Source: Halobacteriovorax sp.
GTDB lineage: Bacteria > Bdellovibrionota > Bacteriovoracia > Bacteriovoracales > Bacteriovoracaceae
Direction of reading: 5' to 3'
Assembly (NCBI GenBank): GCA_002720865.1
Contig: PBIO01000022.1
Span: 1 to 38,856 of the forward strand
Length of the DNA: 38,856 bases
Part shown: positions 1 to 38,856 of the stretch, one piece after another
Layout of the letters: every line of letters begins with the position of its first letter
Numbering within the stretch: the first letter of the stretch is position 1
Translations under genes and position numbers: made by a program
The notes under the pieces: model-generated
What the model saw: the letters and a program-made list of their open reading frames with translations, nothing else
Database searches by the model: none
Told to the model about the DNA's origin: nothing

Positions 1-336
1 CGTTCGATTTTAGGCGAATGGGAGATGGAAGGTGACAAACTTCTTATTGATGCTGACAGTAATAGCGTTATTTCTGTTGATCGCACTACTGAGCCTCCAG
101 TAGTAAATTGGCCTCCGCATTTTCGGATGGCAGTCATATTCGGATTAGCTGGTATGTTTGCTTTATCTCTTACGGAAAATGAGGAAAAGTCAAAAATGCT
201 TTTGGCTGCAGGAGATGCGTACCGCCGAAAAGCAAGAGCGCAGGACGGCGGTCAGTCAACTCCAAGAGTGCTTAATACGCAACAGATGATGAGCGCAAGG
301 CGAGGGCAAAGGTCAGGTAACGAAGGGTTGTTATAA
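1..336 (+). CDS. Tubular tail protein A / head-tail adaptor, C-terminal part (5' truncated)
   Basis: The reading frame is open from base 1 and ends in TAA at 334-336, giving the last ~111 residues of a protein whose start lies off the contig. The other end of the window (from 38264) carries a near-complete second version of the same gene, which identifies it as the T7 gp11-type adaptor of about 200 aa that joins the portal to the tail nozzle. A methionine at base 25 is an internal codon, not the start. The stop overlaps the next start as TAATG, so it is translationally coupled to tubular protein B. Role is inferred from position (after capsid, before gp12) and size. Confidence 0.8.
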   Translation, partial: RSILGEWEMEGDKLLIDADSNSVISVDRTTEPPVVNWPPHFRMAVIFGLAGMFALSLTENEEKSKMLLAAGDAYRRKARAQDGGQSTPRVLNTQQMMSARRGQRSGNEGLL

Positions 337-2480
337 TGGCGAGAGCGCAATCAACCATAGCTACATTTAGTAGCGGAGAGCTTGACCCTCGTATGCGTGG
401 ACGCACTGATGTAAAGCAATATCTGCAGGGCGCTTTGCGTATGCGTAACTTTAGACAGTTAGCGCAAGGTGGTGTGCAAACACGGCCCGGCACAGATAAG
501 ATTTTAGAAATTCCCGAAGACGGTCGGCTTATACCGTTCATTTTTTCAGAAAGCCAAAGCTATCTTTTAGCTTTTGTCCGGCAAGAGATACGCATATTTG
601 AAAACAGCACAGGCGAGTGGGCCAATGTGCAGACTATTAATACCTCATATAATATTGATCAAATAAAAGAAATGGATTTTACACAGTTTAGCGACACAAT
701 GATTCTTGTGCATGAATCTAAACGTCCTGCTGTTTTAAAGCGTGTAACATTTAATACTTTTACTTTACAGGATTTTGAATTTGATGTGGATGACAAGGAT
801 GAGTATATTTTTCAGCCATATCATAAATTTACTTCAACAGATGTACATTTACGGGCAAATAATCCTGCAGCTAACCCTACTTATAACGCTGGTGACAGCA
901 TTACTATTGGTGTCTATCGTGACAATGGTGCTACAGGCGTTACAGATTTTTGGAACCCGGGTCATATCGGCTTGCGTATTTCGATATTAGACCCATCTGA
1001 TAATGTTTTAAAAGAAGTGGAAGTAACGGCATTGCATCCGAGTAGCATATTGCAGGATGCAACAGTTACAATTAAAAAAGATTTTGGAACCACAGGCACC
1101 ACATTATATAACGCATCAACAAACACATTGGATTGGGGAGAGCCTTTATTTAGTCGATATAGAGGATACCCGTCTACTGCTTGTTTTAGAGAGGGCCGAT
1201 TATGGTTTAATGGCCCTAGAACCCGGCCTTCAGCATTGTTGGCAAGCAAAACCGAGCAGTTTTTTAATTTTGATGTTGGAGAAGCGTTAGATGATGACGC
1301 AATAGATTTTAATGCAGCGACATCGGAAGTCCGTAAAATAGAGTATTTGATTCCGGGCAGAGATTTAACAATATTTACAGATGGTGCAGAGATGTACACA
1401 TCAGTTGATGATGGTGAAGCTCTTACGCCAACAAACATGAATGTTAAACCGCAAACATTTTATGGGTGCAAGCGTGTTAAACCGCACGTATTTGATGGTG
1501 CAATATTGTTTGTTCAGCGTGGGCGCGGTAAAAATGTGCGTGAATATCACTTCAAAGATTTAAGTCAGGCTTATGAAAGCCCTAGCGTAAGTATATTGGC
1601 TGGTCATCTTATAGAAAACCCTATTGATAGCGCAGTGCTTGTAAGCTCGAATTATCCAGAACAATACGCATTTTTTGTAATGGGAAACGGGTCGCTTGCG
1701 GTAATGCACAGCATACGAGAACAAGAATCGCGTGGTTGGGCTTTGTGGTTTCCCGGCACTAATGACGCAGGAAAAACCTCCAACACAGTTAATTATGCAA
1801 ACTCCGATACAAGATTTAGTTCTACAGAGCATTTTATGAGCCAGTTAAATTTATATACCTCGGAGCAAACAAACGATAAGTTTAAAAGCGTGTGTGTTGT
1901 CAATGATGATATATTCGTAATTGCAGAACGGCGTATTGGTGGAACGTACAGGCATTTTATAGAGAAATTTAACACAACTCGCTATTTTGATCTTGCGACC
2001 ACTGTAAGCTCTACTACAGCCACTAGAAATTTTTCGGGGCTATTGACCTATGCAGGCCAGAAGGTCGCTGTACGGTCAAGGAACGCGTTCCTAGGGCAAT
2101 ATATGGTAGATGAGCTAGGTAATATTAATTTACAGGACACAATAGAACCGCAAGTGCAGGTTGAAATTGGCCTTCCTTTTCTATCCTATTTACAACCAAT
2201 GCCATTTGATGCCCCCACCAGATCGGGAACGCTAAGTGGAAGAAAGCGCCGTTTAAGTCGCTTAATAGTGGAAACATACGATACATTGTCTTTAACCGTA
2301 CAGGATGATGTTATCCTTACGCGTAATGTAACGGATAATTTACCGGGCCAGCCTATAGCAAAAAATGGCCCATATGAGTTTAATTTTCTTGGCTATAGCA
2401 GAGAACCAACGATTACATTGGCCCTTAATGAGCCTATGAAAGCAACAATTTTATCAATGCAAGCGGAGATAGCGTACTAA
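336..2480 (+). CDS. Tubular tail protein B (T7 gp12-like nozzle)
   Basis: A 714-aa protein, close to the ~790 aa of T7 gp12. The N-terminus has the family signature: a FSSGELDPRMRGR stretch near residue 11, then a run of MRNFRQLAQGGVQTRPGT type around residues 36-54. The family forms the hexameric nozzle at the distal end of the podovirus tail. The start overlaps the adaptor stop (TAATG) and the stop overlaps the gp14-like start in the same way, so three tail and ejection genes are coupled. No membrane segment or signal is visible. Identification is strong from signature plus gene order. Confidence 0.9.
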   Translation: MARAQSTIATFSSGELDPRMRGRTDVKQYLQGALRMRNFRQLAQGGVQTRPGTDKILEIPEDGRLIPFIFSESQSYLLAFVRQEIRIFENSTGEWANVQTINTSYNIDQIKEMDFTQFSDTMILVHESKRPAVLKRVTFNTFTLQDFEFDVDDKDEYIFQPYHKFTSTDVHLRANNPAANPTYNAGDSITIGVYRDNGATGVTDFWNPGHIGLRISILDPSDNVLKEVEVTALHPSSILQDATVTIKKDFGTTGTTLYNASTNTLDWGEPLFSRYRGYPSTACFREGRLWFNGPRTRPSALLASKTEQFFNFDVGEALDDDAIDFNAATSEVRKIEYLIPGRDLTIFTDGAEMYTSVDDGEALTPTNMNVKPQTFYGCKRVKPHVFDGAILFVQRGRGKNVREYHFKDLSQAYESPSVSILAGHLIENPIDSAVLVSSNYPEQYAFFVMGNGSLAVMHSIREQESRGWALWFPGTNDAGKTSNTVNYANSDTRFSSTEHFMSQLNLYTSEQTNDKFKSVCVVNDDIFVIAERRIGGTYRHFIEKFNTTRYFDLATTVSSTTATRNFSGLLTYAGQKVAVRSRNAFLGQYMVDELGNINLQDTIEPQVQVEIGLPFLSYLQPMPFDAPTRSGTLSGRKRRLSRLIVETYDTLSLTVQDDVILTRNVTDNLPGQPIAKNGPYEFNFLGYSREPTITLALNEPMKATILSMQAEIAY

Positions 2481-2902
2481 TGGCTGGAACAGAGACTATA
2501 TTACTGGCTTTGACTGCGGCGAGTACGGCTGTTGGGGTTGTTTCTGATATTAAACAGGCAAACCTTGCAAAGAAAAGAGCAGCCGAAGCCGCTAAACAAA
2601 GAGAACTAGAGACACAGCGACAGTTAGCGCAACTGCGCAGAGAGTCGGCAGAGCGAAAAGCGCGTAATAGAGCGTTGCGAGCAGCGTATGGCGGTGATTC
2701 GACAGGCAGATCCGCATTTGCACTGCAAACAGAAAACCTTCGACGGGATGCAGATAATATATTGGCAACCAGAGTGTCAGGTGGAAGTGCGGTTAGGGGT
2801 ATACAGTTGCAAGGTAAAGCGGATTCTGCAGCGTATAAAGCCAGCGCACTGCAAACAGCATTTGCCGGAGGCAAAACATTGCTAAAGGCAAGTAAAAGGT
2901 GA
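2480..2902 (+). CDS. Internal virion protein, gp14-like
   Basis: A 140-aa protein with a hydrophobic, Ala/Val-rich N-terminal segment (residues ~5-24), then a long charged helix rich in Lys, Arg, Gln and Glu (residues ~25-70), and an Ala/Gly-rich C-terminus. This layout and its place directly after tubular protein B match the small T7 gp14-type core protein, which is ejected first and lodges in the outer membrane. ATG at 2480 overlaps the previous stop. The call rests on position and architecture rather than on a catalytic motif. Confidence 0.7.
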   Translation: MAGTETILLALTAASTAVGVVSDIKQANLAKKRAAEAAKQRELETQRQLAQLRRESAERKARNRALRAAYGGDSTGRSAFALQTENLRRDADNILATRVSGGSAVRGIQLQGKADSAAYKASALQTAFAGGKTLLKASKR

Positions 2903-2909
2903 GGAAATA

Positions 2910-5687
2910 ATGGCATTAACGAGAGAAACACGAAGTCTTTCCATAAGCAATATGCCATACGTGCGTCCAACAAACCCTATCGGGGATTTTGCTCGTACAG
3001 TACAGCGTGATGCTGCACAGGAACTGAAAGAACTGTATGCCGAAGAAGATCGCATAACCGTAGCGGAAAGTGTTGCGTCAGTTTACGACAGGGCAAAAGA
3101 AATACAGGTATCTCAGGAAGGCGTTCCTGACTCAGCTGCAATGGCTGATGAATTGGGCAAATACACAAGAAAAATGCTTAAAGGTGTAAACCCTTCTGTG
3201 CAGGCTGAGTTAAAAGCACAGTTGCCGGGCATTATAAGCCCAATAGTAAATAAAACTGTAGATTTAGAGGTTGCGTACAATATTGATCAAAATGTTCAAG
3301 CAATTCAAATGGAGGTAGAAGAACTCAGACGCAGAGCGATAGACAATGTAGGCGAAAATTTTGACAGTGAGCAGTTTCAAAACGAACATTATGCAAAACT
3401 GACTGCGTTGCAGGAAAGGTTAAGAATTGCTTCTCAGGGAACAATACCGCAAGAGGTAATAAATAAACAATTTTCTGCACAAAGAATAGATTTTGCAACG
3501 GAAATAACGGCACGGCAATACGCGAGAGTTGCGGCAACAATGGGGCGAGCCGAGGCTGAAAAACTCCTGACTAAAAGAGCAGAGCAGTTTGCTAATCAGT
3601 TTACTTCCAAAAGAAATTTTGAGGGAATCGTCAGGGGCGTTTTGGAGCAAACAGATTTAGACGCAAAAATTAAAAAAAGCCACGCGAAATATGTTTTGGA
3701 TTTTGAAAAATTATCGTTTAATGAACAAAAACAGCGATTAGCGGAGGCAGAGGCATTTTTGCACCCGGCATTGTATGAAAAGCTGGCAGAGAAACATAGT
3801 GATGAAATGCAAATTGAGGCTACCAGCGACAAACAGCAGGGTCTTGAATCTTTAATTATAGAAAAAAGGAGAGGATGGCTTTCCTTTGAAGATATTAATG
3901 AGTTTTTTGACACACATCAACAATCGTGGAAAGGAGCAGACCGAAGAATTTTTAACAGTCTGAGGACTAGAGAACTGGGACGGTTTTACACACTTGAAAC
4001 AGCAGCCAAAAAAGGCGCTATAGATGCGGAGGAAATAAGGAATCAGGTAAAGCAAATGTCCGAACTTGAAGCCGCAGCAACAAATGGGGAGATAGCTGTA
4101 GCTCCTACTCACTTTTCTCACGGCACAGCGCTGTCCAAATCCCAACTAAAAAAAATAGAAGAACGTATTCTTGGTTACAAAAACGGTAAAATTGAACATG
4201 ATAACGTAACTTCTGGCAAAAAACAGCCTGAGAATAAAGACATATTGTGGTGGGAAAACTACACGGCTCGCAAAGTAAATGCAGCTATAGAAGAAGATGT
4301 ATTTAAAGACCCGATAAAAACAGAGGCTTTTTTTAAGGAAAATGTTTCTGAATGGTCACGTTATAAAAAACTGCCAAAAGCAATAGAGGGCTTGTTTGAT
4401 ATTAGAAAAGATGCAGCAACTTTAAAGTCATTAGCAAAACTAAAGCAGGATATTGAGATATACAATCTGGATAGCGCAAATATAGGTGCGGAGATTGTTT
4501 TACCGCAGAATATGCAAGTTAATGCATTGTTTGAGATTATAGACCCGTCAATGAGTGTTCAAGAAATAAATGATATTAAACAGACAATTTTTAATCCACT
4601 GTTTAAAGGTGATGCTAATGAAGCAATATCTGAGGCACAGAAGCTTGTAACTACGGTGGATGAAGACGGCGTTAATCTTGTTCAAAAAGTTATGCACGAA
4701 ATGGGGGCAGACGGAATCATTGCTTCTTTTGGTGCTGGACTGTTCAACAGTTGGGTGGGTCACTCAAGAACAGGCTCGTATGATTTTTTTGCAGTAATGA
4801 ACGATAAACTTCATCTAATCACAAAGGGGATGGGAAAACTTGGTTTTTGGAACGCATTAACAGCAGGATTAGACAGCCAGATGATTACAATGTCAGAATC
4901 GGCGCGGAGAAAAGTTCAGAGAGAGCTGTCTAAAGAGTTTCTTAAATTTGATAAGGGTCAAATTACCAATGAAGGGGCAATTAGAACTGTTTTAAATAAA
5001 CTAGGCTCCGTAAACGGCAGTTTGGGTTTTAGCAGTAATATGTATCAAAAAGACCAAAACAGTATGTATGTTCATAATCTTCCCCCGGAGCAGGTGTTAA
5101 AAGACCCAAGAGGAAATCAAGTTTCTGGAAAGCAAATTGCAATATCAATGATTGAAAAGGCAGACCAGATATTAAGAAAAATGGATGAAGCGGCAACAGG
5201 GAAAACGATGTCCGATCAGTGGTTTCGTTACAAATCGCAATACCGTCGAGGCAGGGATAACGCAGTAGATGGACAAGGGGAAATTGATTTAGGGCTACTG
5301 TATAAAGCAGGCAGATTAAAGTTAATGAACGGGCAACAGTTTCGTGGCCCTGACGGGCAAATGCAAACAACCTACGAAATGGTTATAATTGACCAACATA
5401 ACAATACACAAAAGTTATTTATTCCCGGTCGTGGCCCTCGTATTAATTTTTCCGACTCATTTGACGTAAGGCAGACTAGCGCTTCCAGAGCGATAATGGA
5501 AAAAGGTCATGGATTCGGAAGCGAAGCTATAGGTACGGGGTGGCTTGATATTGGAGGCGGTGGTCTGGCAGGAAAAAGCGCTGGCAAACGATTGGATGCT
5601 ATAGCTAAAAACCGTCCTATTAAACAGGGTTTTGGTTTAACAAACAATCCTGATGACTCTGTAGACCCGGCAATGGATACGCAATGA
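2910..5687 (+). CDS. Large internal virion (ejection) protein, gp15-like
   Basis: A 925-aa, largely helical, charged protein preceded by a good ribosome site (GAGGAAATA before ATG 2910). It fills the slot of T7 gp15 (about 750 aa), an inner-core protein that enters the cell envelope with the DNA. Long stretches around residues 30-130 and 130-320 look coiled coil; a less polar zone lies around residues 590-660. I see no peptidase or lysozyme signature. The stop overlaps the next start (ATGA at 5684). Function is inferred from order and size. Confidence 0.65.
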   Translation: MALTRETRSLSISNMPYVRPTNPIGDFARTVQRDAAQELKELYAEEDRITVAESVASVYDRAKEIQVSQEGVPDSAAMADELGKYTRKMLKGVNPSVQAELKAQLPGIISPIVNKTVDLEVAYNIDQNVQAIQMEVEELRRRAIDNVGENFDSEQFQNEHYAKLTALQERLRIASQGTIPQEVINKQFSAQRIDFATEITARQYARVAATMGRAEAEKLLTKRAEQFANQFTSKRNFEGIVRGVLEQTDLDAKIKKSHAKYVLDFEKLSFNEQKQRLAEAEAFLHPALYEKLAEKHSDEMQIEATSDKQQGLESLIIEKRRGWLSFEDINEFFDTHQQSWKGADRRIFNSLRTRELGRFYTLETAAKKGAIDAEEIRNQVKQMSELEAAATNGEIAVAPTHFSHGTALSKSQLKKIEERILGYKNGKIEHDNVTSGKKQPENKDILWWENYTARKVNAAIEEDVFKDPIKTEAFFKENVSEWSRYKKLPKAIEGLFDIRKDAATLKSLAKLKQDIEIYNLDSANIGAEIVLPQNMQVNALFEIIDPSMSVQEINDIKQTIFNPLFKGDANEAISEAQKLVTTVDEDGVNLVQKVMHEMGADGIIASFGAGLFNSWVGHSRTGSYDFFAVMNDKLHLITKGMGKLGFWNALTAGLDSQMITMSESARRKVQRELSKEFLKFDKGQITNEGAIRTVLNKLGSVNGSLGFSSNMYQKDQNSMYVHNLPPEQVLKDPRGNQVSGKQIAISMIEKADQILRKMDEAATGKTMSDQWFRYKSQYRRGRDNAVDGQGEIDLGLLYKAGRLKLMNGQQFRGPDGQMQTTYEMVIIDQHNNTQKLFIPGRGPRINFSDSFDVRQTSASRAIMEKGHGFGSEAIGTGWLDIGGGGLAGKSAGKRLDAIAKNRPIKQGFGLTNNPDDSVDPAMDTQ

Positions 5688-5908
5688 GCAAGCCAAGAAA
5701 CTATAAAAAAGAATACAAAGCTACACACGGAACCAAAAAGGGCAAACTAGACCGTGCAGCTAGGAATAAAGCAAACCGTCTTAAAAAGCCGGGGCGTGGC
5801 AAAGAAGTTCATCACAAAAACGGCAATCCAAGAGACAACCGCCCAAGCAACCTCTCTGTTATAAGCAAAAAAGCAAACAGAAAAAAGCAGCCTAAAAGGA
5901 AAGCATGA
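5684..5908 (+). CDS. Small basic HNH-like protein between ejection genes
   Basis: A 74-aa, extremely Lys/Arg-rich protein. Residues ~39-54 read VHHKNGNPRDNRPSNL, the fingerprint of the HNH nuclease fold (paired His, then Asn-Arg-Pro and Asn-Leu). The metal-binding cysteine pairs seen in many HNH enzymes are absent and the protein is short, so it may bind or nick DNA or be structural. It overlaps both neighbours by four bases (ATGA), so it is a fixed part of the ejection-protein operon and not an inserted homing endonuclease. Function unknown. Confidence 0.7.
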   Translation: MSKPRNYKKEYKATHGTKKGKLDRAARNKANRLKKPGRGKEVHHKNGNPRDNRPSNLSVISKKANRKKQPKRKA

Positions 5909-8900
5909 TGGCGTCAGAACTTGACGGAGAGATTGATACACGGCCTGAGTTGCGCAGTCTTGCAAGACGGCACACTCCTGTAATCGTAACCCCCGGCTCT
6001 CAAAGAGTGCGTAGTCAGGAGGAACTTGATGATTTGTCAGGGATACTTCCTCCTGTTCCTAGTTTTGGAAATACATCGCTGGAAACAGCAATTATTGAAG
6101 CGCCATCATGGGATAATTCGTACAGAATATCTAAAAGTGAAGCGTGGAGTGCTACTTGGGAGGGCATTAAAAGTGTGTATATGCCAAACGAAACAACATT
6201 AGAAGGACTTGCTGATGCGTTTAATCGCACAGGCGTAAATATTCATGAGCTTGCCTACAATTATGAAAACGGCATTAACCCGGAAGCTGATCCAGAATTT
6301 GATTTAGATGCAAGGCTGGAAGCAATGGGTATATCTTCTTTACGGCAATACTACGAGGGCAGTTGGAACGCACCAAGAGTTGTTAATGAAGAACAGTTTG
6401 AAATACGCACACAGCATTTAATAAATGCCGAACAGAAACGTATGCGCATGGCAAGAGCGCCGGAAGCATCGTTAGCTGGTCAAATTATTGGTTACGCAGC
6501 AGTGCCGGAAGCGTGGGTTGCTTTGGGTACAAAAGCTGGCGTCAGTGCGGTTATCCAAGCAGGAAAAGCTGGGGGCTTAGCAGCGACACGCACGTTTCCC
6601 CAATCAGATGAAACAGGAGATGTAAGCGGAGCAATATTCGAAACACTTGCTATTGCTGGTACGCAGTATGTTTTAAGCGGTATTTTCAGTAAATTTCACA
6701 AAGTTAAAAAACGCAATGGAGAGGAAGTAACCGCTGAAGACGCTGCCGGGCAACACCTTATGTCCGAAAAGATAATTAAAGAAGGAAAGGCGTCTGAAGC
6801 AGGGCCAAAGGGAAAAGCATCGGTTGGCTCAATGGCGAATGAAGCAAGTCCACCAAAGCCTGAGAGCATTGCTGAAGAGTTAATACAAAACAGTGTAGAG
6901 AAAACATGGGCTTTAGGGGATATGGTGTCGCCAATATCTCGCATACTTACTGGCATAGACTCGGATGCCAAATCACTTTTGTTAAGTGTGTTTGAGGTGG
7001 TTCCAAAACTGCGGAAAAATACAGCGCAATTTGGGTTTCAGCCAACAGAGCAGGCATTGGAGACAACCATTAAAACAAGATACCGTGCGGATATTGGTGA
7101 GTTGCACAGAGGTATTTACAATGGCTACAACAATATGCTCAAGCGCATGAATGTAAATCCGTTGCGGAGAGTAGGCGGTGTATTGGGATTAAGTCAAAAC
7201 AAAATACCTACAATTTTGGAATTTAGACAGCGTATTTCTCAAGTACAGCGTAGCAAGCAAAAAAGCGGTATCCCTGAGATTGATGATGCTGCGGCTCAAG
7301 TAAACGCAACGATAAAAAAATATACGGATGAGATTATTGAAAGCGGTATCATCAATGATAAAAGACTGCGCGAGCTTGCACGGCTTCAAAAAAAGACGGC
7401 CTCTAAAAAGACCGCTGCTAGAATTGCACAACTAACGAAAGAAATTAAGCAGACAAACGATGCCCTGCGAGCTACAGCAGAGGGGTATATTCCCCGTATG
7501 TGGCGAAAGGATAAAATAGAAAAAAACTTTGATCAGTTTGTAGAACGAATAATGAAGGTCGGGGGGCTGAAAAGGGAAAAGGCAGTTCAAATTGCCAGAT
7601 CACTGCGAGACTACAATCCCTTTGTTCAAAGTGCAGATGGGTCGCTGACAGGCGTAGCTGGCGCTTTTCATAAACGTGAACTTGATTTTATCAATGATGT
7701 AGATTTTGAAGACTTTCTTGAAAATGACATATTAACAATAATGACTACATATATGCGAGGCGTTGCTCCTGATATTGAACTGTACAAAAAGTTTGGTTCC
7801 GTTGATTTAGAGCTTCCGAATGTACATACAGGCGATCTTGGCCCAATCGCTAAAGTTATCGCAAATTTCGATGAAAAAATTAAAGCGGCAAAAACAGAAG
7901 CGCAGTTAAAACAGCTAAACAAACAGAAGGCTGATACATTAGAAGATTTACGGGCTATGCGTGATTTGCTTCGGGGTACTTATATGATGCCGTCAGACCC
8001 GTCTAGCGGTGTATCTAAAGCTATACGAATTGCGAAAAACTTTTCAGCTATGACAATGCTTACGGGGGCAATGGCTGCAGCTCCTGATATTGCAAGAGTT
8101 GTTACGGCAAATGGTTTGCGTAATTCTTTCGGCAGTTTATTTGAGGCGCTTACAAAAAATGAAGTGTGGAAAAAGGGTTTAGCTCAAAACCGTTCTATAG
8201 GAGAAAGCTATGAGTTCTGGCTAAGTAGCCGTGCAGCTCAGATAGCTGATGTAGGGGATAGTTTTGGTTTGCACAATAGATTTGAGTCGGCTATTGGCAG
8301 TTTGGCGTCGTTTAACTTTATGATAAACGGTATGTCATTATGGAATGATTTCGTCAAAACGAGCAGTGGAATTATCGTCGGCACTAAAATACTAGATGAT
8401 GTAACGGCTGTTGCCCTTGGCAAAGCCACTGCTAAACAGCGTGAACGGCTTGCTAAGTCTGGTATTGGGGAAGCAGAAGCAGAATCTATTTACAAAATGA
8501 AAGACCACTGGGATGTAACTGACGCAAATATTATTGCTAATAGCCGTAATTGGGAAAATTTAGTCGCCAAGGATGCTTTTGACAATGCTCTCAGCAAGGA
8601 AATAAATACTGTTGTTGTTACTCCCGGTTTGGGTGAGCGCCCATTATTTATGAGCAACGAGTACATATCTTTGCTTACACAGTTTAAGTCCTTTGCTATG
8701 TCATCTCATCAGCGTGTTCTTGTGCCAGCACTACAGGATGCCGACAGAAATGTGCTGACGCAGATAGCTTTGATGACCGGGGTAGGGTTGGCTGTTGAGC
8801 AAATAAGAAGCGCACAACTTGGCTCTCCCGATAAGGATTGGAACGAATTATTAATTGGGGCTGTTGGTCGCGCTGGCTGGACAGGCTGGTTTATGGATGC

Positions 8901-9159
8901 GGATAATCTGGCAAGCAACGCTACAGGGGGAAGTTTATCCATACAGGCAATGTTGGGAGCCAGTGAGAATCATGGGGAATTTTCCTCAATGCAGTATATG
9001 CTTGGGCCATCCTTTAAGTCGGCATCAACTGCAGCTAGTTTTGCTGGCGATGTATTGACAGGCAATATAGACCCCTCTAAAGCAAGGGATTTAATGCCTT
9101 ATAACAGGATAGCGCATTTGGATTGGTTATTCAGCTCTCTTGAAGACGGGACTGAATAA
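5905..9159 (+). CDS. Largest internal virion protein, gp16-like
   Basis: At 1084 aa this is the largest protein, in the place of T7 gp16 (1318 aa), which forms the trans-envelope channel for DNA entry. Hydrophobic stretches occur near residues 190-225 and 713-735. The C-terminal ~175 residues contain the segment NEYISLLTQFKSFAMSSHQR and a closing Gly/Ala-rich region like C-terminal halves of other podovirus gp16 proteins. The N-terminus lacks any soluble lytic transglycosylase signature, unlike T7 gp16. The start overlaps the preceding stop; a second Met lies at 5908. The call depends on size, order and C-terminal resemblance. Confidence 0.7.
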   Translation: MMASELDGEIDTRPELRSLARRHTPVIVTPGSQRVRSQEELDDLSGILPPVPSFGNTSLETAIIEAPSWDNSYRISKSEAWSATWEGIKSVYMPNETTLEGLADAFNRTGVNIHELAYNYENGINPEADPEFDLDARLEAMGISSLRQYYEGSWNAPRVVNEEQFEIRTQHLINAEQKRMRMARAPEASLAGQIIGYAAVPEAWVALGTKAGVSAVIQAGKAGGLAATRTFPQSDETGDVSGAIFETLAIAGTQYVLSGIFSKFHKVKKRNGEEVTAEDAAGQHLMSEKIIKEGKASEAGPKGKASVGSMANEASPPKPESIAEELIQNSVEKTWALGDMVSPISRILTGIDSDAKSLLLSVFEVVPKLRKNTAQFGFQPTEQALETTIKTRYRADIGELHRGIYNGYNNMLKRMNVNPLRRVGGVLGLSQNKIPTILEFRQRISQVQRSKQKSGIPEIDDAAAQVNATIKKYTDEIIESGIINDKRLRELARLQKKTASKKTAARIAQLTKEIKQTNDALRATAEGYIPRMWRKDKIEKNFDQFVERIMKVGGLKREKAVQIARSLRDYNPFVQSADGSLTGVAGAFHKRELDFINDVDFEDFLENDILTIMTTYMRGVAPDIELYKKFGSVDLELPNVHTGDLGPIAKVIANFDEKIKAAKTEAQLKQLNKQKADTLEDLRAMRDLLRGTYMMPSDPSSGVSKAIRIAKNFSAMTMLTGAMAAAPDIARVVTANGLRNSFGSLFEALTKNEVWKKGLAQNRSIGESYEFWLSSRAAQIADVGDSFGLHNRFESAIGSLASFNFMINGMSLWNDFVKTSSGIIVGTKILDDVTAVALGKATAKQRERLAKSGIGEAEAESIYKMKDHWDVTDANIIANSRNWENLVAKDAFDNALSKEINTVVVTPGLGERPLFMSNEYISLLTQFKSFAMSSHQRVLVPALQDADRNVLTQIALMTGVGLAVEQIRSAQLGSPDKDWNELLIGAVGRAGWTGWFMDADNLASNATGGSLSIQAMLGASENHGEFSSMQYMLGPSFKSASTAASFAGDVLTGNIDPSKARDLMPYNRIAHLDWLFSSLEDGTE

Positions 9160-9192
9160 TTGTGCGTACCTTAACAAAAACAATCATATCAT
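9160..9192 (+). promoter_or_regulatory. Candidate late promoter ahead of the main fibre gene
   Basis: TTGTGCGTA at 9160-9168 begins directly after the gp16-like stop. TATCAT follows at 9187-9192, 18 bases after the motif. The fibre ATG is at 9214 with GGAGG at 9204-9208. The same nonamer recurs at 12161, 26227, 33522 and 36908. The distance from TTGTGC to the hexamer (21 bases) is too long for an ordinary sigma70 promoter, so an activator or modified polymerase is inferred. Confidence 0.45.
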
Positions 9193-9213
9193 CTTCTGAT
9201 CGCGGAGGTTTGC

Positions 9214-12159
9214 ATGGCTGATTTAAACATTACAGAAGTTGCCACTCGTACCCAGTATACGGTTGGTTCTGCTTCTCAAACAACTTTTTCTATACCGTTT
9301 CCATTTTTCCAAACTAAAGACATTACGGTTTTTGATGGTAATTTGCGAAGAAGTGAAACAGCCGATTACACAATTACAGGCACGGAGGCAACAGACGGCG
9401 GTTTTTCTGATGGTACTGTAACCTTAAATGCCGGAGTTACAAACACAACAATTACGTTAGTCAGAAATGTTACGCAAGAACGGACAACAGATTTTCCTCC
9501 GTCTGGCGGTTTTAATATTCGGGAATTAAATAAGCAGTTAGATCAAATAGTTGCAACCCACCAAGATTTACAGAGACAAATAGATCAAAAAATAGGATTT
9601 CTGGATACAGACTTTGACGGCGATCAAGTTGAAATCACAGCAACCGCTACCGACAGATCAAATAAATATTTAGGGTTTGATCCTACGGGCAGGTCAATAA
9701 TTGCAAAAGATGGGTCTACATCCGGCACAGCAACAACCATTGACCCTTCAAAAGTTCCGACAACAACAAGAGTGGACACAGGCGAAGGTCTAACTGGCGG
9801 TGGGGCTTTAAGTTCGAGCCGGACACTAGAGTTGGATAATGTTTCATTTGGGCAAGGTGGGCCGGGTCAGTACACTAATCCTAACGTCACTGTAGATAGG
9901 TTTGGAAGAATAATTTCTATCCAAAGCGGAAGTGGTGGCAGTGGCGGTGGAGGAACGACAGGACAGCTTACGGCAGGAGTTGGTCTTACGGGCGGTGGCG
10001 CTATGTCTGCTGATGTTCGTGTTGACTTGGAAGGTATATCGGGAGTTGCTAATGATTACACAAACCCGTCAAACCTTAGTATTGATAGTTATGGGCGAGT
10101 CACAAGTGTAACAGATGGCCCTAGTGGCGTAGTTTCAAACACAATAACGGTAACTGGTCATCAAGGACTTAATGGCGGTGGCCCATTAACAGGAAACCAG
10201 CAAATAGGGATGGAGGTTCAAAATGGTATACCAGCGGCACAGCAAGGTATTGGTATAGCAAACCCAACAATTACCGTAAACGACAAAGGAGTAATTACCA
10301 GTATAACCCCGGGAACAGGAACCCAAGGTTTTGCGGTTGTTTCAGTAAATAATGGCGCTCCTGTTTCGGGAAGTGCTTCAACCGAAATTAATGCAGCCCT
10401 AACGACCATTACAACAAATGGCGGTGGTGTTCTTTATTTCGGGCCGGGTAATTGGGAAACAAACGTCAAGCATACAATTCCAGCAAGTATCCCAGTTCGC
10501 ATTATGGGCGCTGGTATGGGAATTACATTTGTTAAATTTACCGGCAATGCAGCAAACGCTGGATTTGAGTTTACAATGTCAGGGACAACTGCTGTGCAGG
10601 GCGGTGTGGCTGATGGACAGGAAATAACTGTTCAAGACTTAACAATACAGACATCTCAGGCTTTAGGGGGTATTGCGCTTAACTTTAATCAAACGCAATT
10701 TGCAGAAGGGGCCGTTGACCCGTCTGTTTGCATTGATCGAGTTCATATTGAAGGGGCAACAGAAGGCTCTTATTGGACTACTCATGTAAGATTTTTTAAT
10801 ACGCCTCATGCAAAGCTTGAAAATTCTCTTTTAAATGGTCGAAAAGCCATTGGTGGCGTTCAATCGGCAGGGACAACATCAGGTATTATTGTTGATAGCC
10901 CCAACAAAGCAACAGAGTATCATGTGTCTAACACACAAATTTTCTTTTGCGAAAAAGCGATACTGTGCGAATTATCGGGCGGTGGCAATATTGATGCAGA
11001 TGCCGAGGGATTATATATTGTCAACTGCGGTTTTGTTGCGAATGATCATGCTATTTATTCAACAAATCCTGCAGGGTTTTTATCTATGCAGGTGTCAAAC
11101 TCGCATTTTAACAATAGGCTAGGAAGTATAGTAGGTAATTTTATACAGGCTATCGTCACTGGAAATAATTTTTATACTCGACCAGATGCCCCAAGTTCTC
11201 ATACAGTAATTCATTTCGACACGGCATTTTTACCAGCTATTCCTACATCTTCTCCGGGTAATTACGCTCCGGGGGGCAGAAAAATTCCATCGTTTGTTGT
11301 AAACGGGAACTTTTTTGTTAATAACTCGGCAAATAATTGCGTTGCTGTTGTTATCGGTCATTCTGCAACAGGAGCAGGGGAAACGATTGAAGGTGTAGTT
11401 ATTTCAAATAATTTTTTCCAATGGTCGCAAGGCGGTCATTGTATTTTAATACGAAGCACTATAAGAAATCATACTCTTACTGGGAATAGATTTACACATA
11501 TCGGTGGAACTCCAAATATATATGAAAATGAGGGGTCTCATGGCCCTGCTGGCTCCAATGTTGCTAATCCTGCTTCGGTTTCTGGCAGAAAAGCAATGCT
11601 TTATCTGGCTTCCGATAACCAAGGTGTGTATGATCATTTCGATAATGGAACTGGCTCCCCCGGAACTGGGTCAAATTTAATAAACAACACATTGCATACA
11701 ACGGTTGCGTTAAGTAAGGCTTATGATAGCGATACATTTACTAACAACGCAGGATCGTTTGGTCGCTTAACAATACCAAGTGACAACTCAGTTAAATGGG
11801 TTAGAGTGGGCGGTACAGCAGTAATGACCCAAACTGGCACAGGGCCGGGTGTTATAAGTGTGGGTGTGCTTGGTATTAGGATAGTCCATTTTAACGCATC
11901 AGGTGTTGCTCAACAAGTAGGTACGGACTTTGCTAGTTCATGGAGTGGTTATGCGTCTAATGGGCTTGGTTGGGGCGGTGTTGCAATAGATACAGGTAGC
12001 TCTCAGCCTAGTCATGTTGGTGGGGCGAACTGTGTAAGCGGTTTAGTTAGGGTTAATAATGGCGATTATTTCCAAATGTTTTTTATAAACCAATCAGGTA
12101 TAGCAGCCGATATTCAAGAGGGTGCGCAAATGTGGCTTGAAGTCATTGAAGGCATATGA
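9214..12159 (+). CDS. Main tail fibre/spike, T7 gp17-type N-terminus with beta-helix body
   Basis: A 981-aa receptor-binding protein. Residues 1-~135 match the T7 gp17 virion-attachment domain (a TTFSIPFPFFQTKDITVF stretch near residue 24 and a Leu-Asn-Lys-Gln-Leu-Asp-Gln helix near 107). Three imperfect ~60-residue repeats follow (about 187-245, 250-310 and 315-372), each with a LTGGG/LNGGG element, an YTNP/IANP element and a VD..GR/ND.G segment. From ~390 a Gly-rich strand pattern (GGGVLYFGPGNWETN) opens a pectate-lyase-like beta-helix, and residues ~830-981 form a separate C-terminal domain. It sits behind a candidate late promoter. Receptor and any enzymatic activity cannot be read from the sequence. 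Confidence 0.85.
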   Translation: MADLNITEVATRTQYTVGSASQTTFSIPFPFFQTKDITVFDGNLRRSETADYTITGTEATDGGFSDGTVTLNAGVTNTTITLVRNVTQERTTDFPPSGGFNIRELNKQLDQIVATHQDLQRQIDQKIGFLDTDFDGDQVEITATATDRSNKYLGFDPTGRSIIAKDGSTSGTATTIDPSKVPTTTRVDTGEGLTGGGALSSSRTLELDNVSFGQGGPGQYTNPNVTVDRFGRIISIQSGSGGSGGGGTTGQLTAGVGLTGGGAMSADVRVDLEGISGVANDYTNPSNLSIDSYGRVTSVTDGPSGVVSNTITVTGHQGLNGGGPLTGNQQIGMEVQNGIPAAQQGIGIANPTITVNDKGVITSITPGTGTQGFAVVSVNNGAPVSGSASTEINAALTTITTNGGGVLYFGPGNWETNVKHTIPASIPVRIMGAGMGITFVKFTGNAANAGFEFTMSGTTAVQGGVADGQEITVQDLTIQTSQALGGIALNFNQTQFAEGAVDPSVCIDRVHIEGATEGSYWTTHVRFFNTPHAKLENSLLNGRKAIGGVQSAGTTSGIIVDSPNKATEYHVSNTQIFFCEKAILCELSGGGNIDADAEGLYIVNCGFVANDHAIYSTNPAGFLSMQVSNSHFNNRLGSIVGNFIQAIVTGNNFYTRPDAPSSHTVIHFDTAFLPAIPTSSPGNYAPGGRKIPSFVVNGNFFVNNSANNCVAVVIGHSATGAGETIEGVVISNNFFQWSQGGHCILIRSTIRNHTLTGNRFTHIGGTPNIYENEGSHGPAGSNVANPASVSGRKAMLYLASDNQGVYDHFDNGTGSPGTGSNLINNTLHTTVALSKAYDSDTFTNNAGSFGRLTIPSDNSVKWVRVGGTAVMTQTGTGPGVISVGVLGIRIVHFNASGVAQQVGTDFASSWSGYASNGLGWGGVAIDTGSSQPSHVGGANCVSGLVRVNNGDYFQMFFINQSGIAADIQEGAQMWLEVIEGI

Positions 12160-12308
12160 TTTGTGCGTATTGCAACAAACCTATTGATGTAAAACATGAT
12201 AACTTTGTATGTTTTGCTAATGAAACAGACTTACATTTAGCTTGTTACGAACAAAGAGATAAGGAAAGAAAACATGGAAGCATTAATGGCGATATACAAC
12301 CATCCTAA
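12156..12308 (+). CDS. 50-aa zinc-finger-like protein
   Basis: ATG at 12156 overlaps the fibre stop (ATGA). The 50-aa product starts MICAYCNKPID and has Cys at residues 3, 6, 19 and 30 with His at 14, 27 and 40, a plausible single zinc-binding module followed by a charged tail. The frame overlaps the start of the holin candidate (12274). The TTGTGCGTA motif at 12161-12169 lies inside its first codons, so coding and regulatory constraints are mixed here. No function is recognised. Confidence 0.55.
   Translation: MICAYCNKPIDVKHDNFVCFANETDLHLACYEQRDKERKHGSINGDIQPS
12161..12193 (+). promoter_or_regulatory. Candidate late promoter ahead of the lysis genes (within a small ORF)
   Basis: TTGTGCGTA lies at 12161-12169 and TGTAAA at 12188-12193, the same 18-base spacing as at 9160 and 26227. 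It is about 105 bases before the holin candidate. Because it also encodes Cys-Ala-Tyr-Cys in the small zinc-finger ORF, it is weaker evidence than the intergenic copies. Confidence 0.3.
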
Positions 12309-12495
12309 TTTTGGTGCGTATATTAGTGGTTTGTGTCAGATTGTCACAGCCTGTACAGCAATCACAATGCTAACACCGACCAAATCAGACGATATGGTGT
12401 TTAACACGATATTGCGTGTTTTGAATATGTTAAGCGGTAACTTTGGTAAAAACAAAAACGCTGACGATATTCCGTCCGATAAACCAAAATCCTAA
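12274..12495 (+). CDS. Holin candidate, single membrane segment
   Basis: A 73-aa protein with a good ribosome site (AAGGAAAGAAAAC before ATG). One hydrophobic segment spans roughly residues 14-36 and is followed by Thr-Pro-Thr-Lys and a polar, charged C-terminus. Small one-TM proteins with a 'T-A-C-x-A-I-x-x-L-T-P-T' helix are common beside phage spanin genes. Its place directly before the spanin-like pair supports a lysis role such as holin or pinholin, but this is inference. A second holin candidate lies beside the endolysin at 20272-20487. Confidence 0.55.
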   Translation: MEALMAIYNHPNFGAYISGLCQIVTACTAITMLTPTKSDDMVFNTILRVLNMLSGNFGKNKNADDIPSDKPKS

Positions 12496-12498
12496 ACA

Positions 12499-12729
12499 AT
12501 GAATATTCTGGGTTTAGCTTCCGGCATCCTAAAGCTGTTTAATAGCGTGGCAGGAATGTTGCGTGAAAGAAAACTTATGGAAGCTGGTGCAGCTAAACAG
12601 CAGATAAAAGAAATAGCTAAAACAAAAAAGGTTATGCAAGATGCCCGTAAGCATACTGAAGCTGTTCGTGATGCTATGTCTAAGCGCATTGATAGCAAGC
12701 TGCTCTCTAAGTGGAGTCGAAAGGATTGA
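12499..12729 (+). CDS. Inner-membrane spanin-like protein (Rz-like)
   Basis: A 76-aa protein with an N-terminal hydrophobic or amphipathic helix (residues ~2-21), then a highly charged helix rich in Lys, Glu, Gln and Ala (residues ~23-60) likely to form a coiled coil. A lipoprotein ORF starts inside it in another frame (12641), the classic Rz/Rz1 overlap. Together they would fuse inner and outer membranes at the last lysis step. The protein is short for an i-spanin and the N-terminal segment is only moderately hydrophobic, so the call relies mainly on context. Confidence 0.5.
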   Translation: MNILGLASGILKLFNSVAGMLRERKLMEAGAAKQQIKEIAKTKKVMQDARKHTEAVRDAMSKRIDSKLLSKWSRKD

Positions 12730-12850
12730 TGCAGGTTGCTCAATCTGGCGAGAAAATACCCCAAGGATTTCGTCTTTAGATACTGATACTACAATGCGTA
12801 GTGTAATATTGCTGAATGAGGCAATGGAAAAAGCCTGTGAGCCAAACTGA
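12641..12850 (+). CDS. Outer-membrane spanin-like lipoprotein (Rz1-like)
   Basis: A 69-aa lipoprotein in a different frame, overlapping the end of the Rz-like gene by 89 bases. The signal peptide is Met-Pro-Val-Ser-Ile-Leu-Lys, a hydrophobic stretch to residue ~17, and the lipobox Ile-Ala-Ser-Cys with Cys21. The mature part has a C..W...TP.IS..D..T pattern, an LLNEAMEKAC segment and paired cysteines (33 and 66), as in a widespread family of small phage lysis-cassette lipoproteins. Translation probably depends on the surrounding frame; AAGG lies upstream within the Rz-like gene. Confidence 0.65.
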   Translation: MPVSILKLFVMLCLSALIASCSLSGVERIDAGCSIWRENTPRISSLDTDTTMRSVILLNEAMEKACEPN

Positions 12851-13925
12851 TATAGACTCTCAGCTTCCATCATTAGTCGAAGCGTATAGAAAAAACAAAT
12901 GCAGTATAAGGGCCACTGCCCTTCAATTTGATGTTTCCAGAGCAACTATTTCTCGCAGAATTGATCGTGCCAGAGAACTCGGCCTTCTTGAAAGCAGTGA
13001 AAAAACTGAATGGGGAGAAATTGCCCAAATGATTGATAAGAGCGAAGCGTCTGAGCCAATATTTGAACCGCCCTCACTTGTGCAGGAAGATATACCTATT
13101 GATGAGTTGATTGAACGCCGAGTACATGATTTCAAAAGAAAGGCAGAAGCATACGAAAGCCGAAAACTAATACCAATAAGAGTAAAGGAACCGGGGCCGA
13201 TTGGCCTCATTGTTTTTGGTGATCCTCACGTTGATGATGATGGCTGTGATTGGCCCAGTTTACTGCGTGACGTAGAAATAGCCAAACAGACTCCGGGCAT
13301 GATGGCAGGGAATGTTGGAGACCTGCAAAATAATTGGGTTGGCAGACTTAGCAGACTCTACGGAGAACAGTCCACAAATAAACGGCAGGCGTGGCAGTTG
13401 ACGGAATGGCTGGCTACAGAAGTGCCTTGGCTGTTTTTGATTAAGGGGAATCATGATATGTGGACAGGCACAGGCGATCCTCTTGATTACATGAAGATAC
13501 CCGGACAAGGCGTCCTAGAAGAATGGTCTGTCCGTATGGCGCTGCATTTGCCAAATGGCAGAGAAGTGCGTGTTAATTGCAGACACGACTTCCCCGGTCA
13601 TTCGCAATGGAACTTAGTGCATGGTGTCAGTAAAGCAGCGCAGATGCACTATTCTGATCATATCCTGCTGGCAGGGCATAAACACGTAAGCGGATACAAT
13701 ATTGTAATGCAGCGTGATGGTATGCTGTCACACTGTATACGCATAGGGGGTTACAAAAAGTACGACAGCTACGCAAAGGTTGGTGGATTTGAAGACCATA
13801 ACTTTGCTAGTAGTTGTGTCTGTGTTATTGATCCTGATGCCACAACCGCAACGGGCCTTGTGCAGGTGTTTTGGGATGTAGAATATGCGGCTGATTACTT
13901 AACATTCTTGAAGAAGAAAGTTTAA
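12837..13925 (+). CDS. HTH-metallophosphoesterase (calcineurin-like)
   Basis: The N-terminal ~50 residues form a helix-turn-helix (AYRKNKCSIRATALQFDVSR), then an acidic linker, then a calcineurin-like phosphoesterase. Metal ligands are visible: Asp129/His131 (GDPH), a GDLQNN loop, Gly-Asn-His-Asp at 204-207, and Gly-His-Lys-His at 280-283. The family hydrolyses phosphodiesters or phosphomonoesters; the HTH suggests a nucleic-acid substrate, which is inference. I chose GTG 12837 because GGAAAAA lies just upstream; ATG 12816 would add seven residues but has no ribosome site. The 3' end overlaps the converging leftward operon by 27 bases. Confidence 0.8.
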   Translation: MSQTDIDSQLPSLVEAYRKNKCSIRATALQFDVSRATISRRIDRARELGLLESSEKTEWGEIAQMIDKSEASEPIFEPPSLVQEDIPIDELIERRVHDFKRKAEAYESRKLIPIRVKEPGPIGLIVFGDPHVDDDGCDWPSLLRDVEIAKQTPGMMAGNVGDLQNNWVGRLSRLYGEQSTNKRQAWQLTEWLATEVPWLFLIKGNHDMWTGTGDPLDYMKIPGQGVLEEWSVRMALHLPNGREVRVNCRHDFPGHSQWNLVHGVSKAAQMHYSDHILLAGHKHVSGYNIVMQRDGMLSHCIRIGGYKKYDSYAKVGGFEDHNFASSCVCVIDPDATTATGLVQVFWDVEYAADYLTFLKKKV

Positions 13926-14060
13926 AAAGTAATCCAGCGTTTCTATATCGTACAGTCTTTCTCCTGCACTATTGGTATCGTAAGGTATTCCACTTAAATT
14001 ATGCGGTTTCATATAGATTTCCGCTTCGCTTGTTTTTAGTGGCTTAACTTCGTACTCCAT
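13899..14060 (-). CDS. Hypothetical 53-aa protein, last gene of the leftward operon
   Basis: A small protein beginning MEYEVKPLKTSEAE and ending in Gln-Glu-Cys. ATG 14060 was chosen over an upstream Met at 14099 because GAGA precedes it and it keeps the overlap with its upstream neighbour to 25 bases. Mixed charge, no membrane segment and no motif that I recognise. Its 3' end overlaps the phosphoesterase gene on the other strand, so the two operons converge with no spacer and no visible terminator. Confidence 0.5.
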   Translation of the reverse strand: MEYEVKPLKTSEAEIYMKPHNLSGIPYDTNSAGERLYDIETLDYFLNFLLQEC

Positions 14061-14266
14061 TTGGGTCTCGGCTTTCCGGGCCAAGGCATCCACTCGCAAG
14101 TCATTTGGTGAACTCCTACGCCCTTAATAAGTATTTGTTCTGGCAGTTGTGCTAGGTGGTACTGCACTTGGTTAATGCAGTCTAGTGATGTTTTAAATAT
14201 ATACGGTGTATGAAAATCATACATCCATATACTTGCTACAATTACAGTAACTTTTGCCGACCACAT
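14036..14266 (-). CDS. Hypothetical 76-aa protein
   Basis: AAGGAG lies six bases before ATG 14266, an excellent ribosome site. The N-terminus (MWSAKVTVIVASIWMYDF) is a short hydrophobic stretch that could be a signal or anchor; the remainder is polar with Cys, Trp and Pro, ending in a basic tail. No family recognised. It sits 10 bases downstream of the previous leftward gene, so it is co-transcribed with the SSB group. Confidence 0.55.
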   Translation of the reverse strand: MWSAKVTVIVASIWMYDFHTPYIFKTSLDCINQVQYHLAQLPEQILIKGVGVHQMTCEWMPWPGKPRPKWSTKLSH

Positions 14267-14276
14267 TTGCGACTCC

Positions 14277-14558
14277 TTAAAATAAAGGATCGCTCCCCTG
14301 ACAGCTATCGATTGTATTTAAATTGTTTTCAATTTCGTCAGAGGAACGTCCCTGCATATGCATTGACGCTACAATGCTTGCTTTCATAAGCACATCATTT
14401 ACCTGACCGGGTTTACCGCGTTCTACGGCAAATACTTCAAACGGATTACCTGTTATCGGACACCACGATCTTGTAAATGCAAAACCTTCTATTTCGACGG
14501 TTTCTGAGGGTCTTCGATTAGGGTTGGCACCTCTTCCGTAGTATTCGACTTTAGCCAT
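14277..14558 (-). CDS. Hypothetical 93-aa protein
   Basis: ATG 14558 has AAAGGAA upstream. The product is soluble, starts MAKVEYYGRGANPN and carries a central 'SWCPITGNPFEVFAVERG' stretch, which looks like a compact beta-rich core. It overlaps the preceding gene by 70 bases, so the end of that gene and the start of this one share DNA in different frames. No function recognised; the position downstream of SSB suggests a DNA-metabolism accessory. Confidence 0.55.
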   Translation of the reverse strand: MAKVEYYGRGANPNRRPSETVEIEGFAFTRSWCPITGNPFEVFAVERGKPGQVNDVLMKASIVASMHMQGRSSDEIENNLNTIDSCQGSDPLF

Positions 14559-14731
14559 TCTGCGTGTTCCTTTGAAGCTTCTAGGATTTGAGAGGCAATT
14601 ATAAGTGCTGCCTCTGGTTGGAATGGAAGATATACTACGTCATTGCCTGCACCAAAGTAAAGATTCAATTCGGGCGGGTAGCCCTCAATGTGCGGTACGA
14701 CAAAAAGGCGATTAGAAAGTGACCTCTTCAT
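14489..14731 (-). CDS. Hypothetical 80-aa protein overlapping SSB
   Basis: The frame is open from 14833, but ATG 14731 is preferred: it leaves a 20-base overlap with SSB instead of 122 bases. The product begins MKRSLSNRLFVVPH, has a hydrophobic helix around 'EAALIASQILEASKEH' and an acidic C-terminus. The ribosome site is weak (GGGA about 10 bases before ATG), consistent with coupling to SSB translation. No recognised family. Confidence 0.5.
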   Translation of the reverse strand: MKRSLSNRLFVVPHIEGYPPELNLYFGAGNDVVYLPFQPEAALIIASQILEASKEHAEWLKSNTTEEVPTLIEDPQKPSK

Positions 14732-15194
14732 CGTAGTGTCCCGAAGAGGCGCCTCGGCTTTGTCCACTAGAGTTTGAGCCTCCATACTCTCGTTGGCCCT
14801 GTCCGCTAATGTTTTCTTGGCTTTCTTGCCCATGATTGTCTCCTACTGAGTCCATTTGACCGTTTCGTGGGTTGATTACCCATATTTTACCGCCATAGTT
14901 AGGTATCTGCAATTCATGCAAGTAATGCTTAACGCCGTCTTTGTCGTAGCTTCTTGTTGTTCGCTCACCGCATATTACTAACGGTGTTCCCTTTCCTACG
15001 CGAGCTTTTCTCATGTAGTTAATTATACCTGAGTTGTAGCTAACGCATCTATGGTAGGTCGGTACACGTTCCCCGTCTTTCTTTTTGTAAGATGTTGCAA
15101 CAGTAAAATTTACAACAGGGTCGCCATTAGGCATATCTTTGTATTCTGGGTCAGCAGCAACATTACCGCCAACGATTGCAATATTAATAGTCAT
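14712..15194 (-). CDS. ssb: Single-stranded DNA-binding protein
   Basis: A 160-aa protein with an OB-fold core: an N-terminal strand leading to GGNVAADPEYKDMPNG, an FTVATSYKKKDGER strand pair, then 'TYHRC', then 'GTPLVICGERTTRSY'. A Gly/Ser/Gln-rich linker (~residues 115-150) ends in the acidic tip Tyr-Asp-Glu-Glu-Val-Thr-Phe, equivalent to the DDDIPF partner-binding tail of bacterial SSBs. ATG 15194 was chosen because AAAGGAAATACT precedes it; an upstream Met at 15224 lacks a site. It binds ssDNA during replication and annealing and pairs functionally with the Rad52-like gene just upstream. Confidence 0.92.
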   Translation of the reverse strand: MTINIAIVGGNVAADPEYKDMPNGDPVVNFTVATSYKKKDGERVPTYHRCVSYNSGIINYMRKARVGKGTPLVICGERTTRSYDKDGVKHYLHELQIPNYGGKIWVINPRNGQMDSVGDNHGQESQENISGQGQREYGGSNSSGQSRGASSGHYDEEVTF

Positions 15195-15235
15195 AGTATT
15201 TCCTTTCTTGATTGCGTTTGTCATCCAAACGATTA

Positions 15236-15293
15236 GGGGGCGCCCCCGGCAAGCGTTGCAGTTGTCACTGATTGGTTAGAGAGACACTTGCCG
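15236..15293 (-). repeat. Palindrome and stem-loop between annealing protein and SSB genes
   Basis: GGGGGCGCCCCC (15236-15247) is a perfect 12-base palindrome. It abuts an inverted repeat, CGGCAAG (15247-15253) with CTTGCCG (15287-15293), which can extend inward through TGTC/GACA (15263-15266 and 15283-15286). No T-run follows on either strand, so it is not a standard terminator. It may be an attenuator, an mRNA processing site or a protein-binding site. Confidence 0.55.
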
Positions 15294-15304
15294 AGGACTG
15301 AATG

Positions 15305-15856
15305 TCAGCCGTCGGAGTTAGCTAACATTTTCTCTACATCGGCGTGTAATGCGCCGAAATACTTGTCTAGGTATTTGTTGTATTGCGATGCAAGTCTGGT
15401 GTGCGCTGTACGAAGCATATCCATACCCTCGTCTGTTGGGTATTTGCCGTTTTGTTTCATCGGCACAAAGATGTTAGGCATACGATACAAGTAAGCGCCA
15501 ATGCCAAACAATACGCCAGCACGTTTAAAGGCATCACTGATACCGCCTTTGACAGGCTCTACCTGAGTGGCGTCAGCACCGTCAGAACGTGTGACTGTAT
15601 GGTTGGTAAACTTTAACGAAATATCCGAAATATAAGCATTGCCGACAATTCGTATTTCATTAGACCAGTTAAATGGGCCTACTGTCTGATCAAGACGCAT
15701 ATGAACCATGCGAGCGTCTACATATGCAAGCATCATTGCGCTGTTGTCACGGCCTTTACTGCCGACACGATAACGTATCTGGTTGTCAGCAAACGGTGCG
15801 GAAAGCATACGCTTGATTGTGTTGGAAACTTTGTCATCAAATTGGTCATGTAGCAT
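15305..15856 (-). CDS. Rad52-like single-strand annealing protein
   Basis: A 183-aa protein with the Rad52/Rad22-type core: 'RYRVGSKGRDN', then MLAYVDARMVHMRLDQTVGP with 'FNWSNEI', then a VKGGISDAFKRAGVLFGIGA helix near residues 101-122 that is diagnostic for the family. Such proteins anneal complementary single strands and act with SSB and a nuclease in phage recombination. The start overlaps the preceding stop by 11 bases. The gene lies beside SSB, resolvase and a Cas4/RecB-like nuclease, a coherent recombination set. Confidence 0.9.
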   Translation of the reverse strand: MLHDQFDDKVSNTIKRMLSAPFADNQIRYRVGSKGRDNSAMMLAYVDARMVHMRLDQTVGPFNWSNEIRIVGNAYISDISLKFTNHTVTRSDGADATQVEPVKGGISDAFKRAGVLFGIGAYLYRMPNIFVPMKQNGKYPTDEGMDMLRTAHTRLASQYNKYLDKYFGALHADVEKMLANSDG

Positions 15857-16187
15857 TGTTCAGCCTTTCATAATGATGTTTTAAAATGTATATGCGTTCT
15901 GGCTTTTTGTTCTCGTTGTAGTACCGCTTAGTAGGGTGCTTAACACACACACCGTCACGCACTAGATCAGAGCATCGTGGACGGACATTATCTTTTTGCT
16001 CATTAATTGCTCTTGCTATAAGCGTAGCAGGAAGACCTTGCTGGTGCTGGTTCAAGCAACGCACAACTTTCATAGCAATAGCTTTGGCATTGTTTTTCTT
16101 TGCGTCGAACAGCTTTGCAGTTTCGGCAGAAGCAGAATCGCCTTTGCCAGCATTAGCTTTCGCTGCGTGAAATAATTCTCCGTTCAT
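15846..16187 (-). CDS. Winged-helix-like DNA-binding protein
   Basis: A 113-aa protein with TAGGAGAGAGCT before its ATG. Residues ~38-100 look like a winged helix: a helix 'AMKVVRCLNQHQQGLP', a turn, then 'NVRPRCSDLVRDGVCVKH' as recognition helix and a basic wing ending 'ERIYIL'. The N-terminal 35 residues are Ala/Lys-rich and probably flexible. It lies between the PD-(D/E)XK nuclease and the annealing protein, so a DNA-binding role in recombination or replication is likely but inferred. Confidence 0.6.
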   Translation of the reverse strand: MNGELFHAAKANAGKGDSASAETAKLFDAKKNNAKAIAMKVVRCLNQHQQGLPATLIARAINEQKDNVRPRCSDLVRDGVCVKHPTKRYYNENKKPERIYILKHHYERLNNAT

Positions 16188-16196
16188 AGCTCTCTC

Positions 16197-17078
16197 CTAT
16201 GTATTATTATACTGGTCGCAAACACTTGATGCAAAACAATAATTTTCACATTTTCTATAAATGCCGGGTCGATGCTCTATTACAAGCTGGTCTTTTTTGA
16301 CTTTTGTATTGTCGCCGTCAATCCATGCCTGTGCATCGTCGTGAGTAGCAGCATTATGCAGTGATCTTTTACCCCCTTTCTTCATTACAGCGTGTATTTC
16401 GTTTGAGTACCAACGTTCTTCGTCAGTACACTGTGGCATATCCATTTTATCTAGTTGCGAGTTAAGATTGCCAACGTGTGCTTCAAGTCTGCTTTTAATA
16501 AACGCATCCTGCTCATCGTAATCCCATATCTGCACAGGAAAGTATTCCATTTGCGCATCAGGATAGTGGTTAGTTCCAGAACGGCTAGGCATATAGTCTT
16601 TGTATTTCACCCATATGCCCATAAACTTAGGGTGTATACCGTTGGACGTTAGAATGTAATGATAAAAGTTAAGCTGGTTTTCGTATTCTTGAGGAACACC
16701 TTTAGCAAACCGCCCGACAGTTGATTCTTTGTAGTCCATGAGATAGTCGCCGTCGATAATGTCCGGCTGGCCTGTAATTTTCCAGCCGTGATACTTAACA
16801 GAGTAGCGTTTTTCTACCAGCGCACCGTTAGCTCGACGGTCAGTGCTGTTTTTAGCAATTCCCGTGTGCCACGCTTCGCCAGACAATAGCGCGATAAACC
16901 TAGAGGCATCTATTTCTATTTCCGGGTTGCGCTGAAGAAGGTACTGCTCTTTAGGATTTGCCAGCAGTTGAGTAACAGTAAAGTCACCCTGTTCCAGTTG
17001 TGTTTGGCGTTCCTTGTTTGAGTATTCAATCCAATCAAGAATCACTGGTGGGAGGTTGTGTTTGTTCGTTATCTTCAT
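16197..17078 (-). CDS. PD-(D/E)XK nuclease, Cas4/RecB-like
   Basis: A 293-aa protein. The active-site signature is clear: GQPDIIDGDYLMDYKES supplies the Asp and the Asp-x-Lys of the PD-(D/E)XK fold, followed by the helix 'EYENQLNFYHYIL' (the RecB-family QxxxY motif). The C-terminus carries cysteines (CENYCFASSVCDQY plus PQCTDEERW earlier), as in Cas4/AddB-type nucleases with an iron-sulphur cluster, although I cannot confirm a cluster. It would resect DNA ends to feed the Rad52-like annealer. ATG 17078 is chosen because GAGG lies six bases before it; other Mets lie at 17081 and 17090. Confidence 0.85.
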   Translation of the reverse strand: MKITNKHNLPPVILDWIEYSNKERQTQLEQGDFTVTQLLANPKEQYLLQRNPEIEIDASRFIALLSGEAWHTGIAKNSTDRRANGALVEKRYSVKYHGWKITGQPDIIDGDYLMDYKESTVGRFAKGVPQEYENQLNFYHYILTSNGIHPKFMGIWVKYKDYMPSRSGTNHYPDAQMEYFPVQIWDYDEQDAFIKSRLEAHVGNLNSQLDKMDMPQCTDEERWYSNEIHAVMKKGGKRSLHNAATHDDAQAWIDGDNTKVKKDQLVIEHRPGIYRKCENYCFASSVCDQYNNT

Positions 17079-17322
17079 CATCGACCTCATATATATCTAT
17101 GATTGAGTTAAGTTGCTCTGATTCGATACGCGAAGCTTCCGCGAAATGATACAGCCCGTCTTCGATTGTTTGTCTTGTTCCGGGCTGTGCTTCTTTTAGA
17201 GCGTCTACAGCACGTTCAATCGCTGATGTAGTAAGACTATGTGACCGCATCAGCTTTGACAGTTCGTTAAACGCCATTTGCCTTCGCCGTGATACTGGGA
17301 AATATTTTTCAAATGGTTTCAT
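17035..17322 (-). CDS. Hypothetical 95-aa helical protein
   Basis: ATG 17322 overlaps the upstream stop (ATGA) with AAAGGAACC as ribosome site. The protein is mostly helical and charged, basic at the N-terminus (MKPFEKYFPVSRRRQ) and very acidic at the C-terminus (EVDDEDNEQ). It overlaps the nuclease gene start by 44 bases. The sequence suggests a partner or regulator of the adjacent nuclease, but no family is recognised. Confidence 0.6.
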   Translation of the reverse strand: MKPFEKYFPVSRRRQMAFNELSKLMRSHSLTTSAIERAVDALKEAQPGTRQTIEDGLYHFAEASRIESEQLNSIIDIYEVDDEDNEQTQPPTSDS

Positions 17323-17750
17323 TTTTGGTTCCTTTCTTCTGCCACGGGCAAAATAGTGTCAATGTGGTCTTCGGTAAACGAATACTCGCGTTTATCCATT
17401 ATGTTTTGCATATATACAGGACGTTTTGACGCTTTAGTGTTGAATCCAGTTAAACGGTAGCGATTAGCACCAATTATGTACTCTTTATTTAAAATATCTT
17501 CTTTCTCAACACCGCATTGGATTGCTTTATACCCTGCCCATCTTTCAAGATTAAGCTGCAAGTCTTTATCTCTCTTAGTGGGCGAACCTTCAAGCCGTGC
17601 TTCAAATTTAAAAGTTACCGTAGAGTCGTCATAGCTAGCGTTTCCAAGCCCTCCTTCTAAGCCGTACTCTCTTAGTTTGTTTTGTATAACGGGATTTATT
17701 TCGTCCCTTAACATTTTGCAGACTTGTTTGTTTATTTCCGTGATGTTCAT
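17319..17750 (-). CDS. Conserved-looking hypothetical 143-aa protein
   Basis: The frame is open from 17963, but the real start is probably ATG 17750 (GAAAGGTCAAAACA upstream): the extension is Cys/Ser-rich and unlike the rest. The 143-aa product starts MNITEINKQVCKMLRDE and combines an N-terminal helix, a strand-rich middle ('STVTFKFEARLEG') and a GANRYRLTGFNTKASKRP segment. This looks like a folded cytosolic protein of the replication-recombination operon. No catalytic motif seen; function unknown. Confidence 0.6.
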   Translation of the reverse strand: MNITEINKQVCKMLRDEINPVIQNKLREYGLEGGLGNASYDDSTVTFKFEARLEGSPTKRDKDLQLNLERWAGYKAIQCGVEKEDILNKEYIIGANRYRLTGFNTKASKRPVYMQNIMDKREYSFTEDHIDTILPVAEERNQK

Positions 17751-17842
17751 TGTTTTGACCTTTCTTTTTGATGTGTCGGGTGGTGTCTTTGAATCATTAA
17801 TGATCTGCACTCTCGAACACAGACTGTCCTCCGATCTTAACA

Positions 17843-17968
17843 CTATGCACGGGCAATAACTACATCGGGACACCGCGCATGTTGCAAGACACCTTTTTTT
17901 GTTACTTTGATGGTTCCCGTAACCTCTGGATGGCTTACACACCCACCCCTGCATACATCGCACTGCAT
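17843..17968 (-). CDS. Possible 41-aa cysteine-rich peptide
   Basis: A short frame from ATG 17968 to TAG 17843 encoding MQCDVCRGGCVSHPE at its start and a later Arg-Cys-Pro. The 'CDVCRGGCVSHPE' element resembles half of a DnaJ-type zinc knuckle, but the expected second Cys-x-x-Cys is incomplete and there is no clear ribosome site. It occupies an otherwise empty 235-base gap in a tightly packed operon, which favours it mildly. Confidence 0.3.
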   Translation of the reverse strand: MQCDVCRGGCVSHPEVTGTIKVTKKGVLQHARCPDVVIARA

Positions 17969-17984
17969 ACAGGTCTGAAGGAGT

Positions 17985-18365
17985 TTAGGAGGACACCCGA
18001 AAACCGTGTATACGGACGTTAAGAACTTTTTCCAAGTGTTGTAAGTTGTTGTACATACTCTCTATCTCCTGCATTTCATCTTTTATTGGGTCTAGCACCT
18101 CGGCAATCTTGGGAAATGTTTTGTATCGCCAAGACTTCTTTAGATGCTGAAAAGCACGTTGCAGAAGCGGAAAGGGAATGGTGCTTAATGTTGAGGCATA
18201 ATGTTTAAGCACCTGTTCCCGATCTGCCACATTGGGTTCGTCCGCACCGGGGAGATTTGAGCGAATCACCAATGCTAAGTTGTGCATCAGCACAGCTATT
18301 TCTTCAGTAGAAGCTCCTTCAAAGCTTTCTAGCCTTTCTCTTAGGACGCCTATCTGTCTAAGCAT
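17985..18365 (-). CDS. Replication-associated protein (helicase-loader-like), uncertain start
   Basis: The C-terminal part resembles phage replication accessory or helicase-loader proteins: a helix pattern 'VLKHYASTLSTIPFPLLQRA', then 'FQHLKKSWRYKTFPKIAEVL', a motif typical of proteins encoded beside replication initiators. The frame is open back to 18686, but the N-terminal ~75 residues of that extension are Ser/Thr-rich and lie over a better-supported gene in another frame. ATG 18365 gives 126 aa; GTG 18458 is an alternative. No good ribosome site marks either. Function is inferred. Confidence 0.5.
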   Translation of the reverse strand: MLRQIGVLRERLESFEGASTEEIAVLMHNLALVIRSNLPGADEPNVADREQVLKHYASTLSTIPFPLLQRAFQHLKKSWRYKTFPKIAEVLDPIKDEMQEIESMYNNLQHLEKVLNVRIHGFRVSS

Positions 18366-18381
18366 ATCATCACATTGTTCG

Positions 18382-18705
18382 TCAGTTAAGGACTCTACAG
18401 ATTTTACCGTTTTGTACTGCGTTAAGCGCTCTATTAAGCGCCTCTCGTTGGTCGTCACCAGTTTGGGTAGCTGGCCTTTTGTTAGCCAGTTCTTCTTTCT
18501 GCCATTTGTCTGCGTTAAGGAGCCACTTTTTCCATGTGAGGTTCCAGTTGATTTTATAGGCTTTTTTGGTTGTGAGGTTAATGTAGTATTCTTGGAATTT
18601 GATAAACTCGGTGTCGAGGTCGAGGGCTGGGAATGAGACTTGATAGTCTTCAAGTGGTCGCCAATCTTCGTCAAGCCTTGTGGCATTGGGTGGACTCCTT
18701 TTCAT
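18382..18705 (-). CDS. Replication-initiator-type C-terminal-domain protein
   Basis: A 107-aa protein whose residues ~33-65 ('EFIKFQEYYINLTTKKAYK' then 'NWNLTWKKWLLNADKW') match the conserved helix found at the C-terminus of many phage replication initiators and DnaD/DnaT-like proteins (pattern: F..Y......KA..LDW..TW..W). The long initiator N-terminal domain is missing, so it is either a stand-alone module or a shortened protein. It overlaps the RuvC-like gene end by 35 bases, so it is co-translated with it. Confidence 0.6.
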   Translation of the reverse strand: MKRSPPNATRLDEDWRPLEDYQVSFPALDLDTEFIKFQEYYINLTTKKAYKINWNLTWKKWLLNADKWQKEELANKRPATQTGDDQREALNRALNAVQNGKICRVLN

Positions 18706-19168
18706 ATCTTATCTTCCCTTCGTGATAAGCAATCAGCGCAGCCTCTGCACGACCATTGTGTTTTTTAAGAGGCCAGTGTTCGTCAGTGCGAAACACTTTT
18801 GTTGCAAGAGTGCGCGATGCTTCTTTGTGTTTTTTAGTTAATTCTAAGTGTTTTTTCCATGTGACAGGTGCAACATACGAAATTCGTTTATGCAGGCCAG
18901 CTAATACGCCTTCGATAACACCTTTGCTTCGTCCAAACTTAAAGGTGCTTACAACTCCCTGTTTCGGCATAGAATGTACATCTTCGATGACATACTTGGC
19001 GATGTTGTAGGTTCGGGAGTGTCGGTATATGATTTCAGTTAGCAAATAGGGGCAGATTTGATTGACAAGAACAGGCATATCGTCTGTTTCCAGCACAGTC
19101 ATCGTATCGTACTGTATTGTCGTTACTGCACCTGTTAATCCGGGGTCTACTCCCATAATGATTTTCAT
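18671..19168 (-). CDS. RuvC-like Holliday-junction resolvase
   Basis: A 165-aa RNase H-fold nuclease. The first strand carries the catalytic Asp in MGVDPGLTGAVTTI, the second acid lies in 'YVIEDVHSMPKQGV', and the C-terminal helix HNGRAEAALIAYHEGK corresponds to the [DN]GRAEALL motif of phage and RuvC-like resolvases. AAGGAGCAAT precedes ATG 19168. It would resolve branched DNA before packaging and fits the adjacent annealing-nuclease set. The first 134 bases overlap the 3' part of the upstream regulator gene. Confidence 0.88.
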   Translation of the reverse strand: MKIIMGVDPGLTGAVTTIQYDTMTVLETDDMPVLVNQICPYLLTEIIYRHSRTYNIAKYVIEDVHSMPKQGVVSTFKFGRSKGVIEGVLAGLHKRISYVAPVTWKKHLELTKKHKEASRTLATKVFRTDEHWPLKKHNGRAEAALIAYHEGKIRYEKESTQCHKA

Positions 19169-19412
19169 ATTGCTCCTTACTTTCGCGGAGCAATTCAGCT
19201 ACATCAATTTTTAGGGTGTCTATCCAACACTCAAACGCAAATGTGCTAGGGTTACGATCCCCACACTCCCATTTACTAACTAAACGGTCTGCATAACCTA
19301 GTTGCTCGTTGAGATCGTCTTGTGTTAATCCAATAGAGTGACGCCTAGCCGCTAGGATTTTTCTAATGAACGGCAGGTATGCAACTATTTCAGCATTTAA
19401 ACGCTCACTCAT
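19035..19412 (-). CDS. XRE-type transcription regulator
   Basis: A 125-aa protein with a lambda-repressor-like HTH at residues ~16-70: 'IRKILAARRHSIGLTQDDLN', 'EQLGYADRLVSKWECGDRNP', 'STFAFECWIDTLKI'. ATG 19412 or GTG 19418 lacks any ribosome site; the preceding 40 bases are AT-rich, so it may be leaderless or driven by its own promoter. The last ~45 residues lie over the resolvase start and look unstructured (Arg/Cys/Asn-rich), so only the N-terminal part may matter. It probably controls a switch within the leftward operon. Confidence 0.7.
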   Translation of the reverse strand: MSERLNAEIVAYLPFIRKILAARRHSIGLTQDDLNEQLGYADRLVSKWECGDRNPSTFAFECWIDTLKIDVAELLRESKEQYENHYGSRPRINRCSNDNTVRYDDCAGNRRYACSCQSNLPLFAN

Positions 19413-19458
19413 ATACACAAAATGCGTTAAATTTTATGTTTTTGCAAGTTTTTTTGCG

Positions 19459-19650
19459 TTAATGGTACGTTGGACGGTCAAAAATAGGCGTTCCGTCCTC
19501 AGAAACGTCAATTTTTACGACTTCTTCCATAGTTATGAAGTCTTCGACGTTCAAACCGCATAGTGCTAGGGCGCTGTAGTAGTCATTTGCGATTAAAACA
19601 AACTTTTGAGGCTCTTTTTCTTGTCCGTAAGTCACCATAAAGTATGCCAT
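19459..19650 (-). CDS. Hypothetical 63-aa protein coupled to the endolysin
   Basis: ATG 19650 overlaps the endolysin stop (TGATG). The product is a small acidic protein beginning MAYFMVTYGQEKEPQKFVLI, with a helix 'DYYSALALCGLNVEDFI' and a C-terminal strand pair. It resembles small one-domain alpha/beta phage proteins but matches no family I recognise. Tight coupling suggests its amount is tied to endolysin production. Confidence 0.6.
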   Translation of the reverse strand: MAYFMVTYGQEKEPQKFVLIANDYYSALALCGLNVEDFITMEEVVKIDVSEDGTPIFDRPTYH

Positions 19651-20279
19651 CAATGCAATATCGGCCCCTTGAAGTTGTCTGCTTCACCTACACATAACTG
19701 CCATTCGTCTTCTAGCTGGTGAGCAAGATAAGAAATATCCATTAAACGGCGAGACCATCCAAGCATAAACGACTCTTTGTATTTCCTGCCGTATCGCTCC
19801 ATACGCAAAGCGCAAAATTCTGTTAGCAGTTGACGGAAATTGTAATTTCTAACAGAAGTTTCCTGATATATGTTGATTGCTTGCTCAGTTTTTGAGCCGT
19901 AGATGCCGTCTACCACAAGAGTAGGTGTTCCAAAATCGCCCCTGTTGAGCGCAGTTTGAAGCATTTTGACTGCAGCCGTTGGGCCTTGATTAACAGAGCA
20001 GTCATAAAAGGCAAGAGCTAAACCCGGAGACCACAAATACAAATTGTAGGGTTTGCCGTATTTATCGTACAAAATGAGATCAATCTGTTCCTCATCTAAA
20101 GACATAATTTCTTCTTGTGTCATATTATTGTAGTTTGCAGCGAGGCCTCTTCTTGTAAACCCTCCGGGGTCATCCGGGTGGTGTACAACATTTCCTTCCC
20201 ACTTCGCTACTTGCTTTTGTATATAGGGTAAGACAGTGCGGAAAAAGATGTGTGAATACTGCGATGCGTTATCATCCAT
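19650..20279 (-). CDS. Endolysin, GH108 muramidase with C-terminal peptidoglycan-binding region
   Basis: A 209-aa protein. The GH108 signature is plain: WEGNVVHHPDDPGGFTRRGL with the catalytic Glu at residue 28, followed by 'YDCSVNQGPTAAVKMLQTAL' and a 'TLVVDGIYGSKTEQAI' segment typical of the family's PG-binding_3 region. It cleaves the glycan backbone of peptidoglycan. No signal peptide, so export would need a holin. ATG 20279 has GGAGG nine bases upstream and overlaps the two-TM gene before it by eight bases; an upstream extension to 20354 is Cys-rich and rejected. It lies in the leftward operon, far from the spanins. Confidence 0.92.
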   Translation of the reverse strand: MDDNASQYSHIFFRTVLPYIQKQVAKWEGNVVHHPDDPGGFTRRGLAANYNNMTQEEIMSLDEEQIDLILYDKYGKPYNLYLWSPGLALAFYDCSVNQGPTAAVKMLQTALNRGDFGTPTLVVDGIYGSKTEQAINIYQETSVRNYNFRQLLTEFCALRMERYGRKYKESFMLGWSRRLMDISYLAHQLEDEWQLCVGEADNFKGPILH

Positions 20280-20487
20280 TTGATTGTTCCTCCGTGAACC
20301 ATTTGCGTGTGATATAGCCCGACAACTTATAGTTGAGCCACATAAACAATGCAAAAATCGGGAAAGCGAAGTAAGAAGTTACAAGGGTCGGATTAACCGC
20401 GCCCATCATACATACTACAAGAGCGAGCAGTACAGTTATAACGTGAAGGCACATAAATACGCCGACACGGGCAGAAAAAATTCGCAT
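20272..20487 (-). CDS. Two-TM membrane protein, holin candidate
   Basis: A 71-aa protein with two hydrophobic segments (residues ~8-30 and ~34-53), a short turn between them and a charged C-terminus (TRKWFTEEQSNG). This matches class II holin topology, and the gene overlaps the endolysin start. GAAAGGTGTCCT precedes ATG. The pairing with the endolysin is the strongest argument; pore formation itself is inferred. A one-TM rival candidate is at 12274-12495. Confidence 0.6.
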   Translation of the reverse strand: MRIFSARVGVFMCLHVITVLLALVVCMMGAVNPTLVTSYFAFPIFALFMWLNYKLSGYITRKWFTEEQSNG

Positions 20488-20498
20488 AGGACACCTTT

Positions 20499-20696
20499 CT
20501 AATCGTCAAGTTCATTTGCACGATCACCTTGGCAACACTCATCTATATTTTTACCGCAGGGGCATTGTAGATGACCGTGTACATAGTGCGGTTGATCGGA
20601 TGCATTCATCAGCCGACCGCATTTATCGCATACTGTTCCGTCTATTGGTGTGTCCATGCGGAGAACATACAAAGAGACAGTGAATTTTGTACGCAC
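20499..20696 (-). CDS. Small zinc-ribbon-like protein, uncertain start
   Basis: The C-terminal ~50 residues carry Cys-Asp-Lys-Cys-Gly, later QCPCGKNIDECC and a His-rich 'HYVHGHL' stretch: a plausible zinc ribbon, with an acidic end (ANELDD). The start is unclear. GTG 20696 would overlap the upstream stop (TAATGTG) as at many junctions here; ATG 20657 has no ribosome site; a longer frame runs to GTG 20768. I give the coupled GTG. Function unknown. Confidence 0.5.
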   Translation of the reverse strand: MRTKFTVSLYVLRMDTPIDGTVCDKCGRLMNASDQPHYVHGHLQCPCGKNIDECCQGDRANELDD

Positions 20697-20697
20697 A

Positions 20698-20982
20698 TTA
20701 TCTTGGGGGTACAGCGACCCATTTAAGACGCCAGTTGTCAAACGTCGGTCTTTCTGATCCGATGACACGTTTTAGCAGAAACAGCACTACAGATACGACT
20801 GCACCGCCGACAACACCTGCCATCATTCCAGCAAACGTCCCTGCAAACATAGCGAGCAGTGCCATTGTAACAATAATGTCTATAGCGACATCAAAGTACA
20901 GGACTCGTTTGATATTCAGTTTGGCGAGCAAAAAGAGCATACCGCAAGCAGCAAGCAAACCGCATATAAGCATAAAAAACAT
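20698..20982 (-). CDS. Membrane protein, about three TM segments
   Basis: A 94-aa hydrophobic protein: segments at residues ~2-20, ~30-50 and ~52-70, the middle ones rich in Met, Ala and Gly ('MALLAMFAGTFAGMMAGVVG'). A basic, aromatic C-terminal tail would lie in the cytoplasm. It starts on a TAATG overlap with the upstream gene. No known family; one of several small membrane proteins in this operon. Confidence 0.6.
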   Translation of the reverse strand: MFFMLICGLLAACGMLFLLAKLNIKRVLYFDVAIDIIVTMALLAMFAGTFAGMMAGVVGGAVVSVVLFLLKRVIGSERPTFDNWRLKWVAVPPR

Positions 20983-21197
20983 TATTCTGCCTCCTTGTGT
21001 TCCTGATCTGTTTCCAGTGCAGACATTAGATTTCCGACTAATCCGCGCACTTCTCCCATTGTCAGGTAAACGTGTATATTTGCGCCAACTAATTTGAGCA
21101 GCACACAGGCTGGTGCAAATTCGTCTGATCCTTTTTCTTGATATTCAACAAAAGTTGTGACGCGATCAAAGTGACTGTTTGTGAATACATCAACCAT
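20982..21197 (-). CDS. Hypothetical 71-aa protein
   Basis: A soluble, slightly acidic alpha/beta protein: 'VTTFVEYQEKGSDEFAP', a hydrophobic strand 'CVLLKLVGANIHVYLTMGEV' and a helical acidic tail ending EHKEAE. Both ends overlap neighbours in TAATG form, so it is translated by reinitiation. No motif recognised. Confidence 0.6.
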   Translation of the reverse strand: MVDVFTNSHFDRVTTFVEYQEKGSDEFAPACVLLKLVGANIHVYLTMGEVRGLVGNLMSALETDQEHKEAE

Positions 21198-21400
21198 TAG
21201 AAATCCTCTTCTACGCTTAAAATGTCAAAATCAATGTCATAACTTTCAAAATTCTCGTGTTTTTCCCATAAAATCTTGAGAAAATCGGCAAAATCCATGT
21301 TGTCAATGGCGTCATGTGCCTGTTCTAGTGATTTTGAATGTATTTGAAACGTTATAGTGGGTATTAATTGAACAGTTGCCGTGAATGATTTAGCTTTCAT
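21197..21400 (-). CDS. Hypothetical 67-aa protein, DpnD/PcfM-like layout
   Basis: GGGGAGAACC precedes ATG 21400. An N-terminal strand 'SFTATVQLIPTITFQIHSKS' leads into a helix 'LEQAHDAIDNMDFADFLK' and a second acidic strand. This strand-helix layout with a 'xxSxxEAxxxI' helix start is seen in small phage and plasmid DpnD/PcfM-type proteins, and the next upstream gene has the same plan, suggesting a duplicated small family. Function unknown. Confidence 0.55.
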   Translation of the reverse strand: MKAKSFTATVQLIPTITFQIHSKSLEQAHDAIDNMDFADFLKILWEKHENFESYDIDFDILSVEEDF

Positions 21401-21412
21401 GGTTCTCCCCTT

Positions 21413-21586
21413 TTATTTAAGAGTGGCGTGGAGGCTGTATTTCGAATCATTGACTTCGCAATCTTTTAGTCTACTAGAGCTTGCGTATTCTGTGTTTGCG
21501 AGTTCAATAGCGTGGTCTTCGCTGTCAGCTTCGATGACTTTTGTGAAAAGCCTCATTACTCGGAGGTCGATAGAATATTTAGGCAT
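21413..21586 (-). CDS. Hypothetical 57-aa protein, DpnD/PcfM-like layout
   Basis: Start ATG 21586 with GGAGG upstream, stop TAA 21413. It begins MPKYSIDLRVMRLFTKVIEA and continues 'DSEDHAIELANTEYA', the 'V-x-A-D-S-E-x-x-A-I-E-L-A' pattern typical of small DpnD/PcfM-like proteins; the end forms a strand. The strong ribosome site, the intact frame and the tight fit between neighbours support a real gene. No biochemical role is known to me. Confidence 0.6.
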   Translation of the reverse strand: MPKYSIDLRVMRLFTKVIEADSEDHAIELANTEYASSSRLKDCEVNDSKYSLHATLK

Positions 21587-21601
21587 TTATATCATCCTCC
21601 C

Positions 21602-21817
21602 TTATTCTTTTATGTACCGTTCCAGATCAGTGTATGAGCAATCGTATGCGATTTCTTCTGGACAATAATTACCCATTGCAACCAATTCATTTGCGGCATC
21701 ATGTATTGCCATAAATCGGTTTGCCATAATAATATTGTGGTGTTGATCTTCTGCTTTTATTCTACCGCAACGATCAGACAGCTCTTGCCAAGCTTTTTTT
21801 GCGTTTTTTGTTGTCAT
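21602..21817 (-). CDS. Hypothetical 71-aa helical protein
   Basis: Starts MTTKNAKKAWQELSDRCG and is largely helical and charged, ending 'DLERYIKE'. ATG 21817 overlaps the DUF932-like stop as TAATG, with AAGGATGATATA as ribosome site inside that gene's end. It is therefore made in step with the DUF932-like protein and may act with it. No recognised family. Confidence 0.6.
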   Translation of the reverse strand: MTTKNAKKAWQELSDRCGRIKAEDQHHNIIMANRFMAIHDAANELVAMGNYCPEEIAYDCSYTDLERYIKE

Positions 21818-22767
21818 TATATCATCCTTAAGTTAGTTGGTTCTTCGACCATGTTTTTCCACATTGGATGACGTAAAACTTTAGCAACTTCTGCGTTGCG
21901 TTTACGTTCTACCATATGTGTATGACCGCGTGTTGGGGCGTGTGTAGCCCATTCAGTCATCGCATTGTACGCAGCCCAACAGTTCTGACCTAGCGTTGAG
22001 GAATTGTAATCCCAACAGTGAGATAATTGCTCCATGCGCATTTTACTGACTGCAGGACGCTTCTCGTCTGACTCATGCTCTTTGTTGTATGCAATAGTAT
22101 TCCGCATCAGTTTTTCAAAGTCGTTCCACGTACATCCCTTGTTGTAATAACGCTGGTATGTATCGTTTGATTGTTTAAAGTCTTCGATCCCTTCGCGGAT
22201 TTTGTTCATAAGTTCGGGGATAGCAAGATCAGCATTGCGTGTGTGCCGGGTGTAGGCCCGTACATAGTAATCAGGTTGTGTCATTCCGTTAAGACAGACA
22301 AGGCGTTCTCCTGTTGCGTTTAGCTGTAAAGCCCATTTGCCGTTATAACTGTCAAAATGGTCAATTTTAAAGCAGACAGTATCTCCGACGATAGGTTCGA
22401 TTGTTACGTTAGGAAAGGTAATCTGTCTTCGTACCGTAGCACCGTTGTCATATACCTTTGTTTTTGAATCGTAGCGCAGCCCAATGTGTTCTATTGCTTC
22501 GTCCGTTGCCTGCATTGATCTAGCGTAAGGTATTGGCTCCGTTCTAGGGCCAAGGATTCCAAGATGTTCGTTAGTATCGGTGCGGACAACCACTCTTGCG
22601 TGACGATCACTTAGGACACGTTCCTTGTCAGTTACGGGGTCACGGCTATATAGAGGCCAGACATCAATGGGAAAGTCGGCTTCGTTGCCTGTTACAAAAC
22701 TTGTTACCCGGAAATGATTGCCATTGGCAACGTTCTTGCTTGGCAGTTCAGTGTGAAAATAGTTCAT
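21817..22767 (-). CDS. DUF932-like phage/plasmid protein
   Basis: A 316-aa protein resembling the DUF932 (TIGR03299-type) family common in phages and plasmids: an early Tyr-Ala-Arg-Ser region after LGILGPRTEPIPY, a strand 'VTIEPIVGDTVCFKIDHFDS' and the hallmark 'ERLVCLNGM'. The C-terminal third is helical with a Lys/Asp-rich stretch around residue 245. The biochemical activity of the family is not established. It is the largest protein of the promoter-proximal half of the leftward operon. TAGGAGCCACC forms the ribosome site and overlaps the stop of a 26-aa peptide upstream. Confidence 0.75.
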   Translation of the reverse strand: MNYFHTELPSKNVANGNHFRVTSFVTGNEADFPIDVWPLYSRDPVTDKERVLSDRHARVVVRTDTNEHLGILGPRTEPIPYARSMQATDEAIEHIGLRYDSKTKVYDNGATVRRQITFPNVTIEPIVGDTVCFKIDHFDSYNGKWALQLNATGERLVCLNGMTQPDYYVRAYTRHTRNADLAIPELMNKIREGIEDFKQSNDTYQRYYNKGCTWNDFEKLMRNTIAYNKEHESDEKRPAVSKMRMEQLSHCWDYNSSTLGQNCWAAYNAMTEWATHAPTRGHTHMVERKRNAEVAKVLRHPMWKNMVEEPTNLRMI

Positions 22768-22775
22768 GGTGGCTC

Positions 22776-22856
22776 CTAATTGATTATATAGAGGTCGATT
22801 AGTGTGTATATACTTACAAGAAAGTAGATTGTTGCAGATGCGATTAAGATGTCCAT
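22776..22856 (-). CDS. 26-aa hydrophobic peptide upstream of the DUF932-like gene
   Basis: AGGAG lies five bases before ATG 22856, and the stop TAG is also the start of the ribosome site of the next gene. The peptide is almost entirely hydrophobic (MDILIASATIYFLVSIYTLI, then a short end), so it is a single-pass membrane peptide or a translated leader that couples translation. Too small for homology; support is from the ribosome site and junction. Confidence 0.5.
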   Translation of the reverse strand: MDILIASATIYFLVSIYTLIDLYIIN

Positions 22857-22993
22857 ATGTTCTCCTGTTTAGTTCATTTAGAGTGGTGGTTTGATTGTTC
22901 TCCCCCCGGCCTCCGGCCTCATCTTCGATTTGGCCCCTGCACCGCTTCGCGGATGATAGGAAGGCAGTTTTATGTCATGCCTAGGACACGGAG
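22857..22993 (-). promoter_or_regulatory. GC-rich structured spacer
   Basis: This 137-base gap holds two short hairpins, GGCC-TCC-GGCC at 22908-22918 and CCGC-TTC-GCGG at 22942-22952, and a purine block (GGGGGGAG on the minus strand). No T-run, so not a simple terminator. In an otherwise gap-free operon it could be a leader or an mRNA processing site. Confidence 0.3.
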
Positions 22994-23608
22994 TTAAAAG
23001 GGAGCGTCAGTCGCTAGTTCCGCAGGTGTTTCTGCGTTGGGTGCGTCGAGGAATCGGTCAACGTCATCCATTAACTGATCGAGCAGGTCGCACTCGTTGC
23101 CAAGGCTCTTTTCGCTCCGTGGAGGTGGTGCGTTTTGAGCAGGCATCGGAGTCCATTCCCTGTCGGCAAGTCGAGCGAATAACGGCTTACCAAGTGTCAA
23201 TATCGTGCTGTAGATGATAGCGCGATATGATGCAGATTGCTGACGCTCGTAGATGTTAGTGAGTTGCGCTCTGTCAATCTCTTGGTTACTGGTGATTTTA
23301 GTGCGCTCTCGCAGTATCGCCTGACGGTTCATGTCAAGCATCTGCTTAATAGTCGGAGGACGCTTGCTCCATGCAGGTGTATCTGTGTTCATCTGCGTAT
23401 GAGCTACGTTCAACATTTTAGAGAGCATGTCATATGCGACGAGATTGTTCACAGGATTGAAGCTGTTTCCGTCCTGTGTGTTGACGTAGTATATCGGGTC
23501 AACCGTGTCTGCGAGGGAGGCAAGGTTGTCGAATACGGTTCGGATAGTATCCTCAATAGATGCCTCAACGTCTACTGGGATGAGTGAGTTATTTAGGTTA
23601 CTAGTCAT
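22994..23608 (-). CDS. Hypothetical 204-aa helical protein
   Basis: ATG 23608 has GGAG seven bases upstream and overlaps the previous stop (ATGACTAG); an extension to 23671 is Thr/Ser/Trp-rich and unlikely. The product is helical, with an acidic N-terminus (VEASIEDTIRTVFDNLA), a basic centre ('MLDMNRQAILRERTKI') and an acidic, Pro-rich end. No motif is recognised. It is followed by a 140-base spacer with two GC-rich hairpins (22908-22918 and 22942-22952). Confidence 0.6.
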   Translation of the reverse strand: MTSNLNNSLIPVDVEASIEDTIRTVFDNLASLADTVDPIYYVNTQDGNSFNPVNNLVAYDMLSKMLNVAHTQMNTDTPAWSKRPPTIKQMLDMNRQAILRERTKITSNQEIDRAQLTNIYERQQSASYRAIIYSTILTLGKPLFARLADREWTPMPAQNAPPPRSEKSLGNECDLLDQLMDDVDRFLDAPNAETPAELATDAPF

Positions 23609-23756
23609 TTTTATTCTCCAATGTGTCAAAGATGTTGATAAAGTCGTGAGCCACCAAGTCGAGGAAGTCAACGTGCTGGCGTGGGTGCATGAGGTCAGTC
23701 GTATCTGAGATAACCTCTGCGTAGTGTTCTCTTATTTCAGCGAGTGAAAAGGCCAT
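23601..23756 (-). CDS. Hypothetical 51-aa protein
   Basis: ATG 23756 has GGAG eight bases upstream, making it a better start than the Met at 23792. The product begins MAFSLAEIREHYAEVISDTT and carries a His/Asp-rich helix (HPRQHVDFLDLVAHDF). It overlaps the upstream membrane protein by 20 bases and the downstream gene by eight. Function unknown. Confidence 0.55.
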   Translation of the reverse strand: MAFSLAEIREHYAEVISDTTDLMHPRQHVDFLDLVAHDFINIFDTLENKND

Positions 23757-23886
23757 GTAATTTACTCCATAGGTTAGATGTATATTCCACAATGTGTGGA
23801 GCGACGAGATTCATTATAGCAAAGAACAAGAACGTCGATGCTACAACGAACCATATCCAGACAAGTATCGAGAGTATGATTTCCAT
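23737..23886 (-). CDS. 49-aa single-TM membrane protein
   Basis: ATG 23886 overlaps the upstream stop (TAATG); a frame extension to 23973 lies over that neighbour and is rejected. A single long hydrophobic segment (MEIILSILVWIWFVVASTF and onward, residues ~2-30) is followed by a short amphipathic tail. It is a membrane peptide of unknown role in the promoter-proximal part of the operon. Confidence 0.6.
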   Translation of the reverse strand: MEIILSILVWIWFVVASTFLFFAIMNLVAPHIVEYTSNLWSKLHGLFTR

Positions 23887-24071
23887 TATTGAGGCTCCGT
23901 AGAGTTGTGAAAGGGACGGATCGGTGTGTATCTGGTGTAACCGTCTGTCGCTACAGTGTCGACAAAACGCCATTCAGCCTGCAGTACCGATCCATGACCA
24001 GAAGAAGCGACGAAGTATGATAGGATGTCGAATTTGACTCCGTCGCAGTAGTGAGATGAAACTTTAGGCAT
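23886..24071 (-). CDS. Hypothetical 61-aa protein
   Basis: A small soluble protein (MPKVSSHYCDGVKFDILSYF at the start) with two Trp/Tyr-containing strands and a basic-proline end. Both start and stop are TAATG overlaps with membrane-protein genes on either side. No recognised family. It looks like a small beta protein. Confidence 0.55.
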   Translation of the reverse strand: MPKVSSHYCDGVKFDILSYFVASSGHGSVLQAEWRFVDTVATDGYTRYTPIRPFHNSTEPQ

Positions 24072-24358
24072 TAGTTTTTCTCCTTCGATTTTAGTTCCAC
24101 ATCCATGACGCGATTAAAGTCCCGTGGTGTGAAATGATAGGAAGCGTTAAGGAACTGCGGTGCATGTTCTTTGCACCAGTTGCGTACGACACAATCTTTA
24201 TCAGGGTAGGTGTAGTCCACCCAAGAGATAGTGCCATCGTCGAGCTTACGCTTACGGGACAAGTTACGAATCCAAATCGCAGAGAGAGTTACCAGTGCGA
24301 CCCCCACTATTGTCGGAATAGCGAGAAGAACTAAAAGACCTAATAAGAAATATGACAT
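24071..24358 (-). CDS. 95-aa membrane-anchored protein, first gene of the leftward operon
   Basis: GGAG precedes ATG 24358. One N-terminal hydrophobic segment (residues ~3-30) is followed by a basic stop-transfer (RNLSRKRKLDDG) and a soluble domain with two Cys and a helix 'PRDFNRVMDVELKSKEKN'. As the first gene after the divergent control region it should be among the earliest made. No family recognised; a host-envelope or takeover function is only a guess. Confidence 0.65.
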   Translation of the reverse strand: MSYFLLGLLVLLAIPTIVGVALVTLSAIWIRNLSRKRKLDDGTISWVDYTYPDKDCVVRNWCKEHAPQFLNASYHFTPRDFNRVMDVELKSKEKN

Positions 24359-24605
24359 TTTATAACTCCGTTAAATTCGTGAGCATAACACATACTCACT
24401 TCTACTTACGCCCATTCAATCGGGTCTGCACACGCCTCATGTCATGGGGTAAACTGCGTTTAGGCATTATTTAGCACTTAGAGTCAGTTAGTAGCGAAGT
24501 CTCTTACTGAATCTTAGTGATCAAAAATCGCCGACCCCTTGACTTGTGTGTGGGTAGAACTGATCGCCAGTAATCTAGGGCTGGCCCGTCTGTAAGGTTA
24601 GTGAG

Positions 24606-24659
24606 AAGCTTATAAGAGACCATGAGTTGAGGCGAATGTCTCTTATATCCTTTGAGCTT
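24606..24659. repeat. Perfect 10-base inverted repeat with outer arms
   Basis: TATAAGAGAC (24611-24620) and GTCTCTTATA (24638-24647) are perfect inverses separated by 17 bases. Outer arms AAGCT (24606-24610) and AGCTT (24655-24659) extend the structure. No U-run follows, so it reads as an operator or origin element rather than a terminator. Confidence 0.6.
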
Positions 24660-25036
24660 ACCGTCAGTGATTAGTGCGTGGAGCGAGAAGTGTGTGTGTG
24701 TGTTTCCCCAAGATGTTCAGCGTGAGGCTTTCGTACGACGCGATTACTAACGCCCATTGGATAACTATAGTCGTAACGGAGAGCGCCAGCGCGTAGTGAA
24801 GCAATAGTTAGCCACTGGATAAGTGTTAGTGATTGCCAAAGGGAGAAACAAAGGCGAGGGTTGCCCTCTCTCCGCGAAGTCGAGGAAGGTTAGTGAGGAT
24901 TCCGAACTTACCGACTTTGAGGTGTGAGCCGAGCCTTTTCGACACGGTGGGTCGCTACGACGATGTTGCAATATAGCCACAGTGATGATAGGAAGCGAGT
25001 AATAACAAGGGGATAGAGGTGTGGCAAAAATACATC

Positions 25037-25067
25037 TTGACAAGGCAAAGTGAGAGATGTCTATATA
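25037..25067 (+). promoter_or_regulatory. Sigma70-like promoter for the small terminase operon
   Basis: A consensus TTGACA at 25037-25042 is followed by an AT-rich -10 zone: TCTATA at 25060-25065 (17-base spacer) or TATATA at 25062-25067. Transcription would begin about 35-45 bases before GTG 25112. This is the best host-type promoter in the window. Confidence 0.6.
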
Positions 25068-25111
25068 TCTCTTAGGCATTTGGCGTATGCAGTAAAGAGA
25101 GAGAAGAAGCA

Positions 25112-25540
25112 GTGAGCGATGTAACGGAGTTCAGAGCGCAGACAGCGGAAACACAGCGTACATTAGATGACATAGGTAAGTCATTAACTCCTTTCCAGCG
25201 ACGGTTCGCGGATGTCATGTCAATCGGTAACGTGCGTAGTCGAAGCGAAGCAGTAAGACTAGCAGGAAGTAAGGCTAAACGGCCTAACTCAGTAGCACAT
25301 AAGCTGATGCAAAACACAGTGATATTGGAGTACATAAGACACGCAACGATGTCTAGGCTAGGTACTGATATGGTATCCAAGGCAGTACAGACGATAGATG
25401 ATCTTATGACAACCGCAGATGAGGACAAAGTGAGATTCGCTGCAGCCAAGGATACCTTAGACCGTATGGGATTAAGGACAGCAACCAAGAGTCATGTACA
25501 TCACACAGGGGGAGTGAGTGTCAATATAGACTTGGGCTAG
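25112..25540 (+). CDS. terS: Terminase small subunit
   Basis: A 142-aa protein with the Terminase_2 layout. An N-terminal HTH region 'LTPFQRRFADVMSIGN', 'RSRSEAVRLAGSKAKRP' and 'LMQNTVILEYIR' matches the DNA-recognition domain. The central helix 'FAAAKDTLDRMGLRT' and the C-terminal GGVSVNIDLG are typical of small terminases. It recognises the packaging site and recruits the large subunit. GTG 25112 follows a purine-rich GAGAGAAGAAG. It is placed about 6 kb before the large subunit instead of next to it. Confidence 0.85.
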   Translation: MSDVTEFRAQTAETQRTLDDIGKSLTPFQRRFADVMSIGNVRSRSEAVRLAGSKAKRPNSVAHKLMQNTVILEYIRHATMSRLGTDMVSKAVQTIDDLMTTADEDKVRFAAAKDTLDRMGLRTATKSHVHHTGGVSVNIDLG

Positions 25541-25685
25541 GGTAGTCATCCTCAGTCAGCGTATATGTAGGGGAGGGGGGTTTAAAAAACAGGAACAACT
25601 CTCTACGACTCCACCTATACACACACAATAGTTAAGTTTCTAAGGGCCAAAAAAAATTTTTTAAAGTTACCTATTTGGATTCCTT
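25541..25685 (+). other. Non-coding spacer with G-tract and A8T6 tract
   Basis: No frame or ribosome site fits here. It contains a purine block, GGGGAGGGGGG, near 25572 and an A8T6 tract at 25649-25662, which would bend the helix. Lying just downstream of the small terminase gene, it could include the packaging site or a promoter, which is inference only. Confidence 0.3.
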
Positions 25686-25889
25686 ATGTCTATTGACAGT
25701 GTATATCAAATACTTGTGCAGGACTCTGCAGGAAGGGATATATATGTTCCTTGGAGGTCTACACCCCACCTAAAGCACGTAGAAGAACATGATTATCCTT
25801 CTTCTAAAAAAGCAGACAACCTAGTTCCGACCAGACCAGCGCCCCCGATAGATACTAATCGCGGTACTAACTTAGACCTCTTGGCGTGA
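25686..25889 (+). CDS. Hypothetical 67-aa protein
   Basis: Begins MSIDSVYQILVQDSAGRDIY, is polar and Pro-rich, and ends in Leu-Asp-Leu-Leu-Ala; likely partly unstructured. The upstream TTGGATTCCTT is a weak ribosome site. It lies between the small terminase and the MscS-like gene in one rightward transcript. No family recognised. Confidence 0.5.
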   Translation: MSIDSVYQILVQDSAGRDIYVPWRSTPHLKHVEEHDYPSSKKADNLVPTRPAPPIDTNRGTNLDLLA

Positions 25890-25893
25890 TTCC

Positions 25894-26226
25894 GTGGAAC
25901 TGACCGAGCTTAATAAAATTTCCTTTGATATAGCTGAACTGGCTACGCCTTTGATTGGTATTAGTATAGCTATGCTGTTCGGCTTTGCGCTGAAAGACCT
26001 GATTACAAATACCATATACGGGGTTAAGTTTATCTGCGCCGAGCATTGGGCTGCAGGGCAGGAAGTGATTTTAGAGGGAAAGAAGGCCAGAATAATAAAA
26101 GTGGGTTTTTACGAAACCGTTTTCCAAGTAGAGTGTCCTAACGGTGCTGTTCTTTGGCGGTACATTTCCAATACAAATCTTGCCAACATAGATATTGCCA
26201 GAGTAATACGTGAGAGCAATGAGTAA
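25894..26226 (+). CDS. MscS-like mini membrane protein
   Basis: A 110-aa protein with one TM helix (residues ~16-36, LATPLIGISIAMLFGFAL) running into a pattern seen in mechanosensitive MscS channels: GFALKDLITNTIYGVKF (the pore-helix G..L..L..N...G signature), then GQEVILEGKKARIIKVGFYE (the beta-domain G..V...G..G.V..I motif), 'TVFQVECPNGAVLWRYISN' and 'TNLANIDIARVI'. It has only the pore helix and beta domain, so it is a minimal version; channel function is inferred. The start is GTG 25894 with a weak site; ATT-GTG-rich late promoter motif begins at its stop. Confidence 0.6.
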   Translation: MELTELNKISFDIAELATPLIGISIAMLFGFALKDLITNTIYGVKFICAEHWAAGQEVILEGKKARIIKVGFYETVFQVECPNGAVLWRYISNTNLANIDIARVIRESNE

Positions 26227-26259
26227 TTGTGCGTATTAATATCTTTTTTCCTGTAAGAT
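26227..26259 (+). promoter_or_regulatory. Candidate late promoter ahead of the second fibre cluster
   Basis: TTGTGCGTA at 26227-26235 directly follows the stop of the MscS-like gene, and TAAGAT lies at 26254-26259 with the same 18-base gap as at 9160. The GTG of the fibre gene is at 26287 with GGAG at 26277-26280. Intergenic, so coding pressure cannot explain it. Confidence 0.5.
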
Positions 26260-26286
26260 GTTATCGTAAATTCATCGGAGACCAGT

Positions 26287-27759
26287 GTGGCTAAACAGAT
26301 AATTGACAATCTTGATCCCGGTACGCTTGACGGCGACAGTCTTTTTCAAGCTGCGGAAAAGATTAATGCAAACTTCGCGGAAATATACAATACACTAGGC
26401 GACGGAAACACTATTACTCCGGGCGGTATAGGCAATATTGCCAATGGTTTGATCGTGGCTATTGGTGCAGGGCAGTTTATAGGCCGTGAGATTGTATCCC
26501 AAACAGCAAGTATTACCATCACCAATGGCACTGGGTTAGCTGGCAACCCCACTATAGATTTAACAAACTCTGGTGTTGTTGCCGGAACTTATTCGGAACA
26601 TGGACTTACCGTTAGTGCGCAGGGAATTATAACAGGGATTGCAACTCCGCAGTTTTTAACTGACGCTCAAACTGCTTCTACCACTGCTGTTGCTGCGGCT
26701 GCTACGGCTTCTGCAGATGTTGCAACAATAGGAACAAGCCTTGCTGATGCCCAGACGGCAGCTACAAGTGCGCAGACTTCTGCAAATAGCGCAAGTACGG
26801 ATGCTGGCACGGCCTCTACCGACGCATCGACCGCAAGTACGGCTGCAGCCAGTGCTACGGCAAGCGCGACATCGGCTACAGCAAGCGAGGCATCGGCCAC
26901 AGCTTCGGCAACCTCTGCCACTGCGTCAGCGTCAACAGCGACAGCTGCTGCAACTACAGCAACAAATGCCGTAAACAGCATAGGGACATCAGTAACAGAC
27001 GCCCAAACAGCAGCCACTAGCGCCGAAAACTCATGGGACAGCTTTGATGACCGTTATCTAGGCGCAAAGTCCAGCGCTCCCTCAGTTGACAATGACGGCG
27101 ATGCGCTTATTACAGGTGCGTTATACTTCGATAGCACAGCAGATGAGATGAGGGTGTACAATGGGAGCAGTTGGGCTGCTGCAGGAAGTGCAATAAACGG
27201 AACAACAAACAGAAATACATATACAGCTACCGCAAACCAGACAACTTTTGCTTCAGTATATGATGTTGGTTTTGTTGATGTGTACCTAAACGGCTTAAAG
27301 CTGATGCCAGCCGATTTCACCGCAACATCAGGTACAGATATTGTGCTTGCGTCAGGCGCTGCTTTAAACGACACAGTAGATATTGTTGGTTACGGCGCTT
27401 TTGCTGTTGCAAACACATTAACTGAAACGCAATCAGATGCTAAATATGCTCAGTTGTCTAATAATTTGAGTGATTTAGCCAGTGCGAGTACAGCGAGAAC
27501 AAATTTAGGCTTGGCTGCAGTAGCGTCCAGCGGAAGCTATAGCGATTTAACAGGAACGCCGTCAGCTGCAAATAATATTTCCGGCGGTACGGCAATGGGC
27601 GTATTGTATCAAAGCGCTACGGACACAACAGCGCATTTACCTGCTGGTTCATCTGGTCACATACTGCAAACCAATGGAACGGGATCAGCACCTACATGGG
27701 TTCCAAAATCATCTGTAGCGTCACCCACTGGCATAGCCAGTATAATGAAGTTTTCTTAG
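26287..27759 (+). CDS. Tail-fibre protein with Ala/Ser/Thr coiled region
   Basis: A 490-aa protein from GTG 26287. Residues ~75-125 carry one copy of the Gly-rich fibre repeat (GTGLAGNPTIDL, 'YSEHGLTVSAQGIITGI') also found in the main fibre. Residues ~125-245 are almost only Ala, Ser and Thr with a 3-4 and heptad-like rhythm, a trimeric stalk. Then come 'FDDRYLGAKSSAP', a 'GALYFDSTADEMRVYNGSSW' module and a C-terminal knob. It most likely forms a long shaft of a secondary fibre. Confidence 0.75.
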   Translation: MAKQIIDNLDPGTLDGDSLFQAAEKINANFAEIYNTLGDGNTITPGGIGNIANGLIVAIGAGQFIGREIVSQTASITITNGTGLAGNPTIDLTNSGVVAGTYSEHGLTVSAQGIITGIATPQFLTDAQTASTTAVAAAATASADVATIGTSLADAQTAATSAQTSANSASTDAGTASTDASTASTAAASATASATSATASEASATASATSATASASTATAAATTATNAVNSIGTSVTDAQTAATSAENSWDSFDDRYLGAKSSAPSVDNDGDALITGALYFDSTADEMRVYNGSSWAAAGSAINGTTNRNTYTATANQTTFASVYDVGFVDVYLNGLKLMPADFTATSGTDIVLASGAALNDTVDIVGYGAFAVANTLTETQSDAKYAQLSNNLSDLASASTARTNLGLAAVASSGSYSDLTGTPSAANNISGGTAMGVLYQSATDTTAHLPAGSSGHILQTNGTGSAPTWVPKSSVASPTGIASIMKFS

Positions 27760-27769
27760 AGAGGGAAAT

Positions 27770-29440
27770 ATGGCAGACGAAATAAAACAGTTAGCTTTTA
27801 AAAAGTTTACGGCAACGGAGCTTCAGAACGGCACTGCAGCGGATGTGCTGACAACTGATGCCAGCACCCATTATGTGGTGAAGAGTATAGAGACAACTCA
27901 AGCATATAATTCGGACGCTGTAACCGCTAGTGCAACTATTGGGCTTACCGCCGGGAAAGCGTCAGGCGACTACACAAATCTGGGGGTTGTAGCCAAGCAA
28001 AATCGTATAGGGGTGTCGGGTTCAGTAATTATGGATGCCTCGTCAACCCTGTCAGTAAGACCTGTTGCAAAATCGATTTTATATGCTGACGAGCAGATGC
28101 AGTATGGCATGGAAAGCAATGCTACGCCGGAAAAATTTCGTAAAGTTGTAACGCCGACAGTAAATGGCGTTTCAGATACAGCAATAATCACCCGAGAAAC
28201 AATAGACAAGACCGCGCAGACTTTCAGCGGCCCTACTGTGACTCTGAACACTTACACAAATAACCATTCCTTTATTTACACTCGTGACGCGGATGGGGTG
28301 TCTCTTAAAGTAATTGTACAATGCAACACATCGAGCGGATGCGGTTTTGAGGTTTTTAATGCGGATACTGGTACGTTATACGGCTATCATTGGGTATCAT
28401 ACTGCGCTCCGCACTGGGATGGCGGCAGATATATGTTTTTCTGGAATGAAAATGATAAAAGTCAAATATGTTATTACGACTTTGAAGAGAGTCTTACAAA
28501 TTTAGAGGCAGCTAATACATACGGTGGAGGCAACGGCGCTAATTTTTATCACGGCGTTATTAATGATCCTCCAAACAGCAACCACCCTGCCTACTCGCTT
28601 TCAAGCTATGATAATAGAGGCAGTACATACTATTTTGATCGGCATGAAAACAGAAGATTTTTGATGCAGTATTGGAGTGGAAATACTTTGGTGTCAATGG
28701 CTGAATTTCCTGCTGGAACCTTCACCAATTATGATGCTACCGCAAACGAATGGACTAAATGGGTTATAATGGGTACTCAAAGTGCGTCTAGCTCCACAGA
28801 CCCCTTTGGGAATAACTCTACCCAAGCTTGGAATATATGTTATTGGGTAGGCAACTACTGTGGGAACAACCAGCGCACCTTTAGAATGACATGGGATAAC
28901 GATTTACAGCGATACTTTGTGTACGTGTGGGGCGGTAACTACGCTGCTCCATTTGTGTGGACAAAAGCTGAATACGACGCCACACCAAGCGGAAGCGTCT
29001 TAGCTACCCCCGGTACCAATCAAGGCTATGGGCTGGTTATGGTTTCCACTCATTCTGCCGCTGAAATAGATTTCGACACTAACTGGTATACAAGTTACTC
29101 AAGCTACAACGGCGTTGTTTACTTTGCCGATCTTCAAAGCAATTTACCGGCTGGAAGCCCTACGTGGGATTATGATTCTAGTTGCGAAAGATGGGTAGAC
29201 GGACGTACTTTAGTGATGGGAGATAACAGTACACCTAACCGTATCTGGAAGATAAGTCTTAGGAATGGGGTCTGCAGTGAAATTACAACTGGAATGACAG
29301 ACACCGAAGTCAACACTAACTACAATAAGTCGTTTTGGTGGGGTCACACCCCTCCGTCTTCTTCAACCATTTCAAGCCGGAGTTACAGTGTTGCTCCCGG
29401 ATTAAAAGTCCGCGTTACTGGAATAAAGTCTGACCAATAA
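27770..29440 (+). CDS. Large aromatic-rich fibre/receptor-binding candidate
   Basis: A 556-aa protein that follows the previous gene by 10 bases (GAGAGGGAAAT before ATG). The N-terminal ~130 residues look like an attachment domain; the rest is rich in Tyr, Trp, Asn, Ser and Gly with repeated strand patterns such as 'MQYWSGNTLVSMAEFPAG' and 'YFVYVWGGNYAAPFVW', consistent with a beta-propeller or beta-sandwich receptor head. No enzyme motif is visible. The role in host recognition is inferred from composition and cluster. Confidence 0.6.
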   Translation: MADEIKQLAFKKFTATELQNGTAADVLTTDASTHYVVKSIETTQAYNSDAVTASATIGLTAGKASGDYTNLGVVAKQNRIGVSGSVIMDASSTLSVRPVAKSILYADEQMQYGMESNATPEKFRKVVTPTVNGVSDTAIITRETIDKTAQTFSGPTVTLNTYTNNHSFIYTRDADGVSLKVIVQCNTSSGCGFEVFNADTGTLYGYHWVSYCAPHWDGGRYMFFWNENDKSQICYYDFEESLTNLEAANTYGGGNGANFYHGVINDPPNSNHPAYSLSSYDNRGSTYYFDRHENRRFLMQYWSGNTLVSMAEFPAGTFTNYDATANEWTKWVIMGTQSASSSTDPFGNNSTQAWNICYWVGNYCGNNQRTFRMTWDNDLQRYFVYVWGGNYAAPFVWTKAEYDATPSGSVLATPGTNQGYGLVMVSTHSAAEIDFDTNWYTSYSSYNGVVYFADLQSNLPAGSPTWDYDSSCERWVDGRTLVMGDNSTPNRIWKISLRNGVCSEITTGMTDTEVNTNYNKSFWWGHTPPSSSTISSRSYSVAPGLKVRVTGIKSDQ

Positions 29441-29454
29441 AAGGGAACTGAAAA

Positions 29455-29802
29455 ATGTTTACACCTCATGACCAAGCAGCCGCCGCTTCCGCTGGGGCGG
29501 CCGCTTTGCCAGACAAGCAGATAGTCGCCAGTGGATCAGGTTCAAATACTGTTCTCTATACCGTTCCGGCTGGAAGAAAGTTTGTAGGCTGGTGTTCAAA
29601 CGAATCTTGGAACAACGGGTCGTATTGGATTTCGCTTGAGCTAGATGGAATTGGAGTTAGGCATTACAACGGTTTTTCGGCTGCTATTACTCAATATTGG
29701 GACGGCCCTGACAGCGTTGTTTTAACGCTTCTCGCAGGAACGATTGTAAAAATCGGAAACGGTGGAACTGCTTATGTATTTGGAGTAGAAAGCGATGCTT
29801 AA
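29455..29802 (+). CDS. Small beta-rich fibre-associated protein
   Basis: A 115-aa protein with an Ala-rich start and then beta strands: 'TVLYTVPAGRKFVGWCSN', 'GSYWISLELDGIGVRHYN', 'VVLTLLAGTIVKIGNG'. This resembles a single jelly-roll type tip or cap domain. AAGGGAACTGAAAA forms the ribosome site. It overlaps the next gene by eight bases. Likely a virion protein of the fibre tip, but unproven. Confidence 0.6.
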   Translation: MFTPHDQAAAASAGAAALPDKQIVASGSGSNTVLYTVPAGRKFVGWCSNESWNNGSYWISLELDGIGVRHYNGFSAAITQYWDGPDSVVLTLLAGTIVKIGNGGTAYVFGVESDA

Positions 29803-30046
29803 AAAAGTTATCAAGGGTGTAGAATATGAGATTGTCACAGAGTTTGAGGACACTGGACAGGGAAATGCAATAGCCAAGACTATTGTAGAAGAGGGCGAAA
29901 CCGCAGAAAATAAATACCGCCTTAGAACAGGAATAAAAAATCCATTAACGCAGGTGCTGTTCAATAATGATATTGACGCATTTAATTCTTATATAAGCAG
30001 TGTTCCCGACACACATTTCAACACTTACTGGGAAGATGAAGAGTAA
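29795..30046 (+). CDS. Hypothetical 83-aa protein in the fibre cluster
   Basis: An acidic protein: 'MLKKVIKGVEYEIVTEFEDT', a helical middle and an acidic C-terminus (YWEDEE). Small acidic genes beside fibre genes often act as assembly chaperones, which would fit, but no motif proves it. It overlaps the genes on both sides (eight bases upstream; TAATG at 30046). Confidence 0.5.
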   Translation: MLKKVIKGVEYEIVTEFEDTGQGNAIAKTIVEEGETAENKYRLRTGIKNPLTQVLFNNDIDAFNSYISSVPDTHFNTYWEDEE

Positions 30047-31098
30047 TGACTAGAGCAAGAGATGTAGCTGACAAAAATTTAGCAGTTATATCTGCTGGAA
30101 GCAGTGGTCAGATACTAACTTCTGACGGCACAGATTGGTCGGCGCAGAATAGTCCTGTTGAATTGCCAGCACACGGCGCAAATGGCAACGTGCTTACATC
30201 AAACGGAAGTGCATGGACTAGCGCTGCTCCTGCTACAGTTGATACGGATTTAGTGAATGATACAACGCCACAGTTAGGCGGTGATTTAGATATGCAATCC
30301 CATTCTATAAGCAATGGGGTGTTAGGCGTAAAAAATACAGGAACCCAGTCAGAGTTAAGATTATATTGTGAATCAAATAATGCCCACTATGTCGGACTCA
30401 AGGCTCCGGCCCATTCTGCATTTAGTGGGAACCACAGCATCACAATGCCCCCGAACACTGGTAACAGTGGGGAGTTTTTAAAAACAGACGGCAACGGAGT
30501 GACAAGTTGGGCGGCAGCAGGAGGTGGGTCTTGGGATTTGCTTGCGACATCGACAGTTACAAACGGAGCCGCACAAGTTGATTTTAATGGTACAGCGTCA
30601 GGATTTGATAATAGCGTTTACGGCTCATATTGCATAATTTTCCCATACTGGCAACAAGGCGGTAGTATTGGAACCGCCCGATGTGCGTGGCTTTATACGT
30701 CAGGCGGTTCTGTCTCACAGGCAAGTTCGCATAAATTTTCAATGGCCCAGCATTATAACAGTTATTCGCAAGTAACTAGTCAACAAGCCGATCATATAAC
30801 TATAGGAAGCGGTGATGGTACAACGCTTTCGGGCAGAATCTTGTTTACCTTAGAAGACCCTCCTTATATTTCGGGAGCAAACGCTGCTCCTACAGGAACG
30901 GATGGCCCACGTATGACAGCCGAAGTAGCATTTGACTATAACTACGGTGGCTTGAATAGCAATAGAACGATGATCTCGACTACTGCAGGAAACATGTATG
31001 ACACTACACAAGCACCGTTATGTACAGGATTTCGTTTGTATGGCGAGTACAATCAGATTGAAGTAGCGAAATTTTATTTGTATGGAATCAAAAAATGA
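30046..31098 (+). CDS. Tail-fibre protein with phage-tail repeat N-terminus
   Basis: A 350-aa protein. The N-terminus (MTRARDVADKNLAVISAGSS, then 'GQILTSDGTDW' and a second 'GNVLTSNGSAW') is the short repeat seen at the start of many phage fibre and spike proteins. The middle has 'TPQLGGDLDMQSHSISN'; the last ~180 residues are a Gly/Ser/Tyr-rich beta domain likely to be a binding head. It is followed by an assembly chaperone gene, the usual pairing. Confidence 0.7.
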   Translation: MTRARDVADKNLAVISAGSSGQILTSDGTDWSAQNSPVELPAHGANGNVLTSNGSAWTSAAPATVDTDLVNDTTPQLGGDLDMQSHSISNGVLGVKNTGTQSELRLYCESNNAHYVGLKAPAHSAFSGNHSITMPPNTGNSGEFLKTDGNGVTSWAAAGGGSWDLLATSTVTNGAAQVDFNGTASGFDNSVYGSYCIIFPYWQQGGSIGTARCAWLYTSGGSVSQASSHKFSMAQHYNSYSQVTSQQADHITIGSGDGTTLSGRILFTLEDPPYISGANAAPTGTDGPRMTAEVAFDYNYGGLNSNRTMISTTAGNMYDTTQAPLCTGFRLYGEYNQIEVAKFYLYGIKK

Positions 31099-31391
31099 GT
31101 GAGCGACAATACACACAAACTCCTGATGGTTTTGACAACATTCCATTTACAGACGAAGAACAGGCAGAATGGGAAGCGCGACAAAGTGGCGCCGATGAAG
31201 CTATTGCGGCAATGCGAGCATATGAAAAACGACAAGAAAGAAATCGTTTGTTGAGAGAAACAGATTATGCAGTGTTGCCAGACACACCAGAGATAAGCGA
31301 CGAAATGAAAGCATATCGTCAAGCATTGCGAGATTTACCAGCACAAGCTGGGTTTCCTAATATAGATTTCCCAGAAAGACCAGAGGGTTAA
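31095..31391 (+). CDS. Tail (fibre) assembly chaperone-like protein
   Basis: A 98-aa protein with a helical charged centre 'AYEKRQERNRLLRETDYAVL' followed by an 'AYRQALRDLPAQAGFPNIDF' segment. The pattern R-N-x-L-L-x-x-x-D, then Y-R-Q-x-L-R-D-x-P-x-Q, is the hallmark of the phage tail assembly chaperone family (PF16778 type). It overlaps the fibre stop by four bases (ATGA). It would fold or trim the upstream fibre protein and is not expected in the virion. Confidence 0.8.
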   Translation: MSERQYTQTPDGFDNIPFTDEEQAEWEARQSGADEAIAAMRAYEKRQERNRLLRETDYAVLPDTPEISDEMKAYRQALRDLPAQAGFPNIDFPERPEG

Positions 31392-31392
31392 T

Positions 31393-31632
31393 ATGGAAGA
31401 AAAGAGCATAGATTACAGCAAAATAGAGCCGTATCACTATTCAGACTGGTTGCACAGTTTATCATTTGATGACTTGCAGAAACTGCGAAAAGTGGTTAGA
31501 CAAGTACATATGAAGAATTATCCTAAAAGTCACATGACAGAGAGGGAGATGGATCGCATTATTGAAGCTATTGGCCCAAGGGTCGCTGAGAAACAGTTAA
31601 AGGCTTTGATAGATGCTGGACAACTCGCCTAG
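31393..31632 (+). CDS. Hypothetical 79-aa helical protein before the large terminase
   Basis: A charged helical protein ('MEEKSIDYSKIEPYHYSDWL', 'LQKLRKVVRQVHMKNYP', 'DRIIEAIGPRVAEKQLKALI'). Its end overlaps the terminase start by 20 bases, so it is translated together with it. Similar small helical proteins sit before the large terminase in other podoviruses; function unknown. Confidence 0.6.
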   Translation: MEEKSIDYSKIEPYHYSDWLHSLSFDDLQKLRKVVRQVHMKNYPKSHMTEREMDRIIEAIGPRVAEKQLKALIDAGQLA

Positions 31633-33193
31633 AACCTACGATTTTTCGTATAAGCCCGGTGGCCCGGTTCTAAAGGAATTTCTTAAAGACGATTCATTTG
31701 TGCGTGGTGTGCGTGGCCCTGTAGGAAGTGGTAAGTCTGTAAGCTGTTGTATAGAGGTTATGCGCAGAGCTTGCCAGCAAGAACCCGATAAAAGCGGTAT
31801 TCGCAGGTCAAGATGGGGTGTTGTACGCAACACAAACCCTCAACTACGCACAACAACAATAAAAACATGGCTAGATTGGTACCCCGAAGATATTTTCGGC
31901 ATTTTTAAGTGGTCAGTACCCTATACACACGTTGTTAAGTTTGCAGATGTAGAAATAGAGGTTATTTTTCTCGCATTAGACCGTGATGAAGACGTTAGAA
32001 AGCTGTTATCTATTGAATTTACTGGCATTTGGATAAATGAGGCGCGAGAAGTTCCAAAATCTATTATTGATGCGTGTACTATGCGTGTCGGGCGGTTCCC
32101 AAGCAAAAAAGACGGTGGCCCGTCGTGGTATGGCGTTGTTATGGACACAAATGCACCAGACGAAGATCATTGGTGGGCTATTATGTCAGGAGAAGTGCCG
32201 TTGCCTGAGTATTTGACACGGGAAGAGGCATTAACACTGGTTCAGCCCGACGATTGGAAGTTTTTTACACAACCAAGCGCCTTGAAAGAGATCAAAGCGC
32301 CCGATGGGGAAGTTTTAGATTATCAGCCACACGAAAAAGCTGAAAATCAAGACAACCTTGTTGACACTTACTATCAAAAACTAATAAGTGGGAAAACAAA
32401 ATCATGGATAGATGTCTACGTTATGAATCGAATTGGCAATGTGGTGGATGGCAAAGTAGTGTATCCGAATTTTTCTGCAGACCTGCACGTAGCCAAAGAA
32501 CCCATACCTCCGGCACCGGGGCAGACAATTATCGTGGGCATGGACTTTGGTTTGACTCCTGCAGCAGTATTTGCGCAACGATTGCCAACTGGACGGTGGA
32601 TAGTATTAGCAGAATTAGTAGCAGCGAATATGGGCGCGGAAAAATTTGCACAAGAGGTAAAACACGTTATCGCCAAAAAATTCCCAGACCATTCTGGTGA
32701 CGTAATTGTATACGGAGACCCGGCTGGCGATTATAGAGCGCAGACCGACGAAAAAACGCCTTTTAGCATACTGCGTGTAGCAGGGCTGAAAGCGTACCCG
32801 GCTCCCACAAATGATCCCAGTTTGCGGATTGACAGTGTGGATGGGACACTCACTCGCGTAATTCAAGGCAAGTCAGGGTTTTTAATAGACCCTAGCTGTA
32901 CTGTCTTGAAACGCGGGTTTGAGGGTGGTTATTCGTATATCCGGGTTAGGGCCAGCGGTGTAACTGAGCGTTACCATGATACGCCAGATAAAAATAAATT
33001 CAGTCACGTACACGACGCTTTGCAGTACGCTATTGTAGGCGGTGGCGAAGCGAGGCAAATGCTTGGACACAAGAAAGCTGGTGTAGCTAACGGAAAAGCA
33101 TTTTTTGATCCGTTTGACAGGCAAAAACACGTTATGCAACCTAAAAAAAGAGCAAACGACAAATGGGAACAGATATTTCGGCGTGGTACTTAG
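31613..33193 (+). CDS. terL: Terminase large subunit
   Basis: A 526-aa packaging ATPase-nuclease. Walker A is GPVGSGKS at residues 35-42; Walker B ends in Glu143 within TGIWINEAREV. The RNase H-like nuclease begins at MDFGLTPAA (Asp311), with a second acid in 'VIVYGDPAGDYRAQ' and a third near the C-terminal 'SHVHDALQYAIVGGG'. It couples ATP hydrolysis to packaging through the portal and cuts concatemers. ATG 31613 overlaps the preceding gene, and the stop lies inside the next gene. Confidence 0.93.
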   Translation: MLDNSPRTYDFSYKPGGPVLKEFLKDDSFVRGVRGPVGSGKSVSCCIEVMRRACQQEPDKSGIRRSRWGVVRNTNPQLRTTTIKTWLDWYPEDIFGIFKWSVPYTHVVKFADVEIEVIFLALDRDEDVRKLLSIEFTGIWINEAREVPKSIIDACTMRVGRFPSKKDGGPSWYGVVMDTNAPDEDHWWAIMSGEVPLPEYLTREEALTLVQPDDWKFFTQPSALKEIKAPDGEVLDYQPHEKAENQDNLVDTYYQKLISGKTKSWIDVYVMNRIGNVVDGKVVYPNFSADLHVAKEPIPPAPGQTIIVGMDFGLTPAAVFAQRLPTGRWIVLAELVAANMGAEKFAQEVKHVIAKKFPDHSGDVIVYGDPAGDYRAQTDEKTPFSILRVAGLKAYPAPTNDPSLRIDSVDGTLTRVIQGKSGFLIDPSCTVLKRGFEGGYSYIRVRASGVTERYHDTPDKNKFSHVHDALQYAIVGGGEARQMLGHKKAGVANGKAFFDPFDRQKHVMQPKKRANDKWEQIFRRGT

Positions 33194-33576
33194 TATTCAT
33201 TGCCAGAGAAAAGATGTATTGGTGGGACTATGTGTTTTGCAGAGGTAAATACAAACACGTTGCAGCCTTGGGCTTTGATCCCGAATTAGACCAATGGTAT
33301 TTTTATGAGTGGTCGCTATACGGAATTTGCATAACGAAACTTACCGCAGACCATGTAGATGCAATGCTGGTTCATTTTTATAATACAGAAAGTGTGATAC
33401 TTAGCGCCTTAGAGCCTGACATATCCTATAAACAGCCGTTTCACCCAATAGCCACCTGTGTAAGCGCAATGAAGCATCTCGTAAAGTTTAAAAGTTGGGC
33501 GTGGACGCCAACTCAGTTGTTTTGTGCGTACAAAAAAGCTGGTGCATCGGTTTGTTTTACACCTACCGAATTATAG
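33163..33576 (+). CDS. Terminase-adjacent protein of unknown function
   Basis: A 137-aa protein overlapping the terminase end by 31 bases. Aromatic-rich N-terminal half ('MYWWDYVFCRGKYKHVAALG') and a C-terminal 'IATCVSAMKHLVKFKSWAWT' then 'PTQLFCAYKKAGA'. The Cys-Val-x-x-x-Lys and Trp-x-x-x-P-x-Q-L pattern recurs in phage proteins encoded beside the large terminase and recalls papain-like folds, but I cannot identify a full catalytic triad. The motif TTGTGCGTA at 33522-33530 lies inside its end. Confidence 0.6.
   Translation: MGTDISAWYLVFIAREKMYWWDYVFCRGKYKHVAALGFDPELDQWYFYEWSLYGICITKLTADHVDAMLVHFYNTESVILSALEPDISYKQPFHPIATCVSAMKHLVKFKSWAWTPTQLFCAYKKAGASVCFTPTEL
33522..33530 (+). promoter_or_regulatory. 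TTGTGCGTA copy inside coding sequence before the portal gene
   Basis: The nonamer encodes part of Phe-Cys-Ala-Tyr here. It lies 58 bases before the small gene at 33588 that precedes the portal, but no TATAAT-like hexamer sits at the usual distance, so this copy may be chance or a weak promoter. Confidence 0.2.
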
Positions 33577-33587
33577 TGGAGAACGTG

Positions 33588-33812
33588 ATGGGCGGTATTA
33601 CAAAAAAATTATTTGGTGGTGGCGGTGGTGCAGACCCACAATTAGAGGCCGACAGAGCTGCAGCTGCAAGGGCTGCGGAAGAAGAACAGCGCAAGCAACA
33701 GGAAAAAGATCAACGACTTCGTAATGCTCGTATGCGAGGCCGGGTAGGCTATGCAAGTTTGCTAGGGGCTGGAACAGGCGAAAACCAAACGAAAAAAAAT
33801 CTGTTGGGATAA
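33588..33812 (+). CDS. Small virion-region protein between terminase and portal
   Basis: A 74-aa protein with GGAGAACGTG before ATG 33588; a longer in-frame extension to 33495 lies over another gene. It has MGGITKKLFGGGGGADPQ, a charged Ala/Glu/Arg helix and a C-terminal 'RGRVGYASLLGAGTGEN' ending in Leu-Leu-Gly. Proteins with a 'R-G-x-x-S/ASLL...G...LLG' end are commonly encoded right before podovirus portals. Function unknown; perhaps a minor head component. Confidence 0.65.
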   Translation: MGGITKKLFGGGGGADPQLEADRAAAARAAEEEQRKQQEKDQRLRNARMRGRVGYASLLGAGTGENQTKKNLLG

Positions 33813-33815
33813 TTT

Positions 33816-35351
33816 ATGACCCCTAAAGAAATTAAACAAAAAGCGGAAGCGGCGTTTAATAATAGAGATAAATTTAAACCGCTGTTTCAAGACGCTTATG
33901 ATTACACTATGCCTACAAGACAGGGCTTTGACCACAGCGACTCGTTGGGGCAATCAAGAACGGATCGTATATTTGACGAAACCGCTGTTGTTGGCGTAAC
34001 GGAGTTTGCAGCCGAACTTCAGAGCAGTTTGATGCCCCCGTTTAGCCGTTGGGCAAATTTGGTCGCTGGAAGCGAAATAGAGGACGAAGACGAAGCCGAA
34101 GAAATAAATGAGGAACTTCAGTCCATTACGCAAAAAGTATTTGATTACATTGCAGCATCTAATTTTGATCAAGAAGTAAATGAAGCACTGCATGATTTAG
34201 CGGTCGGCACGGGTATACTTCATGTAATGCCGGGAGATGCTATAGACCCTTTGCGGTTCCGGGCAATTCCATTAACGGAAATAGCTATAGAGGATGGGCC
34301 TGACGGGCAGATAGATGACATACATTACCGCAAGTTCTGCAAAATAGAACATTTGCCTATTATGTATCCTGATCTGCCAAAAGATGTTTATGACGTTATA
34401 AAGTCAAAAAACCATACAGATGACCGAGTTGAATTAGTGCAAAGCACTATGAGAGACCGCAGTAAACCTAATATGAGACAATGGAATTATGTCGCACATA
34501 TACCGTCTATAGAACAAGAAATAGCAAAAGAAACATACAAGGGAAGGGGTTCAAATCCTTGGATACTGTTTCGGTGGAGTAAGGCTGCAGGAGAAAGTTA
34601 TGGTCGTGGCCCTGTAATAAACGCTCTACCTGCAATACGCACTTGCAATTTAACGGTGCAGTTAATTCTGGAAAACGCCGATATGGCGGTAACTGGAATG
34701 TGGCAAGCGGATGATGACGGGGTGATAAATCCAGATAGCATTAACCTTAGACCGGGAATCATCATCCCTCGCGCCCCCGGATCGAGAATTGATCCACTTC
34801 AAACGCCTGCACGTTTTGATGTAGGTCAGTTAGTCTTAGACGATATGCGTCATAACATTAAAAAGGCATTGTATAATCAACAATTAGGCAGACCGCACGA
34901 AGCTACGCCAATGTCGGCTACAGAAGTGGCAGAACGTATGGCTCAGTTAGCTAATGAAATCGGGCCAGCATTTGGCAGACTAATGAAAGAATTGGTTGAA
35001 CCAGTAATACAACGGGTTATTTACATACTTAAAGACAAAGGACTTATTAAGATACCAACGATTGACGGCAAACAAATACAGATTGTATCGCAGTCGCCGT
35101 TAGCCACCGCACAGCGTATGCAGGATGTCACGAATATGGATCAATTCCTACAGCGTATGGTTGGTGTGTTTGGCCCACAAATACTGCAGGTTCTTGTTGA
35201 TCAGGATAAAGCTGCAAAATGGTACGCAGAAAAACAACAGATTCCTTTGGATTTGCTACGCAAACCAGAAGATCAAGCTGCATTACTGCAGGAAACAGTC
35301 GGGCAATTAGCGCCCGTATTGGAACAACAACGTGGAGAGCCGCCCATATGA
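33816..35351 (+). CDS. Portal (head-tail connector) protein, T7 gp8-like
   Basis: At 511 aa it matches the T7 gp8-type connector (536 aa). The N-terminus includes 'FKPLFQDAYDYTMPTRQGF', a 'TEFAAELQSSLMPPFSRWA' helix typical of the family, and 'ALHDLAVGTGILHVMPGD'. The C-terminal half has 'RPHEATPMSATEVAERMAQL', also a family hallmark. It forms the dodecameric packaging pore. The stop overlaps the next start (ATGA at 35348). Confidence 0.92.
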   Translation: MTPKEIKQKAEAAFNNRDKFKPLFQDAYDYTMPTRQGFDHSDSLGQSRTDRIFDETAVVGVTEFAAELQSSLMPPFSRWANLVAGSEIEDEDEAEEINEELQSITQKVFDYIAASNFDQEVNEALHDLAVGTGILHVMPGDAIDPLRFRAIPLTEIAIEDGPDGQIDDIHYRKFCKIEHLPIMYPDLPKDVYDVIKSKNHTDDRVELVQSTMRDRSKPNMRQWNYVAHIPSIEQEIAKETYKGRGSNPWILFRWSKAAGESYGRGPVINALPAIRTCNLTVQLILENADMAVTGMWQADDDGVINPDSINLRPGIIIPRAPGSRIDPLQTPARFDVGQLVLDDMRHNIKKALYNQQLGRPHEATPMSATEVAERMAQLANEIGPAFGRLMKELVEPVIQRVIYILKDKGLIKIPTIDGKQIQIVSQSPLATAQRMQDVTNMDQFLQRMVGVFGPQILQVLVDQDKAAKWYAEKQQIPLDLLRKPEDQAALLQETVGQLAPVLEQQRGEPPI

Positions 35352-35653
35352 AGCAAATAGCAAAGAGTACCGTAGCCCATTTAGCAACAAATTTTTTTGA
35401 ATCAAAAGACGGAGACATAGTTTTAGAATATTTGCGGTCAATAACAATGAATACAATATTGCAACCGCCGATAGACCCCTCAGAAGCGGTGTATATGGAG
35501 GGGAGAAGATCAGTGTACGCCGACATAATGAAGTTAATTGAAACCTCTAACAAATTGAAAGCAGCAGAAAATGGATCAAATGAGCGAGTCACAAACATCT
35601 TCACCAGAGCAAGCAACAGAATCGGTGGAGACACAAGAACAGTCGATAGCTAG
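35348..35653 (+). CDS. Bbp19-like small protein between portal and scaffold
   Basis: A 101-aa protein from ATG 35348 (overlapping the portal stop). Residues ~15-65 show the pattern 'LATNFFESKDGDIVLEYLRS', a mid Pro-Pro, then 'EGRRSVYADIMKLIE', as in the Bbp19 family of phage head-region proteins. The frame extends upstream to 35219, but that part lies over the portal and is rejected. Its last 83 bases are shared with the scaffold gene start. Role unknown. Confidence 0.65.
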   Translation: MKQIAKSTVAHLATNFFESKDGDIVLEYLRSITMNTILQPPIDPSEAVYMEGRRSVYADIMKLIETSNKLKAAENGSNERVTNIFTRASNRIGGDTRTVDS

Positions 35654-36320
35654 CAGACCTGATTATGTACCAGAGAAATTCTGGGATGCAGATAAAGGAG
35701 AAGCTAGGCTTCAGACGTTTAGTGAGTCATATACCCATTTGGAGCAAAAACTACATTCTAAGATGGATGATCTTCGCGCTGAAGTTAAAGCTGAAAGCCT
35801 TGCTAACAGGCCGGAAAATTCGTCGGACTATACGCTCCCTGAGTTGGAGAATGTGGAGTTTCAAGACGATGACCCCCTCTTATCCTTTTGGCGTGAGCAA
35901 GCGCATGGAATGGGTATGGATAACGATGGATTCCAAGAAGGAATCAAAAGCTATGTGGAGGCCATGCAAGCGATGGCACCAAACGTCGATCAGGAATTAG
36001 CGAAATTAGGAGAAGATGGGCAAACACGCATTAACGCAATAAATGCTTGGGCTGATGCGAAGCTGTCTGAGGATACTAAAAACGCTCTTAATTCACTTGC
36101 TACAACGGCAGAAGGAATTGTGGCGATAGAAGAAATGATGGCGCTCTCGCAGGTATCGTCAAACAGTGTTGACGGAGGACAGTCGGCTCCCGTCGCAGAA
36201 TCACTGGAAGAATTGCAGGCGTTAATGAATGATCCGAAATACTGGGGCGCTGCCGGAGTGCGTGATCAAGGTTTAATAGATCGCGTAACAAAAGGTTTTG
36301 AACGCTTACAAAATGGCTGA
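35571..36320 (+). CDS. Scaffolding protein, T7 gp9-like
   Basis: A 249-aa acidic, helical protein. An N-terminal Gln/Glu/Ser-rich disordered part leads to 'RPDYVPEKFWDADKGEAR', the recurring signature of podovirus scaffolds, then 'FSESYTHLEQKLHSKMDDLR'. Its C-terminus contains 'YWGAAGVRDQGLIDRV', which would contact the capsid. It guides capsid assembly and leaves before DNA entry. ATG 35571 or 35580 are both possible; neither has a strong ribosome site. Confidence 0.85.
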   Translation: MDQMSESQTSSPEQATESVETQEQSIASRPDYVPEKFWDADKGEARLQTFSESYTHLEQKLHSKMDDLRAEVKAESLANRPENSSDYTLPELENVEFQDDDPLLSFWREQAHGMGMDNDGFQEGIKSYVEAMQAMAPNVDQELAKLGEDGQTRINAINAWADAKLSEDTKNALNSLATTAEGIVAIEEMMALSQVSSNSVDGGQSAPVAESLEELQALMNDPKYWGAAGVRDQGLIDRVTKGFERLQNG

Positions 36321-36338
36321 TGGGGGAGGAATACTAAT

Positions 36339-36434
36339 ATGCCTTATTCAAAAAAGGGAGGTAAGCTCAAGCCGTATCCCGGCCCTACATCAAAAAAGAA
36401 GCCTAAAAAACATAATAAAAGAATGGTTAAGTAG
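36339..36434 (+). CDS. 31-aa lysine-rich peptide
   Basis: GGGGGAGGAAT precedes ATG 36339. The peptide (MPYSKKGGKLKPYPGP, then a Lys-rich end) has about a dozen Lys and would bind nucleic acid or a protein's acidic surface. The next gene starts at the base after its stop (TAGATG). Similar Lys/Gly peptides occur in the scaffold-capsid interval of other phages. Function unknown. Confidence 0.6.
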   Translation: MPYSKKGGKLKPYPGPTSKKKPKKHNKRMVK

Positions 36435-36743
36435 ATGAGATGGGCAGAAATAGCGGTGTTAATATTTGCGGCATTTTTGCTGTTTATGTGGTTCCGCGTT
36501 CCGGCTAATGCTAACCCAAACAGCTATTTGCCGTGTTTGCCGACAAATCAAGTATTAGATCAATTAACAAAACTAGGAGAAGAGCGTATTTGGCGTGGGC
36601 TATCGGCAAAAGGGCATATAACAGAAATTTGGCTTAATAAAAAATCACTTAAATGGTCAGCAGTTGTTCATTTGCCGTCAGGTCACAGCTGTATGCCTGA
36701 TGGGGGAGAACACGGGGAAGAGATAATTAAACCGGGGGCATAA
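36435..36743 (+). CDS. Secreted small protein with signal peptide
   Basis: A 102-aa protein. The N-terminus is a typical signal sequence: MRWAEIAVLIFAAFLLFMWF followed by Ala-Asn-Ala at residues ~24-26. The mature part has two cysteines, a 'QVLDQLTKLGEERIWRGL' helix, and a strand ending 'SGHSCMPDGG', matching a family of periplasmic proteins (C.P...V...L...G E.....G, then strands, then G.SC). It could disulphide-bond in the periplasm. It is odd among head-assembly genes. Confidence 0.6.
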   Translation: MRWAEIAVLIFAAFLLFMWFRVPANANPNSYLPCLPTNQVLDQLTKLGEERIWRGLSAKGHITEIWLNKKSLKWSAVVHLPSGHSCMPDGGEHGEEIIKPGA

Positions 36744-36904
36744 TGGAGGACGTATCGTTTCACACGCTTTTTTCGACCTATTGGCCTTTGCTGGTAGCGG
36801 TGCTGTCTTGTGTTGTGCTGTTTGCCAAAGCTTTTAACAGGCTTGACGTAATCGAAGAAAAAATAAAAACGCTGTTTCAGTTATGGAATGACCGCGACAA
36901 ATAG
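36743..36904 (+). CDS. 53-aa single-TM membrane protein
   Basis: ATG 36743 overlaps the previous stop (TAATG). A hydrophobic helix (residues ~13-33, 'YWPLLVAVLSCVVLFAKAFN') is flanked by an acidic N-terminus and a charged amphipathic C-terminal helix ('RLDVIEEKIKTLFQLW'). Such small TM proteins can act as holins or accessory membrane proteins; nothing here decides it. It ends four bases before a late promoter motif. Confidence 0.6.
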   Translation: MEDVSFHTLFSTYWPLLVAVLSCVVLFAKAFNRLDVIEEKIKTLFQLWNDRDK

Positions 36905-36907
36905 CTT

Positions 36908-36939
36908 TTGTGCGTAGAATATTAAAAATCCTTTAGATA
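36908..36939 (+). promoter_or_regulatory. Candidate late promoter ahead of the capsid gene
   Basis: TTGTGCGTA at 36908-36916 and TAGATA at 36934-36939 (one base closer than at 9160 and 26227). The following 119 bases to ATG 37059 hold no gene, giving the capsid a long leader. The placement fits the need for high capsid expression. Confidence 0.45.
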
Positions 36940-37058
36940 CAGGTATAGCATCGGCCCAAAAGTATGGTGGTACTGGCCCGTAAGGAATAACCAGAGTAGC
37001 CCATCTGCTAGGAACAACCGTATTTTGTTATTAACTTTATAAAGGATTGGATAGTCAA

Positions 37059-37880
37059 ATGGCAGCTCCTACCATTGATACCACCTTTATCTCGCAATTT
37101 GAGAGCGAAGTACACGTTGCGTTCCAACGCATGGGTTCTAAGCTCAGAAATACAGTTCGTGAGAAAAAGGTGACTGCTCAAGACGATACTTTTCCAAAAA
37201 TCGGAAAAGGCGTTGCTGGGCAAAAAGCTAGGCATGGTAAAGTTCCATTGATGAACCTTGGACACTCAAAAGTTCAAGTCACAATGGCAGACTACTATGC
37301 TGGCGAACTTGTTGATAAACTCGATATGTTGAAAACCAACATTGATGAGCGACAAGTAACAGTACAGGCAATCGCTGGTGCGTTAGGCCGTAAAGTAGAC
37401 GAAGTTCTGGTTACTGCTATGGACGCAGCAACTAACGACTCCGAAACATCTGCTGGCGGTTTAACACTTGCTAAAGTGCAGAATGTGCATACACGTATGG
37501 GTGACAGAGATGTTCCCGACGATGGTGCAAGATTCTGGCCCGTTAGCCCTGCTGGTTGGAATGATCTTATTGGCATTGATCAATTTTCTGATGCTGATTA
37601 TATCGGCCCTGATCAGTTACCTTGGCCTACAGGCATTACAGCAAAACGCTGGTTTGGTTTCTTATACTGGTCATTCTCAGGTCTTGATGTAGACGGAAGC
37701 AGTGTACGCAAAAGTTTTGCATATCACCGTTCTGCAGTTGGCCTTGGCATGAACGCCGAACCACAAATTACGCCATCTTATGAGAACGAATATGCTGCGT
37801 TCTTGTTTGTTGGTTCACTGGCTCTTGGGTCTGTCATTATTGATAATGACGGTATCGAAGAAGTCAAATATACAGAATAG
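37059..37880 (+). CDS. Major capsid protein
   Basis: A 273-aa protein, shorter than T7 gp10A (345 aa). The N-terminus 'FISQFESEVHVAFQRMGSKL' and 'KARHGKVPLMNLGHSKV', then 'DYYAGELVDKLDMLKTNIDE', are the pattern of the HK97-fold capsid group found in many marine and soil podoviruses. Behind the candidate promoter at 36908, it is preceded by GGAT near 37049; TTG 37047 is a less likely start. A decoration-like gene follows at once. Confidence 0.9.
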   Translation: MAAPTIDTTFISQFESEVHVAFQRMGSKLRNTVREKKVTAQDDTFPKIGKGVAGQKARHGKVPLMNLGHSKVQVTMADYYAGELVDKLDMLKTNIDERQVTVQAIAGALGRKVDEVLVTAMDAATNDSETSAGGLTLAKVQNVHTRMGDRDVPDDGARFWPVSPAGWNDLIGIDQFSDADYIGPDQLPWPTGITAKRWFGFLYWSFSGLDVDGSSVRKSFAYHRSAVGLGMNAEPQITPSYENEYAAFLFVGSLALGSVIIDNDGIEEVKYTE

Positions 37881-37890
37881 GGAGGTAATC

Positions 37891-38175
37891 ATGGCGTTTT
37901 CTTTTGATACACTGTCCCGAATCGGTCAGACTGCTGGCAAGTCAGGTGTCACGGATGTAAATTTTACTTTGTACATTTATGCAACCGCAGATGCTAAAAA
38001 TGCCGTTGACGCAGTAGATTACTTTAATGACGCAGCTGGGTTTTTAAACCCCGGTGACGTTATTTTAGCAAAAGCATCAGATGGAATCGGCTTTATGCAA
38101 GTCGTTTCAAATGATGGCACTACTGTTGATACTGGTGACATGGATCAGTTGATAACTGCAACTGACAGCAGGTAA
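37891..38175 (+). CDS. Capsid-adjacent decoration-like protein
   Basis: A 94-aa protein with GGGAGGTAATC directly before ATG 37891, the best ribosome site in the late operon. It is beta-rich and acidic ('DVNFTLYIYATADAK', 'PGDVILAKASDGIGFMQVVS'), begins 10 bases after the capsid stop, and has the size of a capsid-stabilising decoration protein. High predicted translation supports a structural role, but no homologue is certain. Confidence 0.65.
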   Translation: MAFSFDTLSRIGQTAGKSGVTDVNFTLYIYATADAKNAVDAVDYFNDAAGFLNPGDVILAKASDGIGFMQVVSNDGTTVDTGDMDQLITATDSR

Positions 38176-38193
38176 GAATCCCTTCGGGGTATG

Positions 38194-38246
38194 GGGTGAG
38201 CATGGACGGTTTTCGGCTCTTTCATCGTTCGGCTCACCCTTTTTTT
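38194..38246 (+). terminator. Rho-independent terminator after the capsid genes
   Basis: GGGTGAGC (38194-38201) pairs perfectly with GCTCACCC (38232-38239) across a 30-base loop, and seven T follow (38240-38246). It lies between the decoration-like gene and the adaptor gene, as Tphi lies after gene 10 in T7. A small CCC-TTCG-GGG hairpin (38180-38189) precedes it. Confidence 0.85.
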
Positions 38247-38263
38247 AAATAGGTAGGTGATCA

Positions 38264-38856
38264 GTGAGTAAAACAAAAATAGATTTAGTTAATTCTGCTC
38301 TTATTCTGGTTGGGGATAACCCTATTACTTCGCTGGATGACCAAACTACGCAAGCACTTGTCGCAAATACTGTGTTAGAAGATTTGATAGAAGCGGAATT
38401 GTTTGAAACGCGGTGGCGCTTTGCTAGTCAAACAACAACAACAAGTTTTATTCCTAGCATTACCCATCCTACGGGATTGGGTGTTTTTCAAATACCAAGC
38501 AACACCATTAGAGTTTGGAACGTATTAGAACGAGGCCGTTCTGTTTTAGGCGAATGGGAGATGGAAGGTGACAAACTGCTTATTGATGCTGATAGCAATA
38601 GTGTTATTTCTGTTGATCGTACTGTAGAACCGCCAGTAGGAAACTGGCCCCCACACTTTCGTATGTCCGTTATTTACGGATTAGCGAGCGTGTTTGCTTT
38701 AGCTTTAACCGAAAATGAAAATAAATCAAAAATGCTGTTAGCTGCAGGGGATACATACCGCAGAAAAGCAAGAGCGCAGGATGGCGGTCAATCATCACCT
38801 AGAGTTTTGAACACAGGACAAATGATGAGTGCAAGGCGTGGTGCGAGATCAGGTAA
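38264..38856 (+). CDS. Tubular tail protein A / head-tail adaptor, second version (3' truncated)
   Basis: Starts with GTG 38264 after AGGTAGG, reads through the window end, and would be about 203 aa if it finishes like the copy at 1-336, close to T7 gp11 (196 aa). The N-terminus has 'VNSALILVGDNPITSLDD', the recurring adaptor pattern, and the centre 'ELFETRWRFASQTTTTSF'. Only the last few codons are missing. Its last 320 bases align to 1-320 without gaps at about 81% identity by hand count. Confidence 0.88.
   Translation, partial: MSKTKIDLVNSALILVGDNPITSLDDQTTQALVANTVLEDLIEAELFETRWRFASQTTTTSFIPSITHPTGLGVFQIPSNTIRVWNVLERGRSVLGEWEMEGDKLLIDADSNSVISVDRTVEPPVGNWPPHFRMSVIYGLASVFALALTENENKSKMLLAAGDTYRRKARAQDGGQSSPRVLNTGQMMSARRGARSG
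38537..38856 (+). repeat. Diverged terminal overlap, matching 1-320
   Basis: Bases 1-320 and 38537-38856 align end to end with no gaps. I counted about 61 differences, mostly at third codon positions, leaving 13 amino-acid changes in 106 codons. Joining the ends directly would break the frame, so the overlap should be merged, giving a unit of about 38,536 bases. Confidence 0.85.

Follow-up and report, generated by a model that had tools for sequence, protein, structure and literature searches.

MscS, whose pore is lined by TM3, is a central model of membrane force sensing, and its minimal sufficient part is a question that TcMscS of Trypanosoma cruzi began to answer. TcMscS, which comprises TM2-TM3 and the beta domain, forms a heptameric, stretch-activated channel; pore lipids serve as its gate, and the beta domain completes the permeation path without a vestibule (PMC12334622). 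The paddles set the tension threshold in YnaI/MscS chimeras (PMC12375004). Viral counterparts have been described briefly. Three mechanosensitive-like proteins were reported from giant viruses, none of them shown to work (PMC6163359), MscL was counted among virus-encoded osmoregulation genes (PMC13288924), and gp51 of the Paraglaciecola phage PANV1 was noted for an HHpred match to MscS (PMC9239159). No phage family of single-helix MscS proteins was described in the literature that we searched, which included few subscription papers. Here we describe what sequence comparisons indicate to be such a family, new in that it would consist of the MscS pore module (TM3 plus beta domain) alone and previously unnamed.

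The window, that is, the whole stretch of 38,856 nucleotides analyzed here, is one entire contig (C22) of a 4.9-Mb genome assembly. It is a podovirus-like contig of a marine phage on which genes for the terminase large subunit, a head-tail adaptor, the major head protein, tail and internal virion proteins, an endolysin and recombination were recognized. By the large terminase, the nearest named phage is Pelagibacter phage Hodr, at 57% identity, followed by Burkholderia phage BcepC6B at 43%. The gene of interest, here called the mini-MscS gene (25894..26226, + strand), starts with GTG and encodes a 110-aa protein that profile comparisons and alignments describe as a TM3-like helix plus an MscS beta domain. 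Within the late + strand block, it is flanked upstream by the gene for the terminase small subunit (TerS; 25112..25540, +; PHROG phrog_2538, E 5.5e-08) and downstream, after a 60-base gap, by a tail-fibre gene (26287..27759, +; PHROG phrog_38058, E 8.5e-29). An earlier sequence-only reading of this DNA had given the same reading frame and the same flanking genes, and both were confirmed. Between TerS and the mini-MscS gene lies a 67-aa ORF (25686..25889, +) with no family match and no evident hydrophobic helix; in the L011 and L122 phages, the 150-base interval between the two genes has no counterpart of this ORF. Promoter and terminator scans around the mini-MscS gene yielded sites no more numerous than in shuffles.

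Close relatives of the 110-aa protein (85-99% amino-acid identity) are encoded on seven IMG/VR contigs and on L122, a contig that binning had placed in a Neomarinimicrobiota MAG from the Red Sea. In comparisons with these relatives, synonymous changes far exceeded amino-acid changes (45 vs 2 for L001, 51 vs 4 for L002, and 46.7 vs 17.3 for L004). Thus, the ORF is a real gene under strong purifying selection. The dN/dS values (~0.006-0.05 where computable) are only rough because dS is near or beyond saturation. The gene is accessory, since it is missing from the close relative L100 (TerS 71% identical), in which the fibre gene follows 179 bases past TerS with no gene between. In a search of 80 terminase-related viral loci, it was seen in close relatives only. 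A broken full-length MscS was excluded by the purifying selection, by the similar protein length in ~30 contigs, and by the proximity of the fibre gene, which leaves no room for a vestibule.

When searched singly, the 110-aa protein matched no Pfam, NCBIfam or PHROGs family. A short NCBIfam VraH match (16 residues, E 0.013-0.037) was far under the cut-off and was dismissed. Against PDB sequences, five of six matches were MscS channels, none of them significant (E 0.26 and worse). Profiles gave clearer results. The eight-member close family aligned to 17 cellular MscS proteins, taken from the host and from relatives of the host (hhalign 91%, E 1e-6), with a score of 45; the highest score among 100 column-shuffled controls was 19.7, and reversing the alignment gave 12.4. 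With a viral-only family of 19 members, the comparison to the same cellular proteins reached 97% (E 1e-10). The Pfam family of the MscS beta domain, PF00924 (MS_channel_2nd), was matched by 15 of these 19 members scanned singly (best E 4.8e-07). Four of five individually scanned members passed its cut-off of 20.2 bits (L154, 29.1; L164, 30.2; L169, 21.6; the second copy in L158, 24.1), and L175 scored 16.5 bits. The viral-only profile matched 29 PDB sequences, all of MscS type (best E 0.014), and the strongest PDB matches of a mixed viral-cellular profile were the 171-aa MscS entries 9sdg and 9seh. On these comparisons, homology of the 110-aa protein to MscS is well supported. The MscS-like identity proposed in the sequence-only reading therefore holds, and a profile search lacking an MscS match was encountered solely for the single 110-aa sequence in Pfam.

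The alignment to E. coli MscS (EcMscS) and the family alignments suggest which parts are kept. Residues 13-34 would form a TM3a-like pore helix (25930..25995, +), as judged by hydropathy, the positive-inside pattern and alignments; its end, GFALK, pairs with EcMscS around residues 101-112. Residues 35-50, DLITNTIYGVKFICAE (25996..26043, +), correspond to a TM3b-like interface helix according to the EcMscS alignment, the family alignments and the structure model. An MscS-type beta domain (residues 52-105; 26047..26208, +) is indicated by the family alignments and the structure model, along with the PF00924 matches in relatives. It carries the viral-family motif KKARI and an N..L end (NTNLANID), and beta strands are predicted at residues 57-60, 63-70, 74-80 and 86-92. 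The stretch GFALKDLITNTIYG pairs with EcMscS GLALQGSLSNLAAG, so that TM3 stands directly before the beta domain and the small/kink positions are kept (G30 with G108, N39 with N117, and G43 with G121). M27 and F31 pair with L105 and L109, which we take to be the channel gate of EcMscS. By this residue pairing, the protein begins approximately at the start of TM3 and stops where the beta domain stops.

The rest of MscS has no counterpart in the protein. It contains a single hydrophobic stretch (residues 13-31; best 19-residue Kyte-Doolittle mean 1.84), preceded by only ~12 residues. PF21088, for the TM1/TM2 sensor paddle, and PF21082, for the C-terminal alpha/beta vestibule, were unmatched in all 19 viral members, and the protein ends with the beta domain. 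The sequence-only reading had seen one TM helix together with pore-helix and beta-domain signatures in a miniature MscS. The first two of these features are a single element, MscS TM3, and the protein is not a whole MscS reduced in size: it belongs to a viral family whose members comprise only TM3 and the beta domain. In all 19 viral members, 0-2 Lys/Arg residues precede the helix and 9-14 follow it. This charge pattern is consistent with an N-out/C-in orientation, as for MscS TM3, and with a cytoplasmic beta domain.

Among described channels, TcMscS (PDB 9bgq and relatives) offers the closest layout. Like the phage protein, it has the pore helix and the beta domain and no C-terminal alpha/beta vestibule, and VIA paired corresponding residues (Z 5.0). 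In contrast to the phage protein, which has TM3 only and is ~55 residues shorter, TcMscS carries an N helix and TM2 before TM3. Thus, the phage mini-MscS is smaller even than TcMscS. The two also differ in that TcMscS is a cellular protein whose channel activity is proven and whose structure has been solved as a heptamer. The alignment of E. coli and host-clade MscS with it begins at TM3a and runs almost to where the beta domain ends, but the phage protein lacks TM1/TM2 and the alpha/beta domain and has 110 aa as compared with 264-369 aa for the aligned host-clade proteins. The PDB contains a series of 171-aa chains named 'small-conductance mechanosensitive channel' (9sdg, 9seh, 9sdb, 9sed; seven chains per entry). 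Of these short MscS-type chains, 9sdg and 9seh have ~64 residues before the aligned part, and at least one more helix is therefore likely in them. PANV1 gp51, compared by description only, is likewise a tailed-phage protein with an HHpred MscS match and one doubtful TM helix. The putative MscS-like protein of an Aureococcus anophagefferens virus (261 aa; PMC6163359) is also virus encoded, but it has three predicted TM helices and a different architecture and belongs to a giant eukaryotic virus.

Structure prediction, which the sequence-only reading had proposed as a check, added little. AlphaFold2 with an 8-row alignment returned a long helix and beta strands with low confidence (mean pLDDT 57). 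With cellular MscS rows added, the mean pLDDT was 69, and this model is not independent support because those rows were in its alignment. The pTM of both models was 0.38-0.40, that is, moderate confidence at most. In Foldseek, the first 34 PDB matches were all MscS-type, but with E values of 0.03 and worse. VIA gave Z scores of 5-6.4 to MscS-type channels, interspersed with unrelated helices and small SH3-like/KOW beta domains. The structure comparison is thus consistent with MscS but too weak to stand alone, and for this reason the case for homology is based on sequence.

Scans of IMG/VR showed that viral contigs of 6.5-205 kb, with differing gene neighborhoods, encode further short proteins built in this way. 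An alignment that mixed viral and cellular sequences was used for the first scan, and two further scans followed. Together with the window and its close relatives, the family amounts to 31 genes on 30 distinct contigs, so that the phage relatives for which the sequence-only reading had proposed a search do exist; its view that such a gene is unusual also stands. Each of the 25 distinct viral proteins has 99-127 aa and the helix plus beta layout, ending at the beta domain. The same profile found 43 relatives of cellular size (240-894 aa), including L153 from a deposited Microcystis phage record. In a profile scan of 129 genomes drawn from the host's class, the frames detected outside the window were all longer (213-333 aa). 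A tblastn match (38% identity, E 9e-8 among candidates) and the alignment tie the window lineage to the wider viral family. No match was obtained when five family members were searched by tblastn against 50,697 deposited phage records, and neither the 110-aa protein nor its relatives belong to a named PHROGs phage family. Full-length MscS matches in phage records were set aside, most of them being bacterial sized, fragmentary or from unannotated records. In BFVD, the unnamed viral protein A0A516MLU7 (129 aa) matched the structure model (E 8.6e-05).

The KKARI motif is common to the beta domains of the viral proteins; outside the window lineage, it is mostly followed by [IV]R...KT.F, and a DFDVDD motif is conserved there. 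The pore helix is variable, and some members are without the GFALKD motif and G30. GFALKD[LF]I served as the scan pattern for some loci, L122 among them, so that motif identity there was partly selected for and is not independent evidence. A tree built from 25 viral sequences and 30 longer ones placed the viral proteins together on one side of a branch (support 97/98; present in 96% of bootstrap trees); the alignment had only 108 columns, and several branches were long. This tree excludes partial cellular rows, which an earlier tree had placed inside the viral group.

Two observations concern gene content in the wider family. The 32-kb viral contig L158 carries two mini-MscS genes nearly in tandem (4296-4643 and 5004-5333), the first of them very divergent; the two products may form a hetero-oligomer, or one gene may be a duplicate that is diverging. 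In L161 (8319-8588), L154 and L157, and one gene further away in L164, the mini-MscS gene is closely followed by a gene whose product, of 90-95 aa, contains several hydrophobic stretches and could act as a partner that provides the helices absent from the mini-MscS.

The reading that we favor, with a probability of about 0.5, is that the protein forms a small MscS-type pore in the inner membrane of the infected cell and acts late on turgor or lysis timing. Topology, oligomeric state, conductance, gating, timing and role are those that we infer for the phage protein as follows. TM3 would cross the host inner membrane with its N-terminus outside and its C-terminus inside, leaving the beta domain cytoplasmic. 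Several subunits, seven by analogy with MscS and TcMscS, would build a ring in which the TM3 helices line a small pore. In the absence of a TM1/TM2 paddle and a vestibule, gating would involve nothing beyond the pore helix and its lipids, as proposed for TcMscS. Made late, such a pore would respond to membrane stretch by leaking ions and small solutes. It would thereby keep the infected cell from bursting before the virions are ready, or it would help to set the moment at which the membrane collapses in lysis. Since the YnaI/MscS chimeras assign tension sensing to the paddles, a paddle-less phage protein may not gate on tension. Without a paddle, it may open at an unusual tension, leak always, need a partner or join host MscS rings. 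For the family as a whole, it is roughly an even bet that tailed phages encode paddle-less, vestibule-less MscS pores that act either as the simplest MscS-type channel known, with one helix per subunit, or by co-assembly with host MscS, through which the phage would gain control of the osmotic valves of the infected cell.

Co-assembly is the most interesting rival, with a small but real chance of being correct. In its explicit form, which we consider unlikely, the protein would insert into host MscS heptamers through its TM3 and beta-domain contacts and alter their gating, jamming the valve or holding it open. The parts that pack MscS subunits around the pore are the ones retained, the missing tension sensor and vestibule could come from a partner, and the assembly that holds this contig has six MscS genes. 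However, the family's own conserved motifs (KKARI, and DFDVDD outside the window lineage) and its own branch in the tree fit self-assembly better than assembly with many host partners. The host-clade MscS closest to the phage profile are L106 and its near relatives L105, L112, L115 and L120, which form a divergent MscS group. The L106 protein (1186-2031; ~280 aa) matches only the beta-domain Pfam family and not the N- or C-terminal MscS families.

We regard it as distinctly doubtful that the protein is a lysis protein, namely a pinholin or auxiliary holin whose unregulated small pore would dissipate the membrane potential as infection ends. A small protein with a single TM helix, encoded in the late gene block, would suit this function, and in the L161/L164 lineage an endolysin gene lies 0.7-1.1 kb upstream on the same strand. 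This lineage is the only one with an endolysin close by, and the mini-MscS has no holin PHROG match. In the window phage, by contrast, the endolysin gene (GH108 plus peptidoglycan-binding domain; 19650..20354, - strand) is 5.5 kb away on the other strand. Its start is overlapped by a separate holin candidate of 71 aa with two hydrophobic stretches (20272..20487, -), so designated from its hydropathy, and we therefore did not take the mini-MscS as the main holin of this phage. The related contig L100 is without the gene at the same site, which also argues against a lysis role. A beta domain is not known as a feature of holins.

It is improbable that the protein forms no pore at all, with TM3 as a mere anchor and the SH3-like beta domain binding a phage or host protein, e.g., in assembly or exclusion. 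The variable pore-helix sequence in part of the family, including the loss of G30 in the L166-L177 group, would fit such a function, as would the small SH3-like/KOW beta domains found at similar Z in the fold search. However, N39, G43 and the K34-D/N35 pair are largely conserved across the viral family alongside the beta domain, as expected if both keep their MscS role. Finally, a one-helix protein that resembles MscS by chance would account for the family matches missing from single searches and the PDB E values of at least 0.26, but it is contradicted by the shuffled and reversed controls, the relatives above the Pfam cut-off and the MscS-only PDB matches of the viral-only profile, and is extremely improbable.

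If pore forming, the phage proteins could be the smallest pores of the pressure-valve type known. As a natural family of pore helix plus beta domain, they offer a ready test of whether a paddle-free MscS assembles, conducts and gates. The family also points to phage control of host turgor and osmotic valves, of which the literature found gives passing mentions only.

Further small genes were noted in the window phage and its relatives. A small cysteine-rich protein (CxxC, zinc-ribbon-like) is encoded adjoining the endolysin (20499-20768, -). The same small gene directly follows the mini-MscS gene in L011 and L122 (10308-10487 in both) and so occupies differing positions among related phages. 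Also near the endolysin is the gene for a 94-aa membrane protein (20698-20982, -), weakly VTT-like (Pfam E 0.036, below the cut-off), which is a second lysis or envelope candidate.
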